Origin: Kangiella aquimarina DSM 16071
Lineage (GTDB): Bacteria > Pseudomonadota > Gammaproteobacteria > Enterobacterales > Kangiellaceae
Direction: 5' to 3'
DNA length: 64,000 nt
Assembly (NCBI RefSeq): GCF_000374105.1
Contig: NZ_KB893650.1
Location: 490,862 to 554,861, forward strand
Below the pieces are notes generated by a model. That model was not told the origin of the DNA, did no database searches, and worked only from the letters and a program-made list of their open reading frames with translations. Both the position numbers and the translations under genes were made by a program. Below are positions 1 to 64,000 of the stretch, one piece after another; position 1 is the first letter of the stretch; every line of letters starts with the position of its first letter.

Positions 1-2
1 CT

Positions 3-1280
3 GACCATGGTCAGCCAGTGATTGGTATGTTTGAAATGACCTTACCGGCACTGTTTTTTGTAGTGGTCGGTTTTACTTACATGATGATCCTCAGCCGATT
101 TTTGTTACCTGATCGCTATTCACTGGCAGATATTGTTGGCAGCCAACCTGAGAGAAAATTTATCGCCGAAATACTCATACCGGCTGAGTCAGACCATATA
201 GGAAAACAGGTAAAAGACTTCTCATTGCCGGTAGAAGGGGCCAGCGTTATCGACATGATTCGACGTAATGTTTCGGTAAGGCGCAGGATGAGAGAGCTGA
301 CGGTTAAGGCAGGCGACCGCTTTATTTTAAAAACCGATGCCAGCGAGCTGTTAAGTTTAAAAGAAGATGGGCAAGTCGAGTTCAGTTCAACGTTACCACA
401 AGGTTTTGAGCCAGTTACTGCCAGTGAATCATTGTTGATGGAAGCCAGTATCAATCAAAAATCCAGCCTTATGGGACGTCGGTTGATGGACTTAGGTTTA
501 GCACGTAAATATGGCGTTTATGTAATCGCTATTCATCGTGATGATGAAAATCTGAATGAAAATTTTGAGAATATTAAATTAAAGTTTGGCGATACCCTAT
601 TGTTAGAAGGTCCGGTTGACGGAATTAAGCGGTTGCTGGAAGACGGTAACATCATTAATTTAACCGAACCACAAGATAGACCCATTCGTCGTAGCAAAGC
701 CCCCATCGCTTTCATTACCATTCTTGGCATTATGGTGCTGGCAGCGATGAATGTGTTGCCGATTGCAGGATTAGCCATTATTGGCGCTACTATTGTAATG
801 ATCACGCGCTGTGTCGATCCTGATGAAGCATTTGATGCGATTGACTGGCGTATTCTGTTTCTGATATTCGGTATGCTGGGACTGAGTCTGGGCATGGAAA
901 AAACAGGCGCAGCTGAGATATTGGTTTCAGGAGTTGTTGGAATTACCGAAAATATTGGCCCCATTGGTTTGCTGTTTGCAGTTTATGTATTAACTTCTTT
1001 GCTGACCGAAATGATCAGTAATAATGCGGTAGCGGTATTAATTGGGCCGCTGGTGATTGCACTTGCTGAACAATTGGGGCTCGATCCGAGACCTTTTATC
1101 ATGGCAGTAATGTTCGCTGCCAGTGCCAGCTTTGCAACGCCAATTGGTTATCAGACCAATACATTCGTTTATGGTGCCGGTGGCTATAAGTTTAGAGACT
1201 TCCTCAAGATTGGTATTCCACTGAATATCATTTTTGCGATTCTGGCAACCGCTGTCATACCGATGTTTTTTCCATTTTAG
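3..1280 (+). CDS. SLC13/DASS-type anion permease with TrkA-C domains, 5' end missing
   Basis: The reading frame is open to the left edge, so the gene starts outside the window; a GTG at 18 is internal. Visible order: one or two hydrophobic segments, two soluble TrkA-C (RCK_C)-like domains (about residues 45-120 and 130-205 counted from the GTG), then a hydrophobic half with several membrane spans ending in MFFPF. This split of the transmembrane region by paired TrkA-C domains is typical of long SLC13-family permeases (sulfate, dicarboxylate or similar anions, usually with sodium). The motif SNNAVAVLIGPLVIA and the stretch ASASFATPIGYQTN are the family's two helix-hairpin signatures. The substrate cannot be read from the sequence. 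The stop lies 19 bases from the stop of the convergent pepsin-like gene. Confidence 0.85.
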   Translation, partial: DHGQPVIGMFEMTLPALFFVVVGFTYMMILSRFLLPDRYSLADIVGSQPERKFIAEILIPAESDHIGKQVKDFSLPVEGASVIDMIRRNVSVRRRMRELTVKAGDRFILKTDASELLSLKEDGQVEFSSTLPQGFEPVTASESLLMEASINQKSSLMGRRLMDLGLARKYGVYVIAIHRDDENLNENFENIKLKFGDTLLLEGPVDGIKRLLEDGNIINLTEPQDRPIRRSKAPIAFITILGIMVLAAMNVLPIAGLAIIGATIVMITRCVDPDEAFDAIDWRILFLIFGMLGLSLGMEKTGAAEILVSGVVGITENIGPIGLLFAVYVLTSLLTEMISNNAVAVLIGPLVIALAEQLGLDPRPFIMAVMFAASASFATPIGYQTNTFVYGAGGYKFRDFLKIGIPLNIIFAILATAVIPMFFPF

Positions 1281-1299
1281 AACACAGTTGCCGAGGTGA

Positions 1300-2556
1300 T
1301 TACAGTTTCACCTTGGCAACTTTTATGACGCCATTGGCATCGTATTCCCGATCGAACACGCAGTAATAGTCGCTCATTAGTGGCAAACCCATAATCGACA
1401 TATCAGGCCAGTTTTTTAATTGATCCATGATCATGAAATAAGCTCGGCCATGTTCCAGTGCATTAATCTGCCAATAATTATCAGGGGTACAGCTCATTCG
1501 GATTTTCTCGCCATAGGGGCTAAGGAAATAAAAGTGAATGTCAGGCCATTGAGCTAAGTCCAGATCAGTCGGGAAGTAGCCTTTGCCAGCCTGATTGGCA
1601 TTCTGGAATCGCTCAATATGACGAATGAAGCTGACATCCAGGTCTATCAGGTCATCCATTAGTTCCTGGTAAAGATAACGCTGTAATACTAAGAAACTGG
1701 AGCCACAGTCAATGATGCTGTTGGAGCGGCCCTTGCTGCGATAATTGTTTTGAATTGGTGGTGCGGCAATTTCACGGCCATTACCAACCTGCATCGAAAT
1801 TAACTTGGTGTTGTAATAACTGTCGTGCACCACATCAATCGTTTCGAGGTTGCCATGGTAGAGTTCGCGATGAACTTCCCCGGCACCCAGAATCAGCAGC
1901 CCCTGATTTAATGGGTCGGCATGTAGATGTTCATCGGTATAAGTCGGATCGGCAACATGCACGATGGAACGCTTGGTATACAGGGCAAATTTATTTTTAC
2001 TGATTTTTTGTTCTTCGAGCTGGGTGAAGAATGCTTTGGGATAAAGTCCCGGGTATTGTTTTAACTGCTTACGAAATTGACGGATACCCTGTTTACTAGA
2101 TTCAACCTCAAACGGCCAGGGATAGGTGTGTGCCGGCTCGTGATTTCTCTCTGTGAAATAGTCTGTCAGGTCATGGGCGCGATTAAGTTCGCGATAGCCA
2201 AGCCCGAGAATGCCATCAGCCCCATAAAAATTATCCTGTTGTTCGGTCTTAATTACCGCAATATGAGTGTCCTTGAGGAGCATACGTTTATTGTCATGTT
2301 CAAGCGACAAGTGAGTTTTAACGATTGGGCCTGCCCAACCACCGGCACCATAAGTGAGCGCCTGCGCCAGCGGCGTTGGCTTAAGATAATAGTCATTGGC
2401 GTGGTTATAAGCTTTGGTTTCTACGGCAATGGTACTGCTGCCTGTATCCAGTAAAAGATGGGCGACTTCCTGATTGCAACCAATTTGAATAGGGGCGCAG
2501 TAGCCGCCTTTGGCTGGCACAATGGTGATGGGCAGTTTCATCGTATCCTTGGGCAT
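1300..2556 (-). CDS. Pepsin-family (A1) aspartic protease, bacterial type
   Basis: A 418-residue protein with both catalytic motifs of pepsin-like proteases: LLLDTGSST (Asp37) and IIDCGSSFLVL (Asp283), plus the flap tyrosine in TYGAGGWAG (Tyr69) and the conserved GADGILGLGY. Bilobal A1 proteases are mostly eukaryotic; a small bacterial set (shewasin-like, known from Shewanella and relatives) lacks signal peptide and propeptide, as here, where the catalytic lobe begins almost at residue 1. That predicts a cytoplasmic, non-zymogen enzyme, which is inference. The start is supported by AAGGA seven to eight bases upstream of the ATG. It is the second gene in the minus direction after the DUF2165 gene, separated by a terminator-like hairpin. 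Confidence 0.88.
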   Translation of the reverse strand: MPKDTMKLPITIVPAKGGYCAPIQIGCNQEVAHLLLDTGSSTIAVETKAYNHANDYYLKPTPLAQALTYGAGGWAGPIVKTHLSLEHDNKRMLLKDTHIAVIKTEQQDNFYGADGILGLGYRELNRAHDLTDYFTERNHEPAHTYPWPFEVESSKQGIRQFRKQLKQYPGLYPKAFFTQLEEQKISKNKFALYTKRSIVHVADPTYTDEHLHADPLNQGLLILGAGEVHRELYHGNLETIDVVHDSYYNTKLISMQVGNGREIAAPPIQNNYRSKGRSNSIIDCGSSFLVLQRYLYQELMDDLIDLDVSFIRHIERFQNANQAGKGYFPTDLDLAQWPDIHFYFLSPYGEKIRMSCTPDNYWQINALEHGRAYFMIMDQLKNWPDMSIMGLPLMSDYYCVFDREYDANGVIKVAKVKL

Positions 2557-2592
2557 TATTGTTGTTTCCTTGGGGTACTCATTAAATTAAAA

Positions 2593-2616
2593 GAAAGCCT
2601 CGATAGAGGCTTTAAA
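2593..2616 (-). terminator. Rho-independent terminator after the DUF2165 gene
   Basis: On the minus strand AAAGCCTC, a TATC loop and GAGGCTTT are followed by a T-rich run. It lies just past the DUF2165 stop and before the pepsin-like gene. Confidence 0.7.
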
Positions 2617-2617
2617 T

Positions 2618-3106
2618 CTAAACGTCGTTACTATTTACAATTAACCAGATGAAAACGCAACTGGCAAAATACTGAAAGGCACCAGTCAGCGACATCGAGC
2701 CGGCCTGAGTTTGCCACATCTGCATCAGCGCACCGCCAAATACGGCGAAATAACCAAACCAGACAATAATTCCGATGCCAGCACCGATAAGCGCATATTT
2801 CTTGGCATGATTAAACGCCATGGCTTCCGCCAGTCGAGATGTCCATAGGTCCCAAGCGCCTTTTAATAGCACCAGGCCAGCGATGATTTCGGTTGTAATG
2901 ATCAGAATGACCACGAACCAGACCAAAAAGCTGCTCTCAATGCTTGGCATAAAGGAGTCTGGGTAAACAGCGTGTTCCTGCATGGAAAGCACATAGGCAA
3001 TGGCTTGATAGCAGGCATCGATGTTGGCGATATTTTGAAAAGCGTAGATTAGGCACATGAGTGCTAACAGTAAGACAAAAATAACCTTGAAATGACGAAT
3101 CGTCAT
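2618..3106 (-). CDS. DUF2165 family small integral membrane protein
   Basis: A 162-residue protein with four hydrophobic segments (about residues 5-25, 60-85, 105-128 and 140-158). The pattern, with an N-terminal helix, a periplasmic loop and IIAGLVLLKGAWDLW followed by a short basic loop, fits the DUF2165 family of predicted small membrane proteins. No function is known for the family and none is suggested by the neighbours. A ribosome site (GGAGG within AAGGAGGGAAC on the minus strand) sits about six bases before the ATG. Confidence 0.75.
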   Translation of the reverse strand: MTIRHFKVIFVLLLALMCLIYAFQNIANIDACYQAIAYVLSMQEHAVYPDSFMPSIESSFLVWFVVILIITTEIIAGLVLLKGAWDLWTSRLAEAMAFNHAKKYALIGAGIGIIVWFGYFAVFGGALMQMWQTQAGSMSLTGAFQYFASCVFIWLIVNSNDV

Positions 3107-3220
3107 AGTTCCCTCCTTGATTATCAGCCTGATTAAAAAACAATCAGTTCAAAGAGTATAGGTAATAAGCCATAAAATCGCTAGTGCGAGAAAGAAGAGA
3201 GTTGTATCAATAATATGAAA

Positions 3221-3250
3221 TGGCAAGCAACAGGAATAACCGTTGCTTGC
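3221..3250 (-). terminator. Possible terminator of the TonB receptor gene
   Basis: A perfect stem of GCAAGCAA and TTGCTTGC lies 14 bases after the receptor stop. The downstream tract on the minus strand is AT-rich but has no long T run, so termination strength is uncertain. Confidence 0.45.
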
Positions 3251-3263
3251 TACTGCTCAAGAA

Positions 3264-5576
3264 TTAAAAGGTCCAGCGGAATCCTGCAAGAAGTGAGCGG
3301 CCTGCACGTGGCGCTCTGTCTTTCAGGAATGACGAATGATCTCGGATTTCTGCATCGGTCAGGTTTTGCCCACGTAAAAACAGGAACAATTCTGACTCAT
3401 CAAAGAACACGTTGTATCCCAGATCAAGGTTAACCAGAGTATAGCCATCAGTTGGTAGCTCATCTTCTGCCAGATGATCCTGATCGAATACTTTGGTCGC
3501 CGACAGGTTACTGGTGAACATATCGTAATCAAACCCAATGGAACCGCCTAAACGTTTGGCTGGCGTACGTGGTAAATAGGGGCCACTTTTCAGTTCAGCG
3601 TTGGTATAGTCTCCAAATAGCCCCGCTCTCCAGACAGCCAATCCATCGCTGGCAAAACGCCAGTCAATCTCTGCTTCAGCACCCTCAAATACAGCATCAG
3701 CCTGACTATAGACAAATACTGGCAGCTCGTCATGGGCGTGGACTTCACCAGGCGCCGGTTCGTGTTCCTCATGAGCAAGATAAATAAAGTCATTGATACG
3801 GTTATGGAAAATCGCAACCGATGCACTCACTGAGTCTGAATTATAACGAATACCAATATCGATGTTGTTGGCGGTTTCTTTGCCTAAGTCAGGATTACCC
3901 ACTTCAATACTGGCAGTTGCAAGATGAGGAACATAGGTTGCTTCTGTATTACCGGCATTGGAATAGAGTTCTTCAACCGCCGCCAGACGTTGCGCACGGG
4001 TGATATTGATTGGCAGTGTCCAGTGCTCATCAAGATGCCATAAGGAACCAACTGCAACACTGAATGCATTATCATCACGCTGACCAAACATATCGGTAGT
4101 GATGGTCTGCTTGTCGTAACGTGCGCCTAGCTCAGTGTGCCAATGGCCAACTTCATACTCTTCCAGCCAGAAGAGTCCTAACTTCTCTGTATTGGATGCA
4201 GGAATATAGGCTTCATCACCAATGGTTACAAAATCGCTGTCCGAATACTGCAAACCAAAAGCACCTTGCCAGCCATTCCAGGAATCATGAACCAGCTCCA
4301 GTCGAGTTTCCTGCGCATCATTCAGGAAAGTGGTACCAATTTCTGCACCTTCAATTTCCTGATGCTTATAATCGGTGCTGGCAAATTGCACGCTTAAACT
4401 ACGGAAACCATCAAAGGGATCATTCCAGCGACCCTTCATATCCCAGCGTTGCTGACGAAGGTCGAGACGAACTGCTTCTTCAGTAGGTTCAGGTTCAACA
4501 ACTGCCCCTTCATCATGATGCTCAGCGTGGCCCGGTAAACCATAATTACGCTCATAATCGGAATAAGACATGCCCCAGTAACCCGCATCGGAAATGTAGG
4601 AGAAGCCAACACTGCCGCCTTTGCTGTCAGTATCGCTATTTTCAAGAATGCCGGAAGCAGCCTCGTCGTGGCCTGCTTCGCCTTCTGCTTCTTCTTGTTC
4701 GCGCAAGTAGTAGGACTCAGCAAATCCTGGAATTTCAATTTCATCAGTTTCCGATTTGAAGGCATCAATGTTGAAGGCAAGACCGCCATTAGCGGTAGAA
4801 AAAGTACCCACCGTACTGCGCTCGCCAGTGGCCGAGTCGCCCATGCGTACTTCCACACCGCCTTCAATGCCGTCAGGTAGTTCGGTGGGGATACGATTAT
4901 CAACTACATTGACCGCGCCACCTACAGCACCGCCGCCATATAGTAGGGTTGCAGGCCCTTTTAAAATTTCAACACGTTTTGCCAGTAATGGTTCCGCTGC
5001 GATCCAGTGATCAGGACTGGCGTTAGAGGCATCCTGCGTTGAGCTGTTATTGCTCAGTATCGTGACACGATTACCTTGTTGTCCTCGAATAACCGGACGC
5101 CCAGCGCCAGCGCCAAAACTGGATAGATTGACACCAGGTACTTCAGCCAATGTTTCGCCAATATTGGAGCCGCGCTTCTGGGTCAGTTCGTCACCGCTGA
5201 CGATAACTGCTGGGGCGGCCATCTCAAGAATAGTGTGCTCAAGCGGATTACCAGTGATCACTAAAGTTTGAGTGTCGGAAAAATCGACTGTAACTGTCAG
5301 ACTTTCGCCAGTGTGCTGGACCGCTTTATTAACGTGACCTTGTTTGCCACCTTTGATATCCAGAACATAACGACCGGTTTCAAGACCTGTGAACTCAAAG
5401 CGGCCATTTTCATCGGTGGTGACCGATTGATTTTCAGAAGAGATAAAGATTTCAACATTGGCAAGAGGCTTACCCTCGCTGTCCTGAAGGGTGCCAGAAA
5501 AAGTTTGGTTGTCAGCTGCCAAGGCCTGCTGGCTTAATGCTGCGGATAGTAATAATGCAATAGCAGAATATTTCAT
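3264..5576 (-). CDS. TonB-dependent outer-membrane receptor, ZnuD-like (probable zinc uptake)
   Basis: A 770-residue protein: signal peptide (residues 1-20, cut after ALA), a carboxypeptidase-regulatory-like beta sandwich (about 24-95), the plug domain (about 115-230, with VEILKGPATLLYGGGAVGG) and a 22-strand barrel ending in the C-terminal aromatic F. Two extracellular loops are rich in histidine and acid: LPGHAEHHDEG and AHEEHEPAPGEVHAHDE. Such His loops and the SPDHW plug motif are seen in the ZnuD zinc receptors of Neisseria and other proteobacteria. Zinc as substrate is therefore inferred; copper or nickel is possible. The upstream small DUF2946-like gene is in the same direction and probably co-transcribed. 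Confidence 0.88.
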   Translation of the reverse strand: MKYSAIALLLSAALSQQALAADNQTFSGTLQDSEGKPLANVEIFISSENQSVTTDENGRFEFTGLETGRYVLDIKGGKQGHVNKAVQHTGESLTVTVDFSDTQTLVITGNPLEHTILEMAAPAVIVSGDELTQKRGSNIGETLAEVPGVNLSSFGAGAGRPVIRGQQGNRVTILSNNSSTQDASNASPDHWIAAEPLLAKRVEILKGPATLLYGGGAVGGAVNVVDNRIPTELPDGIEGGVEVRMGDSATGERSTVGTFSTANGGLAFNIDAFKSETDEIEIPGFAESYYLREQEEAEGEAGHDEAASGILENSDTDSKGGSVGFSYISDAGYWGMSYSDYERNYGLPGHAEHHDEGAVVEPEPTEEAVRLDLRQQRWDMKGRWNDPFDGFRSLSVQFASTDYKHQEIEGAEIGTTFLNDAQETRLELVHDSWNGWQGAFGLQYSDSDFVTIGDEAYIPASNTEKLGLFWLEEYEVGHWHTELGARYDKQTITTDMFGQRDDNAFSVAVGSLWHLDEHWTLPINITRAQRLAAVEELYSNAGNTEATYVPHLATASIEVGNPDLGKETANNIDIGIRYNSDSVSASVAIFHNRINDFIYLAHEEHEPAPGEVHAHDELPVFVYSQADAVFEGAEAEIDWRFASDGLAVWRAGLFGDYTNAELKSGPYLPRTPAKRLGGSIGFDYDMFTSNLSATKVFDQDHLAEDELPTDGYTLVNLDLGYNVFFDESELFLFLRGQNLTDAEIRDHSSFLKDRAPRAGRSLLAGFRWTF

Positions 5577-5649
5577 GCTTAAGATTCCTCATAGAATAGA
5601 CCTGTGTCTATTCGGTTAATACACAAATAAAAGAATAAAACTGGAGAAA

Positions 5650-5922
5650 TTAAGCTGAAACTGGTGGGGCGCGGCCAAAATAACCCGTTCGTGGACAGGA
5701 CTCAATAACAGGTGTTGGCCAGGCTATGGATTGCTCCGCAATCATAGAAGGAGACGCAACGAAAAGAGTTGGCGAACTGCTATGATAGTCTTTAAAAGGC
5801 TGGTATAGGCAGATAGCACAATCGCTGGTCTCATGATCGGGAGCTTTAGCATGAGCAACACCTACCAGCGCCATGCCAAGCAGGGCGACAATCAGTAGTA
5901 TGTGTTTTATGGATTTGCTCAT
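5650..5922 (-). CDS. Small secreted DUF2946-like protein, metal-linked
   Basis: A 90-residue protein with a signal peptide (to about VAHA, residue 25), a CAIC pair (DCAICLYQ) and a C-terminal RAPP motif. This CxxC plus RAPP layout matches the DUF2946 group, small exported proteins often found beside TonB receptors and metal uptake genes. Its function is not established. It is 73 bases upstream of the TonB receptor and in the same direction, so the two may form a zinc-responsive unit. The 109-base divergent intergenic region to the ThrE-type gene must hold the promoters. A partial TGTTAC/GTGAACA dyad near 6001-6018 is too weak to call a Zur box. Confidence 0.6.
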   Translation of the reverse strand: MSKSIKHILLIVALLGMALVGVAHAKAPDHETSDCAICLYQPFKDYHSSSPTLFVASPSMIAEQSIAWPTPVIESCPRTGYFGRAPPVSA

Positions 5923-6031
5923 GGTTTGTGACTCCTATTACAGAGGTCTAATATCCTAATTACCTTATTACCGATAGGCAATACAAGAATAACCGATTAA
6001 TGTTACAAATAGTGAACAAAAACAGGTAGCA

Positions 6032-7375
6032 TTGGTAGATTCCAGTAACCATTTAGCCAGAACGATGAGTGAAAAGCTAACCGAGCAAATTCCTGAGTCA
6101 ATATCCGAGCGCAGACTCGATATGGTGCCTCATTTTCCAAACCGCCACGAGCCTGTGGGCTTTATGTTGCGACTGGTTAAAGCCTTGCATACTTACGGTG
6201 TGCCCAGTTATGAACTTGAGCGCCTACTGACCAATGTAGCGGAACAACTTGGCTATGGTCTGCAATGTATAGCGGTGCCGACCAGTATTACCCTGACCTT
6301 CATGCTGGAAGAAGACAAACCGCAGACTTATGTGATCCGCTCGAATGCAGGTGAAGTGGATGTCGACAAGTTGAGTCGAACCATGGAAGTCGCGTATGCC
6401 GTCATAAATGAAGAAATGAGTACGGTTGAGGGGGCAAATAAATTAAATGAAATCACCCGCTCTAAACCAGTCCATAATCGCTACTGGACCATCCTTTGCT
6501 TTATGCTTGTTTCGGCATCAATCGCAAGGATATTCAATGGTGGATTCCTTGAGGTAATTACAGGAGCAGTAATTGGCCTGTCAGTAGGTTTGCTGGTCAA
6601 TTTAGCAGGCTCTCGCTCAGAAACCGTGGCCAACCTGATGCCAGCCCTCTGTGCCTTTATGGCTTCGATAATTTCAGTTGGATTTAATAAATGGCTGGGC
6701 CTGGGATCCACCTATATACCGATTGTTGCGGGTATTATAATTCTGGTCCCTGGGATGATGCTGACCATAGCCATGGCTGAGTTGGCAACCCAGAATCTGG
6801 TATCGGGTACCGCGCGACTGTTGGGTGCTGGCGTGATATTTATCCAGATGACTTTTGGGGTGGCAATTGGTAGTCAGCTGGGTAATTTTCTATTTCCTAC
6901 TGAGCTTGCAACAAACTTGGTATTGCTTCCAACCTGGTCCATCTGGATTGCCATTCTGGCTACGTCATTTTCATTTGTGGTTTTATTTCAGGCCCGTTGG
7001 AGCCATTTCCCATGGATTATTGCAGCGGTCTGCATCGCCTACTTTGTCTCACGCTGGGGGGTAAAATTAATGGACCCAGCAAGCGGTGCATTTGTGGGAG
7101 CCTTATCTGTAGGGTTGTTTGCAAACCTCGCCTATCGCATCAAGCAGGTTCCGACGGCAACAATTATGATGCCTGGCTTCATTATTCTGGTTCCCGGCAG
7201 TATTGGCTTCAAAAGCCTGACAGCGTTACTAGAGCACGATATTATTGGTGGATTGGATACTGCCTTTAATATGATTATTATAGGTATATCATTAGTTACT
7301 GGCTTATTGATTTCGTCGATTGCCACTTTGCCAAAACCAAAAACAAAAGCAAAGCTGGGTAAGCCATTAAGCTAA
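6032..7375 (+). CDS. ThrE-type threonine/serine exporter family membrane protein
   Basis: A 447-residue protein: an N-terminal soluble domain (about 40-135) with LRLVKALHTYGVPSYELE, characteristic of the DUF1212 part of ThrE, then ten or so membrane spans including the second ThrE_2-like half (from about 290). Both halves are fused in one chain, as in the actinobacterial ThrE; many Gammaproteobacteria split them. The function expected from the family is export of threonine, serine or small peptides. The first possible start is TTG at 6032 with AGGT five bases upstream; an ATG at 6065 is the alternative and has no clear ribosome site. The next gene follows after 31 bases. Confidence 0.85.
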   Translation: MVDSSNHLARTMSEKLTEQIPESISERRLDMVPHFPNRHEPVGFMLRLVKALHTYGVPSYELERLLTNVAEQLGYGLQCIAVPTSITLTFMLEEDKPQTYVIRSNAGEVDVDKLSRTMEVAYAVINEEMSTVEGANKLNEITRSKPVHNRYWTILCFMLVSASIARIFNGGFLEVITGAVIGLSVGLLVNLAGSRSETVANLMPALCAFMASIISVGFNKWLGLGSTYIPIVAGIIILVPGMMLTIAMAELATQNLVSGTARLLGAGVIFIQMTFGVAIGSQLGNFLFPTELATNLVLLPTWSIWIAILATSFSFVVLFQARWSHFPWIIAAVCIAYFVSRWGVKLMDPASGAFVGALSVGLFANLAYRIKQVPTATIMMPGFIILVPGSIGFKSLTALLEHDIIGGLDTAFNMIIIGISLVTGLLISSIATLPKPKTKAKLGKPLS

Positions 7376-7406
7376 TCAAACGCATTGATGATAAAGTGGG
7401 GTAGGC

Positions 7407-7880
7407 ATGATAAGACAATTGCAATGTTTTGTGTTGGTGTTTCTGTTGTCTGGCTGCGAGCCGGCAGAATCAGAGTACCGGGTCAAGTTCGTGCAGGATG
7501 GAGACAGCATGATCGTCTGCTGCGATAAGGGTAATAGTTTCACCATTCGACTTAAGGATATTGACGCACCGGAAAGAGAACAGCCGTTTGCGTCAAACTC
7601 GAGAGATTATTTGAAAGAAATGGTTATGGATAAACCCATTAAATTGATTGGCGATAAACGCGATAAATATGGTCGCCTGTTGGTCGATATCATGGTGGAT
7701 GGGCAATCTGTTAACGAAATCATGATTGCTGAGGGAATGGCATGGCGGTGGCGCTACAGTAAAAGCAAAAAAATGGAACTGCTAGAGGAAACTGCCAGGG
7801 ATGCAAAAAAAGGCATTTGGGCGCTGCCGGAAAGCCAGCGCATTGAGCCGTGGGAATGGCGTAAACAACGGGCGAGGTAA
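7407..7880 (+). CDS. Thermonuclease (staphylococcal nuclease-like) lipoprotein
   Basis: A 157-residue protein with a lipoprotein signal ending in LLSGC (Cys17), then an SNase OB-fold. Catalytic landmarks are visible: FVQDGDSMIV, RLKDIDAPE with the calcium-binding Asp and catalytic Arg, and the second basic motif in DKYGRLLVDIM. The family cleaves DNA and RNA with calcium. The lipobox predicts anchoring to a membrane facing the periplasm. It is six bases from the aspartoacylase gene, so the pair is probably one transcript, though no functional link is obvious. Confidence 0.85.
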   Translation: MIRQLQCFVLVFLLSGCEPAESEYRVKFVQDGDSMIVCCDKGNSFTIRLKDIDAPEREQPFASNSRDYLKEMVMDKPIKLIGDKRDKYGRLLVDIMVDGQSVNEIMIAEGMAWRWRYSKSKKMELLEETARDAKKGIWALPESQRIEPWEWRKQRAR

Positions 7881-7885
7881 CGGTT

Positions 7886-8779
7886 GTGTCTAGGGAAGAA
7901 GCAAGAGAAATGGTAAATAAGGCAGTAGTTGTCGGTGGAACTCATGGCAATGAATACACGGGTGTTTACTTGTTGGAAAAGTACCATGAATATCCCCATC
8001 TATTAAAACCTAAAACCTTCGAGCTGGAATATCTGCTAGCCAATCCCGAAGCCTTTAAACATAACCGTCGTTACCTCGACCGCGATCTCAATCGCAGCTT
8101 TAAACAATCCGACCTGAAAGACCCTTTATTATCAGGTTATGAAAATGCCCGTGCTAAAGAAATCAATGACCAACTGGGGCCAAAAGGCGATGCCCGCGTC
8201 GACATGATCATTGATCTGCACACATCAACTGCCCCAATGGGCGTCAACCTGGTATTAACTCAAACCGATACTTTCCATTTGATGTTGGTAGATTATGTTC
8301 AACAACGAATGGACGATGTAACTGTGACGCTTGAAAAACAACAAGATCATCATTTCTTAATGACCGTTGCCGATAGACATGTATTAGTAGAAGTTGGCCC
8401 TGTACCACAAGGCCAATTGAAGCATGAGGTTTTTGAAAAAACCGAGCAGGCGGTGCAGCTAATCGCAGAGTTTATAGAACACTATAACCAGCACAGCTTA
8501 CCGCAACCTTCAGAATCGATAGATATCTATGAATACTTTGGTGTCATGCATCTACCGACCGATCCACTTGGTAATATCTGTGGCATGGTGCATAAGAATA
8601 TTCAAGACCGAGATTTCCAGACTCTCAAATCAGGCGAGCCAATTTTTCATCTGTTTAATGGTGAAGACGAATTCTATGATGGCGAAGACTGCACCATAAG
8701 CTTCATCAATGAAGCTGCGTATTATGATGAGAAGAAAGCATTCTCAATGTCTAAGAAACACACCTACCATATTGGATAA
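7886..8779 (+). CDS. Aspartoacylase-family zinc amidohydrolase
   Basis: A 297-residue protein with the zinc-carboxypeptidase-like signature of aspartoacylases (AspA/ACY2): GGTHGNEYTG (zinc His and Glu), NRRYLDRDLNRSF (substrate arginines) and DLHTST (third zinc ligand). The family deacetylates N-acetyl-aspartate or other N-acyl amino acids; which substrate is used here is not visible. The GTG at 7886 has GAGGT seven bases upstream. An ATG at 7910 would begin closer to the conserved core and cannot be excluded. The last part carries a beta domain that closes the active site in this family. Confidence 0.85.
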   Translation: MSREEAREMVNKAVVVGGTHGNEYTGVYLLEKYHEYPHLLKPKTFELEYLLANPEAFKHNRRYLDRDLNRSFKQSDLKDPLLSGYENARAKEINDQLGPKGDARVDMIIDLHTSTAPMGVNLVLTQTDTFHLMLVDYVQQRMDDVTVTLEKQQDHHFLMTVADRHVLVEVGPVPQGQLKHEVFEKTEQAVQLIAEFIEHYNQHSLPQPSESIDIYEYFGVMHLPTDPLGNICGMVHKNIQDRDFQTLKSGEPIFHLFNGEDEFYDGEDCTISFINEAAYYDEKKAFSMSKKHTYHIG

Positions 8780-8882
8780 TGTTTCTAAAGATGAATCTTT
8801 AGACCTCTTGAAACAAACTGACTGCGAGAAGGTAACGTTTTTTGCTACACTAGTTGTATCTAACCAATATCGCTAATTCATA

Positions 8883-11621
8883 ATGTCAGAAAAAAAGCCT
8901 CCATTTATTCTTGTAGACGGATCCTCATATTTATTCCGTGCCTATCATGTACCTCAATTACAGCGAATGACTAACTCCAAAGGGATGATGACCGGTGCTG
9001 TGTTTGGTGTCATCAATATGCTGAAGAGTCTGATAAAAGAGTTTGAGCCAGAGCATATGGCGGTGGTGTTTGATGCCAAGGGCAAGACCTTCCGCAATGA
9101 TCTTTACCCAGAATACAAAGCCAACCGTCCACCGATGCCGGAGGATTTGCGTCAACAGATTGAGCCAATTCATGAGATTGTGAAAGCAATGGGGTTGCCT
9201 TTGTTAGTGATTGAGGGAGTTGAGGCGGATGACGTTATTGGTACATTGGCAAAACAGGCCTGCAATGAGGGGCGTGAGACATTAATTTCGACTGGCGATA
9301 AAGACATGGCGCAATTGGTTAGCGAGCATGTCACGCTGATTAACACCATGGATAAAAATAATCCAATTACCGATAGGGAACGGGTTGTTGAGAAGTTTGG
9401 CGTAAAACCAGAGCAGATAATCGATTATCTGGCTTTGGTCGGGGATAAGGTTGATAACATACCAGGCGTTGATAAGTGCGGACCGAAGACAGCTGTAAAA
9501 TGGTTGGAGCAATACGATAGCCTGCAGGGGGTTATTGACCATGCAGATGAGATAGGCGGCAAGATTGGTGAAAATCTTCGTGAGGCGATTGATCGTTTAC
9601 CGCTTTCCTATGAATTAGCAACGATTAAGCTGGATTGCGAACTTGAATATAAGCCCGGTGAGTTAAATATTGGCAATCCGGATCACAAAGAGTTAAAGAA
9701 GCTCTATGGCGAGATGGAATTTAAGCGCTGGCTAACTGAGGTATTGAAAGAACTCGGTGAGGGTGATGAATCAAGTCAGGATGGTGAAAGTGAATCAGGT
9801 GTAGCTTTGGTCGATCGTTCTAAATATGAAACGATTTTAGAGCAGCAAGATTTAGACAAGTGGATACAAAAACTAAAAGAAGCAGAACTGTTTTCTTTTG
9901 ATACCGAAACGACCAGCCTAAATTATATCGAAGCGGAGTTGGTTGGCATGTCGTTTGGTCTTGATAATGGTGAGGCCGCTTACCTGCCGGTCGCTCATTC
10001 GTACATGGGCGCCCCTAAGCAGTTAGATAGGGGTGAAGTTTTAGAAAAATTAAGGCCATTGCTTGAATCTGAAAAGCATAAAAAGGTCGGTCAGAATTTG
10101 AAGTACGATATGAGCGTATTGGCTAACTATGGAATTGAACTAGGTGGTATCGAGTTTGATACCATGCTTGAGTCATATTGTTTGAATAGTGTCGCCAGTC
10201 GGCATGACATGGATACGCTCGCGCTTCACCATTTAAATCATGTGAATATTAAGTTCGAGGAAATCGCGGGCAAAGGAAAGAATCAACTCACATTCGATCA
10301 GATTGAAATTGAACAGGCCGCTCCTTATGCAGCGGAAGACGCAGATATAACGATGCGTCTACATCAAAAGTTATGGCCAGAACTGAAAGAAAGTGAGGGG
10401 CCTACTCAAGTTTTTGAACACATTGAAATGCCTTTGTTGCGAGTATTATCTAAAGTTGAGCGCAATGGTGTTTTAGTTGATGGGAAACTTCTGCTAGAGA
10501 AGAGTCATCTTTTTGAAAAGCGTTTAAAAGAGCTTGAGAAAGAAGCTTTTGAAATTGCAGGTAAAGAATTTAATTTGGGTTCACCAAAGCAATTGCAGTC
10601 TATTTTCTATGAAGAGTTAGGTTTGCCAATTCTAAAGAAAACTCCTAAAGGTCAACCATCAACAGCCGAAGAAGTTTTACAGGAATTGGCGCTTGACTAC
10701 CCCTTACCAAAATTAATTTTAGAGCATAGAAGTTTAAGCAAATTAAAGTCAACTTACACCGATAAGTTGCCGCAAATGATTAATGACAAAACCGGTCGTG
10801 TTCATACGTCTTATCATCAGGCTGTAGCTGCGACTGGGCGACTTTCGTCCACTGATCCTAATCTGCAAAACATACCCATCAAGACTGAAGAAGGTCGCAG
10901 TATTCGCACTGCATTTATTGCGCCGAAGGGGCACAAAATTTTAGCCGCTGACTATTCACAGATCGAACTTCGTATCATGGCTCATTTGTCGCAAGATAAA
11001 GGTCTGTTGAAAGCCTTTGAAGAAGGACTAGATGTCCACTCGGCAACAGCCGCTGAAGTATTTGATGTGCCATTGGAAGAAGTGACTTCGAATCAACGTC
11101 GTAATGCTAAAGCCATTAACTTCGGTCTGATTTATGGCATGTCTGCATTTGGCCTCGCAAAGCAAATCGACACTGATCGCAATACGGCGCAAGATTACAT
11201 CAATACTTATTTTGCACGTTATCCGGGTGTAGAAACCTATATGGAGTCAACGCGACAAAAAGCAGCCGACCTGGGTTATGTTGAAACGCTTTACGGGCGC
11301 CGCCTGTATTTACCGGAAATACACTCAAAGAATGGCATGCGCCGCAAGGCAGCGGAACGTACAGCGATTAATGCACCTATGCAGGGCAGTGCTGCCGATA
11401 TTATCAAGCTGGCAATGCTGGAAGTGGATAAATGGCTACAAGATGTCAAAGGCATCAAAATGATCATGCAGGTACACGATGAACTGGTCTTTGAAGTCGA
11501 AGAAAGCCAGCTGGAGTTAGCACAAAAGAAAATTCCAGAATTAATGGAAAGTGTTGCTGAACTATCCGTACCGTTAATCGCAGATGTTGGAATTGGCGAA
11601 AACTGGGAAGAAGCACACTAA
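8883..11621 (+). CDS. polA: DNA polymerase I
   Basis: A 912-residue polymerase with all three domains: 5'-3' exonuclease (from FILVDGSSYLFRAY), an active-looking 3'-5' proofreading domain (FDTETTSLNY near residue 338) and the family A polymerase with motif A ADYSQIELR (about 688), the O-helix RRNAKAINFGLIYG and motif C MQVHDELVFE (about 864). The length is close to the E. coli enzyme (928). It fills gaps and removes RNA primers in replication and repair. In many Gammaproteobacteria polA lies near engB and a small RNA gene; engB is 4.5 kb away here and a candidate RNA follows directly. Confidence 0.98.
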   Translation: MSEKKPPFILVDGSSYLFRAYHVPQLQRMTNSKGMMTGAVFGVINMLKSLIKEFEPEHMAVVFDAKGKTFRNDLYPEYKANRPPMPEDLRQQIEPIHEIVKAMGLPLLVIEGVEADDVIGTLAKQACNEGRETLISTGDKDMAQLVSEHVTLINTMDKNNPITDRERVVEKFGVKPEQIIDYLALVGDKVDNIPGVDKCGPKTAVKWLEQYDSLQGVIDHADEIGGKIGENLREAIDRLPLSYELATIKLDCELEYKPGELNIGNPDHKELKKLYGEMEFKRWLTEVLKELGEGDESSQDGESESGVALVDRSKYETILEQQDLDKWIQKLKEAELFSFDTETTSLNYIEAELVGMSFGLDNGEAAYLPVAHSYMGAPKQLDRGEVLEKLRPLLESEKHKKVGQNLKYDMSVLANYGIELGGIEFDTMLESYCLNSVASRHDMDTLALHHLNHVNIKFEEIAGKGKNQLTFDQIEIEQAAPYAAEDADITMRLHQKLWPELKESEGPTQVFEHIEMPLLRVLSKVERNGVLVDGKLLLEKSHLFEKRLKELEKEAFEIAGKEFNLGSPKQLQSIFYEELGLPILKKTPKGQPSTAEEVLQELALDYPLPKLILEHRSLSKLKSTYTDKLPQMINDKTGRVHTSYHQAVAATGRLSSTDPNLQNIPIKTEEGRSIRTAFIAPKGHKILAADYSQIELRIMAHLSQDKGLLKAFEEGLDVHSATAAEVFDVPLEEVTSNQRRNAKAINFGLIYGMSAFGLAKQIDTDRNTAQDYINTYFARYPGVETYMESTRQKAADLGYVETLYGRRLYLPEIHSKNGMRRKAAERTAINAPMQGSAADIIKLAMLEVDKWLQDVKGIKMIMQVHDELVFEVEESQLELAQKKIPELMESVAELSVPLIADVGIGENWEEAH

Positions 11622-11770
11622 AAATTTTAGTCGACAGGCTGTAAAACAAGTGAGAACTGTGAACCGCTAGCGGTCGATTCTGTGAGTCATTTTTAAGCTA
11701 AAAACGACTATCGTTAGCCTGTTCACATTTCTTGCTACTCTTTACAAAAGCTGACACTTTTCTTGCAACA

Positions 11771-11919
11771 AACACCCCAAAGCAATGTCTATTGTACTGA
11801 GCGCAACGAATGCGCTCCCCGCGACTCCCTCCTTCCAGCGGGACTTGCAGTTCGGCCTCCCCAAGCCGGATTGCGCATTTGGGGTGGTGCCTTGTTCCCT
11901 CAGGCCACCCCTTTTTTTT
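11771..11919 (+). ncRNA. Candidate structured small RNA or conditional terminator downstream of polA
   Basis: Within the 510-base gene-free stretch after polA this segment folds strongly. Hairpins: GAGCGCA/TGCGCTC (11799-11817), CCCGC/GCGGG with a CU-rich loop (11818-11842), CGGC/GCCG (11853-11868), and a terminator GGGGTGG/CCACCCC (11881-11911) followed by eight T. A closing stem of CACCCCAAA (11773-11781) with TTTGGGGTG (11878-11886), extended by GCAAT/ATTGC, encloses the first three hairpins and shares bases with the terminator, so the two folds exclude each other. All large loops are C/U-rich (CUCCC, CUCCUUCC). The position matches that of the spf (Spot 42) gene in enteric bacteria but the sequence is not recognisable as Spot 42. 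Nothing else was seen in 11622-12131. Confidence 0.6.
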
Positions 11920-12131
11920 GCCTCGAATAAATTCGTGAGCATAATCAATGATTAATTCTCTAAGCCTTTAAATTCAAAGACTCTTGAATAAGATTAATTT
12001 GCTTGCAATTTATCTAATATAAATAGGGATAATGCATAAATGACATTTCTGCTTGAAATATGAACAAATCCCGCTATTATTCGCAAGGCTAGAAAAAGCG
12101 CATTGACAAAAAATTACATAGGATATTTATC

Positions 12132-14351
12132 ATGAATAATAAAGGGGTTAAGCTCTTATTTGTTTCTTTATTCTCTTTGGGGATTATCAGCTGTGGAGGT
12201 GGCGGTTCTGATTCGACGCCTGAACAAGAGCCTGTTAATCAAAAACCCACAGCTAATGCCGGTGCAGATCAAACCGTAGATGAGCAAACTGCAGTAACTA
12301 TTCAAGGTTCAGGAACAGATAGTGACGGTAGCATTGCATCTTACTCATGGGAACAGACATCTGGACCTCAAATAACCTTAAGCAATACTGGTCAGCAAAG
12401 CCTAGAATTTACAGCACCAGTTGCTAAACAAGCTACTAATCTCGAATTTACTCTAACAGTAACAGACAATGATGGTGCAACTGGGTCAGATCTGGTTATT
12501 GTAACTGTAAACCCAGTTGACGAGCAAAAAGTAACGCTTCAGGGTGTGGTAACTGATGGCCCAATTGCTAATGCAGAAGTAACGGCTGAAGTGGGTGGCA
12601 GAACCTACACCACAACTGCTGACGAAAATGGTATCTATTCATTAGTGATAGGTACTGATGAAGATGTCAGTTTTGATGATGATTTAGTCGTTCTTACAGC
12701 GCAAGGAATTAATAATCAAAGCCACGTTAAGTTGATGTCTGTGGTAGATAGCTTTGACTCGATTGTAAGTCAAGCAGGGAGTGACAATATCCTGACGGCT
12801 GATGAAAATAACAGTGTTAATGTAACTCATGTATCAACAGCAATAATTGCTCAGTTAAAATATCGTAACAATAATATTCTACCGGCTACCATCGAAGAGT
12901 TGGAGTCAAATAGTCTCAAGCTAGATGGCGACACGATTCTATCAATGGCAACTTTGATTAAGTTTATTGTTGATTATGGAGCAACTAATACTGAAGCTAC
13001 ATTGCCAGATGGTATTGCAGACACTTGGGAGCTTGTTGCAGATATCAATAATTATCGGGCTTTTATGGCATTAGAATTGTCAGAAAAATCTAAGGCAGAC
13101 ATGCAAGCTGCAAAATTGGCGACGGTAACAGACCAAAGTTTAGTTACAGACTTTGATACAACGCCATCTTTTTATATGCATACATCAGGTGACATATTTA
13201 AGCTTTATGAGTATTACGAATTCTTACCAACTGAACAAGTAAATTTTATATACAGTATGGCCTCTCAACAAGGCTCGTGGCTGAATCAGACAACCGATCT
13301 TTCGGTAACTTTGCCAGAAAATAAAGTCGTTGATACCATCCAGGTCAACAAAGAAGGTAGATATATAGACCAGGAAACAACACTCGAACAAATTTCTTTC
13401 AAACTTGTAAGGAGTTTTCCGAATATAGATATTGTTATAAGAAGAAAACAGGGCTATTACCATTATCCAAATAATCCTGAGTTCTTTGATGAAGATTTTG
13501 ATGACTATCAGATTTCAGCAATGACAAAGGCTGGCTTGCCCTTTGCTGAGAGTGAAGTTATTGGTCAAATTATGTTGCCAATGAGGGCGGACTACTTGTT
13601 TGAAAGTATTGACCAAAATACTTTGGCGTATGGACCACTTAATAATTCAATTACTAATGAAGGAAGCAGCTTTGAACTTACATCAACCGGTACTGTATAT
13701 AATACTTTGCCCCAGTTAGGTAATGGCACTTGGGCCATTAATCAGTCTGGAAGATTAATACTAAGCCTTAATGGTGGAACTCTAGAAGTGATTAAGTTTG
13801 ACGACCATAAGGTTGGTGTAATTGCTAAAGATATCTCATCAAATTATAAAGGCGTGTTAACTGGAAGTATTGCGCAAAGAAGTATAAGTAGCTTGTGGAA
13901 TGCTAATAATATTGCTGGGCTTTATGAACTCGAGGATATTCTCAGCGAACCAGACATGAATTTCTTGCTTTATTTGAAGCCAGATAATACTGGTTATGTA
14001 GCAAGTGGTAGTGATGAAGATGGAGATGGTATTGTTGAGAGCCCAGAGTACTTTCTAGAGCCTCTAAGCTGGAAATTAGAGTCCGGCAAAGTTATTGTTG
14101 ATAGATACAGAAATTTATCAAATACTCCATGTGAGCCAGAAGGTGTTAATTGTTTTGTATATAATCGTCGTGTGATGGATCTGTTTGAAATAGATGGTGA
14201 TGATTACTACACCATTAACAAGCATAGCTTCAACTTATACCCGTTAATTTATAATGACTTAAATGAGGAGCTTCTAGATATTTGGTACTTCGAACAGACT
14301 GATACCCGTTCATGGAAAAAGCACCCGGAAGGAACTCTACAGTTTCCATAA
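12132..14351 (+). CDS. PKD/REJ-type domain surface lipoprotein of unknown function
   Basis: A 739-residue lipoprotein: signal peptide ending in IISC (Cys21), a glycine-rich linker (GGGGSDS), one Ig-like PKD domain (about 35-130, with NAGADQTVDE and DSDGSIASYSWEQTSGP), then a second short beta-sandwich resembling a carboxypeptidase regulatory domain (about 137-200). The rest (200-739) is not recognised; it contains an acidic DEDGDGIVES stretch that looks like a calcium loop. PKD domains usually serve surface binding or spacing. ATG has AGGA eight bases upstream. Codon use is somewhat AT-richer than polA. A strong terminator follows. Confidence 0.75.
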   Translation: MNNKGVKLLFVSLFSLGIISCGGGGSDSTPEQEPVNQKPTANAGADQTVDEQTAVTIQGSGTDSDGSIASYSWEQTSGPQITLSNTGQQSLEFTAPVAKQATNLEFTLTVTDNDGATGSDLVIVTVNPVDEQKVTLQGVVTDGPIANAEVTAEVGGRTYTTTADENGIYSLVIGTDEDVSFDDDLVVLTAQGINNQSHVKLMSVVDSFDSIVSQAGSDNILTADENNSVNVTHVSTAIIAQLKYRNNNILPATIEELESNSLKLDGDTILSMATLIKFIVDYGATNTEATLPDGIADTWELVADINNYRAFMALELSEKSKADMQAAKLATVTDQSLVTDFDTTPSFYMHTSGDIFKLYEYYEFLPTEQVNFIYSMASQQGSWLNQTTDLSVTLPENKVVDTIQVNKEGRYIDQETTLEQISFKLVRSFPNIDIVIRRKQGYYHYPNNPEFFDEDFDDYQISAMTKAGLPFAESEVIGQIMLPMRADYLFESIDQNTLAYGPLNNSITNEGSSFELTSTGTVYNTLPQLGNGTWAINQSGRLILSLNGGTLEVIKFDDHKVGVIAKDISSNYKGVLTGSIAQRSISSLWNANNIAGLYELEDILSEPDMNFLLYLKPDNTGYVASGSDEDGDGIVESPEYFLEPLSWKLESGKVIVDRYRNLSNTPCEPEGVNCFVYNRRVMDLFEIDGDDYYTINKHSFNLYPLIYNDLNEELLDIWYFEQTDTRSWKKHPEGTLQFP

Positions 14352-14357
14352 GTAATT

Positions 14358-14388
14358 AAAAAAGGCCAGCAATTGCTGGCCTTTTTTT
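14358..14388. terminator. Bidirectional Rho-independent terminator
   Basis: AAAAAA, GGCCAGCAATTGCTGGCC, then seven T. The stem serves the lipoprotein gene on the plus strand and, through the A run, the convergent TPR gene on the minus strand. Confidence 0.9.
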
Positions 14389-14399
14389 CCTCGAATAAA

Positions 14400-15257
14400 T
14401 TAAGCTAACAACTCTTTAAACTCTTCCAATTCATGCAGTGGTTCAAAAGCTGGTTCACGTTCGATTTCTTCGGCCAGTTTAGGAGCTTTATCAACCGCGA
14501 TTTTTATGTCGCTGATAGCATCTTGGACGGCTCCATTGGCTGCATTGGCACAAGCTCTTTGCCAGTAAGCAAGGCCGTGATCTTCATCCTGGTCAATGGC
14601 GCGATTGGCTAAACTAAATGCCCACTCATACTCACCCAGCTCGAATGCTGCATCAGCTTTATAAATCAGTGCTTCTATATCGGTTGGGTTAATTGCCAGC
14701 AGTTCATCATAAAGTTTAATCTTCTGATGCATGTTAGTTTCAAGACCAGCGCGCATCCATATTGAGTGTATTTCATTAGCTTTGGAGATATCTTCCTGGG
14801 CTTCAATGATTTCCTGTGAGCGACGTTTGAGTTTATCCTCCAGGTCTTTTAAGCGTTCTTCATATTTGCTGGTCAACTCTGTAATTTTAATTTCAACCAC
14901 TTCGTTAAGTTTGCTGCGAACATCGCGTAGAGAACGCCAGCCCATGAGCACCAGAAGAGATGCTGCAGTGGTGATAATGATAAAGACATTGTTGAGCGTA
15001 TCAGTGGTATAGCGAATGGCACGATCTGAGACATCAAGGCGTGCGTTAGCAACTTTATTCTCAACTTCTGCTCTGAAAGCCTGCTGATCCTGGCGAATGC
15101 TTTTCAGCTCGTCGAGAATGTAACGCTCAATTAGAGGTGGATATTGAGCAGAAGTGGCATTGGTTTTAACTACCTGCTCTTTTTCCGGTTGTTGGTCTGC
15201 GGCAATTACATTGGTGCTTATAACCAACAAAAGGATAGCGATAATACGGCTGAACAT
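14400..15257 (-). CDS. Membrane-anchored coiled-coil TPR protein
   Basis: Start chosen at the ATG at 15257, which has AGGA six bases upstream; the TTG eight codons earlier is not needed. The 285-residue product has a signal-like N-terminus, a short periplasmic region, one membrane span (LNNVFIIITTAASLLVLMGW), a coiled coil rich in E, K and R (about 115-165) and at least two TPR units (about 180-265) ending in the EFKELL-type cap often seen at TPR termini. The order suggests a cytoplasmic TPR scaffold tethered to the inner membrane. No specific family was recognised. Confidence 0.65.
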   Translation of the reverse strand: MFSRIIAILLLVISTNVIAADQQPEKEQVVKTNATSAQYPPLIERYILDELKSIRQDQQAFRAEVENKVANARLDVSDRAIRYTTDTLNNVFIIITTAASLLVLMGWRSLRDVRSKLNEVVEIKITELTSKYEERLKDLEDKLKRRSQEIIEAQEDISKANEIHSIWMRAGLETNMHQKIKLYDELLAINPTDIEALIYKADAAFELGEYEWAFSLANRAIDQDEDHGLAYWQRACANAANGAVQDAISDIKIAVDKAPKLAEEIEREPAFEPLHELEEFKELLA

Positions 15258-15439
15258 GGGTTTCCTCGCTAGAATAAACAAAGGCTTAGTGAATTGATCC
15301 TAGCGAAGCTAGTGCTTCTTTGCAAAATAAAGCAGATATAACTTACAGCAATATAAGAAAAGTGCCCTATAAAATATTAAAAACGAAAAATAGAATACAG
15401 AGTGGGCAGGAAGCCTAATTTACAAAAAAGGAGTTAAAA

Positions 15440-16021
15440 ATGAAAATCAGTCAGAAATTATATTTACCCACCTTTATAGCAATACTCTTATTAGCTGGTT
15501 GTGAAACCGTTCGTCTACCAGATGCCGGTGAGCACAGTCCTCCAACAATCAAAGTGTCAATGCCTGGAGCTGATCTAAGTGCCGCTTACGGTACTACAGT
15601 AAATGTTGAGTTCCTTAGAGAAGGTGAAACAGCGGTATTTAGGGGTGTCAATCCAAATACCAGATACGCATTCCTGGCAACAGCTGAAGATCTGCAGTCA
15701 GGTGTTAAGAACGTAACGGTTCAGGTTAGCGTAAAATTTAAGTGCCGGGTGAGATCTTATGATTCAGATGGAAATGAGCGCGAATACGGGTTTATAGAAT
15801 TAGGTGAAAATCTGGATCGAAGCTATCCGCTACCGGGCTCGGGTGATGAGGTTCCAAAGGTAAAAGCAGTCAGCGCAACTGCAATCTTAAAGGAAGCTAA
15901 TGATATATGCGGCAGGCTTGGGGGTGTCGGCGGTATCATGCGGGCAAAGGTCACAGCTTCGGCTACCAATTACTTTGATTTAAGCGCCAGAAAAGAGTTT
16001 GATTTAACCTTTAGGTTCTAA
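15440..16021 (+). CDS. Lipoprotein of unknown function
   Basis: A 193-residue protein with a clear lipobox (LLLAGC, Cys21) and a ribosome site AAGGAG seven bases before the ATG. The mature part looks like a compact all-beta domain (alternating V, T and charged residues) with two cysteines (FKCRVR and NDICGRL) that could form a disulfide. I do not recognise the family. It is transcribed alone between the divergent TPR gene and the convergent engB, with its own terminator. Confidence 0.6.
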   Translation: MKISQKLYLPTFIAILLLAGCETVRLPDAGEHSPPTIKVSMPGADLSAAYGTTVNVEFLREGETAVFRGVNPNTRYAFLATAEDLQSGVKNVTVQVSVKFKCRVRSYDSDGNEREYGFIELGENLDRSYPLPGSGDEVPKVKAVSATAILKEANDICGRLGGVGGIMRAKVTASATNYFDLSARKEFDLTFRF

Positions 16022-16040
16022 TCACTCTTAACTATCCGTG

Positions 16041-16068
16041 ATAAAAGGGGCTCTGCGGCCCCTTTTAT
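16041..16068. terminator. Terminator between the lipoprotein gene and engB
   Basis: ATAAAAGGGG and CCCCTTTTAT form a near-perfect symmetrical stem, able to stop transcription from both convergent genes. Confidence 0.85.
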
Positions 16069-16101
16069 CTTCTTATATGTAAGCTTCAGATTAATCCGCT
16101 A

Positions 16102-16719
16102 TTATTCAGTCTGTTCCTCAGGCTCTTCGGAAGGGTGGTACCACTCATCCAGTATCTTATACAGTTGATCAAGGCCTTCACGTTTGAGCGAAGAAAAGGC
16201 TTGAACGGTTGCTGTCGGGTGAAGCTCCTTGACGGCTTTCTTACATTGCAGCACAGCCTTTGACTTTGCCCCTTGCTTGAGTTTATCAGCTTTACTAAGC
16301 AGGCAGTGGACGGGGAGTCCAACTTCGGCAGCCCACGCCAGCATGTCCTGATCGCTGTCTTTAAGGAAATGGCGGATATCCATTAATAGAACCAGACCAC
16401 GTAAACACTGACGCTGTTGGAGATAACGGGATAGCTCTTCCTGCCATTGAAGTTTCATGGCTTCTGGAACTTTGGCATAACCGTAGCCAGGCAGGTCAAT
16501 CAGACGTCTATCTTCATCCAGAGTGAAAACATTAATTAACTGGGTGCGGCCCGGTGTTTTACTGGTACGGGCAAGGCTCTTTTGCTGAGTTAACGTATTG
16601 AGAGCGCTCGACTTGCCGGCATTGGAGCGACCCGCAAAGGCAACCTCAATACCCTCATCGGGTGGTAGCTGAGCAAGTTTGGCTGCGCCAAGCAGATATT
16701 TGGCTGTGTGATAGTTCAT
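16102..16719 (-). CDS. engB: Ribosome biogenesis GTPase EngB/YihA
   Basis: A 205-residue TrmE-Era-EngA-like GTPase with P-loop GRSNAGKSS, switch region [12 protein letters not shown]3 [10 protein letters not shown] and G4-like LLSKADKL. EngB acts in assembly of the 50S ribosomal subunit. The length is typical. In enteric bacteria and pseudomonads engB sits beside polA, and here the same block is spread by insertion of the lipoprotein and TPR genes. The 130-base gap to the divergent cytochrome c4 gene holds both promoters. Confidence 0.96.
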
Positions 16720-16849
16720 AAAGGCGTATTTTTTATAAGAGATATTGGCATTTTACTGGTTAGTTCCCTATAATTCATCGAACTTTTTTCGAATTCTCTG
16801 TCATTGCATCTCAGCGATGACCATTTAACAGAACTATACGGGTAACCTG

Positions 16850-17467
16850 ATGAAAAAGTTAGTGATTGTTGCATTATTCTTATTTGGTGCCACCGCTTCT
16901 GCGCAGGAAGGTGATGCCGCCAAAGGTGCCGAACTGGCAGCCACATGTGCCGCTTGCCATGGTAAAGACGGTAACAGTGCAAACGTGATTTGGCCAAAGT
17001 TAGCTGGTCAGAACGCAAAATACCTTGAAAAACAACTCCATGATTTCCAGGCCGGTGCAAAAGATCAATCGCAAGGCCGTTACGATCCATCAATGGCACC
17101 AATGGTTGCTAACTTGAGTGATCAGGATATTGCTGATTTGTCAGCTTACTATGCAGCTCAGGAAACTCAGCTTGGCGCTGTTAAAAAAGAATTCCTGGAA
17201 TTAGGTAAAAAAATCTATTTCCAAGGTGATGCTGAGCGTGGCGTGGCAGCTTGTGCTGCTTGTCATGGTGCAACGGGTCAAGGCCTAGATTTAGCGGGTT
17301 ATCCAGCGGTTTCTGGCCAACATCCTGAGTACACCATTAAGCAATTGAAAGACTTCAGTTGGGCTAAGCGTGCTAATGATGACAATGCAGTGATGCGTGA
17401 TATCGCAAACCGTATGTCAGAACAGCAAATTGAAGCAGTTGCACACTTTATGTTGGGTCTTCATTAA
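16850..17467 (+). CDS. Dihaem cytochrome c4
   Basis: A 205-residue periplasmic protein: signal peptide (MKKLVIVALFLFGATASA), then two homologous cytochrome c domains, each with a haem site CAACH (about residues 36-40 and in the second half, followed by GATGQG). The spacing and duplicated layout are those of cytochrome c4, which carries electrons from the bc1 complex to cbb3-type or other terminal oxidases. It is located beside engB and followed by a DsbA-like gene, as in pseudomonads. Confidence 0.95.
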   Translation: MKKLVIVALFLFGATASAQEGDAAKGAELAATCAACHGKDGNSANVIWPKLAGQNAKYLEKQLHDFQAGAKDQSQGRYDPSMAPMVANLSDQDIADLSAYYAAQETQLGAVKKEFLELGKKIYFQGDAERGVAACAACHGATGQGLDLAGYPAVSGQHPEYTIKQLKDFSWAKRANDDNAVMRDIANRMSEQQIEAVAHFMLGLH

Positions 17468-17506
17468 TTTTGACCTTTTAAAGTTGCAATGACCTGTTGA
17501 ATCAGG

Positions 17507-17537
17507 GTAAAAAAGGCGACATTGGTCGCCTTTTTTT
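17507..17537 (+). terminator. Terminator of the cytochrome c4 gene
   Basis: An A-run, GGCGAC, ATTG and GTCGCC are followed by seven T. A longer reading of the next gene would begin inside this terminator, which argues for the later ATG at 17613. Confidence 0.9.
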
Positions 17538-17612
17538 ATGGCGAATGAACTGTGGCACCTTGTGTTTAAGCAGTTGTCTATGAGTTGTATAAATATCTAT
17601 CCAGAGAAAATT

Positions 17613-18203
17613 ATGAAACATTTATTTTTGGCTTTAGCAACCAGTCTGGGATTAATGGTTGTCGTACCCTCCGCCGCCGCTATTGAGCAGGGGCGGGACT
17701 ACTGGCGGATCGAGTTGCCTGATTCGAAGCAGTTAGATACGCAGGATAACCTCTATTTCAGTTGGCTTGGTTGCACCTCTTGTCGCAAATTGGAGAAGGA
17801 GCTGGATTCAGAGCTGGAAGATCTGGAGTATGTACCGCTTATTGCACGCCCTGAATGGCGCGCTGCTGCGAAATTGCACTACACCATGCAATTGTTGGGG
17901 TTAAGCGAGCAACAGAAAACTGCAATGATTGCAAAAATTGATGCCGGTGAGATTGATGTCACTGACTTTAACGCCATGCAACAAGAACTTCTGGCAATGG
18001 GAGTTGATGAAGAAGCCTTAACAGAGTTGCTAGAAGACAAGGAGCTCTATCGACAAGTACAAAGAGCGGAACAGCTGGCAGCCAAGTATCAAATACAGTA
18101 CGCACCAACTGTAGTCATTAAGGGGCAGTTTGCAACAGACGCCAACCACACCATGAAAATAGATCGTTTTGCCGAAGTCTTACGTTATTTGAAGTCGATG
18201 TAA
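17613..18203 (+). CDS. DsbA-like thiol:disulfide oxidoreductase with CTSC active site
   Basis: Start taken at the ATG at 17613 with AGAGAA upstream and directly in front of a signal peptide (MKHLFLALATSLGLM, cut after SAAA). The 196-residue protein keeps the DsbA layout: GRDYWRIE strand, LGCTSCRKLE active site (Cys54/Cys57), an all-helical insertion and a terminal APTVVIKG strand with the cis-proline. Gene position beside cytochrome c4 is that of dsbA in Pseudomonas. The dipeptide between the cysteines is TS rather than the PH of classical DsbA, which should alter redox potential; the true role (oxidase, reductase or isomerase) is therefore open. Confidence 0.8.
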   Translation: MKHLFLALATSLGLMVVVPSAAAIEQGRDYWRIELPDSKQLDTQDNLYFSWLGCTSCRKLEKELDSELEDLEYVPLIARPEWRAAAKLHYTMQLLGLSEQQKTAMIAKIDAGEIDVTDFNAMQQELLAMGVDEEALTELLEDKELYRQVQRAEQLAAKYQIQYAPTVVIKGQFATDANHTMKIDRFAEVLRYLKSM

Positions 18204-18215
18204 TCCTTTCTAACT

Positions 18216-18247
18216 CCGTCCGTATTTAAGTTTAAGTGCGGACGGTT
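18216..18247. terminator. Weak convergent terminator stem
   Basis: CCGTCCG and CGGACGG flank a 16-base loop between the dsbA-like gene and the convergent DUF599 gene; the T tract is short and interrupted. Confidence 0.5.
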
Positions 18248-18264
18248 CTTCCTGATATTAAATA

Positions 18265-18993
18265 TCATCCCCAATAATCCGGTAACGGTTTCTCATTACT
18301 ATGGTGACTGGCGTTGTAGAGTGCATCAAGAGTTGCTGAGCGGCATTCGCGGCGGTAGAGCACTAACACAACGATGCTTGAGCAAAGGATAAAAATCCAG
18401 GAGTTGAAGAACCATCCAAGTACGGCAATGGCAAAGGTGTAGGCGCGAAGGCCATAGTTGAAGGAGTTTGAGGCACGGCTGAGTAGCCAGTTGGTATGCT
18501 TTATGAACAGTTTGTGCTCTTCTTTATCGCAGGATTGATCAGGAGCTGCACCAAACAGAACCACTGCGAAGTTGTATTGGCGCATGGACCAGGTGAATTT
18601 GAAAAAAGCATAGGCAAAACAGACGACCAGCAGGATAATTTTAACTTCCCATGCTGCACGTGAGGCAATCTCAATCCAGGGCAGCGCGGAAAGGAGATTA
18701 ATGGCCTGTTGCGTTGAGCCGAGTACCGTTAAAAGACCTGCAATAATAAAAATGGTAGTGGACGCAAAGAAGGTTACATTGCGCTGCAAGATCCCCAGCC
18801 CAGTCATATCAGAAATTTTAACATCCCGTTTCAGCATTTTTTCAATCCACTGTTCACGGTTTGCCGCAAGTTGATTGGCAATAGTGGGCCGCTTGCTATG
18901 TTGAATTCTGGCGTATTGAGTGTAGCCGACCCAGCAAATCAAAAACCAGACCAGTGCTATCCAGTCAAGAAACGGCAAAAAAGATAGGGACAT
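18265..18993 (-). CDS. DUF599 family membrane protein
   Basis: A 242-residue protein with four membrane spans (about 6-26, 72-95, 115-135 and 190-220). WIALVWFLICWVGYT at the start, the NREQWIEKML amphipathic stretch and the FKFTWSMRQYNF motif are the conserved parts of DUF599, widespread in Proteobacteria and without an assigned role. It is transcribed toward the dsbA-like gene, and shares a 107-base divergent region with the DUF255 gene. Confidence 0.8.
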   Translation of the reverse strand: MSLSFLPFLDWIALVWFLICWVGYTQYARIQHSKRPTIANQLAANREQWIEKMLKRDVKISDMTGLGILQRNVTFFASTTIFIIAGLLTVLGSTQQAINLLSALPWIEIASRAAWEVKIILLVVCFAYAFFKFTWSMRQYNFAVVLFGAAPDQSCDKEEHKLFIKHTNWLLSRASNSFNYGLRAYTFAIAVLGWFFNSWIFILCSSIVVLVLYRRECRSATLDALYNASHHSNEKPLPDYWG

Positions 18994-19100
18994 CGGGAAA
19001 CCCTCAAACTAAGGCATAAATGGTTGCAGGAGTGCAGTTAAAAGTGCCATGCTTTAAGCTATAGTTCAAGCAACTTTAAAGAATGGCCCCATAACTTTTT

Positions 19101-21173
19101 ATGACACAGCAAGCAAATCTCAAGAATGATCTGAAGGGCGCCAGCAGTCCTTATCTACAGCAGCACCAGGACAATCCGGTTCATTGGCAGCAGTGGAGTG
19201 CCGATACTTTGGAGCTTGCGCGTCAGTTGGATAAGCCCATCCTGTTGTCGGTTGGCTATTCGTCCTGTCATTGGTGCCATGTCATGGCTCATGAGTCATT
19301 TGAAGATGAGGCTACCGCAGAGGTCATGAATGATCTCTTTATCAATATCAAACTGGATCGAGAAGAGCGTCCTGATCTGGATAAGACCTATCAACTGGCC
19401 CACCAGCTCCTGAATCGCCAGGCTGGTGGCTGGCCATTAACTACTTTTCTTGATCCGCAAACCCTGACGCCCTTCTTTAGTGGTACTTATTTCCCGAACC
19501 GACCGAAATATGGCATGCCAGCCTTTACCGATCTTCTCAAAAATATTGCTGGTGTGTTTACCGAGAAGCGGCAGGAAATCAAGCAACAGAACGGACAACT
19601 ACAGGAAGCATTACAGTTTGTCTCTGGTTCGGTCAGCCGTGCAGAGCCTTCAAATCAAGTAACAGCCAACGAATTGTCTAATGGTTTTATTAATGAGGTG
19701 TTACAACGAGCTGATAAAGATTTTGGTGGCTTTAAAGGAGCACCAAAGTTTCCTCAGGCAGCAATCTGGCAAACGGTTTTTGAGTTAAGCGCTGATAGAG
19801 ATAATCAGCTAGAGGAATTAAGTGACCATCTACAGAATACGCTGAACGCCTTTGCTGACTATGGCTTATATGATCATCTCGGTGGGGGCTTTTTTCGCTA
19901 CTGTGTTGATGAAGGCTGGGATATTCCGCACTTTGAAAAGATGCTCTATGACAACGGGCAATTGATTAAGCTGATGGCGGAAGCTGGGCATTACTATGCT
20001 CGGGGCGACTGGATGCAGTGTGTGAAGCAAAGTGTCAGCTGGCTCTCCGAGCAAATGCAGAGTGAGCAGGCAACCTATTACTCAGCACTCGATGCAGATA
20101 GCTTGAATGCAGATGGACACAGCGAAGAGGGCGCCTATTACGCTTGGTCTCAAGCAGATTTGCAGAGTCTCAATGATGAAGAGCGGGCAGTTGCCAACCA
20201 ATATTATGGCTTAGCGGATAAGCCTAATTTTGAAGGCCAATGGCACCTGGTCTGTCGCCATTCGTTGCAGGAGGTAGCTGAAAAAACAGGTATTCATCCC
20301 AAGCAACTACCGCTTTTAATCGAGGAAGTGCGCCAGCAGCTGAAACATAAACGTGATCAACGTCCACTACCGTTTCTGGATGACAAGCAGTTAACCAGTT
20401 GGAATGGGTTGCTGCTACAAGGGCTATTCAGTGCTGCCCGTCAGCTCGGTGACCAAGATATTTTGCAACAGGCCATAAGTGCACAACAGGGATTGCAGCA
20501 AACAGTCTGGCGGGATGGGCAGTTGATGGCCTGTTATCGTGATGGAACTGCTTATCAACCGGGCTTTCTGGATGATTATGCTTATCTGGCAAAAGCGCTA
20601 TTGATGAGGCTGACCTTTGATTTTGATAAAGCAAGTTGGCAGTGGCTACTACAGTTGTGTGAAGCGCTTTGGGAAAAATTTGCCGATCAGAAAAATGGTG
20701 GTTTTTATTACACAGCAAGTGATGCCGAAACGGTCATTACTCGCCATAAGAGCTGGAGCGATGATGCGATGCCAAACAGTGCCTGTCAGGCACTGGAAGT
20801 TCTATGGTTGGTCTCTGAGTTAACCGGCAAGCTGGATTGGCAGGATTTTATTGAGAAAAGCCTGCACAGTGCAGGGCATGAAGCGATCAAGGCTCCTTTG
20901 CAGTATCCATCAGTAGTGCGTTTAGCCAGAGCTTTCGAACAAGGTTCAGAAATCTGGGTATTGCGCGGCGATTTGCATCAAACCGTTGCCTGGCAGGAAT
21001 ATCTCACCACTGGGCAATATTCTGAGCGCTGGGTTTTCAGTGTGAGACCGGATGAGGACTTGCTGGAACAAAAATATCCTGCTCAGGAGATGCCGGTTGC
21101 ATACTGCTGTCGAAACCGCCAATGCTTCCCTGCACTGGCCTCTATTGCTGCGATTAAGGAGTTCTTAAATTAA
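19101..21173 (+). CDS. DUF255 thioredoxin-like / glycan-epimerase-like fusion (YyaL/SPATA20 family)
   Basis: A 690-residue protein. The N-terminal part carries the family hallmark SPYLQQHQDNPVHW and a thioredoxin fold with SCHWCHVM (CxxC). The middle and C-terminal part form an (alpha/alpha)6-barrel-like region with GGGFFRYCVDEGWDIPHFEKML, as in N-acylglucosamine 2-epimerase relatives. The length matches the family. The biochemical role is unproven in bacteria. The stop overlaps the stop of the convergent elbB by four bases. Confidence 0.88.
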   Translation: MTQQANLKNDLKGASSPYLQQHQDNPVHWQQWSADTLELARQLDKPILLSVGYSSCHWCHVMAHESFEDEATAEVMNDLFINIKLDREERPDLDKTYQLAHQLLNRQAGGWPLTTFLDPQTLTPFFSGTYFPNRPKYGMPAFTDLLKNIAGVFTEKRQEIKQQNGQLQEALQFVSGSVSRAEPSNQVTANELSNGFINEVLQRADKDFGGFKGAPKFPQAAIWQTVFELSADRDNQLEELSDHLQNTLNAFADYGLYDHLGGGFFRYCVDEGWDIPHFEKMLYDNGQLIKLMAEAGHYYARGDWMQCVKQSVSWLSEQMQSEQATYYSALDADSLNADGHSEEGAYYAWSQADLQSLNDEERAVANQYYGLADKPNFEGQWHLVCRHSLQEVAEKTGIHPKQLPLLIEEVRQQLKHKRDQRPLPFLDDKQLTSWNGLLLQGLFSAARQLGDQDILQQAISAQQGLQQTVWRDGQLMACYRDGTAYQPGFLDDYAYLAKALLMRLTFDFDKASWQWLLQLCEALWEKFADQKNGGFYYTASDAETVITRHKSWSDDAMPNSACQALEVLWLVSELTGKLDWQDFIEKSLHSAGHEAIKAPLQYPSVVRLARAFEQGSEIWVLRGDLHQTVAWQEYLTTGQYSERWVFSVRPDEDLLEQKYPAQEMPVAYCCRNRQCFPALASIAAIKEFLN

Positions 21174-21829
21174 GCTTTGAGCAGGCTAGCCAGTTTGGCA
21201 ACCAGTTTACTGATTCCGCTGGCAGCTTCAGAGACACTACCGGCTAACATATAGGCAGGTGTCGACAATAGGTTTCGCTCTTCATCGTACACAATATCCT
21301 CTACCGGACAGGCCATGTGCACGCCGCCCATAGCTTCAATCGCTGCCGCCGTGTCCTTATCGTTACCAATGGTCAGCTTGCTGCCTTCTCCATACAGTCT
21401 TGGGATCATGGCTGGCGCAATACAGATGAATCCGACTGGTTTTTTTACTGCAGCCATGGCTTTTATAAATCGCTCAACATCAGGATTGACGGTGCAATCG
21501 CTTCCTTTGACCGCAAAGTCGCATAGGTTTTTGGCCGCACCAAAACCACCCGGCAATACCGCTGCATCGAAATCAGACTCTTTTGCCTGGGCTAAATCCT
21601 TGATATTGCCGCGCGCAATACGAGCAGCTTCAACCAGGACATTACGCGATTCACCTTCGGCCACATCCCCAGTCAGGTGATTGATTACGTGCATTTGCTC
21701 TACGTTGGGGGCAAAACATTGATAGTCCAGACCGTTCTGTTCGAGCGCTAACAGCGTAAGCACGCTTTCATGAATTTCGGCTCCGTCATAGACACCACAA
21801 CCAGATAAAATTACTGCAATCTTTTTCAT
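21170..21829 (-). CDS. elbB: Glyoxalase/ElbB, DJ-1/PfpI-superfamily isoprenoid-linked protein
   Basis: Start set at the ATG at 21829 because GGGAG lies four to five bases upstream and the family begins MKKIAVILSGCGVYDG. The 219-residue protein has the ElbB signatures GVYDGAEIHE, PGGFGAAKNL and the nucleophile region FICIAPAM, with Cys in the expected elbow. ElbB was first linked to isoprenoid synthesis in E. coli and later shown to have glyoxalase activity. It is a single gene here. Confidence 0.92.
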   Translation of the reverse strand: MKKIAVILSGCGVYDGAEIHESVLTLLALEQNGLDYQCFAPNVEQMHVINHLTGDVAEGESRNVLVEAARIARGNIKDLAQAKESDFDAAVLPGGFGAAKNLCDFAVKGSDCTVNPDVERFIKAMAAVKKPVGFICIAPAMIPRLYGEGSKLTIGNDKDTAAAIEAMGGVHMACPVEDIVYDEERNLLSTPAYMLAGSVSEAASGISKLVAKLASLLKA

Positions 21830-22001
21830 AATACTCCCTTTTCCAATCAATCGAGTGAAGTGTAAATATCATCATAATATAAGCAAAATTTGCTGTCAGG
21901 CGGTAAGAATTTTGATTTTTGAGACGTTTTAACCGAAACTAGAGGACAGCCTGCCGGGTAGGAACGCACAAAGGCGAATATAACGTCGCAAAGGGCCATT
22001 A

Positions 22002-25000
22002 ATGGTGACACGATTTCTTTTTCTTTTCTGTTTAATTGGGACAATTTTTTTAAACCAACAGACACAAGCTAACCAACAGCTTGTGGATGCTATTGGTATT
22101 GAAGATCAGTTGTCTCAAAGTGTCATCACTGCCATCGTAGAAGATCCTCAGGGCTTTCTCTGGATTGGTACCGAAGATGGTCTTAATCGTTATGATGGCT
22201 ATCAGATTAAAGTTTTTCAAAAACAGAATAGTAATCTTTCCCATACCACCATCCATGATCTGATGGTTGCAGATAATGGCGATATCTGGATTGCCACTGA
22301 AAATGGTCTGAACATCTTTCAACAGCAGACTGGCAAGATCATCAACTTTCATCACAACCCACTGGAACCCTTTACCCTGGCTAATGACTTTGTAACCGAC
22401 CTGTCGAAAGACGAGAAAGGTGGTGTCTGGCTGGCCACCTATAACGGTCCTTCTTATTATGATCCGGCAATTGAAGGATTTAAAACCTACCCGATCATGC
22501 TGAGCCGTCGCGTAACTGCAACTGTCAGCGAGCTGCGGAAAATCTATGTAGACAGCAAGCAACGGGTGTGGGCCGTTACTACACGTGGTGAGTTGGCACA
22601 ATTTAATCCGACCAGTGAGCAGTTTTTCATAATCAACTCAACTACCGGTGGTCAATTAGGTGCTATCGCCGATATTGAGGAAACTCCTGATGGCAATATC
22701 TGGCTGGTATCCTACCAGCAGGGTGTTATTGAATATAACCCTGAGAAGAGTGAGTTTGTTTCTTTGTCATATGAAGAGCTGGGTCTTAGAGACTCAAAGC
22801 TTCAGGCCAGTACAATTTTTTTTGATAGCAATCGCAATCTCTGGATTGGAACTGTCAAAGAAGGACTCTACTCGGTAAACAATGAAACAGGACGTTCCAA
22901 TCACTACCGTTATGGTCGGCCCGGCTCAATCGGCAGTAATACCATTAACGCATTGTATGAAGATAGTAATGGAATTCTTTGGGTGGGGACTTCTGCATAC
23001 CTCAATAAAATCAATCCAAACGCAATACTGTTTAACCATAATTATTTTCAGCCGGATTTACTGGATTCGTTGGCTGCCGACACGACCTTCTCATTGCATA
23101 TAACCGCGGATGATGTCCTGCTGGTTGGTAGTGATGGACATGGTATAACCATGATGGATGCACGTGATCCACTGGATCTGAAGAAATTAGCCATCATCGA
23201 TCCACCACCATTAAATGGAAAAAGCATCAATTACATCGGCCCAGCTAGCTCAGGAAAGGTCTGGGTCATGACCTTTGATGAGATCTGGTTGTTGAACCTA
23301 AAAACACGCGAATTACAGCGGGTATTCGAAAATGAGAGTTATACCGCTGAGCTGTTAACCGCCAGATACCTTGACGGGAACTTATGGGTTGGAACGACAG
23401 AAGGTTTATGGAGGCTGGATCAGAACAACAGGATTGATCGTTACCGAGTCATAGATGCTGATTTCCATCGTAATAATCGTATAAACAGCATCCTGCCCAG
23501 CAAAGATAGACAGTATTTGTGGATTGGCACGGAAAGTGGCGTTCACCAATTCGATATTCAGACATCAAGTTTCAAAAACTTAAATCAGCTGATAAAAGAA
23601 GTACCAGAAGAAGCTAACGATGTTGTTCTCAGTCTGGCACTGGATCAGTTCGAGCGGTTATGGATTGGTACTTTTGGTAATGGCCTGGTGGTGATTGATT
23701 TGACGCGTCAGGTTGCTACTACCATCAATAGTACGACATCAGGAATTCATGACAGCATCTATAGTATGGAGTTGGATGGCAATAAGTATATTTGGGCGGG
23801 AACCGGGCGTGGTCTATTCAGAGTGTCACCGAATGACTTTAGTCTGACCCAATTTACGTTGGCCGAAGATCAGCCGATTCTGGAATTTAATACCGGAGCC
23901 AGCACCCACGATCGCCAAGGTAACCTCTATTTTGGAGGAATTAACGGTATCATCAATTTCCGGGCAGAAGCCTATCAGCCTGATGAAGTTCCGCCAACGC
24001 CAGTGATAACCGAGATCATGATTAATAATGGTCCGGTACTTATTGGTGATGAACATAAAAAGCGCCTGGCAAAACCTGCGAACCTCGCCAAAGAAGTTAC
24101 CTTTTTCCCTGAAGATACCAGCGTAAGTTTTGTATTCTCAGGACTGAACTATGCCGATCCTAAGAATAATCGCTATCGGTATATGCTCGAAGGATACGAC
24201 AATGAATGGATTGAAACGGATGCTAAAGCTCGCCGCGTCACCTATACCAATCTTCAGCCTGGTGATTACCGTTTTCTGGTGAAAGCTTCTAATAAGGATG
24301 GAGTCTGGAGTGAAGTTCCGGCTGAGCTGAAAGTTCATGTCAAAACCTCAGGGTGGCTAAGCCCGTCGGCCTTTACATTGTATGGCTTTATTCTGGGACT
24401 GATCATACTGGCCTTCTCCTATCTGATTTGGGCCAGGGTGCGTGAACGAAGAATGGCCGCATTACAGCTGACACAAAGTGAAGAGCGGCTGAAGTTATCA
24501 TTGTGGGGCAGTGGTGATGAATTGTGGGACTGGCAGATACCTTCTGGGGCTCTCCACCTTTCTAATGAGTGGCCTTACGATTTTCCAAGGGATGGAGTAC
24601 GTAGTGGCTACTCAATGGCTAACTCCAACATTCACCCGAATGACCTGCCATATGTACGACAGTCTCTAAACGCGCATTTAGCGGATAAGTCGATGCACTA
24701 TGAAAGCACTTATCGAATCAGCGATGAGAAAGGTGGCTGGATTTGGGTGCTGGATCGCGGCAAGGTGGTGAGCCGTGATGATAATCAAAAGCCATTGCGG
24801 ATGGCCGGGACTCTGAAAAATATCACTGAGCTTAAAAATACCGAACAGCAGCTCAGCATGATCGTGAAGTCTTTCGACAATATTTCCGATGGCGTCTGGA
24901 TTCTGGACGAGAACTTCCATTACATTGCAGTCAATAAGGCGTTCACTAAAATTACTGGTTTTGAAGAGTCGGAAGTACTGGGCAAACTGATGAAAGTCAG

Positions 25001-26552
25001 TGCCTTGCATAAGATTACCGACGAGGAATTCAGAGAGCTAAGAGAAGAGCTTGCCGACAAAGGCTTCTGGTACGGTGAGCTGGTGGCAAAACGTAAAGAT
25101 AACTCAACCTATCCGATTGAAATCAATATCGACGTTGTCTTGGATAATGATGGTAATGTCATAAACTATGTAGGAGTTTTCTCGGATATTACCTTCCGTA
25201 AACAGGCCGAAAAAGAATTACGTCGACTGGCTACGGTTGACCAGTTGACCGACCTTAAAAATCGTACCAGCTTCAGGAATCACTTTGAGGATTTGATTGC
25301 TCACTCAGAGCGAGGCGACCAGCATGCCCTGTTATTTATTGATCTTGATAACTTTAAACGGATCAATGATTCGTTAGGTCATGGTATTGGCGATGAGTTG
25401 TTGATTTACGTGGCCAAGATTCTGCAGGAGATTACCAGCGAACAGCACGGAGTCGTCGCCCGTTTGGGGGGAGATGAATTTACTGTGTTATTGCAGGACG
25501 TGGATACCTGGAATAAGCCTGCCAAAATCGCTCAGGCGATTCTGGATGAATTCGCCAAGCCACTACCACTATCAACTGCCGAAGTGGTTGTGTCTCCGAG
25601 TATTGGTATTGTGATGTATCCCGAAAACGGACTAAGCGCGGAAGAGTTATTGAAAAATGCTGATACCGCCATGTATTACGCCAAGAAAAAAGGCAAGAAT
25701 ACCTATCAGTTCTATACGCGTCAGATGAATGAACAGGCCAAGCTGCGGATCACATTGGAAGGCGAGCTACGTCAGGCGATAGAAAAAGATGAGTTTGTGA
25801 TGTTCTATCAGCCGAAGGTCAGCCTGCAAACTGGTAAAATTACCGGCATGGAAGCGTTGGTGCGTTGGCGTAATCCACGTAGAGGCCTGGTATTGCCGAA
25901 CGAGTTTATTCCTTTAGCCGAAGAAGCAGGCTTCATTATTCCAATCAGTCAGCGCGTTATCGAAAAGACCTGTCTGCAGATTAGGGACTGGCAGAATCGT
26001 GGCATTTTCCATGGCAAGGTCGCGGTTAACCTGTCAGCAGTGCAGTTCTACCATGAAAATTTGTGGGAAACGGTTAAGAATGCGCTGCATCTGGCCAAAA
26101 TCGAACCTGATGCGCTGGAATTTGAGATTACCGAAGGGATGGTCATGGAAGATCTGACTCAATCCATCCAACAGATGCGAACATTGCGCGAAATGGGCAT
26201 CAGCCTGGCACTGGATGACTTTGGGGTAGGTTATTCCTCACTGGGCAACCTCAAAGATTTCCCTATCGATACCCTGAAGATTGATAGAACTTTCGTCTGG
26301 GATCTCGAAGATTCGGATCGGGATCGCAATCTGGTGGCCTCAATTGTTACTCTGGCTCATAACTTGGACATTAAGGTGGTCGCTGAAGGGGTAGAAAACC
26401 GCAACCAGGTGGATGCGCTGCGTGACATGGGGTGTGAAGAAATACAGGGTTTCATCTTCAGTCGGCCAGTGCCGCCATGGGATATTGAGACCATGCTCAA
26501 CATAAAGGACTTCGATCTGGACGAATTCATTACCCAGAATGAATCGGACTAA
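22002..26552 (+). CDS. Giant sensor: two-component-regulator propeller, Y_Y_Y, PAS, GGDEF and EAL
   Basis: A 1516-residue protein. Signal peptide (1-24); about fourteen reg_prop repeats (GFLWIGTEDGLNRYDG and variants) forming a periplasmic double propeller to about 660; a Y_Y_Y domain (DPKNNRYRYMLEGYDNEW) to about 770; one membrane span (about 785-807); two PAS domains (about 825-945 and 950-1070); GGDEF with intact GGDEF at about 1155; EAL with intact EAL at about 1284 and DDFGVGYSSL. Both catalytic signatures for cyclic-di-GMP synthesis and breakdown look complete, so net activity cannot be told. The propeller part is usual in hybrid polysaccharide sensors of Bacteroidetes, but gammaproteobacterial GGDEF fusions exist. 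Transcribed alone. Confidence 0.9.
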   Translation: MVTRFLFLFCLIGTIFLNQQTQANQQLVDAIGIEDQLSQSVITAIVEDPQGFLWIGTEDGLNRYDGYQIKVFQKQNSNLSHTTIHDLMVADNGDIWIATENGLNIFQQQTGKIINFHHNPLEPFTLANDFVTDLSKDEKGGVWLATYNGPSYYDPAIEGFKTYPIMLSRRVTATVSELRKIYVDSKQRVWAVTTRGELAQFNPTSEQFFIINSTTGGQLGAIADIEETPDGNIWLVSYQQGVIEYNPEKSEFVSLSYEELGLRDSKLQASTIFFDSNRNLWIGTVKEGLYSVNNETGRSNHYRYGRPGSIGSNTINALYEDSNGILWVGTSAYLNKINPNAILFNHNYFQPDLLDSLAADTTFSLHITADDVLLVGSDGHGITMMDARDPLDLKKLAIIDPPPLNGKSINYIGPASSGKVWVMTFDEIWLLNLKTRELQRVFENESYTAELLTARYLDGNLWVGTTEGLWRLDQNNRIDRYRVIDADFHRNNRINSILPSKDRQYLWIGTESGVHQFDIQTSSFKNLNQLIKEVPEEANDVVLSLALDQFERLWIGTFGNGLVVIDLTRQVATTINSTTSGIHDSIYSMELDGNKYIWAGTGRGLFRVSPNDFSLTQFTLAEDQPILEFNTGASTHDRQGNLYFGGINGIINFRAEAYQPDEVPPTPVITEIMINNGPVLIGDEHKKRLAKPANLAKEVTFFPEDTSVSFVFSGLNYADPKNNRYRYMLEGYDNEWIETDAKARRVTYTNLQPGDYRFLVKASNKDGVWSEVPAELKVHVKTSGWLSPSAFTLYGFILGLIILAFSYLIWARVRERRMAALQLTQSEERLKLSLWGSGDELWDWQIPSGALHLSNEWPYDFPRDGVRSGYSMANSNIHPNDLPYVRQSLNAHLADKSMHYESTYRISDEKGGWIWVLDRGKVVSRDDNQKPLRMAGTLKNITELKNTEQQLSMIVKSFDNISDGVWILDENFHYIAVNKAFTKITGFEESEVLGKLMKVSALHKITDEEFRELREELADKGFWYGELVAKRKDNSTYPIEINIDVVLDNDGNVINYVGVFSDITFRKQAEKELRRLATVDQLTDLKNRTSFRNHFEDLIAHSERGDQHALLFIDLDNFKRINDSLGHGIGDELLIYVAKILQEITSEQHGVVARLGGDEFTVLLQDVDTWNKPAKIAQAILDEFAKPLPLSTAEVVVSPSIGIVMYPENGLSAEELLKNADTAMYYAKKKGKNTYQFYTRQMNEQAKLRITLEGELRQAIEKDEFVMFYQPKVSLQTGKITGMEALVRWRNPRRGLVLPNEFIPLAEEAGFIIPISQRVIEKTCLQIRDWQNRGIFHGKVAVNLSAVQFYHENLWETVKNALHLAKIEPDALEFEITEGMVMEDLTQSIQQMRTLREMGISLALDDFGVGYSSLGNLKDFPIDTLKIDRTFVWDLEDSDRDRNLVASIVTLAHNLDIKVVAEGVENRNQVDALRDMGCEEIQGFIFSRPVPPWDIETMLNIKDFDLDEFITQNESD

Positions 26553-26717
26553 TTCTTCTAATGCAAGGTCCTAATTCGCATTAATTTCGCCACAAAGCCC
26601 GAGTTTATTGCCTTTCAGAGGAAAAAACTGAGTAAAAAACAGGCAAATCATTTGATTGGTCAGGGCGGGTCTGCGACAATATGCGGCCTAAAAAATGCTG
26701 CCTTTTGAGGAGACCTC

Positions 26718-28736
26718 ATGTCACTGTCAGGTAACGACATGCTTACCCGTTTTCAACTTGCTAATGCAATCCGCGCACTCAGTATGGATGCTGTTCAAAA
26801 AGCCAAATCCGGTCACCCCGGAGCGCCAATGGGCATGGCTGATATCGCCGAAGTCCTATGGAACGACTACCTGGTACACAATCCTGCAAACCCTGACTGG
26901 GTTAATCGCGACCGATTTGTGATGTCAAACGGCCATGGATCCATGCTGGTCTATTCATTACTGCACCTCACAGGCTATGACATTTCTATCGATGATCTGA
27001 AGAATTTCCGTCAATTGCATTCAAAAACCCCTGGTCATCCAGAATACGGTTACACCCCGGGTGTTGAAACGACCACTGGCCCATTAGGTCAGGGTATTGC
27101 CAATGCAGTTGGTTTTGCGATTGCGGAAAAGAAGCTGGCAGCTGAATTTAACAAACCTGACCATGACATCATTGACCATTTCACCTATGTCTTCATGGGC
27201 GATGGCTGCATGATGGAAGGCATTTCTCATGAAGTGTGTTCATTGGCCGGTACCTTGGGACTGGGCAAGCTGATTGCCTTCTATGATGACAACGGCATTT
27301 CAATCGATGGTGAAGTGGATGGCTGGTTCTCTGACGACACGCCGAAGCGTTTTGAAGCTTATGGCTGGCAGGTTATTCCAGCAGTTGACGGCCACGATCC
27401 AGAAGCCATCAAAGCGGCAATCGAAGAAGCGCGTGCTGACAGTGAACGCCCAACTTTGATTTGCTGTAAAACCATTATCGGTTTTGGTTCGCCAAACAAG
27501 CAGGGCAAGGAAGAGTGTCATGGCGCACCTTTAGGTGACGATGAAATTGAACTGGCTCGTAAGCAATTGAACTGGCCACATCCTGCCTTTGAAGTTCCAG
27601 AGAACGTTCGTGAAGGCTGGAGCGCCCGTGAGGTGGGTCAGCAGCAGGAAGCCGAGTGGAATAAGAAATTCATTGCCTATAAGGAAGCTTATCCAGAATT
27701 GGGTAAAGAACTTGAGCGTCGTTTAAGCCGTCGCTTGCCTGAAGATTTTGCCGAGCAGGCACAGGCTTATATCGAAAAATTACAGGCAGAAGGCCCTGTA
27801 GTTGCCTCACGTAAGGCTTCACAGATGGCCATAAACGCCTACGCACCATTATTACCTGAACTAGTGGGCGGCTCTGCGGATCTGGCGGGCTCTAACCTGA
27901 CCATTCACAGCCACTCCAAAGGTATTGAGGCCAAAGACGCCAGCGGTAACTATGTGTATTACGGTGTTCGTGAGTTTGGTATGTGCGCCATCATGAATGG
28001 CATGGCGCTTCATGGCGGACTGATGCCTTATGGCGGCACTTTCCTGATCTTCATGGAATACGCCCGTAATGCTTTGCGTATGGCTGCATTGATGAAGCAG
28101 CAAGCCATTTACGTCTTCACACACGATTCAATCGGTTTAGGCGAAGATGGTCCTACGCACCAGCCTATCGAGCAGCTGGCTAACTTGCGTACAACGCCAA
28201 ATATGTCGGTATGGCGTCCGTGCGATGCAGTGGAAACTGCCGTTGCCTGGAAGTCTGCGATTGAACGTCGACAAGGCCCAACGGCTTTAAGTCTTAGCCG
28301 TCAGAATCTGCAGCATCAGAATCGAGATGCGCAGCAGCTTGCTAATATTGAGTGTGGTGCTTATGTACTGGTTGATAGCGCCGATCAGCCTGAATTAATT
28401 TTCATCGCTACTGGCTCTGAAGTCGAGCTGGCAGTTGAAGCAGCAAAAGTCCTAACTGAAAAAGGCAAGCAGGTACGAGTGGTTTCCATGCCATCAACCG
28501 ATGTCTTTGAAGCTCAGGATGCCAGTTATAAAGAATCAGTACTGCCAAGTGATGTACCCAGCCGTGTCGCCATTGAAGCGGGTATAGCTGACTATTGGTA
28601 CAAATATGTCGGTCTTGATGGTCGTATCGTTGGCATGACCAGCTTTGGCGAATCCGCACCAGCGGGTGAGCTGTTCAAACATTTTGGGTTCACAGTAGAC
28701 AATGTTGTTGCTGTAGCCGAAGAACTTTTAGATTAA
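26718..28736 (+). CDS. tkt: Transketolase
   Basis: A 672-residue protein with the thiamine diphosphate site [13 protein letters not shown], the N-terminal [15 protein letters not shown] and the second-half [13 protein letters not shown]. Transketolase moves two-carbon units in the non-oxidative pentose phosphate pathway. The ATG has GGAG in TTTTGAGGAGACC about eight bases upstream. It opens the tkt-gap-pgk-fba cluster; the 27-base gap to gap suggests co-transcription. Confidence 0.97.
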
Positions 28737-28763
28737 ACGCGTGAGTAATTTCTGGAGATAAAG

Positions 28764-29765
28764 ATGACAGTTAAAGTTGCAATTAATGGTTATGGTCGTA
28801 TTGGACGTACCGCCCTTCGTGCGATTTATGAGCACGGTTACCGTGATCGCATTCAAGTGGTTGCGATCAACTCTTCACACCCAGCTGAAACAACCGTTCA
28901 TTTGACTAAATATGACACTACTCACGGTCGTTTTAATGCCGACGTTTCAACTGATGGCGAATACATGATTGTTAACGGTGACAAAATCAAGTTGTATGCC
29001 GAGCGTAACCCAGAGTTAATTCCATGGGGTGAGCAGGACGTCGATGTTGTTTTTGAATGTACCGGTGTATTTAAAGATCAGGCCGGTGCCTCCAAGCACT
29101 TCAAAGGTGGCGCGAAGAAAGTTCTTATCTCAGCACCAGGCGCAGCAGATGTGGACGCAACTGTTGTTTTCGGTGTGAATGATGACATTCTTAAGCCAGA
29201 ACACCGCGTCGTATCAAACGCATCCTGTACCACTAACTGCTTGGCACCATTGGCAAAAGTTCTTAACGATACAGTAGGCATCAAGAAAGGTCTGGTTAAC
29301 ACTATCCACGCCTACACTAATGACCAGCGCTTGATTGATAATCAGCATTCTGATCTGCGTCGTGCCCGTGCTGCAGCACAAAGCATCATCCCAACTAAAA
29401 CCGGTGCCGCTAAAGCAGTAGGTTTAGTACTTCCAGAATTAAACGGTAAATTAGATGGCTTCGCAATGCGCGTACCAACCATCAACGTATCGTGTGTAGA
29501 CCTGACTTTCGAAGCCGGCCGTGATACTTCAGCCGAAGAAATTAACGAAATCGTCAAGAAAGCAGCAGATGGTCATGTACTTTGCTACAACGACGAGCCA
29601 TTGGTTTCAATCGATTTCAACCACAGCCCAGCATCATCAACTTTTGATGCCGGTCTGACTCGCGTACAAGAAGGTAACTTCGTCAAAGTGGTTACCTGGT
29701 ACGATAATGAGTGGGGTTTCTCGAACAGAATGTTAGATGTCGCCATCAAAATGATGTCTGTCTAG
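28764..29765 (+). CDS. gap: Glyceraldehyde-3-phosphate dehydrogenase, GapB-like cofactor site
   Basis: A 333-residue type [14 protein letters not shown] nucleotide site, catalytic SNASCTTNC (Cys155), TIHAYTNDQ with the catalytic histidine, and [10 protein letters not shown]. It occupies the locus of erythrose-4-phosphate dehydrogenase (epd) in many Gammaproteobacteria, but the HAYTNDQ motif is that of GAPDH, not of Epd. After the second strand it reads [12 protein letters not shown]: the Asp that binds the adenosine ribose in NAD-specific GAPDH is replaced by Ser37, as in NADP-preferring GapB enzymes. Dual or NADP preference is inferred from that residue. A 373-base repeat-rich gap separates it from pgk. 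Confidence 0.93.
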
Positions 29766-29770
29766 CAATC

Positions 29771-29871
29771 TTTTTCTTGTAATAATTTGTTATGGCTAAT
29801 TTTTATCAAGCTGGCGTACTGAAGTACGCGTCGCCTTCAAAAATTAGCCATGCCGCGTCTTACAAGAAAAA
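29771..29871. repeat. Long nested palindrome, copy 1 (gap-pgk gap)
   Basis: Three nested inverted pairs: TTTTTCTTGTAA (29771-29782) with TTACAAGAAAAA (29860-29871); ATGGCTAATTTTT (29792-29804) with AAAAATTAGCCAT (29839-29851); GCGTACT with AGTACGC around GA (29814-29829). The inner part GAAGTA..CGCCTTCAAAA is shared with a second copy at 59482-59575, while the arms differ in sequence but still pair. Part of the 373-base gene-free stretch 29766-30138. Confidence 0.8.
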
Positions 29872-29872
29872 T

Positions 29873-30072
29873 CTAAGCTATCCAGTACATGACTTGGTTA
29901 AGGTGTTGCCTTAGGCCAAAAGTCTTAGCTTAGAAAGTTAGTGGCCTTGTCTACGACAAAAACGACTGCCAGAGATGGCAGGAGTGCAGAAAATGCAGGA
30001 GCAATTTTCTGAGCTAAGCTATCCAGTACACTGTTTTACTGGAATATTTTGTAGGGTGCGTCGTGACGCACC
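29873..30072. repeat. Repeat cluster: 17-bp direct repeat, GGA-type hairpins and a REP-like palindrome
   Basis: CTAAGCTATCCAGTACA occurs at 29873-29889 and 30014-30030. Between them are hairpins CTGCCA/TGGCAG (29966-29981) and CAGAAAAT-GC AGGA GC-AATTTTCTG (29987-30011). A further palindrome GGTGCGTCGTGACGCACC lies at 30055-30072, a type of REP-like unit found in many bacteria. No open reading frame is credible in this stretch. The pgk promoter is expected after 30072 but is not clear. Confidence 0.7.
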
Positions 30073-30138
30073 GTTTGTGTTTTTAAGTCTGGGCAAATTA
30101 ACCCCGGATACTCAAACTACCATGAATGGTTTAAGACT

Positions 30139-31317
30139 ATGAATGTGTTAAAAATGTCTGATCTCGATCTTCAGGGAAAGCGCGTTTTAATTCGTGAAGA
30201 TCTCAATGTGCCGGTTAAAGACGGCAGAATCACCAGCGATGTTCGTATTCAGGCGGCTTTACCAACCATTAAATTGGCTCTGGAGAAAGGTGCCAAATTG
30301 ATGGTGATGTCACACCGCGGTCGTCCGACTGAGGGCGTGTTGACGAAAAACGATTCCATGCAAATCGTGGCTGACTATTTAAAAGATGTACTGGATGTTC
30401 CGGTTCGTCTGGTCACTGAATACCTGAATGGGGTTGAGGTTAACCAAGGCGAAGTCGTTTTATTTGAAAACGTGCGCTGTAACGTTGGTGAGAAAGCCAA
30501 CGATGATCGCCTATCGAAAATGTACGCCGATTTATGCGATGTATTTGTGCATGATGCTTTTGGTACCGCTCATCGCGCTCAGGCATCCACTCATGGCGTT
30601 GCTAAGTTTGCACCAGTTGCCTGCGCAGGCCCATTGCTAGCCGGTGAGCTGGAAGCTTTAGGCAAAGCTTTAGATAATCCGGCCCGTCCAATGGTTGCGA
30701 TTGTTGGCGGCTCTAAAGTCTCGACTAAGCTAACGGTTTTAGATTCTTTGTCACATATCGTTGACCAACTAATTGTTGGCGGTGGTATAGCCAATACCTT
30801 CATTGCAGCGACCGGTCACCCGGTGGGTAAGTCCTTGTATGAACAAGATTTAATTCCTGAAGCCAAACGCCTTATCGAACAGGCACAGTCGAAAGGTGGC
30901 GAGATTCCGGTACCGGTCGATGTGGTTACTGGTAAAGAGTTCGCAGAATCAGCAGCAGCGGAAACCAAGTCAGTTAATGATGTGTCTGAAGATGATATGA
31001 TTTTTGACATTGGCCCACAGTCAGCGGAACACTTGGCCAAGATCTTGAAAGAAGCAAAAACGATCGTCTGGAATGGCCCGGTTGGAGTTTTCGAATTTGA
31101 TCAGTTTGGTCATGGTACCGAGGTGATTGCAAAAGCAATCGCAGAAAGCGATGCGTTTTCAATTGCTGGTGGCGGTGATACGCTGGCGGCTGTTGATAAA
31201 TACGGCATCGCCGATAAAGTTTCATACATTTCAACTGGTGGTGGTGCTTTCCTTGAGTTTCTGGAAGGCAAAGAATTACCAGCAGTGGCAATCTTAGAAG
31301 AGCGAGCAAAAGGCTAG
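30139..31317 (+). CDS. pgk: Phosphoglycerate kinase
   Basis: A 392-residue kinase with [15 protein letters not shown] at the N-terminus, the substrate-binding SHRGRPTEG, the GGSKVSTKL hinge strand and the nucleotide loop GGGDTLAAV. It transfers the acyl phosphate of 1,3-bisphosphoglycerate to ADP. The length is the usual bacterial length. fba follows after 44 bases, so the two are probably co-transcribed. Confidence 0.97.
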
Positions 31318-31361
31318 GCTTTAAGACTGTCGAACAGGATACAAAGTTAAGGGGAAAGAAA

Positions 31362-32426
31362 ATGGCTCTAATTACATTACGTCAGTTACTCGATCATGCA
31401 GCAGAGCATGATTATGGTATTCCAGCATTTAACGTTAATAACCTTGAGCAGATGCGTGCGGTTATGCAGGCAGCGGATGAAACTGATAGCCCGGTGATCA
31501 TTCAGGCGTCAGCTGGCGCTCGTAAATATGCCGGTTCAAACTTTTTGCGCCATCTAATCTTGGCAGCAACGGAAGAATTTCCGCATATTCCAATCTGTAT
31601 GCACCAGGATCACGGTTCATCACCAGCCGTATGTCAGCAGTCAATCCAGCTTGGTTTCTCATCAGTGATGATGGACGGCTCGTTGGAAGAAGATATGAAG
31701 ACACCGGCAAGCTATGAATACAATGTTCGTGTCACTAAATTAGCCACTGAAATGGCGCATGCCTGCGGTGTATCGGTTGAAGGTGAGTTAGGTTGTTTAG
31801 GTTCACTCGAAACTGGCATGGCTGGTGAAGAAGATGGCTCTGGTGCAGAAGGCGTATTAAGCCATGATCAGCTACTGACGGATCCTGAAGAAGCGGCTCA
31901 GTTTGTAAAAGATACGGGTGTTGATGCTCTGGCTATCGCCATCGGTACCTCACACGGTGCCTATAAATTCACCCGTCCACCAACAGGCGATGTATTAGCT
32001 ATTGACCGTATTAAAGAAATTCATGCGCGTATTCCTGATACGCATCTTGTGATGCACGGTTCTTCATCAGTGCCACAGGACTGGTTGGCGACCATCAATG
32101 AATACGGTGGTGACCTTGGCGAAACCTATGGTGTGCCAGTGGAAGAAATCCAGGAAGGTATCAAGCACGGTGTTCGTAAAGTCAATATCGACACTGACTT
32201 ACGTTTAGCTGCGACTGGTGCAGTGCGTAAATTCTTAAAGCATAACCCTAAAGAGTTTGACCCACGCAAGTACAACAAGGCAGCACAAGACGCGATGCAG
32301 GCAATCTGTAAAGCGCGTTACGAAGCATTTGGTACTGCTGGCAACGCAGGCAAAATCAAGCCAATCAATATGGAGCAGATGGCGCTTGATTATAAAGCTG
32401 GGAAACTTGATCCTCGCGTGAAGTAA
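31362..32426 (+). CDS. fba: Fructose-bisphosphate aldolase, class II
   Basis: A 354-residue zinc aldolase of the class IIB (Pseudomonas/cyanobacterial Calvin-cycle) type: MHQDHGSSP with zinc histidine, [24 protein letters not shown] and [14 protein letters not shown]. It splits fructose 1,6-bisphosphate in glycolysis or joins trioses in gluconeogenesis. AAGGGGAAAG ribosome site precedes the ATG. A strong terminator ends the operon. Confidence 0.97.
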
Positions 32427-32440
32427 TACGTAGTCCTTTT

Positions 32441-32472
32441 AAAGAGAGCTGGCAAATGCCGGCTCTTTTTTC
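32441..32472 (+). terminator. Terminator after fba
   Basis: AGAGCTGGC, loop AAAT, GCCGGCTCT, then six T. It separates the glycolytic operon from the T6SS cargo genes. Confidence 0.88.
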
Positions 32473-32613
32473 TTCAGACTGCTAACAGCAAAGCTTGCAT
32501 CTCAGATTAATCTAAAAGTGTGATACCCTTCCCATTTCAAACAAACAATCGACTCATTTGTTAACAGTCCGTTATGTGAATCGCTAAAATACGCGGCCTT
32601 AGATGAAGAACAA

Positions 32614-33927
32614 ATGAGGAATGGTTTGCGCCAGCAAATGACATGGATTAGCCGCTGCGTGGTCGGTCGAACAAGCAATAAAGGAAACCTTGAGTATTAT
32701 CAGCTCGATATTGCAACCAATCATGACGAACAGATACAGCATCATAATAAACTGCATGACTTCATCTTGCAGGAAAACTTCTATCTAAAATCAATTGAAA
32801 AAAGTGAGCGCATAAACAACTCAAACCTCGATACTGTGAGTCAATATCCACATTTGACAGAAGAATCGATTTCTAAGGGATTCGCTAGATCAGAATTAAC
32901 TGCGATAAATGTGTTGGCGACACCATTCGAAAACAACCGTCCTCAATATCTCTCAATCTCATCTCAACCGTTAAATTGTAACGCATCGTATGATAAGCCA
33001 ATTTGGGCTCGCCCTTGGATCAACGAACCATTAAAGAGCTTATTATTTAGATCAGACATTAATACTTACTTATTGTTAGACGCAACAACCAGAACAAAAG
33101 TCACAGGCGTATTTGATTTGGAAATACACGATGAAATAAAACAACAGAGTCTATATAGCGGTGAGTTAGCGAATAGGTTTAAAAAAAATGCGCCTTACTT
33201 ACTCAACATAAGTCTTTCGCCACAGCAATTAATGGATCCAGATAATATTCCGCAGTTTCATAAGGACTTTTTTTCTAATCATTGGGGGCAGAGTACCGGG
33301 CTCATTGTGCAGAGTAAGAGTGACCTCATAACACTGACACGGCATTTCAAAAAGTTTATAAAAATTCAAAATGAAAACAAGAAATGGCACTACTTCAGAT
33401 TCACTGATCCTAGAGTCATGAATCACTATCTTCAATCTATAACACAATGGCCGCAGAGAGTAGCCAAGTGGTTTGGAATCAATGGTGATGAAAGATTAGT
33501 GGATAGAATTATCTGTGAGGATAAGAGCGGAAGCCAGGCAAATATATTTGAACCTGTTATGCAACATACTCTGAAGAATACCGGTGCTATGAGTTTAACC
33601 AACAGAGATTTTGAAATATTTAGAAATTATCGTAGGGAATATAACAAGAAGTTAGTGATCGATGAGTTAAATCAGGACTTTGCAGACAAAATAAAAGAGC
33701 TCCATCCAGAACAATTAGGTATCTGGTATGAAGAAGGTATTGGGAAAGGCTACACAACAGCTAGAGGATTGTATGACTACTGCTATGCGCAAATGATGGC
33801 TGCAACATACGGACTTGATCTATCCGAGATAGAGCAGTATCTGGAAGAGCAGCCAACCAGTCACCTGGAAAAATCAAGCCTACTGCAAAAAACGATAAAG
33901 CAGACAATAGAAACGCTTATAAAGTAA
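32614..33927 (+). CDS. DUF4123 T6SS effector adaptor
   Basis: A 437-residue protein. The DUF4123 core is at about 150-275: YLLLDATTRTKV, APYLLNISLS, the WGQSTGLIVQS stretch, LTRHFKKFIKI and FRFTDPRVMNHYL, each aligning with the family consensus. DUF4123 proteins (Tap/TEC) load a downstream effector onto VgrG. The C-terminal 150 residues are unrecognised helices. The effector gene follows after 14 bases. The ribosome site is poor, and the stretch is AT-richer than the glycolysis genes before it, in line with horizontal acquisition. Confidence 0.82.
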   Translation: MRNGLRQQMTWISRCVVGRTSNKGNLEYYQLDIATNHDEQIQHHNKLHDFILQENFYLKSIEKSERINNSNLDTVSQYPHLTEESISKGFARSELTAINVLATPFENNRPQYLSISSQPLNCNASYDKPIWARPWINEPLKSLLFRSDINTYLLLDATTRTKVTGVFDLEIHDEIKQQSLYSGELANRFKKNAPYLLNISLSPQQLMDPDNIPQFHKDFFSNHWGQSTGLIVQSKSDLITLTRHFKKFIKIQNENKKWHYFRFTDPRVMNHYLQSITQWPQRVAKWFGINGDERLVDRIICEDKSGSQANIFEPVMQHTLKNTGAMSLTNRDFEIFRNYRREYNKKLVIDELNQDFADKIKELHPEQLGIWYEEGIGKGYTTARGLYDYCYAQMMAATYGLDLSEIEQYLEEQPTSHLEKSSLLQKTIKQTIETLIK

Positions 33928-33941
33928 ATAAGGATATTACA

Positions 33942-36797
33942 GTGCCTAGAGAAAACTTATCTGCAACACATAATGTATTAGACCCAGTTGCACCTTGTGA
34001 TCAGAGTATCACGCCTATTTTCCCAGTGCGATTTGCATTTAAACCAGAAGTGCTAATGGACATAGCCAATGAATACCGAAACACCAGCGCTGAAGACAAT
34101 ATGCATAATGAAAAGGATTATTGTCTGCGAAGAATCAGACAGGGCTTTGTTTACATTTATGTGCCGAACACTGTGGAAGATCTTGAATCGAGAACCGATA
34201 GGCCGAATGGCTATTGGATGGTATTTCGATATAACACAAGTTACGAAGATCAGAATTCAGACGAAATGCGCACTGATACCGAAACACTGACCAGTGGTTT
34301 ATATCAGTTCAGAATGTATCAATGGGAAGATGGGCACGCCGCCGGAAAATGGAAACTGGATAATACAAGAGTCTATCCTTATGCGTTTGTCCCTGAGCAT
34401 ACCACTCAAATTGAAATAGGCTACAGTGAGCAGCGCTGGCCAGCATATTACTTTGAGGAAGCGGAGAGAAATCCAGAGTTTAGAAAACATATCCTTACTC
34501 CAATTAATCTGAGCGCAGAGCAAAGTCAATTTACTGCACCGCTACGAGATCTTGATAAGCATGTTGAGGAGTTCAAACCCACTTTACGACAAAGAATAAC
34601 GAATTATCTGGTGTCTCAAACTGGGATAGGATTAGAGGACAAGGATACAGTCGCATTCTGTTCGCATAGTAAAACGTATGGTCGAATTGTAGCTTTGCAC
34701 GATCCGATAGGTCGCTTGCTGGATATTAATATGTTGTCGCTGCTGGTCAATAATACCCAGGCTAATTTTAATAAGGAATATCAGTATCCGTTAGTTACAG
34801 CAAGAGCAATCGAAAGTATCAAAGTTCACTTGGACGATAACTGGAACTGGTTTAAAGATATATGGGGCGATAGACCAATATCAGAAGAGTCGGATCTGCT
34901 TAGACAAAAGTTTATCGAGGCCTGTGATAATTTCACCTCCTTACAGGAAAACCTGGTTAAGCTGCATGAAACGACGTTCAGTCATCAACTTGATTACGCG
35001 ATCACTAAACAAATCGACTTTGTTCAGGCCAACGGCATAAAAGGCGATGGGTCAGAAAGCGACATAGAGCTCATTGACTATACAACAGGTTTACTTAACC
35101 AAGCGGTATCAGATCTGAATAGCTCTATAGCGGGCTCAGAATATTTCGTCGATTTATACAATCCAAATAGCGGAAAAGGAATATCACAAACCTTTCAGGA
35201 TAACTTTGCGCTATGGAGTAAGATTGGCGGCGCAATTCAGAAAGGATTGGCTAAAAGCCTTGAGATTGCAGAAAAAGCCTTTCAAAGATTCGATGTAATG
35301 TGTACGACGAACTGTCTGCAAATGACGCAGGCGATTTTCAAACACAATAATATGGAAATCAGAGCTGCTTTTGACTCAGTTTATAGTATTGAAGAATGGA
35401 CGCTCAAGCCACTGACACTCGATGAAGTAGAAGAAGTTATCAGTACAGGGAGAATGCCGAAGACTAGATTAGTCACCAACCACCAATTAAAACAAAAAGG
35501 TGGGCTAACTGTTTATGCTGGAAACAGGCGAATAACGCCGAGAAATATTGCGGTGACGCAAGTTGAAACCCTGCATGTCAAAGTAAAAGGATTTGATATT
35601 GTACCGGCTCCAGGCATAAGAGAAATTTCCCCTAAATTTGGCAATATTGAAACGGCTGTAACGGGCATGGCAGCATTTTTAAGTGCTGCAACCATCGTCG
35701 ATCTATTACACAAAAAAGAAAAAGCACCGGCAGGCGATGATATTTTTAGCCAGATAGCGGATAACTTCTGGGTAAACATAACAGTAGCCAGTATGAGCGC
35801 TATTGATGATAGTTATAAAACAGGACAAGCATTGATACGCTCTAATGTAGGGCAGGCCGCACGCTCAGCAATTTCAAGTAAACTATTCAGCCGATTTAGC
35901 GCTAACACACTGTTTAGATCGCAAAGCATAGCGCTGGGTATGACCCAATCAAAAGCCATCAGTCTGGTATCCAGTGGTGCTAAAGCGCTGGGGCGTTTTG
36001 CAGGTCATGCCGGTATCCTATTGAGCTTATTGCAAGCTTCAGCAGGGATTGCACAGGATAACTATGCGAAAGCATGGGGCAATGCATTAATTGCAATCGG
36101 TAGTGGTGTACTCATGTTATTCGGTGCCACGATAGTTGGCGCAGTTATCGGTGTGCTCCTGATCGTGATAGGTGCCGTCATCGAATACTTCGGTTCCTTG
36201 GACCCGCTACAGGAATGGGCCAAAAAATCATTTTGGGGGAGTTCTGATGACTATTGGGGTGAAAGAAGAGAACAGTTTTTAAGTGATCAAATTAAATTAT
36301 CAAGAGCGATTGCAATGCCTAATCATAGGAATCACTTAAAATTATTAGATGCACTCAGTCAAGAACTAGACGAATTTAATCAAATAGTAAACCAATTAAG
36401 ATTGGTTGATATCGGCGGGAAAAGAAACTCTAGGTTTAAAGTGTATTTGCCCTACTTAGGAGAGGGAGTTCAAGTAGGGGAAAGCTTAAAAGTAAATATT
36501 AGCATCGAACATAAAGCAGATTCTAGTTGGTTCTTATCTGATGACTATGACGACGTCCCTTTTGAGTATAGCATCGACTATAAACAGAAATGGATAGTCA
36601 TAAATTACGGCAGTTCTCTCCCTTCCTCCCCCGGTTATATCGAAGAAGTAAGCGTTTTTATTGAATACACCCCTGAGTCTAAACAAACAATGGAGCTGGA
36701 ACAGGTTATCTATACCCACAAAATACCGATCAGTGCACTTGATTACCGTGGTGCACCTGCACCTGACCCTAAAGTATATGGATGGGCCACACCATGA
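33942..36797 (+). CDS. VasX-like (BTH_I2691-type) T6SS pore-forming effector
   Basis: A 951-residue protein with GTG start and AAGGA nine bases upstream. The N-terminal region matches the toxin VasX N-terminal domain: PCDQSITPIFPVRFAF, YCLRRIRQGFVYIYV, GYSEQRWPAYY and ALHDPIGRLLDIN. The middle is helical; around residues 565-590 and 690-755 lie hydrophobic segments including GVLMLFGATIVGAVIGVLL that could insert in a target membrane. The C-terminal about 150 residues form a predicted beta domain (KVYLPYLGEGVQVGES). VasX of Vibrio cholerae is a colicin-like T6SS effector; the same activity here is inference. It is preceded by its adaptor and overlaps the probable immunity gene by ATGA. Confidence 0.8.
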   Translation: MPRENLSATHNVLDPVAPCDQSITPIFPVRFAFKPEVLMDIANEYRNTSAEDNMHNEKDYCLRRIRQGFVYIYVPNTVEDLESRTDRPNGYWMVFRYNTSYEDQNSDEMRTDTETLTSGLYQFRMYQWEDGHAAGKWKLDNTRVYPYAFVPEHTTQIEIGYSEQRWPAYYFEEAERNPEFRKHILTPINLSAEQSQFTAPLRDLDKHVEEFKPTLRQRITNYLVSQTGIGLEDKDTVAFCSHSKTYGRIVALHDPIGRLLDINMLSLLVNNTQANFNKEYQYPLVTARAIESIKVHLDDNWNWFKDIWGDRPISEESDLLRQKFIEACDNFTSLQENLVKLHETTFSHQLDYAITKQIDFVQANGIKGDGSESDIELIDYTTGLLNQAVSDLNSSIAGSEYFVDLYNPNSGKGISQTFQDNFALWSKIGGAIQKGLAKSLEIAEKAFQRFDVMCTTNCLQMTQAIFKHNNMEIRAAFDSVYSIEEWTLKPLTLDEVEEVISTGRMPKTRLVTNHQLKQKGGLTVYAGNRRITPRNIAVTQVETLHVKVKGFDIVPAPGIREISPKFGNIETAVTGMAAFLSAATIVDLLHKKEKAPAGDDIFSQIADNFWVNITVASMSAIDDSYKTGQALIRSNVGQAARSAISSKLFSRFSANTLFRSQSIALGMTQSKAISLVSSGAKALGRFAGHAGILLSLLQASAGIAQDNYAKAWGNALIAIGSGVLMLFGATIVGAVIGVLLIVIGAVIEYFGSLDPLQEWAKKSFWGSSDDYWGERREQFLSDQIKLSRAIAMPNHRNHLKLLDALSQELDEFNQIVNQLRLVDIGGKRNSRFKVYLPYLGEGVQVGESLKVNISIEHKADSSWFLSDDYDDVPFEYSIDYKQKWIVINYGSSLPSSPGYIEEVSVFIEYTPESKQTMELEQVIYTHKIPISALDYRGAPAPDPKVYGWATP

Positions 36798-37624
36798 TTA
36801 ACCTTAAAAAGATAAAACGCTGTTTCGAGCGTGTAGATACCGATGAGGTACACATTAAGAAGTTCAATTTCATGTATCAGAAGTTGAATCTCTACCTGAT
36901 CGGAAGTGCTATAGTAATAGCATTCATAATTTTAAACTTCTACGATCAAGATTATATTGAGAGTCGTGAGGACGTTTTAAATTATAAACAAAAAATACAC
37001 GAGCAATACCAAAACACGAAAAAAAGCTTAGAGAGTTTAGGGGAAAGCATACGAGGTTATGATGAGTATTACGAAGGAATGTTAGGGAGATACAAAAATG
37101 ACTTTATCCTAATCGGCGGCATGACTACTTTAACTCTGATTCCCTTCATCATTTTCTTTGTCTGGCGTCAGCCAGCTCCCGTATGTGTGGATCGGCAGCG
37201 GCAATTGATCTACACCTGGCATCGGGGCAAGTTGTTGGCGGCTCGATTAGATCAACTGCAAACCGAGCTGCGGGCAAAAAGTAATCTGGCATTGGAGTAT
37301 AGCGGTGGTTGGGGGCCCATGGTGATCAGTTTGTATCCTGCCGGTAAAGTGTACGATGACAAAGGCAAGCTCAGAAAAGGTAAGCGTATTCCTATCGGCA
37401 CTTTTGTTCCGCAGTATGATTATCAGAATCACGACTTGAAGCCCTTCATCGAAAATTACATGCGAGGTTTAATTACTATTCCAGAGAACTTAGAAACCAG
37501 CCGCAGCTGGCTTGAGCCATCGCCGCGAAATGAGAAGTCTTTGCCTGATGAAGAGGTGCTTGATAAGGCTATTGGTGAATGGTTGGAGCAAGAAAAAACA
37601 GTATATAGTCATTATAAAAAATGA
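36794..37624 (+). CDS. Probable membrane immunity protein of the VasX-like effector
   Basis: Start chosen at the ATG that overlaps the effector stop as ATGA (an ATG four codons earlier is possible). The 276-residue product has two membrane spans (about 29-48 and 106-126), a periplasmic or cytoplasmic coiled segment between them, and a soluble C-terminal domain opening with APVCVDRQRQLIYTW, similar in style to the DUF6708-type proteins encoded beside VasX-like effectors. The name immunity protein rests on position and membrane topology, as for TsiV2 with VasX, not on a recognised family motif. Confidence 0.6.
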   Translation: MINLKKIKRCFERVDTDEVHIKKFNFMYQKLNLYLIGSAIVIAFIILNFYDQDYIESREDVLNYKQKIHEQYQNTKKSLESLGESIRGYDEYYEGMLGRYKNDFILIGGMTTLTLIPFIIFFVWRQPAPVCVDRQRQLIYTWHRGKLLAARLDQLQTELRAKSNLALEYSGGWGPMVISLYPAGKVYDDKGKLRKGKRIPIGTFVPQYDYQNHDLKPFIENYMRGLITIPENLETSRSWLEPSPRNEKSLPDEEVLDKAIGEWLEQEKTVYSHYKK

Positions 37625-37632
37625 CCCGAAAC

Positions 37633-37660
37633 AAAAAGGCCAGCGATTGCTGGCCTTTTT
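37633..37660. terminator. Bidirectional terminator between the T6SS module and serA
   Basis: AAAAAGGCCAGC, GATT, GCTGGCCTTTTT. It is nearly identical to the stem at 14364-14381. Confidence 0.9.
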
Positions 37661-37677
37661 TATAAATATAAATCGTA

Positions 37678-38907
37678 TTAATAAAGTACCCTGGCCCTAA
37701 TAGTCCCCTCAATTTCACGCATCTTCTCAAGTGCGAAATGACTTGAGCTTTGATCAATATCGGTTACCACATATCCGATGTCACCTTGAGTCATCAGGTA
37801 TTGCGCGGAAATATTGATGTCATTCTGAGACAATATCTGGTTGATCTGCGACAGGATACCAGGCTTGTTATGATGAATATGCAGGATGCGGTGTGTGTTG
37901 ATATGTTCAGGCAGCGCAACTTGTGGGAAATTAACTGCCGAAACGGTGGAGCCATTGTTGCTGTACTTGATCATTTTCTCGGTCACTTCGATGGCAATGT
38001 TTTCCTGCGCCTCAAGGGTAGAACCACCGATATGGGGTGTCAAAATAACATTGTCAAAATCACGTAGAGGTGACTGGAACTCCTCAGTGTTGGACTTGGG
38101 TTCAGTCGGGAATACATCGATAGCCGCGCCTAGAATATGTTCCGAACGGAGTGCTTCGGTTAAAGCATCAATATCGACCACTGTACCGCGTGAGGCGTTG
38201 ATCAGGATGCTGCCTGATTTCATGGCTGCCAGTTCAGCTTTGCCCATCATGCCTTTGGTTTGTGGCGTTTCAGGTACATGTAGCGTGACCACGTCAGATT
38301 CTGCTAACAACTGATTCAGATCGGAAACCTGACTGGCATTACCCAGAGTGAGCTTGGTTTCTATATCATAGAACTTAACTTGCATCCCGATACCTTCGGC
38401 AAGAATGCCTAGCTGTGTGCCAATATGACCATAACCTATGATGCCAAGCGTTTTACCGCGTGCTTCATTGGAATTCTGAGCTGTTTTAAGCCATTGACCG
38501 CGGTGTGCAGCAGCATTCTTGGCGGGAATACCGCGTAAAAGCATAATGATTTCGCCCAGTACCAGCTCGGCAACACTGCGCGTATTGGAGTAGGGGGCGT
38601 TGAAAACCGGGATGCCTTTATGTTGAGCTGCGGTCAGGTTAACCTGGTTAGTACCAATACAGAAGCAACCAATAGCTACCAGTTTATTAGCCTCGGCTAG
38701 AACTTCCGGAGTGATTTGCGAGCGCGAACGAATGCCTAGAAAATGGCAATCCTGGAGTGCACTTTTCAGCTCTGATGCAGAAAGAGCTGTTTTAAGGCTC
38801 TCAACCTGATGATAGCCATCTTGTCTGAACAGCTGTTCTGCTTTAGGGTGGACTCCTTCGAGGAGTAAAACTTTCAGTTGGTGCTTATCGAATGATGTGT
38901 TCGCCAT
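37678..38907 (-). CDS. serA: D-3-phosphoglycerate dehydrogenase
   Basis: The reading frame opens at 38967 but the ATG at 38907 gives MANTSFDKHQLKVLLLEGVHP, matching the N-terminus and 409-410 residue length of E. coli SerA. Motifs: GIIGYGHIGTQLG nucleotide fold, INASRGTVVDI, DVFPTEP, LTPHIGGST catalytic His, and a C-terminal ACT domain (ILHIHHNKPGIL) ending in IRARVLY, which binds L-serine for feedback control. It makes phosphohydroxypyruvate for serine synthesis. The serA-rpiA neighbourhood of E. coli is retained here, with insertions between. Confidence 0.96.
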   Translation of the reverse strand: MANTSFDKHQLKVLLLEGVHPKAEQLFRQDGYHQVESLKTALSASELKSALQDCHFLGIRSRSQITPEVLAEANKLVAIGCFCIGTNQVNLTAAQHKGIPVFNAPYSNTRSVAELVLGEIIMLLRGIPAKNAAAHRGQWLKTAQNSNEARGKTLGIIGYGHIGTQLGILAEGIGMQVKFYDIETKLTLGNASQVSDLNQLLAESDVVTLHVPETPQTKGMMGKAELAAMKSGSILINASRGTVVDIDALTEALRSEHILGAAIDVFPTEPKSNTEEFQSPLRDFDNVILTPHIGGSTLEAQENIAIEVTEKMIKYSNNGSTVSAVNFPQVALPEHINTHRILHIHHNKPGILSQINQILSQNDINISAQYLMTQGDIGYVVTDIDQSSSHFALEKMREIEGTIRARVLY

Positions 38908-39041
38908 CTTGATGAATTCAGCGGTTAACAGGCAACGAAGGTCTATTAAAACAGATCCGATCAGCATGTAAAAGTAGCAGAGCGCTGTTCGTTATAATTA
39001 TTCCTGATAGGACTAAAATAGGTGTCTAAAAGGGGCATTTT

Positions 39042-39050
39042 TGCTACAAT
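39042..39050 (+). promoter_or_regulatory. Extended -10 promoter for the acyl carrier protein gene
   Basis: TGCTACAAT is an extended -10 element (TGnTACAAT) 94 bases before the ATG, in the divergent region with serA. No good -35 was found. Confidence 0.45.
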
Positions 39051-39143
39051 CTGCCGCCTTGTGTCGCAGATGGTGCGGCATTTATGATTCTGCGCCTGAT
39101 ATGAAGATGAGATTGCAGGGCAAGACTTGAGGAGATTTGCCGA

Positions 39144-39407
39144 ATGGCATACCAGACCAACATCGATAAAATGATAGCTTTGCTAAGTGATACGCTATCA
39201 ATTGATGCCGATCAGCTGTCGGCTGATACTTTGCTGCTGGGAAATTTGCCTGAATTCGATTCGATGGCAATTGTCTCTATCCTGATGCAGATTGAAGAAA
39301 ACTTTGCGATTGAAATTGCCGACGACGAATTAACTGGTGAGGTTTTCGAGTCAGTGACGACTCTGACCGAGTTTGTTGAAGTTCAGCAGGCAGCCACTGC
39401 AATTTAA
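39144..39407 (+). CDS. Acyl carrier protein, exosortase-system type
   Basis: An 87-residue acyl carrier protein. The phosphopantetheine serine is Ser40 in PEFDSMAIVSIL, a variant of the DSL motif. Small dedicated carriers of this kind are found in exosortase A (PEP-CTERM/EPS) gene clusters together with prsK and prsR, which are the next two genes. No acyl-CoA ligase or exosortase gene is present beside it in this window. It has its own terminator, so it is not in one simple operon with prsK. Confidence 0.8.
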   Translation: MAYQTNIDKMIALLSDTLSIDADQLSADTLLLGNLPEFDSMAIVSILMQIEENFAIEIADDELTGEVFESVTTLTEFVEVQQAATAI

Positions 39408-39433
39408 TCTGTTCTTATAGATAATTGATTTTT

Positions 39434-39465
39434 AAGGCCGAAAAGTAGCTTTTTCGGCCTTTTTC
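39434..39465 (+). terminator. Terminator after the acyl carrier protein gene
   Basis: GGCCGAAAA, loop GTAGCT, TTTTCGGCC, then a T run. Confidence 0.88.
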
Positions 39466-39510
39466 TTTTATAACACCCTTAGCAACCAAACAAATAAAGT
39501 AAGCAGGGAA

Positions 39511-41508
39511 ATGGCCGGATTTATCGCCTGTATCGTGTTAGCAGGCTTCTTGTTCATGACCGTACTATTGCGCTGGCGCGGCTCGACGCTGGGCTGGCCG
39601 ATTATGCTATTGGCATTAACATTTATTGGCTGGAGCGGCTTGAACCTGGTGGATACAGATTCTGAGCTTAACCACTGGATAATTGAATGGGCTCGTTTGT
39701 TTGGTATTTTTGCTGCCCTGACCTTCTTTCTATTCTACTTTGCTACTCACCATAAGCTATTAAGTGTCATCATCATTATTGCCTTCATCGGCTGGGCCAG
39801 CTTTATCCTGCTATATAGCGGGGATATGAAACGGGTGATTAACCCTGCCATTGCTGGTTTTATTTTATTGATGATGATGCAGATGATGGAGCGGGCCGGA
39901 AATCAGTTTGCTGAAACTCTGCGGGCTGAAATTTCCACTTTGGGTGGAGCCCTGGGCATAGTCCTGATCTGGGATCTTCTATCAATGCTGGTGCTAATGC
40001 TTAATCTGAATGTGGATGCAGAAGCTTTGGACGTGTCGCGTGCCATCATTGCCAGTATTGCCATAGCCTTCAGCCTGGTGCACATTCAGCGGATTGATCA
40101 GTCTCGACTAGATTTGGAAAACATACAGCAAACTTACCGCCCACAAAGTAGCCTGAATATCTTTGCTGTACTGTGCTGGCTGGCAGTGGTGGGTTATATG
40201 CTGATTGGCGTTGCCTGGCAAAAGCCATTTGCAGGCTCTGTGGTGCTTGCTGCATCAATATTGATATTCATCTGGCTGGCGTATAAGAAAAAACTATTAA
40301 GCCAGCTTAAAATCATGTTCACCAAGCTGTTCGCCAGTTACAAATATGATTATCGTGAGAGCTGGCTGGGATTTAATCGTGCGCTGGACGAGGCGAACGT
40401 ACAGGGTGATTTCTACCAACTATCTATCAAGGCGCTGGCTAATATCATCAGTAGTCCGGCCGGAAAACTGTGGAGCCGACGCGGAGACCTGTTCATTTAT
40501 ACTGACAATTGGCAGTCGCCCCTAAATTCTCCGCTCAACAATGAGCTGGCCTATCAGTTGCCCATGGAGCTGATTGATTTCATAGAGCGCACGAATTGGG
40601 TGGTAGATATTAAAGAGTATCAAAGTAATCAGAATGTTTACCAGGGACTGAAGCTGGATCATCACTCACCGCTATTTCAACAACATCAGATATTTATTCC
40701 GCTGCGTCGCGGAGAGGAGCTGGTGGCAGTGGTTGGTTTAAGAAGCAGCTACTCCAAACCCAGTCTCAATTGGGAAGACCATGACCTGCTCAAAGCTGCG
40801 GGTCAGCAGATGGCTAGTTACTTGGCCTTGTTTGAGGCAACCACGCAAATCTATGAGCGTGAACAGTTTGATGCCTTTAACCGCCTGTCCGCGTTCGTGG
40901 TGCACGATTTAAAGAATGTCACCGCCCAGTTGGAGCTGATCACCCACAACGCGCATCGCTATCGTGATAACCCCGAGTTCGTGGATGATACCTTTGAAAC
41001 CGTAGCCAGCGCGACACAACGACTCAATAAAATGCTTGAGCAGTTACAACGCAAGCAGCTACCGAAAAAAGAGATTCTACAGGCTTTTATTCCTGAAGTG
41101 TTTGCCAAGTTTAAGGAATCCGCAAGCCGCCTTAACGTGATTGGAGATATTCCTGAAGTAGAGGTGTATGCTAATCAGGATCAGTTGCTGAATATCATCC
41201 AGCACCTGCACCAGAATGCGATTGATGCCAGTAACGAAAGTGATAGAATCCATCACCGATTTGACCAGATCGGACAGGAACTGCACTGGCATATTGTCGA
41301 TAAGGGCAAAGGTATGGATCCAGACTTTGTTCGTAAGCAGTTATTCAAACCCTTCGCCACCACCAAGGGCAATGCGGGGATGGGAATTGGTGTTTACCAA
41401 TGCCGCTATTTGCTCCAAAGCTTTGGTGGTGATTTAATAATACAAAGTGAATTGGGGAAAGGAACACGTTGCATCGTTATTTTGCAGACGTTAACTCCCG
41501 GAGATTAG
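39511..41508 (+). CDS. prsK: PEP-CTERM-system sensor histidine kinase PrsK
   Basis: A 665-residue kinase: eight to ten membrane spans in residues 1-265, a GAF-like domain (about 290-440), the phosphoacceptor helix with FVVHDLKNVTAQLELI (His465) and a HATPase_c domain with NAIDAS, DKGKGM and GMGIGVYQCRYLL. The HDLKN box and overall layout are those of PrsK, the kinase paired with PrsR in exosortase A systems. The response regulator begins 17 bases downstream. Confidence 0.85.
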   Translation: MAGFIACIVLAGFLFMTVLLRWRGSTLGWPIMLLALTFIGWSGLNLVDTDSELNHWIIEWARLFGIFAALTFFLFYFATHHKLLSVIIIIAFIGWASFILLYSGDMKRVINPAIAGFILLMMMQMMERAGNQFAETLRAEISTLGGALGIVLIWDLLSMLVLMLNLNVDAEALDVSRAIIASIAIAFSLVHIQRIDQSRLDLENIQQTYRPQSSLNIFAVLCWLAVVGYMLIGVAWQKPFAGSVVLAASILIFIWLAYKKKLLSQLKIMFTKLFASYKYDYRESWLGFNRALDEANVQGDFYQLSIKALANIISSPAGKLWSRRGDLFIYTDNWQSPLNSPLNNELAYQLPMELIDFIERTNWVVDIKEYQSNQNVYQGLKLDHHSPLFQQHQIFIPLRRGEELVAVVGLRSSYSKPSLNWEDHDLLKAAGQQMASYLALFEATTQIYEREQFDAFNRLSAFVVHDLKNVTAQLELITHNAHRYRDNPEFVDDTFETVASATQRLNKMLEQLQRKQLPKKEILQAFIPEVFAKFKESASRLNVIGDIPEVEVYANQDQLLNIIQHLHQNAIDASNESDRIHHRFDQIGQELHWHIVDKGKGMDPDFVRKQLFKPFATTKGNAGMGIGVYQCRYLLQSFGGDLIIQSELGKGTRCIVILQTLTPGD

Positions 41509-41525
41509 AAAATAAAGAGGACAGG

Positions 41526-42881
41526 ATGGCACAATCAAATAAACCCGACTTATTAATTATTGAAGATGACAAAGGGCTCCAGAAACAGCTCAAGTGGTCA
41601 TTTGATCAATATAACGTAATTCTTGCAGAAGACCGCGACAGTGCTTTGGTAGAATTAAGACGTTACCAGCCACAGGTCATAACCCTTGACCTTGGCTTAC
41701 CGCCAGATCCTGCTAATGCCAGCGTAGGGCTTGAGCTTCTAGAAGAGATCCTGTCTTTATCACCGACCAGTAAAGTCATTGTGGTGACCGGTAATGACCA
41801 GCGTGAAATTGCCATGCAGGCGGTTAACGCCGGTGCTTATGATTACTATCAGAAACCAATTCAGCCGGAAGAACTGACGCTGATTATCAAGCGTGCATTT
41901 GAGCTTGCTAAGCTTGAAGATGACAATCGTCGTCACTTCCAACAACAGAAAGAAAGCTTTCACGGCATCATTGCCACCAGCCCGGAGATGATGGGCGTTT
42001 GCCAGAAAATTGAAAAAGTCGCTCCAACTGACGTAAGTGTTTTGCTACTAGGCGATAGCGGAACAGGCAAAGAATTACTGGCTAGAGCGATTCATGACAT
42101 CAGCCCTCGCCGTAGCAAAAACATGGTAGCGATAAACTGTGCAGCCATCCCTGATAACCTGCTTGAAAGCGAACTGTTTGGTTATGAAGCAGGAGCATTT
42201 ACTGGCGCTAACAAAACCACCATGGGCAAAATTGAATATGCCAATGGAGGTACTCTGTTCCTCGACGAGATTGGCGATATGCCAATGGCACTGCAGGCCA
42301 AGTTACTGCGCTTTCTACAGGAACGTGTGGTTGAAAGAGTGGGCGGGCGTGAATCGATCCCGGTAGACGTACGTATCATTGCAGCGACCCATCATACGCT
42401 TGAAGATCTGGTCAATGAAGGCAAATTCCGCGAAGATCTTTTCTATCGACTCAGCGAAGTTGTGCTCAATATTCCAGCGCTGTCAAAACGCAACGGTGAT
42501 GTGGTGTTGATTGCCCGCTCGTTGTTGGAAAAATTCAACCGCCAGTATTCTCGTAATATCCGAGGTTTCTCAAAAGATGCCGTTCAGGCCATGGAAGCCT
42601 ACAGCTGGCCAGGCAATGTTCGCGAACTGGAGAATAAAATCAAAAGCGCAGTGGTGATGTCAGACAGCAATCAAATTACCGCCAAAGACTTGCAGATTGA
42701 CGAAGCCCAACTGCGCGAAATGCCATTGAACCTACGCCAGGTTCGAGAAGCCGCCGAAACCCGCGCCATTCAGCGCGCAATTGTTTTATCCGACGGCAAC
42801 ATTTCCCAAGCCGCAAAACTGTTAGGCCTGACTCGACCAACCCTCTACAGTTTAATGGATAAATACAGTATTAGTAGTTGA
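41526..42881 (+). CDS. prsR: PEP-CTERM-system sigma54-dependent response regulator PrsR
   Basis: The ATG at 41526 with AGAGGA upstream gives MAQSNKPDLLIIEDD, a normal receiver start; the frame opens earlier inside prsK. The 451-residue protein has a receiver domain (acceptor Asp55 in ITLDLGLPP), an AAA+ domain with Walker A GDSGTGKE and the sigma54-contact loop GAFTGA, and a Fis-type helix-turn-helix (GNISQAAKLLGLTRPTLYSL). PrsR activates sigma54 promoters of PEP-CTERM/EPS genes in known systems. Its targets are not in this window. Confidence 0.88.
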   Translation: MAQSNKPDLLIIEDDKGLQKQLKWSFDQYNVILAEDRDSALVELRRYQPQVITLDLGLPPDPANASVGLELLEEILSLSPTSKVIVVTGNDQREIAMQAVNAGAYDYYQKPIQPEELTLIIKRAFELAKLEDDNRRHFQQQKESFHGIIATSPEMMGVCQKIEKVAPTDVSVLLLGDSGTGKELLARAIHDISPRRSKNMVAINCAAIPDNLLESELFGYEAGAFTGANKTTMGKIEYANGGTLFLDEIGDMPMALQAKLLRFLQERVVERVGGRESIPVDVRIIAATHHTLEDLVNEGKFREDLFYRLSEVVLNIPALSKRNGDVVLIARSLLEKFNRQYSRNIRGFSKDAVQAMEAYSWPGNVRELENKIKSAVVMSDSNQITAKDLQIDEAQLREMPLNLRQVREAAETRAIQRAIVLSDGNISQAAKLLGLTRPTLYSLMDKYSISS

Positions 42882-42883
42882 GG

Positions 42884-43174
42884 ATGAAGCAGATTTATAA
42901 AATCACTTATCCAACAGGAAAGATTTACATTGGTAAAGATACTGTTGGTAGTTATCGATATTTTGGAAACCCCTCAATAGAAGTGGTGAATGAGGATTTC
43001 AAAAATTTACCGGATGATATTAAAAAAGATTATACGGTTAGAAAAGAAATCTTGTGGGAATCAACTGAATGCTCAAATGAAGAGTTATCTCAAAAGGAAG
43101 TGGAATTAATAAAAAAATATCAGTCTAACAATCCTGAAATTGGTTATAACCGATGGCCAAAGTGGGTTGAATAG
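42884..43174 (+). CDS. Small GIY-YIG nuclease-like protein
   Basis: A 96-residue protein beginning three bases after the prsR stop (ATG at 42884; the upstream TTG overlaps that stop). The start IYKITYPTGKIYIGKDTVG fits the first GIY-YIG half, and the paired lysine/Glu region ELIKKYQSNNPEIGYNRW fits the end of the domain. Codon use is distinctly AT-rich compared with prsR. It may be a mobile stand-alone nuclease or a domesticated remnant. The usual catalytic arginine is not obvious, so activity is uncertain. Confidence 0.65.
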   Translation: MKQIYKITYPTGKIYIGKDTVGSYRYFGNPSIEVVNEDFKNLPDDIKKDYTVRKEILWESTECSNEELSQKEVELIKKYQSNNPEIGYNRWPKWVE

Positions 43175-43189
43175 AGAGAAAACTACAGG

Positions 43190-43411
43190 CTTGCTCCAAT
43201 TACCCCTTAGAGTTAGCCGAGTGAAGAGAAGTTATAGCGTAAATTGGGCAGGGAAGCCCAATTTAGCCACTTCGAAACAGGACGTTTCGTATTGGCGGCG
43301 CGTTTTAACTTTGATGAGCGAGGGAAGCCAGAAGGGCCTAACGACTAGGGTGTCTTTGCTTTTCGTCTCTTTTCTTTGGACAAGCAAAGAAAAGGGACTC
43401 GCCTTAAGGCG
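43190..43411 (+). repeat. Composite intergenic repeat, copy 1
   Basis: Contains hairpins AAATTGGGC/GCCCAATTT with loop AGGGAA (43241-43264), CGAAAC/GTTTCG with loop AGGAC (43273-43289), a long stem CTTTTCTTTG/CAAAGAAAAG (43369-43394) and the palindrome CGCCTTAAGGCG (43400-43411). The core AAACAGGACGTTT and the TTTCTTTG stem recur in the copies at 45 and 54 kb. No gene is credible in 43175-43403. Confidence 0.75.
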
Positions 43412-43892
43412 AAAAAACTAAGTGACTCACCAACTGCCCAACACATCCCACTAACATCAGCAACAAGCCAACCATTGCGAGAACTAATAATTGCTTTTGG
43501 CCAGATTCTGTAATGCCTCGAATTTCGCTATTCTGTTTTCGTAACTTTCTGAGATAATCTAAGCGCATAGCATTTTGAGCTGGTCTTTGACGATCCCGGT
43601 TTTCGAAGACTTCCGCTAGGTACACCTCATAACGTGAGCATTCTGTCAGCTTGTTAAATCCTTGAATTAATTTATAGGACAGCCAAATTAACATACATAG
43701 TGCAAATACAATGACTACCAGTGAAAGCACTGAAAGATTGGATAGTTGCAGCAACTCGTGCCAGCCAGTAATAGATCCTGATAGAGCCCAAAGACAACTG
43801 AATAGGTATAGCGGCAGAATTAACAGCCAAAACCAGGGCTTAAATTTAGATTGGGTCAGTTGCAGTGGGGGATTCTGAATATCGTCGTACAT
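43404..43892 (-). CDS. Hypothetical inner-membrane protein
   Basis: Start chosen at the ATG at 43892 (MYDDIQNPP); the frame opens 11 codons earlier at a TTG without a ribosome site. The 162-residue product has three hydrophobic spans (about 22-42, 58-80 and 138-158) and a charged cytoplasmic stretch with ENRDRQRPAQNAMRLDYLRK. No family recognised. The last codons (FSP and the TAA stop) lie inside the CGCCTTAAGGCG repeat at 43400-43411, so a repeat insertion may have set the present C-terminus. Confidence 0.5.
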   Translation of the reverse strand: MYDDIQNPPLQLTQSKFKPWFWLLILPLYLFSCLWALSGSITGWHELLQLSNLSVLSLVVIVFALCMLIWLSYKLIQGFNKLTECSRYEVYLAEVFENRDRQRPAQNAMRLDYLRKLRKQNSEIRGITESGQKQLLVLAMVGLLLMLVGCVGQLVSHLVFSP

Positions 43893-44029
43893 TGAGCTTA
43901 GAAGGCAAAGTGACAAAGGAAACAATCATACCCATATTGAGAATGTGGTTCTGAGAGTTTATTCAAAGTTAAGAAGCGATAGAGGAAAGTAAACAGCGTC
44001 CAAAGTAGACGCTGTTTATTGTGGAATAT

Positions 44030-44072
44030 AGGGGTTTTCGAGAGAAAAGTAGGTCGCCTTAAGGCGAAAAAA
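44030..44072. repeat. Partial composite repeat with CGCCTTAAGGCG
   Basis: GTCGCCTTAAGGCGAAAAAA at about 44055 repeats the end of copy 1 (43400-43411 plus A run). On the minus strand it follows rpiA and could help terminate it (T6 then GC palindrome). Confidence 0.6.
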
Positions 44073-44076
44073 TAAC

Positions 44077-44736
44077 CTATCGGGTTATCGTTTCCACTTT
44101 ACCTTCTTTCCCAAGCAACAACACATCGGCTGCTCTTTCGGCAAATAAACCATTGGTTACCACGCCAACAATATTATTCAGGATGCGCTCAAGCTTGATG
44201 GGTTCATTAATAACCAGACCATGCACATCAAGAATGACATTGCCGTTATCGGTGACAAAGCCTGTGCGGTAAACTGGATCACCACCGAGCTTTACAATCT
44301 GGCGTGCAACGTAGCTGCGTGCCATCGGAATAACTTCAACGGGCAGTGGGAATTCACCCAAGCGACGAACCAGTTTAGATTCATCAGCAATACAGATGAA
44401 CTGGTCGGCCACTGCGGCAATAATTTTTTCGCGGGTTAAGGCGCCGCCTCCGCCTTTAATGAGTTCCAGTAGATGATTCGATTCATCGGCGCCATCAATG
44501 TAGACCGGAATTTTATCCACTTCATTGAGCTCAAAGACTTCGATGCCATGTTGTTTGAGTCGCTCGGTTGAAGCTTCTGAGCTAGACACAGCGCCTTTAA
44601 TCTTGTGTTTCATGGTGGCCAGTGCATCAATAAAGTAATTGACGGTTGAGCCCGTACCGACGCCAACAATGGAATCTTCGACGACATATTCCAGCGCGGC
44701 TTCACCCACTAATTTTTTCAATTCATCCTGTGTCAT
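44077..44736 (-). CDS. rpiA: Ribose-5-phosphate isomerase A
   Basis: A 219-residue isomerase with [16 protein letters not shown], the active site DGADESN and [12 protein letters not shown], the standard RpiA signatures and length. It interconverts ribose 5-phosphate and ribulose 5-phosphate. The EVE-domain gene ends eight bases upstream, so both are probably one transcript. serA, its neighbour in E. coli, is 5 kb away past the inserted sensor genes. Confidence 0.97.
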
Positions 44737-44744
44737 AGAGGCTC

Positions 44745-45209
44745 CTATTGTTTTTCAATACTCAAAATAAAGTCCCACTCTTCCTTGGTGACCGGCATAA
44801 TTGAAAGCCTGTTGCCTTTTTGTACCAACTTCATGTCAGCAAGTTCTGGGTATTGTTTTAACTCATCCAGTGGAATCTCGCGCTTCAAATCACGAACGTG
44901 TTTTACATCAACCATGTACCAGCGTGGATTATCAGGGTTGCTTTTCGGATCGTAATATTTCTGATCAGGATCGAAAGCGGTATGGTCAACATAACCTTCT
45001 TTGACGACTTCCATGATGCCTACGATTGCTGGAGGTTTGCAGTTTGAGTGGTAGAAGAAAACCTTATCGCCTTTTTTCATTTCATCACGCATCATGTTGC
45101 GCGCCTGATAGTTGCGAACGCCATCCCAGTGATCTGTTTTGTTTGGCAGGGCTTTGAGGTGTTCAATGCCGAAAACATCCGGCTCAGACTTCATTAACCA
45201 ATAGTTCAT
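44745..45209 (-). CDS. EVE domain protein (Thy28-like)
   Basis: A 154-residue EVE domain (PUA-like superfamily): [48 protein letters not shown] and [19 protein letters not shown] are the family's conserved blocks. The EVE pocket is thought to recognise modified bases in DNA or RNA. The gene heads the short operon with rpiA; upstream, 45210-45648 has no gene and carries repeat copy 2. Confidence 0.93.
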
Positions 45210-45359
45210 AGTGCTCTAGGCTTGTTGGTGACTAAAGCGCAAAGTATAAAGCATGGACTAAAAAATTGTTAGTTATGGCTGGGTTTTGGGTGTGATTTGT
45301 ACAGTTAGAGTTAGGTATATCAATTATCTAGATATCATTTGTCAACCAAGTGTTTCGCT

Positions 45360-45570
45360 ACTCAGCGAATTACTTTCTCTTGAGTGGCCAAGAGAAAGTA
45401 ATCAAAGAGAAGGCCACCCCGAGATTGAGGTTTCGCTTTGCTCAACTCCCTTCGTCGCCACCAAGTCACTTAACGCACCGTAAAATACGTTCCATCCGTG
45501 GCCCGAATTTTACTATTCAAAACGTCCTGTTTTGAATTGCTATGCCATGGTTGCTACTCAGCTCAATCTA
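45360..45570 (-). repeat. Composite intergenic repeat, copy 2 (inverted)
   Basis: Read on the minus strand, 45408-45568 matches 53932-54112 over most of its length, including ATTCAAAACAGGACGTTTTG and the TTCGGGCCACGG block; copy 3 carries about 20 extra bases after TATTTTACGGT. It ends in a perfect 13-bp stem ATTACTTTCTCTT/AAGAGAAAGTAAT (45369-45402). This fills most of the 439-base gene-free stretch 45210-45648; the remainder shows nothing recognisable. Confidence 0.82.
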
Positions 45571-45648
45571 AGGGGGCTGGAGTGTATGTATCCGGAATTA
45601 TATTTGTATCAGACGAGGTATTAAACTTTATGACAAGCTCTTATGGGG

Positions 45649-46281
45649 CTAGTGGTTGGGTGCTGGATTAATGCTTGTCTTAGACTTGCGTTCGAATACG
45701 CGGTAGTGGCTGGGGGTGATGACGGCGTCCATCTGGATATCCCATTTTTCCTGGGGAATGTCACGAACCTGTTGCAGGTTATAGGCGAGGCCGATGAGTT
45801 TAGGCTGTTCGTGTTTGGGGATGTTGGCCAGTACGGTGTCGTAGTAGCCGCCGCCCATACCAAGTCGATTCCCTTTAGGATCAAAGGCGACCAGCGGCAT
45901 GAAGATAATATCCAGTTCGCTTGGGCGAACCGCTTTGCTAATTGGGGCTGTTGGTTCAAGAATTCCAAAGGCGCCTTCTTTGACCGACTCTTTGCCGGTA
46001 TAAGGCAGAAACCACATGCCACGTTTTTTATTTGGATAGATTTTGGGCACGTAACATTTTTTGCCAAGCTTCAGGGCGTATTCGATCATTGGCAAGCAAC
46101 TGATTTCGCCACGGGTCGGCAGGTAAAAAGCAATGCTGTCGTGGTCTTCAATTAGTGTGGCCTGTGAGGCGTGGCCAAGAAGGGCAAGCGCTGCGCGCTC
46201 CATAAAGGGTTTAGTCAGCGTTAAGCGTTCATGCTTAATTCTGGTTCTTAGATAATGTTTTTGAGCAACTGCTTCGTTCAT
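45649..46281 (-). CDS. fau: 5-formyltetrahydrofolate cyclo-ligase
   Basis: Start set at the ATG at 46281 (MNEAVAQKHYLRTRIK); the frame opens at 46329, but that part lies inside the 6S RNA. The 210-residue protein has the nucleotide site in MPLVAFDPKGNRLGMGGGYYD and the basic KHYLRTRIK N-terminus of the family. It converts 5-formyl-THF to 5,10-methenyl-THF. Placement right after ssrS, as in E. coli, suggests read-through from the 6S RNA promoter. Confidence 0.93.
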   Translation of the reverse strand: MNEAVAQKHYLRTRIKHERLTLTKPFMERAALALLGHASQATLIEDHDSIAFYLPTRGEISCLPMIEYALKLGKKCYVPKIYPNKKRGMWFLPYTGKESVKEGAFGILEPTAPISKAVRPSELDIIFMPLVAFDPKGNRLGMGGGYYDTVLANIPKHEQPKLIGLAYNLQQVRDIPQEKWDIQMDAVITPSHYRVFERKSKTSINPAPNH

Positions 46282-46295
46282 TGCGTCTAAATATA

Positions 46296-46472
46296 AAACC
46301 CCGGACTGCCGTTGTAGGTAATAGCCCATGAACCCAAAGGTTCAGGGGGGAGTCCATATAGAAGATCAGGCTTTCCGGTCGAAGCGGACTTGCGCAACAC
46401 TTCCATTGAGGAGTCCCAATTAAAGTATTATCGGCTCGAGGACGGTCGCTACTGACGAACAGTCCAGGAAGA
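46296..46472 (-). ncRNA. ssrS: 6S RNA
   Basis: Between zapA and fau, the classic ssrS position. On the minus strand the 5' segment CCTGGACTG pairs with the 3' segment CAGTCCGGG as the terminal stem; CTCGAGCCGATA resembles the E. coli GAGCCGAUA region; and GAACCTTTGGGTTCATGGGC matches the E. coli GAACCAAGGGTTCAAGGG hairpin at the 3' end. The length, about 177 nt, is normal. 6S RNA binds sigma70 RNA polymerase in stationary phase. Ends are estimated to a few bases. The RNA reaches to about 15 bases from the fau start. Confidence 0.9.
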
Positions 46473-46475
46473 GCC

Positions 46476-46506
46476 ATTGTAACATAGACCCTAGTCGATG
46501 TTTCAA
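46476..46506 (-). promoter_or_regulatory. Predicted sigma70 promoter of 6S RNA
   Basis: On the minus strand TTGAAA (46501-46506) and TACAAT (46476-46481) with a 19-base spacer; a TATGTT just upstream is an alternative -10. The start is expected near 46469-46473. Confidence 0.5.
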
Positions 46507-46627
46507 GTTTAGCGGGTTCCTTCCGGGCGTCAGTTGGCTATTAAGGCGCTAACTGTCTGACACTTCTAACAAAAGTTAAAAGTGAATTGGCGTTCCTGCT
46601 CGTTTGAGATTGCTGTGCTATAAAATA

Positions 46628-46954
46628 TTAAGAATCAGTGAGTTCTATTTGCTCACTGTGTTTTAAAGCCTGGTCTATTTTCTGACTCATGTGGCTTAGC
46701 CTTTGCTCAATTTCGTTAGCTTCGTCACTATCGAGCGTAGGCGTATTGATTAACTCATAGCTCAAGTTCAGTGCAGCCATCACGGCGATTCTTTCAAGAC
46801 CAAGCACCTTGCCTGATTCACGGATCTCTTTCATGCGCTTGTCCAAAAAGCTCGCGGCCTGTAAAAGCTTCTGATGTTCGCTTTCAGGACTGGCGACCTG
46901 GAACTCTTTCCCCAAAATGGTAATGTTTATGGGTGTAACTTTTGGTTTTGCCAT
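46628..46954 (-). CDS. zapA: Cell division protein ZapA
   Basis: A 108-residue protein with the ZapA core: PINITILGKEFQVASPES at the N-terminus, LDKRMKEIRESGKVLGLERIAVMAALNLSYEL in pieces across the centre and a C-terminal coiled coil (EANEIEQRLSHMSQKIDQ). ZapA bundles FtsZ filaments at the division ring. It lies 26 bases downstream of the zapB-like gene and 150 bases upstream of 6S RNA. Confidence 0.93.
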   Translation of the reverse strand: MAKPKVTPINITILGKEFQVASPESEHQKLLQAASFLDKRMKEIRESGKVLGLERIAVMAALNLSYELINTPTLDSDEANEIEQRLSHMSQKIDQALKHSEQIELTDS

Positions 46955-46980
46955 ATTGTTATAAAAACCTTAAGTGCAAT

Positions 46981-47178
46981 CTACATCGACTTTAGTCGAG
47001 AGATCATAATATCAATCTGCTTGCGTGCAGTTTCATTTTTGCTGTGCAGACGATCACGCTCATTACGCAACTCATTAACCTGTTGGCGTAACTGATTGTT
47101 CTCGAGATTGATTTTCTCGAAGCGCGCTAACAAGGCGTTGATCTTATCTTCTAGTTTCTCTAATTGACCTTGTGTCAT
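46981..47178 (-). CDS. ZapB-like/TIGR02449 coiled-coil protein
   Basis: A 65-residue, wholly coiled-coil protein (LEDKINALLARFEKI, NQLRQQVNELRNERDRL). The family TIGR02449 is regularly found directly upstream of zapA in Gammaproteobacteria and is related in style to ZapB. A role in FtsZ-ring organisation is inferred from position and coiled-coil nature. The 197-base region up to the divergent ygfB gene holds the promoters of both operons. Confidence 0.82.
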   Translation of the reverse strand: MTQGQLEKLEDKINALLARFEKINLENNQLRQQVNELRNERDRLHSKNETARKQIDIMISRLKSM

Positions 47179-47375
47179 AGTGAGTTACCCGATTTTGTTA
47201 AAGCACACTATAAAGTCAAGCCGGTTTTTGGTCAATGTTTAATCAGCTTGACTTGTGATGCTGCTACCACCTTTTTATCCAATAATTCTCAGGCGCTAGT
47301 GTTGGGTTTTGAGCGCCTGGCGAGTTAAACTATGGGCCTGCAACCGAAATTACAAGATGAAAAGCATTTAACTTA

Positions 47376-47927
47376 ATGAATTATTTAGAAATTAATGAGT
47401 TCTGCCAGAAATTCCTGCCCGATCTTTCTGGTGCTGAGCTGGCGGGTATGCTTCATGGGCTGGTTGGGCATGGCTTTGTTCCAGAGGCAGGACGTTGGCC
47501 GCAGCAGATGAGTGACTTTCTGGCCAATGGTGAACCGCTGGGGCAGCAGGCAGAAGATGAACTGGAGCAGATCATCGCTTTTACACAGAAAGACTATCAG
47601 CCTGAATCCTATTCGATTGATCTGCTTATTCCAGAGGATGACTACCCCATTGACCAACGCGCTAAGGCTCTTGGCGAATGGTGTCAGGGTTTTCTGACTG
47701 GATATGGCTTAATTAAGCAGGAGAAAGAGCTGGAAGGTGACGCCAAAGAAGCCTTAAGAGATCTAAGCGAGATCGCCAAGATTGATTTTTCAGTTGAGGA
47801 TGACGATCCCGAAGAGTTGGAATCGGCCTTCATGACCATATCAGAGCATGTAAAAATGTCGGCGCAGATAATCTTTACCGCAAATCAGGCTACGCCTACA
47901 GCGCCACAGAATAAGAATATTCATTAG
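47376..47927 (+). CDS. ygfB: UPF0149 family protein YgfB
   Basis: A 183-residue acidic protein with the UPF0149 pattern: LSGAELAGMLHGLVGHG at the start and ALGEWCQGFLTGYGL in the centre. The family's molecular role is not settled. It heads the ygfB-pepP-ubiH-ubiI gene set, conserved from E. coli to Pseudomonas. pepP starts 42 bases later. Confidence 0.92.
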   Translation: MNYLEINEFCQKFLPDLSGAELAGMLHGLVGHGFVPEAGRWPQQMSDFLANGEPLGQQAEDELEQIIAFTQKDYQPESYSIDLLIPEDDYPIDQRAKALGEWCQGFLTGYGLIKQEKELEGDAKEALRDLSEIAKIDFSVEDDDPEELESAFMTISEHVKMSAQIIFTANQATPTAPQNKNIH

Positions 47928-47969
47928 GATTAACACACCCGAGCCCACTCACGCTATACAGGATATTGG

Positions 47970-49289
47970 ATGCAAGCAATCAACTTTGCCGCACGACGAA
48001 AGAAACTGATGCAATGGATGGGCCCCAACTCCATTGCTATTTTGCCATCAGCAACCGAAAAGGTGCGTAGCCACGATGTGCACTATCCGTTCAGACAAGA
48101 CAATGACTTCTGGTACTTAACGGGTTTTAATGAACCCGAAGCAGTCGCGGTTTTGGTGCCGGGCCGTAAACATGGTGAATTTATCCTGTTTAATCGCGAG
48201 AAAGACGTAACCCAGGAAATCTGGCACGGCAAACGGCTTGGGCAGGAAGGTGTAGTGGAACAGCTGGGGGCCGATGATGCGTTCCCGATTTCCGACATTG
48301 ATGACATCCTGCCTGGCTTGATGGAGGGCAAGGAGCGGATATACTTTGCCTTTGGTGCGCATCCGGAATTTGACCAGAATATTATGGAATGGCGCAGTCA
48401 ATTGCAGTCTCAGTCTGTCCGAGGTTCGGAGCCACCGGGCGAGCTGGTTGATTTACGTCATCATCTGCACGACATGCGCCTGATAAAGTCTAGTGCTGAA
48501 ATTCAACGTATGCGCCATGCCGCCAAAACGGCGGCCAAAGCCCATACTGAACTGATGAAAGCCTGCGCACCCGGCAAGACCGAAATGCAGATGGAAGCGG
48601 TCTTGCATTATCATTATGTGCAGGGCGGTTGCCGTTATCCTGCCTATCCTTCCATCGTGGCCGGTGGTGATAATGCCAATATTCTTCATTATGTGGAAAA
48701 CGCTGATGAACTGCATGACGGAGACTTGTTGTTGGTGGATGCTGGCTGTGAATTTGAGCATTATGCATCCGATATTACCCGGACGATTCCGATCAATGGC
48801 AAATACAGCAAGGAGCAGGCTCAGCTCTACGATATCGTGCTTGAAGCCCAGTTAGCGGCCATTGAGATGATCAAGCCGGGCAACCATTGGGCACAGATTC
48901 ATGATAAGGCAGTAGAAGTCATCACTCAGGGGCTGGTGGATTTGAAAATTCTGAAGGGTAACGTTAAAGAATTAATCAAGCGCGGTGCTTACCGCGATTT
49001 TTACATGCATAAAACGGGTCACTGGATTGGACTGGATGTGCATGATGTGGGTGATTATCAGGTGCATGGTCAGCCAAGAGTGCTGGAGCCAGGCATGGTA
49101 CTAACGGTTGAGCCGGCGCTGTACATTAGCAAGGACAATACCAAGGCGGCGAAAAAATGGCGCGGCATTGGCATTCGCATCGAAGATGATGTGGTGGTAA
49201 CGCGAGAGGGTTATGACATCCTGTCGAAAGGTGTTCCGAAAACGCGTGAAGAGATTGAGCAGCTTATGGCTCAGGCCAGACAACAGTAG
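47970..49289 (+). CDS. pepP: Xaa-Pro aminopeptidase P
   Basis: A 439-residue metallopeptidase of the M24B family. The N-terminal creatinase-like domain has DNDFWYLTGFNEPEA; the catalytic pita-bread domain has the metal ligands in LLVDAGCEFEHYASDITRT, GHWIGLDVHDVG, LTVEPALYI and GIRIEDDVVV. It removes N-terminal residues preceding proline. The length equals that of E. coli PepP (441). ubiH starts 12 bases after the stop. Confidence 0.96.
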   Translation: MQAINFAARRKKLMQWMGPNSIAILPSATEKVRSHDVHYPFRQDNDFWYLTGFNEPEAVAVLVPGRKHGEFILFNREKDVTQEIWHGKRLGQEGVVEQLGADDAFPISDIDDILPGLMEGKERIYFAFGAHPEFDQNIMEWRSQLQSQSVRGSEPPGELVDLRHHLHDMRLIKSSAEIQRMRHAAKTAAKAHTELMKACAPGKTEMQMEAVLHYHYVQGGCRYPAYPSIVAGGDNANILHYVENADELHDGDLLLVDAGCEFEHYASDITRTIPINGKYSKEQAQLYDIVLEAQLAAIEMIKPGNHWAQIHDKAVEVITQGLVDLKILKGNVKELIKRGAYRDFYMHKTGHWIGLDVHDVGDYQVHGQPRVLEPGMVLTVEPALYISKDNTKAAKKWRGIGIRIEDDVVVTREGYDILSKGVPKTREEIEQLMAQARQQ

Positions 49290-49301
49290 GAAAATAGATC
49301 C

Positions 49302-50540
49302 GTGAAAACCTATCCGGTGGTGATTATTGGTGGTGGCATGGCAGGCGCGAGTCTAGCACTGGCGCTGGCTAATGCAGGTATTAAAAATGCTGTCTTTGAA
49401 GCCGTCGCACCGGAAACTAATGCGCAACCTGGTTTTGATGATAGAACCGTTGCTTTGTCTGCGGCTTCATTGAATATCCTGAAAAAGCTTGGACTGGAAA
49501 AAGACTTGTATTCGGTTGCCGCACCAATTAAAACCATTCATGTCTCCGATCAGGGGCATTGCGGTTTTGCTCGAATTGATGCCACAGAGGGTGGTGTGCC
49601 AGCGCTGGGCGCTGTGATTGAAAACTGGCAACTGGGCCAGGCGCTCAATCAGGCCATCAGTAGTCAGCCACTGATTGAGTATCATGCTCCCGCCAAAGTG
49701 GTGGATATTGAGCAGTCGGCAGATGAAGCAACCTTGCGAATTGAACTGAGTAGCGGCACCGAGGAAGTGAAAGCCGGTTTAGTGGTATTGGCTGATGGTG
49801 CCCGTTCGCCGCTTCGCCAACAGCTGCACATTGATGCGCAGATTAATGATTACCATAAGTCCGCTATCGTCTGTAACCTGACCACTCAGTTACCCCATCA
49901 AAATTGTGCCTACGAGCGCTTTACCCAAGATGGGCCGCTGGCATTACTACCTCTCACAAAAAATCGTATGGCGCTGGTTTGGTCTAAGCCCACTAAAGAA
50001 GCTCAGTCGCTGGTAGAGTTGAATGAAGTCGAGTTTGCCGCAAAGTTAGAAGAAGCTTTTGGAGCCAGACTTGGCAGAATCACCAAAGTCGGTAGCAGAA
50101 AATCTTTCCCGCTCATTCAGTTAAAGGCAGAAACCCTTTTCCGTGGTCGCTGCGTTTTAATAGGCAATGCTGCTCAGTCGTTGCACCCGATTGCCGGTCA
50201 GGGCTTCAATCTGGGCTTGCGTGATGTAGCAGATTTAACGGAGCTACTGGCTGCTGCGAAGAATACTATACAGGACGATGAGCTGGCCTTGATGCAGATC
50301 GTGGGTTCCTATCAGTTATTGAGGCAGTATCAGCAGAAAAGACATCCGGATCGGGAACAGACCTTGTGGGTTACCGAATCGCTGGCGAGACTGTTCAGTA
50401 ACAGCTGGCTGCCATTGTCCATATCACGAAACCTTTTATTGAAGGTGATGGATACAGCACCAGTTGCAAAAGGTCTGTTTGCCAGTCAGGCAATGGGTTT
50501 TGGATTTAATAATAGTCAGATGGCAAGTCATGAAGAATAA
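49302..50540 (+). CDS. ubiH: Ubiquinone FAD hydroxylase UbiH
   Basis: A 412-residue FAD monooxygenase: VVIIGGGMAGASLALALA (dinucleotide fold), DDRTVALSAASL, LADGARSPLRQQ and the FAD-ribityl motif LHPIAGQGFNLGLRD. Position right after pepP is that of ubiH (2-octaprenyl-6-methoxyphenol hydroxylase). GTG start with GGAAAATAG upstream. Assignment between UbiH, UbiI and UbiF activity within this family relies on gene order. Confidence 0.92.
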   Translation: MKTYPVVIIGGGMAGASLALALANAGIKNAVFEAVAPETNAQPGFDDRTVALSAASLNILKKLGLEKDLYSVAAPIKTIHVSDQGHCGFARIDATEGGVPALGAVIENWQLGQALNQAISSQPLIEYHAPAKVVDIEQSADEATLRIELSSGTEEVKAGLVVLADGARSPLRQQLHIDAQINDYHKSAIVCNLTTQLPHQNCAYERFTQDGPLALLPLTKNRMALVWSKPTKEAQSLVELNEVEFAAKLEEAFGARLGRITKVGSRKSFPLIQLKAETLFRGRCVLIGNAAQSLHPIAGQGFNLGLRDVADLTELLAAAKNTIQDDELALMQIVGSYQLLRQYQQKRHPDREQTLWVTESLARLFSNSWLPLSISRNLLLKVMDTAPVAKGLFASQAMGFGFNNSQMASHEE

Positions 50541-51492
50541 AATCATTATTTTTTTGATGTTATTGTTGGTATTGGTTCTGGCCACTGTCGCCTGGCGCAG
50601 CATTTCTCAGGATGCTGCGCAGGTTCAGGTGGACAGAGATGAGCAGAGCCAGCCTATAAGCGATACAGAAAACCAAAACGGAAAAGTCGGCCAGGAATTT
50701 GAAAGGCTAAATGATAGCGAGTCAGCAATAGATTCGAATGAACAGCTGTCGGTGGTTAACCAATCAGAACAGTCCGCTGGCGACACTGAAGACCAGTCAG
50801 AAGATAAGCTTTGCGAGTTGGTGTCGAAGTATGACGACTGGCAAAACTCAGGCTCCGGTTATAACTCTCAGAAACTAGTCGATGAAATTAGAAGCTGGGG
50901 CAACACGCGCGGTTATTTTGAAATGGAATATAACGGCAGTGGCATGGAAATTAAAAAGACTTCTGATTATGACTATTATGAAACAGAAGATTTACAACAG
51001 ATGGCGGATGCTGGTGATCCTATTGCCAACGTCAAATATGCGTATCGTTTATTCCTACAGGGCGACCCTGCTTCGCTTGAAGAAGCTCAACCTTACTGCG
51101 AAAAAGCGGTTGTTCATGGTTACTCGGCTATGCTTCGTTGTAAAACAAGCTATTTAAATCACATTGTGACCCAGCATGAAAATCAAGAAGAGCCAGATGC
51201 TGAACGAATAGAGGAGTTGCACGTTGAAATACAGGCTTGGCAAAAATTATATCAATTGCGTAATGACCCTCTAGGGCAATTATTTGAGGTTCAGTTCTTC
51301 ACTGAAGTAGAAGGTGTTGAAGTAGATGACGAAGAGGTTAATGCAAAAGCACAGACGCTTTATGCCGATATTGTTAAGCGACGAAATAATCTAGGGCTAG
51401 GGGAGTTTGATAGTGAGCCAGCACCGGACATCATCAACTATGCGGTTGAAAATAATATTCAGGAAGGAGCCGTTGCCAAATGTTTCGAGTAG
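50530..51492 (+). CDS. Membrane-anchored Sel1-like protein, paralogue A
   Basis: Start chosen at the ATG at 50530, 11 bases inside the end of ubiH, because it gives a clean membrane anchor MKNKIIIFLMLLLVLVLAT; the frame opens earlier but inside ubiH. The 320-residue product then has an acidic, Gln-rich linker (about 30-95) and a domain with CELVSKYDDW, TEDLQQMADAGDPIANVKYAYRL (a Sel1/TPR-like unit) and YCEKAVVHGYSAMLRC. The next gene encodes a clear paralogue. Function unknown; the position inside the ubi operon may hint at envelope or quinone work, but nothing more. Confidence 0.62.
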   Translation: MKNKIIIFLMLLLVLVLATVAWRSISQDAAQVQVDRDEQSQPISDTENQNGKVGQEFERLNDSESAIDSNEQLSVVNQSEQSAGDTEDQSEDKLCELVSKYDDWQNSGSGYNSQKLVDEIRSWGNTRGYFEMEYNGSGMEIKKTSDYDYYETEDLQQMADAGDPIANVKYAYRLFLQGDPASLEEAQPYCEKAVVHGYSAMLRCKTSYLNHIVTQHENQEEPDAERIEELHVEIQAWQKLYQLRNDPLGQLFEVQFFTEVEGVEVDDEEVNAKAQTLYADIVKRRNNLGLGEFDSEPAPDIINYAVENNIQEGAVAKCFE

Positions 51493-51562
51493 CGTTTTTT
51501 AATAAACGCACCGGGCAAAAAAGCAGCAACTTGAACAATAGATGACAGCACAAACAGACATT

Positions 51563-52381
51563 ATGAATTTCCAACATATTGCAACGGGGCTATTCCTGTG
51601 TCTGTGCTCAATGCTGGTAAATGCAAAACATGTTGAGCCTGATTATGCCAGGCAGCCACAAACGGTTTCGGAAGAACTGTGTGAAGCTGTAAAGGACTAT
51701 GATGACTGGAAGATATACCATGATCAATGGATTTCAGAAGCATATGATTTAGAGCGTTACCAATGGCAAGCCAGCAAAGGGTATCCGGTCAAAGACTCGA
51801 GGTTCTACGAGAAAACGGATTATGATAAGTATTCAACAGAAACTCTGATGCGTCTGGCGCAGGAGGGTGATAAGGCGGCCAACCTGGAGCTGGCACAACG
51901 TCATTATTATTTTCGTTCGGGCAAGGTTACTGATGCGGAACATTTTTGCTATATGGCGGTGGTTGATGGCTTCAGTGCCATGACCAGCTGCATGATCAGC
52001 AGCTATGGGGAAAAGATTGCCAGGCAGATGGCAAAAGATCAGGGACAATCGTCGGAGCGACAATTGAAACTTAGGCTTAAGCTGCTCGGATGGGCGCAAA
52101 TCAGTCAGGATTTTGATGACATATTTGCACAGCAGTTTGCAGAGATATTGAAGCCAGGTTATCAACGTAATGATATCACTGATGCCATGATAAAAGACGC
52201 TGCCGAATCAATCCGTGAAGAGCTGAAGCTGGCGCGACAGGAGCGCAAGCAATACAAAGAGACGCTGACTTTTGATGTTAAGCAGAAGATGCCAGAATTA
52301 TGGCGTATGTTGGAACAGAATAAACTGGAAGAGCAGGTCATAAATAGCTGCTTTATAGAGAATGAGTATGCAACAGAGTAA
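51563..52381 (+). CDS. Secreted Sel1-like protein, paralogue B
   Basis: The ATG at 51563 gives a signal peptide (MNFQHIATGLFLCLCSMLVNA); an ATG seven codons earlier (51542) is possible. The mature part repeats the layout of paralogue A: CEAVKDYDDW, TETLMRLAQEGDKAANLELAQRH, FCYMAVVDGFSAMTSC, and a helical tail ending with INSCF. Conserved cysteines at matching places suggest disulfides. Its end overlaps ubiI by 20 bases, so it is surely in the same operon. No known family was recognised beyond the Sel1/TPR-like unit. Confidence 0.62.
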   Translation: MNFQHIATGLFLCLCSMLVNAKHVEPDYARQPQTVSEELCEAVKDYDDWKIYHDQWISEAYDLERYQWQASKGYPVKDSRFYEKTDYDKYSTETLMRLAQEGDKAANLELAQRHYYFRSGKVTDAEHFCYMAVVDGFSAMTSCMISSYGEKIARQMAKDQGQSSERQLKLRLKLLGWAQISQDFDDIFAQQFAEILKPGYQRNDITDAMIKDAAESIREELKLARQERKQYKETLTFDVKQKMPELWRMLEQNKLEEQVINSCFIENEYATE

Positions 52382-53561
52382 CCCTGATTATGATCTGATC
52401 ATTGTTGGTGGCGGCATGGTTGGCCTGGCACTGGCTGCTCGGCTGGCGCAGAGCCAACTAAAAATTGCCATTATTGATCCCAAGCCCGTGGAAATGAGCT
52501 GGGACAAAAGCGACTATGATTTGCGGGTCAGCGCCATCACTCGAGCCAGTCAGAAGTTGCTCGATGAGGTGAGCGCATGGGACTATATTGGGCAGGATGA
52601 AAAGACTGCCTACCAAAGAATGTATGTGTGGGATGGCGAAGCCAGTCGCGGCAAGATTGAGTTTGATGCAAAGCTTTTGGCTGAGCCCAACCTTGGGCAT
52701 ATTATCGAAAACCGTGTGCTGCGTCGCAGCCTGTTCCAGGCCATCAAACCCTATCGAAATATTGAATTCCTATCGCCGCAAAAATGCGCCCGAGTTTCCT
52801 ATCAGGCGGAGCAGGCGAGCATTGAACTGGCTGATGGTAAAAGTATTTCGGCAAAATTACTGGTCGCTGCCGATGGCGCCATGTCATGGCTCAGAAAAAA
52901 CAGTGGTATCGAAATAAAACAAAAGCCTTATGGCCATAAAGCCATTGTGGCCACCATCAAAACTGAGAAGTTGCATCAAGAAACTGCCTGGCAACGCTTT
53001 GACCATAATGGACCATTAGCTTTCTTACCACTGACTGATGAACATCACTGCTCCATCGTCTGGTCAGTCAAAAGCGACTATGCCGATCAGCTGATGGCGT
53101 TAGATGACAAAGAATTTTTGCAGCGACTCGAGCAGACATTTGAAAATACCCTTGGGCAGTGTTTGGAAACCAGCCAGCGAGTTGCATTTCCATTAATTGA
53201 GCGCACTGCAGAATCCTTGGTCCAGGAACGCATCGCATTGATAGGCGATGCAGCGCATACCATCCATCCCTTAGCCGGACAGGGCGTTAACCTCGGCTTC
53301 AGCGATGTGATAGAACTTGCCAAAACCATTGAGAAAAGCATCAATAAAAACCAGGACATTGGCCTCAAAAGAAACCTGCGACCTTACGAACGCGCGCGCA
53401 AAGGCGATATTTTAATGATGCAAAAAGCTATGCAGGGCTTTAAATTACTCTTTGAACAGGACATACCATTTATACAAATGACCCGAAGTTATGGTTTGGC
53501 ACTGACCAATCAGCATCCACTGTTGAAACAGCAGTTGATCAAACAGGCAATGGGGTTGTAG
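52362..53561 (+). CDS. ubiI: Ubiquinone C5-hydroxylase-like FAD monooxygenase UbiI/VisC
   Basis: A 399-residue FAD monooxygenase of the UbiH/UbiI/COQ6 family: YDLIIVGGGMVGLALAARL, DLRVSAITRAS, VAADGAMSWLR and HPLAGQGVNLGFSDV. In E. coli visC (ubiI) directly follows ubiH; here two paralogous genes have been inserted between them. Start may be the ATG at 52362 or six bases later. The ABM-domain gene follows 10 bases downstream. Confidence 0.9.
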   Translation: MSMQQSNPDYDLIIVGGGMVGLALAARLAQSQLKIAIIDPKPVEMSWDKSDYDLRVSAITRASQKLLDEVSAWDYIGQDEKTAYQRMYVWDGEASRGKIEFDAKLLAEPNLGHIIENRVLRRSLFQAIKPYRNIEFLSPQKCARVSYQAEQASIELADGKSISAKLLVAADGAMSWLRKNSGIEIKQKPYGHKAIVATIKTEKLHQETAWQRFDHNGPLAFLPLTDEHHCSIVWSVKSDYADQLMALDDKEFLQRLEQTFENTLGQCLETSQRVAFPLIERTAESLVQERIALIGDAAHTIHPLAGQGVNLGFSDVIELAKTIEKSINKNQDIGLKRNLRPYERARKGDILMMQKAMQGFKLLFEQDIPFIQMTRSYGLALTNQHPLLKQQLIKQAMGL

Positions 53562-53571
53562 GGAAATAAAC

Positions 53572-53853
53572 ATGTATGTGGTGATCTTTAAGGCAAAAGT
53601 TCGACAGTTTGATGATGAGTACTCACAAATGGCAGAACGTATGCGTGAGCTAGCACTAACAGAATTTGGTTGTCTGGAGTTTAATGCAGTGACCGAAGGT
53701 GATCAGGAGATAGCACTTTCTTACTGGCCATCCGAAGAACACATCAAAGCCTGGAAGCAACATCCCGAACACCTTGCAGCACAACAACTCGGTAAAGAAC
53801 GATGGTATGAGTCTTACTCGGTGGAAATAGCAGAAATTATGCGCTCTTATTAG
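53572..53853 (+). CDS. Antibiotic biosynthesis monooxygenase (ABM) domain protein
   Basis: A 93-residue ferredoxin-like ABM domain: MYVVIFKAKV, MRELALTEFGCLEFNAV and EIALSYWPSEEHIKAWKQHPEH are family-typical, with an HP-EH near the usual ligand site. Small ABM proteins act as cofactor-free monooxygenases or haem-degrading or stress proteins; no choice can be made here. It is the last gene of the ygfB-ubiI transcript. Confidence 0.85.
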   Translation: MYVVIFKAKVRQFDDEYSQMAERMRELALTEFGCLEFNAVTEGDQEIALSYWPSEEHIKAWKQHPEHLAAQQLGKERWYESYSVEIAEIMRSY

Positions 53854-53931
53854 TTATCAAACTTCCTAGATTAATCCGCTGGTTGTCTATCGTTATGGTT
53901 TACTGTTTAAGTATTGGGTAAAACCCCATTT

Positions 53932-54320
53932 GATTGAGCTGAGTCGTAGCCAAGTCATAGCAATTCAAAACAGGACGTTTTGAATAGTAAAATTCGGGCC
54001 ACGGATGGAACGTATTTTACGGTACCCAAGGGGGCAGACCCTGCGTTAAGTGGCTTGGCGCAGAAGAAGGTAGTTGAGCGAAGCGAAGCCTCAATCATGG
54101 GGTGGTCTTCTTTTATGAAGTACATCCTTGTACTTCACCCTTCGGGCTAGCTTTGCTATTCAAAATCGTTCCAGACGATTTTGTGGTTACTTAGAGCAAG
54201 ACAAATTTGTCAGGAACAAATTTGAACAGCGGAGCTAAGCGACGCTGGCTTCAGCGGAATACAGGGATGTATTCCGCAAAACTAACTCGCTAAGAAGCGA
54301 AACACAAATGCAGAATAGGA
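53932..54320 (+). repeat. Composite intergenic repeat, copy 3, with five hairpins
   Basis: Fills most of the 593-base gene-free stretch 53854-54446. 53932-54112 matches copy 2 (45408-45568, opposite strand). Hairpins: ATTCAAAAC/GTTTTGAAT, loop AGGAC (53963-53985); GAAGTACA/TGTACTTC, loop TCCT (54117-54136); CAAAATCGT/ACGATTTTG, loop TCCAG (54161-54183); CAAATTTGT/ACAAATTTG, loop CAGGA (54202-54224); GCGGAATACA/TGTATTCCGC, loop GGGA (54254-54277). No open frame is convincing. The rest holds the Fur box and fbpA promoter. Confidence 0.82.
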
Positions 54321-54394
54321 CCATAAAACCTTGATCCACATCATCCCCTGTCTGACTAAAACAGAAATAATAGCGTCCTGCCCTTGTAATATTT

Positions 54395-54413
54395 AATGAT
54401 AATAATTATCATT
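54395..54413 (+). promoter_or_regulatory. Fur box upstream of the iron transporter
   Basis: AATGATAATAATTATCATT is a perfect 9-1-9 palindrome closely matching the Fur consensus, 33 bases before the first ATG of the iron-binding protein. It predicts iron-dependent repression of the transporter. Confidence 0.9.
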
Positions 54414-54446
54414 TGCGAACTTCTCACGAATTCTTAAATTGGTGTT

Positions 54447-55544
54447 ATGACGATGAAAAAAACTTGGCTTACTGGCTTGTCTGCAAGCGTGCTGTTAGTA
54501 CTTAGCGCCTGTTCTGATGAGTCTGCGCAATCAAGCGATACTCAAGCTCAATCTCCGGAAGCTCAAAACACAACTCAAACCACAGCTCAAGCACAGCAAA
54601 ATGATACGCCTATCGTGGTTTATACCTCACGCAAAGAGCATCTGGTTAAGCCTTTCTTTGAGCAGTTCACTGCCGAAACTGGCATTGATATTCAATATAT
54701 TACTGATAGCGAAGCAGCCTTGATTAGTCGCCTTAAAGCCGAAGGTGAGCGCACTCCGGCAGATGTTTTAATCACTGTTGATGCGGGTAATCTCTGGTTG
54801 GCAACACAGGAAGATGTCCTGCAGCCTATTGAGTCACCTGTACTTGAAGCTTCAATTCCTGAGAGCTTGCAGGACCCTGAGAATCACTGGTTTGGTTTGA
54901 CCGTTCGCGCCCGTACTATTGTATACAGCACGGAGCGAGTAAAGCCTGAAGAGCTAGCCACCTATGAAGCATTGGGTGACGAGCAGTGGAGTGGTCGTCT
55001 ATGTTTACGCACCTCGAAAAAGGTCTATAACCAGTCTTTAGTTGCGATGTTGATTGCCCGTTATGGTGAAGAGAAAACTCAACAGATCGTCGAAAGCTGG
55101 GTTGCAAACCTGGCAACGGATCCTTTCTCAAACGACACCAAGGTTATGAATGCTATAACCGCAGGTGTGTGTGATGTAGGTGTAGTAAACACTTACTATT
55201 TTGGTCGTTTACAGAAAGAAACACCAGACATCCCATTGGCTTTATTCTGGCCTGATCAGTCGGAAGAAGGTTACGGTGTTCACGTTAATGTCTCCGGCGC
55301 AGGTATCACAAAGCATTCTGATAACCAGCAAAATGCGTTAAAATTGATTGAGTGGTTGGCGAGCGAAGAAGCTCAACAAATGTTTGCCGGTTTAAATATG
55401 GAATACCCAGCCAATAAAAACGTTAAGCCAACTGAGGAAGTTGCAGCCTGGGGTGAGTTTAAAGCTGATACCACCAACTTATCCAAAGCTGGAGAATTAC
55501 AGCCTGCTGCGGTGAAATTAATGGATCGCGCAGGTTATCGATAA
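54447..55544 (+). CDS. Ferric iron ABC transporter substrate-binding lipoprotein (FbpA/FutA-type)
   Basis: A 365-residue lipoprotein: signal with LLVLSAC (Cys22), a Gln/Thr-rich linker, then a class II periplasmic binding fold starting TPIVVYTSRKEHLVKP. Tyrosines typical of Fe(III) binding are seen in CDVGVVNTYYFGRL. Expression is probably repressed by Fur through the box just upstream. An ATG two codons later (54453) is an equal start candidate. The permease follows after 20 bases. Confidence 0.92.
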   Translation: MTMKKTWLTGLSASVLLVLSACSDESAQSSDTQAQSPEAQNTTQTTAQAQQNDTPIVVYTSRKEHLVKPFFEQFTAETGIDIQYITDSEAALISRLKAEGERTPADVLITVDAGNLWLATQEDVLQPIESPVLEASIPESLQDPENHWFGLTVRARTIVYSTERVKPEELATYEALGDEQWSGRLCLRTSKKVYNQSLVAMLIARYGEEKTQQIVESWVANLATDPFSNDTKVMNAITAGVCDVGVVNTYYFGRLQKETPDIPLALFWPDQSEEGYGVHVNVSGAGITKHSDNQQNALKLIEWLASEEAQQMFAGLNMEYPANKNVKPTEEVAAWGEFKADTTNLSKAGELQPAAVKLMDRAGYR

Positions 55545-55564
55545 TTTAAGATAAGCGAATCATA

Positions 55565-57211
55565 TTGACTGATAATACTGATCAACAGACCTCTCAGAAC
55601 GCCAGCACTAAACGCTGGCGTTTTGGCGTTTTAAAGAAAGTGGATGGCTTCCTGCTATGGGCCATTCTGTTGATCTGTCTATTGCCGTTACTGCCTCTTT
55701 TATTTTCATGGTTCAATCTTGAGCCGGAACTGTGGCAACATCTTTGGAATACCCAAATCCCCCAACTGCTCAGCAATACGTTTTGGCTGGTATTGTTGGT
55801 GGGCGTGGGAAGTTTCCTGATAGGGGTATCGCTGGCCTGGCTAATTGTGATGCACGACTTTCCAGGTCGAGCAATTTTGCAGTGGGGATTAATGCTGCCA
55901 CTGGCAATTCCGCCCTATATTCTGGCATTCACGCTGCTGGGTTTTACCGATTATGAAGGACCACTCCAACACTTTCTTGAAGCGATTGGGCTGGGAGTTG
56001 CCTGGCTACCGGATACACGTAATGTTTTTGGTGTCGCCTTAATTTTTACTTTGTCGCTTTATCCCTATGTCTATCTACTGATGCGCAGCGCCCTGCAACG
56101 CAAAGGCCGCACCAGCTATGAAAGCGCCAGAACTTTAGGCTATAGCAGAGCTAAAGCTTTCTGGCGATTGGTCATTCCGCTGACGCGTCCAGCCTGGATC
56201 GCAGGCCTGGGACTGGTGCTGATGGAAACTTTGGCGGACTTTGGTGCGGTAGCCATTTTCAACTTCGATACGTTCACCACTGCAATTTATAAGTCCTGGT
56301 ACGGTTTTTTCAGCGCAGGAACCGCTGCGCAACTGGCCTGTATTCTTCTACTGTTCGTTGCTTTGTCGGTGTTGGTGGAGAAGTGGGGACGCGGCCAGAG
56401 TCGTTATGAGCAGACAGGTATAGCGCTCAAAGAATACCGCCAGCCACTCACTGGCTGGTGGGGCTGGCTGGTGCAGATTTTTGCCTGGACCGTATTTGCT
56501 CTGGGGTTTGTACTACCCGTCATCCAATTGCTGGTATGGGCAATAAAAACCTATGAGCGACATACCGATGGCACGCTTCAACTATTAAGCCATACCATGA
56601 TTCTGGCGGTGGTTGCAGCATTAATTACGCTGGTCGTTGCTGGAATTATGGTGTGGGCGAAACGCAATCGAGAGTCCGCCAGTCGTAATTTGGCCATTGA
56701 GTTTTCACAATTGGGCTATGCATTACCGGGAACGGTATTGGCGGTTGGTATCATGATGGCCCTTAACTGGATTGATGGTGGTATTGCCAGTCTATTTGGC
56801 ATTAAAGGGCAGTGGCTGGCCAGCGGACTTTTTGCCTTGATCCTAGCCTATATCATTCGCTTCCTGAGAATTGGCTACGGTCCTGTCGCCAGCTCAATGT
56901 CACAAATAAAGCCGAGTGTGGTCGAGGCAGCTGCCAGCCTTGGTGCCGACCAGAAAGAGCGCCTGTGGCGAGTATATATTCCCTTGTTGCGCCCCGGCGT
57001 TTTCACGGCATTGCTACTGATGTTTGTGGAAGTGATGAAAGAGTTGCCAGCAACCCTGATGTTACGTCCGTTTGGTTGGGATACCTTAGCGGTTCGAATT
57101 TACGAACTGACCTCCGAAGGGGAATGGGAAGTGGCCGCACTGCCGGCTGTTCTGTTAGTGGCAGTAGGTATTTTGCCAGTAATATATCTGATCAAAAAAA
57201 GTGAGTCGTAA
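55565..57211 (+). CDS. Ferric iron ABC transporter permease (FbpB-type, fused double permease)
   Basis: A 548-residue permease with two BPD_transp_1 halves, about twelve membrane spans, and two EAA-type loops, ESARTLGYSRAKAFWRLVIP and EAAASLGADQKERLWRVYIP, that contact the ATPase. This fused form is the FbpB/SfuB type. Start is a TTG at 55565; the ribosome site is weak. No ATPase (fbpC) gene follows, so the ATPase must be encoded elsewhere or borrowed. Confidence 0.9.
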   Translation: MTDNTDQQTSQNASTKRWRFGVLKKVDGFLLWAILLICLLPLLPLLFSWFNLEPELWQHLWNTQIPQLLSNTFWLVLLVGVGSFLIGVSLAWLIVMHDFPGRAILQWGLMLPLAIPPYILAFTLLGFTDYEGPLQHFLEAIGLGVAWLPDTRNVFGVALIFTLSLYPYVYLLMRSALQRKGRTSYESARTLGYSRAKAFWRLVIPLTRPAWIAGLGLVLMETLADFGAVAIFNFDTFTTAIYKSWYGFFSAGTAAQLACILLLFVALSVLVEKWGRGQSRYEQTGIALKEYRQPLTGWWGWLVQIFAWTVFALGFVLPVIQLLVWAIKTYERHTDGTLQLLSHTMILAVVAALITLVVAGIMVWAKRNRESASRNLAIEFSQLGYALPGTVLAVGIMMALNWIDGGIASLFGIKGQWLASGLFALILAYIIRFLRIGYGPVASSMSQIKPSVVEAAASLGADQKERLWRVYIPLLRPGVFTALLLMFVEVMKELPATLMLRPFGWDTLAVRIYELTSEGEWEVAALPAVLLVAVGILPVIYLIKKSES

Positions 57212-57301
57212 CGGACTCTAGAAATCGAAAATCGTTCCTAAAACAAAAAGACAGGGGTAAAATAACTCATGTCCCATCTACTCATTCCGAGTTAAATCAC
57301 C

Positions 57302-57763
57302 ATGTACAAATTGTCTTCAGGCCCCGTGGCCTATAATCCTGCAGTTGAAACATTGCTTAAAGCGACACAATTACCGACCGATGATCTACAGGATGATGAA
57401 TACATAAACGGCATTCAGTTGTTCACGTTGGAACTCGACGAACAGACGGTTGGTGTTGTTGGTCTGGAGCTGCATGGTGAAAGTGCTTTGGTGCGCTCTT
57501 TGGCAGTTGCCGAAAGTGAACGAGGCCAAGGGCTGGGCGTTCTTCTATTGAAGCATGCGGAAGCAGCAGCCCAGATATTGGGCGTGAAAGAGCTCTATTT
57601 ATTGACCACTACAGCAGCCGATTTCTTCCGAAAATTAGGCTATGAAGTTGCCGACCGAACCATCGCTCCACCCTCCATCGCACAGTCAAAGCAATTTGCA
57701 GGTATTTGCCCAGCTTCAGCAACCTTTATGGTTAAACGATTAGCTGACTCTATCAGTGCATAA
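57302..57763 (+). CDS. GNAT acetyltransferase, ArsN2-like
   Basis: A 153-residue GNAT protein. The acetyl-CoA loop is ESERGQGLGVLLL, and the C-terminal half LYLLTTTAADFFRKLGYE followed by PPSIAQSKQFAGICPASA is the pattern of ArsN2-type acetyltransferases associated with organoarsenical resistance. No ars genes are nearby, so an arsenic role is uncertain. It is separated by 90 bases from the iron permease. Confidence 0.78.
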   Translation: MYKLSSGPVAYNPAVETLLKATQLPTDDLQDDEYINGIQLFTLELDEQTVGVVGLELHGESALVRSLAVAESERGQGLGVLLLKHAEAAAQILGVKELYLLTTTAADFFRKLGYEVADRTIAPPSIAQSKQFAGICPASATFMVKRLADSISA

Positions 57764-57802
57764 TCAAAGGTTATTTAGACCTATAATTCTAGTGTCGCAG
57801 GG

Positions 57803-57831
57803 TTCTTTTAAGCCTTTTTCCCCTGTATAAT
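57803..57831 (+). promoter_or_regulatory. Predicted sigma70 promoter of gcvT
   Basis: TTCTTT (57803-57808), 17-base spacer, TATAAT (57826-57831), leaving an untranslated leader of about 29 bases. That is too short for a glycine riboswitch, and none was seen. Confidence 0.7.
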
Positions 57832-57866
57832 CGCTGGCCATTAAATGAACGACTGGACACACCTTA

Positions 57867-58955
57867 ATGGCCAACAAAACCCCTCTTTACCAAGCACATG
57901 TCGACGCCAACGCGCGTATCGTTGATTTCGGTGGCTGGGATATGCCTCTTAACTATGGTTCACAAATCGATGAGCACCACGCGGTGCGTCAGGATGCGGG
58001 CATGTTTGATGTTTCTCACATGACCGTAGTTGAAGTGACAGGTGGTGAAGCCAAAGCCTATTTGCGCTATTTGCTGGCCAATGATGTCGATAAGCTCAAA
58101 GAATCGGGTAAAGCCCTTTATAGCGGCATGTTAAACGAAGAAGGTGGTGTTATTGACGATCTTATCGTCTATTACCTGACAGATACTCATTATCGTGTGG
58201 TTGTGAATGCATCGACTCGCGATAAAGACCTGGCCTGGATGGAAAATGTCGCCCAGCAATTCGATGTGGCCATTGAAGAGCGTGTAGATGTCGCCATGAT
58301 CGCGGTGCAGGGTCCGAATGCGATTGAAAAAGCACAAAGCATCATGAGCGATGAGCAAAAGGCTGCTGTTGCAGGCCTTAAGCCATTCGTCGCTGCGCAG
58401 GCAGGTGATCTGTTTGTGGCCCGCACCGGATATACCGGTGAAGACGGCTATGAAATTATGGCACCGGACGCAAAAGGCATCGAATTCTGGAATCAACTGG
58501 CAGCAGCAGGCGTAAAACCCTGTGGTCTCGCTGCGCGTGACACCTTGCGCCTGGAAGCTGGTATGAATCTTTATGGCCATGACATGGATGAAACTGTGTC
58601 GCCGCTTGAGGCGAATATGGGCTGGACCATCGCCTGGGAACCAGAAGACCGCGATTTCGTAGGACGCAAGGCCTTAACGAAGCAGAAGGCACAGGGCGCA
58701 CCGCGCAAGCTTATCGGTTTGGTGCTGGAAGACAAAGGGATCATGCGTGAAGGTCAGGAAGTGATCGTTAATGACGAAGTGGTTGGCGTAGTCACCTCTG
58801 GAACCATGTCTCCAACTACCGGCAAAAGTATTGCCATGGCCCGCGTTAATCGTTCGCTACAGGAAGAGCAGGTACTGGTTCAAATCCGTAAGAAGCAGTT
58901 ATCCGCTCGAGTGGTAAAGCCAAGCTTTGTGCGTAAGGGTGAATCACTGATTTAA
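57867..58955 (+). CDS. gcvT: Glycine cleavage system T protein (aminomethyltransferase)
   Basis: A 362-residue aminomethyltransferase: [27 protein letters not shown], the catalytic-region [32 protein letters not shown] and a C-terminal barrel domain. It takes the aminomethyl group from the lipoyl arm of GcvH and passes the methylene to tetrahydrofolate, releasing ammonia. First gene of gcvT-gcvH-gcvP. Confidence 0.97.
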
Positions 58956-59085
58956 TCAGCGCCCGGGCAGAGGTTTCTGCTTGGGCAGATGAAAAGTTTC
59001 ATATACAATACGCTTACTTTTTGAGCGACTTTTAGAGTTTATTAACAGCCAGCCAAGATGCGGCGAAATATTGAGGAATATTTAA

Positions 59086-59475
59086 ATGAGCCAGATTCCA
59101 GCAGAATTAAAATACGTATCTAGCCATGAGTGGATCCGTGATGAGGGTGACGGAGTAGTAACTATCGGTATTACCGACCACGCACAGGAATTATTGGGTG
59201 ACGTTGTGTTTGTCGACGCGCCAGAAGTGGACAGTGAAGTGGATGCAGAAGATGAAATTGCAGTGGTTGAGTCAGTAAAGGCTGCTTCAGATATCTATGC
59301 GCCACTAGCAGGCACAATCATCGAAGTGAATGAAGAGCTGGAAGATTCACCTGAGCTGGTTAACAGCGATCCTTATGGCGATGGTTGGATGTTCAAGATG
59401 AAACTGGCTGATGCGGGTGATATGGATAGCTTATTATCAGCTGAAGAATACGCTGACGAGATCGCTGAAGACTAA
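59086..59475 (+). CDS. gcvH: Glycine cleavage system H protein
   Basis: A 129-residue lipoyl protein. The lipoylated lysine is Lys65 in [34 protein letters not shown] and the acidic C-terminus are family-typical. It carries the aminomethyl intermediate between GcvP, GcvT and the lipoamide dehydrogenase. AGGAAT upstream of the ATG is the ribosome site. Confidence 0.97.
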
Positions 59476-59481
59476 TTCAAC

Positions 59482-59576
59482 TTCCTATCGCGGCGTTAAA
59501 CGCACTTATTTGTCAGCTTATTTACGAAACGAAGTAAACTACGCCTCCAAATAAGCAGTTTGCCTTGCGCTAGGAA
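59482..59576. repeat. Long nested palindrome, copy 2 (gcvH-gcvP gap)
   Basis: Outer arms TTCCTATCGC and GCGCTAGGAA pair with one mismatch; CTTATTTG (59505-59512) pairs with CAAATAAG (59548-59555); inner TTTAC pairs with GTAAA (59521-59538). The core GAAGTA..ACGCCTCCAAA is shared with copy 1 at 29771-29871. It fills the front of the 305-base gap 59476-59780; the rest has only a terminator. Confidence 0.75.
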
Positions 59577-59696
59577 CCTGAATAAGTTTTGGTTTAGGTC
59601 GTAACCTAGCCTAAGAAAGTTTTCTGAAGTTTTTGCGGCGAGTAAAGTTGAAAACAATTTCAAAGTTTAAGCAATTACGGTAAGTGTAAGATTTAA

Positions 59697-59725
59697 GGGC
59701 CTCGAATCAATATCGAGGCTTTTTC
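59697..59725 (+). terminator. Terminator between gcvH and gcvP
   Basis: GCCTCGA, ATCAATA, TCGAGGC, then five T. It suggests gcvP is at least partly transcribed from its own promoter. Confidence 0.8.
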
Positions 59726-59780
59726 TGTTTTAATTAGTGGCTGATTTTAGCCGTTTAACCAAAGTAGGTATTTGAAAGCT

Positions 59781-62666
59781 ATGGCTGACACATTGAGTTT
59801 GAAAGGGGCACCTTTGCAGCAGTTGCAACAGTCTGATGACTTTATTCGTCGTCACTTAGGCCCTCGTGAGGACGAAATCCAGGAGATGTTACAAGAGCTT
59901 AACCTAAGCTCGCTGGATGATTTGGTGGATAAGGCTGTCCCACACAAAATTCAAATTGATGCTCCACTGGCGGTGGAAGAGTCGCGCTCTGAAACGGAAA
60001 CTTTGAAATACCTTAAGTCGTTGGCGGACAAAAACGTCATCGCAAAATCCTACATCGGTATGGGCTATTACGACACCATCACCCCAACCGTTATTTTGCG
60101 TAATGTGTTGGAAAATCCAGGCTGGTATACCGCCTATACGCCATATCAGCCTGAAATCGCACAAGGTCGTCTTGAAGCCATTCTAAACTTCCAGCAAATG
60201 ACTATGGATCTTACCGGCATGGAATTGGCCAGTGCTTCATTGCTGGATGAAGCAACCGCAGCCGCTGAAGCGATGGCTTTGGCTAAGCGTTCTTCCAAGA
60301 ATAAAAAATCTAACAGCTTCTTTGTTGATGAAAACGTGTTCCCACAGACTTTGGATGTTGTGAAAACCCGTGCTGAACATTATGGTTGGGATATCGTAGT
60401 CGGTCCTGTAAGCGAAGCAACGGAACACGACGTGTTTGGTGCTTTGTTGCAATACACCGACGTCAACGGTCAGGTCACCGATTTAGAACCTATCATCAGC
60501 AAACTGCATGACAACAAGGCGATTGCCTGTGTTGGCGCTGACATCATGAGCCTGGTATTGCTGAAAGCGCCGGGCGAAATGGGTGCTGATGTGGTCTTTG
60601 GTTCAGCACAACGTTTTGGTGTACCGATGGGCTTTGGTGGTCCACATGCAGCCTTCTTTGCGACTCGTGATGCGTTTAAACGTTCATTACCGGGCCGTAT
60701 TATTGGTGTATCGGTTGATACTCGTGGCAATCAGGCCATGCGTATGGCGATGCAGACCCGTGAACAGCATATCCGTCGTGAAAAAGCGACATCTAACATT
60801 TGTACCGCGCAGGTGTTGTTGGCCAATATCGCAGGCTTCTACGCGGTCTATCATGGCAAAAAAGGCTTAACCACCATTGCCAATCGTATTCATCGTTACG
60901 CCACCATTGTTGCCAAAGCACTGCAAAACGCTGGCTTGGAATTGGTCAACGACAGCTGGTTCGACACGGTAACTTTCAAGGCTAAAGACGTGGATACGGT
61001 TCAGGCTCGCGCTAAAGCAGCATTGATCAACTTACGTTACAACGGCGACAAGGTTAGCTTCTCAATTGACGAAGCGAAAAATCAGGCCGATATCGAAGAG
61101 CTGATTGAAGTCTTAACCGGCGAGAAAACCGATGTGTTCGCTTTGGATTCAGAAGCCAAGAGCAGCATTCCAGCAAGCCTTGAGCGCACTACAGATTTCC
61201 TGACGCACCCTACTTTCAAGAAGTATTATTCTGAAACAGACATGCTGCGTTATTTGAAGCGTCTTGAAAACAAAGACTTCTCATTAGCTCACGGTATGAT
61301 TCCGCTTGGATCGTGCACCATGAAACTGAATGCAACCAGCGAAATGATTCCTGTGACCTGGCCGCAGTTTGCGAATATCCATCCGTTTGCACCAGAAGAG
61401 CAGACGGTTGGCTATATTGAAATGATTAAAGAACTGGAAGCCGATCTGGTTGAAATTACTGGTTATGACTTTGTTTCCATGCAGCCTAATTCAGGTGCAC
61501 AGGGCGAATACGCTGGACTATTAGCGATCAAAAAATACTTCGAAAGTATTGGTGAAGACCACCGCAATATCTGCCTTATTCCAAGTTCGGCACACGGTAC
61601 AAACCCTGCATCAGCACAGATGGCTGGCATGAAAGTGGTTATCGTAAAGTGTGATGACAAAGGTAACGTGGATGTTGAAGACCTGGAAGCTAAAGCGGTT
61701 GAATTGAAAGATAACTTGGCTGCATTGATGGTGACCTATCCATCAACGCATGGTGTGTTTGAGGAAGAAATTAAGCACATCTGCCAAATCATTCATGACA
61801 ATGGTGGTCAGGTTTATATGGATGGCGCCAATATGAATGCTCAGGTTGGTATTTCAAAACCAGGCGAAATTGGCTCAGACGTTTCGCACCTGAATTTACA
61901 CAAAACCTTTGCGATTCCTCACGGTGGTGGTGGCCCGGGCATGGGTCCAATTGGTGTTAAAAAGCATTTGGCACCGTTTGTTTCAGGCCATGCGGTTCGT
62001 AAGGTGCATAGTGTTGATGCACGTGATGGTGCGGTATCAGCAGCGCCATACGGCAGCGGCATGATTCTGCCAATCTCATGGGCCTATATCAAAATGTTAG
62101 GTCGTGAAGGCTTGCGTAAATCCACAGAAGTGGCCTTGTTGAACGCTAACTACCTGAAGAATAAGTTGGCACCACATTACCCAGTACTGTATATGGGCCG
62201 TAACGATAAGGTCGCGCACGAGTGCATCATCGACTTGCGTCAGATAAAAGCAGAAACCGGTATCAGCGAAGTGGATTTCGCTAAGCGTCTAATGGATTAT
62301 GGTTTCCATGCACCTACTATGAGTTTCCCGGTAGCCGGCACTTTCATGATCGAGCCAACTGAGAGTGAATCAAAGTACGAACTGGATCGTTTCATTGATG
62401 CCATGATCAGTATTCGTCAGGAAGTTGAAAAAGTACGCTCAGGCGAGTGGGAGGCGGATAATAATCCGCTGAAAAATGCGCCGCATACACAGGCTGACGT
62501 GCGTCACTGGGATAAGCCTTATTCAATTGCCGAAGCGGTTTACCCATCTGAGTCGACCATTGATGCAAAATTCTGGCCAACCGTAAATCGTATTGATGAT
62601 GTGTACGGTGACAGAAACCTGATTTGTAGCTGTCCAAGCATTGAAAGCTACCAGGATCAGGACTAG
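59781..62666 (+). CDS. gcvP: Glycine dehydrogenase (decarboxylating), P protein
   Basis: Start set at ATG 59781 ([13 protein letters not shown]); the frame opens three codons earlier at a TTG. The 961-residue single-chain P protein has both halves: [16 protein letters not shown] in the first, and the pyridoxal-phosphate lysine in [19 protein letters not shown] (about Lys708) in the second. It decarboxylates glycine and loads the remaining aminomethyl group on GcvH. Confidence 0.97.
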
Positions 62667-62678
62667 TCAATAAACAGA

Positions 62679-62704
62679 AAAGCCAGCGTTTGCTGGCTTT
62701 TTGC
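62679..62704 (+). terminator. Terminator after gcvP
   Basis: AAAAGCCAGC, GTTT, GCTGGCTTTTT. It isolates the glycine cleavage genes from the borosin genes. Confidence 0.88.
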
Positions 62705-62734
62705 TATTAAAAGAAAAAGAAGGAAGCTGAATTA

Positions 62735-63535
62735 ATGGCTGAATCAAAAGGTGAATTTATCGCCGTTAGTACGGGTATGAATTTAGGGGGGCAAATCTCT
62801 GTAATAGCTAAGGACTACATTCAAAAAGCAGATGTAGTTTATGCCTTAATGCCTCATACATTGGCTGAACGATGGTTAGAAAGGTTAAATCCTAACTTAA
62901 AAAGCCTACAACCCTTTTACGGAGTGGGTAAATATCGCATGCAATCATACGAAGAAATGATTGAGGTGATGATGGATGAAGTTAGAGAGGGTAAGAAAGT
63001 ATGTGGGGCATTTTATGGTCATGCTGGAGTATTTGCCTGTGTGCCACGATTAACAATAGATAAAGCCCGTAAAGAAGGTTTTCGCGCTCTAATGGAACCA
63101 GGTATTTCTGCAGAAGCCTGTTTATACGCCGATATTGGTATTGATCCCGGAGTTCATGGCATTCAGGGTTATGAAGCTTCCCAATTTTTATTCTACAATC
63201 AATCAATTAACAACGCTGCCTATGCAATTATGTGGCAAATTGGCATAGTAGGAGAGCATACGGCTACGCAATTTGAAACCAAGCCAGAGTGGGTTGAGGT
63301 TTTTGTTGAGCGATTGAAAGAGTGGTATCCGTTATCTCATGAAGTCATTCTTTACGAAGCCGCGGTACTTCCTATTGAGGAGCCGAGAATAGAGCGTCTA
63401 CAACTAAAAGATTTGCCACAAGCGGAAATGTCTACTAAAAGCACGCTGGTTATCCCACCAGCTAGAGCTCTCGAATTGAATATCGAAGTTCTGGAAAAAA
63501 TGGGATTGAAACCAGAAGATATTGCTCACGGGTAG
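62735..63535 (+). CDS. Borosin alpha-N-methyltransferase (split, SonM-like)
   Basis: A 266-residue protein of the tetrapyrrole methylase superfamily. Motifs shared with fungal borosin OphMA and bacterial SonM: FYGHAGVFACVPR (near residue 94), MEPGISAEACLYADIGIDP, YEASQFLFYNQS, MWQIGIVGEH and the C-terminal TLVIPPARALELNIEVLEKM. These enzymes methylate backbone amide nitrogens of a ribosomal peptide with S-adenosylmethionine. Unlike fungal OphMA the precursor is not fused; it is the next gene. No porphyrin or cobalamin genes are near, which argues against a corrin methylase role. AGGA lies ten bases before the ATG. Confidence 0.9.
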   Translation: MAESKGEFIAVSTGMNLGGQISVIAKDYIQKADVVYALMPHTLAERWLERLNPNLKSLQPFYGVGKYRMQSYEEMIEVMMDEVREGKKVCGAFYGHAGVFACVPRLTIDKARKEGFRALMEPGISAEACLYADIGIDPGVHGIQGYEASQFLFYNQSINNAAYAIMWQIGIVGEHTATQFETKPEWVEVFVERLKEWYPLSHEVILYEAAVLPIEEPRIERLQLKDLPQAEMSTKSTLVIPPARALELNIEVLEKMGLKPEDIAHG

Positions 63536-63539
63536 TGAG

Positions 63540-63568
63540 TTGGAAGTTGGTAAAAAATACTGTATAAA
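63540..63568 (+). promoter_or_regulatory. Predicted own promoter of the borosin precursor
   Basis: TTGGAA (63540-63545), 17-base spacer, TATAAA (63563-63568), with a leader of about 30 bases. It would allow the precursor to be made in excess over the methyltransferase. Confidence 0.55.
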
Positions 63569-63604
63569 CAGTAGCTTATTATTTTAATAAAGAGGGAGTT
63601 CACT

Positions 63605-63826
63605 ATGTCGAAGCAAAAACTAGAAGAGTTCATCATTCAATTGAGCGAGGACTCAGAGTTAAAACAGTCTTATATTGAAAATCCAATGGCGGTTATGCAG
63701 AAGATTGGCTTAGAAGAACAAGAAATAAAGGCTATTATGTCAGGAGATAAAAGACAGATATCAGCAATGCTTGGGCAGGATGCTGAGTTGATTGTTACAG
63801 GAATAATACACTTAGTTAAAAAGTAA
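63605..63826 (+). CDS. Borosin precursor peptide (SonA-like) with borosin-binding domain
   Basis: A 73-residue protein with a strong ribosome site (GAGGGAG six bases before the ATG). Residues 1-58 form a small helical domain with YIENPMAVMQKIGLEEQEI and IMSGDKRQI, matching the borosin-binding domain of split-borosin precursors (also similar to LigA-like domains). The C-terminal tail LIVTGIIHLVKK is hydrophobic and lacks charged residues up to the final KK; this is the probable core. In SonA of Shewanella oneidensis backbone methylation falls in the mid-60s of a similar-length chain, equivalent to about Ile63-Thr65 here. The exact residues are inference. Confidence 0.85.
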   Translation: MSKQKLEEFIIQLSEDSELKQSYIENPMAVMQKIGLEEQEIKAIMSGDKRQISAMLGQDAELIVTGIIHLVKK

Positions 63827-63865
63827 AATATTTATAATATAGTTTAAATAACGTACAGTTAAGCA

Positions 63866-63893
63866 AGCTGTGTGCTAAGCTAAGCATACAGCT
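63866..63893 (+). other. Stem-loop after the borosin precursor gene
   Basis: AGCTGTGTGCT and AGCATACAGCT pair over 11 bp (one G-U) around loop AAGCTA. No T run follows, so it may protect the 3' end of the precursor mRNA or act as a weak attenuator before the next gene. Confidence 0.55.
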
Positions 63894-63937
63894 CGTTACT
63901 AGGAAATTATAGATAAGGATGTTGGGACTCGTACTGA

Positions 63938-64000
63938 ATGAAGGCTTTAATAAAAAAATCATGCATTACATTGGCGCTACTATTCTTTGCGTCAGTAGCT
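63938..64000 (+). CDS. Start of an exported protein, cut by the window end
   Basis: ATG at 63938 opens a frame that runs to the window edge, encoding a typical signal peptide: two basic residues, then a hydrophobic run (TLALLFFASVA). Only 21 residues are visible, so the product is unknown. The distance from the precursor gene (111 bases, same strand) makes it a possible borosin-cluster member. Ribosome site poor; a second frame from ATG 63919 is also open but has no spaced ribosome site. Confidence 0.5.
   Translation, partial: MKALIKKSCITLALLFFASVA

Follow-up and report, generated by a model that had tools for sequence, protein, structure and literature searches.

The window, a 64,000-nt stretch of DNA corresponding to positions 490862-554861 on contig C1 of a 2.68 Mb Kangiella genome, carries near its right-hand end a gene at 62735-63535 (+ strand) for a putative split-borosin alpha-N-methyltransferase (MT) of 266 aa. 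The MT matched PF00590 (9.1e-15), and in phmmer comparisons with solved structures its best match was SonM (7ltc, E 9.9e-93), with fungal borosin chains matched at E 1e-42 to 9e-37. Residues Y62, R68, Y72, and Y94 of the MT correspond to Y58, R67, Y71, and Y93 of SonM, and they are invariant in 13/13 aligned sequences. These four SonM residues are described in the text of PMC8429565 as active-site residues that were mutated and assigned roles. The motifs quoted in the original prediction, which had called this ORF a relative of OphMA and SonM, are present, and the SonM match upholds the family call. A closer match to a cobalamin or sirohaem methylase was also looked for, and a tetrapyrrole methylase identity was rejected: the cobalamin equivalog model TIGR01465 scored 14.5 bits on the window MT against a cut-off of 259.65, and the YabN model scored 27.3 against a cut-off of 525.

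A separate ORF at 63605-63826 (+) encodes the putative borosin precursor of 73 aa, which matched SonA (8t1s_B, E 9.9e-10) over residues 6-65 and is made up of a borosin-binding domain (approximately residues 1-59) and a core or tail (approximately residues 60-73, ELIVTGIIHLVKK). A split borosin with a discrete precursor had been predicted from the sequence, and both ORFs and the tail were found as described. Type IV split borosins are defined in the text of PMC8429565 by separate enzyme and precursor genes, as found here. The window pair also shows SonM homology that includes the equivalents of Y58, R67, Y71, and Y93 and a SonA-homologous borosin-binding domain, with the LigA Pfam model PF07746 reaching 21.2 bits on the precursor, under its cut-off of 25.3. 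By homology, the enzyme-precursor pair is a further member of the known type IV split borosins, and by analogy with SonM/SonA the window precursor is probably backbone methylated by the adjoining enzyme. The window precursor had dN/dS values of 0.004-0.052 in 9/10 orthologue pairs, the tenth pair being saturated, and for the enzyme, precursor, and TPRb (see below) dN/dS was 0.004 to 0.069 wherever dS was computable (20/22 orthologue pairs), ratios that show purifying selection on these three genes.

The window locus resembles SonM/SonA of Shewanella oneidensis, as presented in the text of PMC8429565, in having a separate enzyme with equivalents of the mutated active-site tyrosines and arginine, and a precursor of about 70 aa with a borosin-binding domain and a hydrophobic C-terminal core. 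It differs in its core, which has a KK end, and in the two TPR-only proteins that follow, whereas nearly all of the fetched Shewanella loci have one or more TPR-GGDEF ORFs. The OphMA-type fungal borosins share the homologous methyltransferase domain (approximately 1e-42 to 1e-36), but their core is fused to the enzyme, whereas that of the window is separate.

The two TPR-only proteins are of an exported type. The gene for TPRa (354 aa, + strand) begins at 63938 and runs past the end of the window at 64000 to position 65002 in window numbering (L003 1800-2864), and that for TPRb (368 aa) lies beyond the window at 65012-66118 (L003 2874-3980). Both have an N-terminal hydrophobic segment (residues 3-28 of TPRa and 14-30 of TPRb) and a C-x29-C pair, and both have TPR families as their only Pfam matches over cut-off, with neither a GGDEF nor another output domain found among these matches; a GGDEF domain is present in a protein encoded at the host's second borosin locus (L004 908-2737). 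The ORF from 63938 had been taken for a signal-peptide gene following the precursor; it was confirmed and is TPRa, the first of the tandem pair. To the right of the window, TPRa and TPRb are followed by MutH and a NUDIX protein.

The 69-nt spacer between the enzyme and precursor genes contains a conserved element at 63540-63573 (+), in which a TTGGAA-17-TATAAA promoter-like pair and the near-palindrome TACTGTATAAACAGTA (63558-63573) overlap. Across five sequences (the window and four orthologues), the columns of the spacer were on average 85% identical in spite of a synonymous divergence of approximately 0.5-2.9, or saturation, in the flanking genes, and therefore the spacer may be regulatory. 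The near-palindrome is operator-like, its central part is identical in 4/5 sequences, and a scan of the host genome with this 16-mer found one further place within 2 mismatches, so that it is almost unique. A promoter of the precursor's own had been predicted at this spot, and the TTGGAA-17-TATAAA pair was indeed found at 63540-63568, but a consensus sigma-70-like promoter scan of the region did not call it and returned 2 sites against a shuffle mean of 3.4, nothing above chance. The gap between the precursor and TPRa genes holds a conserved hairpin at 63866-63893 (+). The stretch 63824-63935 around it folded better than shuffled sequences (z -2.58; 4/200 shuffles as good), and 98.2% of 55 cells were paired in the five sequences, with 1 pair changed on both sides; co-variation was weak (71-96 of 500 shuffles as high). 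A 3′ stem-loop had been predicted here and does exist, without a T run and with little co-variation, and it is a possible attenuator or RNA-stability element. Separate control of the precursor, enzyme, and TPR genes would fit a conserved spacer and hairpin. As to the differential expression that the original prediction proposed, the retention of spacer and hairpin among five close sequences favours it, but only indirectly.

Backbone N-methylated peptides had been called rare in bacteria, a statement at odds with the prevalence of the enzyme: searches of 99 genomes, the host included, found 94 borosin MT places in 54 of them, among these 20/20 Kangiella genomes, and a species-level collection yielded at least 581 stretches encoding a borosin enzyme. 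The host genome itself has three borosin enzymes, that of the window and two at C1:42-45 kb, where two GNAT acetyltransferases and a TPR-GGDEF protein are encoded alongside candidate precursors of 82 and 67 aa. The named loci taken from the species-level collection were the 80 best of at least 581 and are uninformative on distant borosins, and their precursor candidates were assigned from position and a weak profile, with 10/80 loci having none over 25 bits.

The linkage of borosin enzymes to TPR genes was evaluated with a profile built from the TPR proteins of the first loci, counting as TPR-family any ORF that scored over 30 bits and lay within 5 kb. Such an ORF was found beside 172/175 borosin enzyme ORFs in the fetched loci (11 of the 175 are counted twice). 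By set, the values were 46/47 for Kangiella and four other loci, 81/81 for the 80 best named loci of at least 581, and 45/47 for other relatives; the first two are partly circular, since the first set supplied the training sequences of the profile and 11 of the second set's enzyme ORFs belong to genomes already counted in the first, and the third is not circular. Two of the three unlinked enzymes (L039 and L181) end at a contig edge, and the third (L172) is a real exception. As a distance control among ORFs of at least 330 aa, 195/520 within 3.5 kb of an enzyme were TPR-family, compared to 4/280 farther away.

The reverse search gave the same picture. With TPRb as the query at E 1e-8 in 61 genomes, 54 matches were found, of which 49 lay within 5 kb of an enzyme, and matches occurred in 29/41 enzyme-bearing genomes compared to 0/20 genomes lacking the enzyme. 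With a TPR-GGDEF query at E 1e-60 in all 99 genomes, 31/31 matches lay within 5 kb of an enzyme. These two stringent queries reach 51/94 enzymes, a number to be read in view of the more distant TPR domains that escape them and of the TPRb search covering 61/99 genomes. Judged from gene neighbourhoods, these counts show that the linkage of enzyme, precursor, and TPR genes is conserved. The gene order varies by clade, being enzyme-precursor-TPR at the window and mostly precursor-enzyme-TPR in the other clade.

The five TPRb matches away from enzymes were all at gcvP sites, in four genomes. The borosin genes of the window lie after gcvP, and this arrangement, with 1 to 4 TPR genes, recurs in 16/20 Kangiella genomes. 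In the other four (G012, G010, G017, and G004; loci L155, L156, L157, and L158, respectively), one or more TPR genes lie directly 3′ of gcvP, and neither a borosin enzyme nor a precursor ORF is present at the gcvP site. It follows that a TPR protein must be of some use without a local peptide, and these four loci are candidate receptor-only sites. The four genomes do not form one group on a gcvP tree; therefore, in our reading, loss of the enzyme-precursor pair, or failure to gain it, happened on more than one occasion, and the TPR genes stayed. A separate observation at a gcvP site is that of L038 (G003:C168), where a tandem pair of borosin enzymes and two precursors, which resemble the two gcvP-site types of Kangiella (one apiece), lie beside gcvP and TPR genes.

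Most of the linked TPR ORFs encode an output domain. GGDEF was found in 29/46, 72/81, and 18/45 of them in the three locus sets, in the order given above, and among 26 non-GGDEF TPR ORFs from more distant relatives, HisKA was matched by 21, HATPase_c by 21, and a receiver domain by 4. Using a simple hydropathy rule, we called a hydrophobic segment at the N terminus of 115/126 TPR-GGDEF ORFs and after the TPR part in 123/126 (some genomes count twice), and in long non-GGDEF TPR ORFs segments were called both before and after the TPR part (25/25 and 25/25). Hydrophobic segments that flank the TPR part in this way suggest a periplasmic sensor with a cytoplasmic output domain.

In an alignment of 68 of the 94 listed TPR domains, the only invariant columns were two cysteines with a spacing of 28, 29, or 34 residues, as a disulfide in the periplasm would predict. 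A motif search found this pair in 54/58 TPR-only, 111/126 TPR-GGDEF, and 4/25 long non-GGDEF ORFs; several of the 15/126 TPR-GGDEF ORFs in which it was missed have a wider spacing.

Rap and NprR, of the RRNPP family, are cytoplasmic receptors of Gram-positive bacteria. The fold was compared using an AlphaFold model (pLDDT 93.6) of the L075 orthologue of TPRb, which is 97% identical to it. Foldseek ranked LGN first, followed by the Rap and NprR peptide-pheromone receptors (4gyo, E 4.7e-7, TM 0.61), and the TPR profile, when compared to solved sequences, matched RapF and NprR after designed TPRs and LGN. The linked TPR proteins are like RRNPP receptors in their TPR superhelix, in sequence and fold matches among which LGN ranks higher, and in the small peptide gene that adjoins them. 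They differ in being of an exported type or membrane-anchored, in belonging to Gram-negative bacteria, and in having a probably backbone-methylated peptide as their neighbour. TPRa and TPRb, with export-type segments and TPR-only Pfam matches, do not show the cytoplasmic location and the DNA-binding or phosphatase part by which an RRNPP receptor is recognized; they may work like such a receptor, yet they are not classed as one.

The co-variation of precursor tails with their neighbours was evaluated on precursor-enzyme-TPR triplets for 94/108 precursors; the other 14 were set aside for want of an enzyme or TPR gene within 1.6 kb. The 11 named loci that repeat Kangiella genomes were left out, and two small ORFs (L071 and L072:5840) were removed by hand. 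In partial Mantel tests (n=94), the tail followed the TPR part given the enzyme (r 0.616, p 0.002) and did not follow the enzyme given the TPR part (r -0.021, p 0.8), and the precursor leader followed the enzyme (0.351). The tail-TPR term was positive in every subset, ranging from 0.396 to 0.744, whereas the tail co-varied with the enzyme in only one, the Kangiella gcvP site, which is the class of the window (n=16); here the tail followed both the enzyme (0.426, p 0.002) and the TPR part (0.513). When the sensor protein's own GGDEF part was added as a covariate, the tail-TPR link was kept in short precursors (0.648), but it was gone in long precursors (0.098, p 0.096), in which the tail followed the GGDEF part (0.444). 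Therefore, the tail-TPR co-variation may reflect linkage to the whole sensor gene. In our reading, the tail appears to track the evolution of the sensor gene more closely than that of the enzyme, on Mantel p-values that ignore phylogeny and do not single out the TPR part alone.

We regard it as reasonably probable, from the gene linkage and co-variation taken with known SonM/SonA biology, that the window encodes a type IV split borosin and that its peptide serves as the ligand for the co-encoded TPR proteins of the sensor type. By this model, the 266-aa enzyme would bind the 73-aa precursor by its helical leader and N-methylate backbone amides in the hydrophobic tail of the precursor, by analogy with SonM and SonA; the tail would then be released and reach the cell envelope or the medium, where the two exported TPR proteins of the adjoining genes would bind it. 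In relatives, the homologous TPR domain would be held at the inner membrane and continue into a GGDEF or histidine-kinase domain on the cytoplasmic side, and the general scheme would run from an N-methylated peptide through a periplasmic TPR sensor to a c-di-GMP or phosphorelay output. The two TPR proteins at this locus, having lost or never possessed an output domain, would serve as soluble binding partners, decoys, or co-receptors, with the TPR-GGDEF sensor of the host located at its second borosin locus. What counts against a sensor role is that TPR domains bind many things, that LGN outranks the pheromone receptors in the structural comparison, and that TPRa and TPRb are without an output domain. 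The same holds for the TPR genes that have no enzyme or precursor ORF at four gcvP sites, the tail-enzyme link within the Kangiella gcvP-site class, the loss of the tail-TPR link in long precursors under the GGDEF covariate, and the ORFs in which the motif search missed the cysteine pair. More tentatively, the split borosins of this branch may be self-made signals read by a periplasmic, disulfide-bearing TPR receptor with a c-di-GMP or phosphorelay output, which would make them a Gram-negative counterpart of Rap and NprR. If so, N-methylation would render a small hydrophobic peptide stable and able to pass membranes, and the receptor-only gcvP sites would be comparable to LuxR solos.

RiPP clusters often carry immunity genes, and the N-methylated peptide might instead be bioactive (antimicrobial or membrane-active), with the exported TPR proteins serving immunity or sequestration and the GGDEF and kinase versions regulating production by self-sensing. 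The TPR-only proteins of the window, without an output domain, would suit such a role, and orphan immunity genes could account for the lone TPR genes at four gcvP sites. We consider this explanation unlikely, however, since GGDEF or kinase outputs on most of the linked TPR ORFs exceed what immunity needs and an enzyme present in every Kangiella genome would be unusual for a patchy antibiotic trait. Alternatively, the TPR sensors could perceive something else, such as a misfolded envelope protein, a cell-wall fragment, or another peptide, and do no more than control how much borosin is made. The generic binding ability of TPR domains, the TPR genes that exist without an enzyme and precursor, and the mixed outcome of the co-variation controls all speak for this possibility, which we nevertheless judge to be distinctly unlikely: it leaves aside the co-variation of the tail with the TPR part in every subset, and with the enzyme in one only, and the location of all stringent TPR-GGDEF matches beside borosin genes. 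That the MT is a tetrapyrrole-type (cobalamin or sirohaem) methylase adjoined by chance by an unrelated small gene is highly improbable, being refuted, despite the PF00590 family common to both, by the matches to SonM and its SonA-like partner, by a cobalamin equivalog score far under cut-off, and by a gene linkage kept in relatives.

According to the text of PMC8429565, no type IV pathway had been tied to a final natural product, and therefore the function of split borosins was open in 2021. The main text of that paper contains neither 'TPR' nor 'GGDEF'. A GGDEF label stands in PMC11395268, confined to a legend on borosin cluster types. In the literature searched, a borosin-tetratricopeptide link was not found, and the terms borosin and histidine kinase co-occurred only in unrelated passages; Imani 2022, Lee 2024, and Cho 2022 lay outside its scope, and the link may be in print. 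The coupling to a TPR sensor is thus a functional reading not found in the literature searched, although a GGDEF label is already in a cluster legend. With TPR proteins that have c-di-GMP or kinase outputs as a near-constant neighbour, the question can be tested directly on defined partners, namely one peptide, one receptor, and one measurable second messenger. Should the peptides be signals, backbone N-methylation would be simply explained by resistance to proteases and passage through membranes, and a peptide communication system of a kind that none of the papers searched describes would exist in many Gram-negative bacteria, among them Shewanella.

A candidate for processing of the precursor was also considered. 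An A1 pepsin-family aspartic protease of 418 aa is encoded at 1300-2556 (-) of the window (PF00026, 1.9e-15, 57.5 bits against a cut-off of 19.9), approximately 60 kb from the borosin genes. Its best solved match is BACE-1, and its two motifs are DTGSS and DCGSS, where the A1 family expects two D-[T/S]-G. An ORF matching a pepsin profile lay within 5 kb of 11 enzyme ORFs at 10 loci (L072, L121, L159, L160, L162, L164, L166, L178, L184, and L201), three of which helped to build that profile. Among Kangiella, the pepsin homologue was found in 12/12 genomes that have a TPR-GGDEF match at E 1e-60, compared to 0/8 of those that lack one, but the tree needs one change to explain this co-occurrence, which therefore is not independent evidence; the physical linkage of pepsin and borosin genes in other genera is better evidence. 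In a family search of 41 genomes, the 14 control genomes gave no match. PF00026 at E 1e-5 found none in the eight of these Kangiella genomes, one of which is just 55% complete, that keep a borosin at the gcvP site, which weakened the candidacy of the pepsin homologue as the processor of the window precursor. It more likely serves the second borosin locus of the host. Lee et al. (2024) reportedly found a borosin precursor to be cleaved by shewasin A. The window protease is like the shewasins in being an A1-type bacterial pepsin homologue, a kind found near borosin enzymes, and differs in its distance from the borosin genes and its DCGSS second motif. According to the text of PMC4814920, the Shewanella homologue shewasin D builds up chiefly in the cytoplasm.

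Several precursors elsewhere are of other types. Candidates with repeated cores were found at L072:5840-6274 (-), with HKALIITPKAQAS-like units, at L121:8862-9302 (+), with HKAFFFANDGQEFTMSAEVENS-like units, and in the host genome at L004:5034-5237 (-), with a doubled KLLLLEP/KLLLLTP, and these are possible multi-core borosin precursors. The PRE2-type precursors, a second Kangiella class (e.g., L004:2682-2930 (-)), have N-x6-PAED ahead of a long acidic tail and adjoin a TPR-GGDEF gene and often a GNAT. GNAT acetyltransferases were encoded near 18/47, 15/81, and 13/47 of the enzyme ORFs in the three locus sets (e.g., L004, L042, L102, and L144) and might provide a second tailoring step; in L144, the enzyme and the GNAT seemingly form one ORF.
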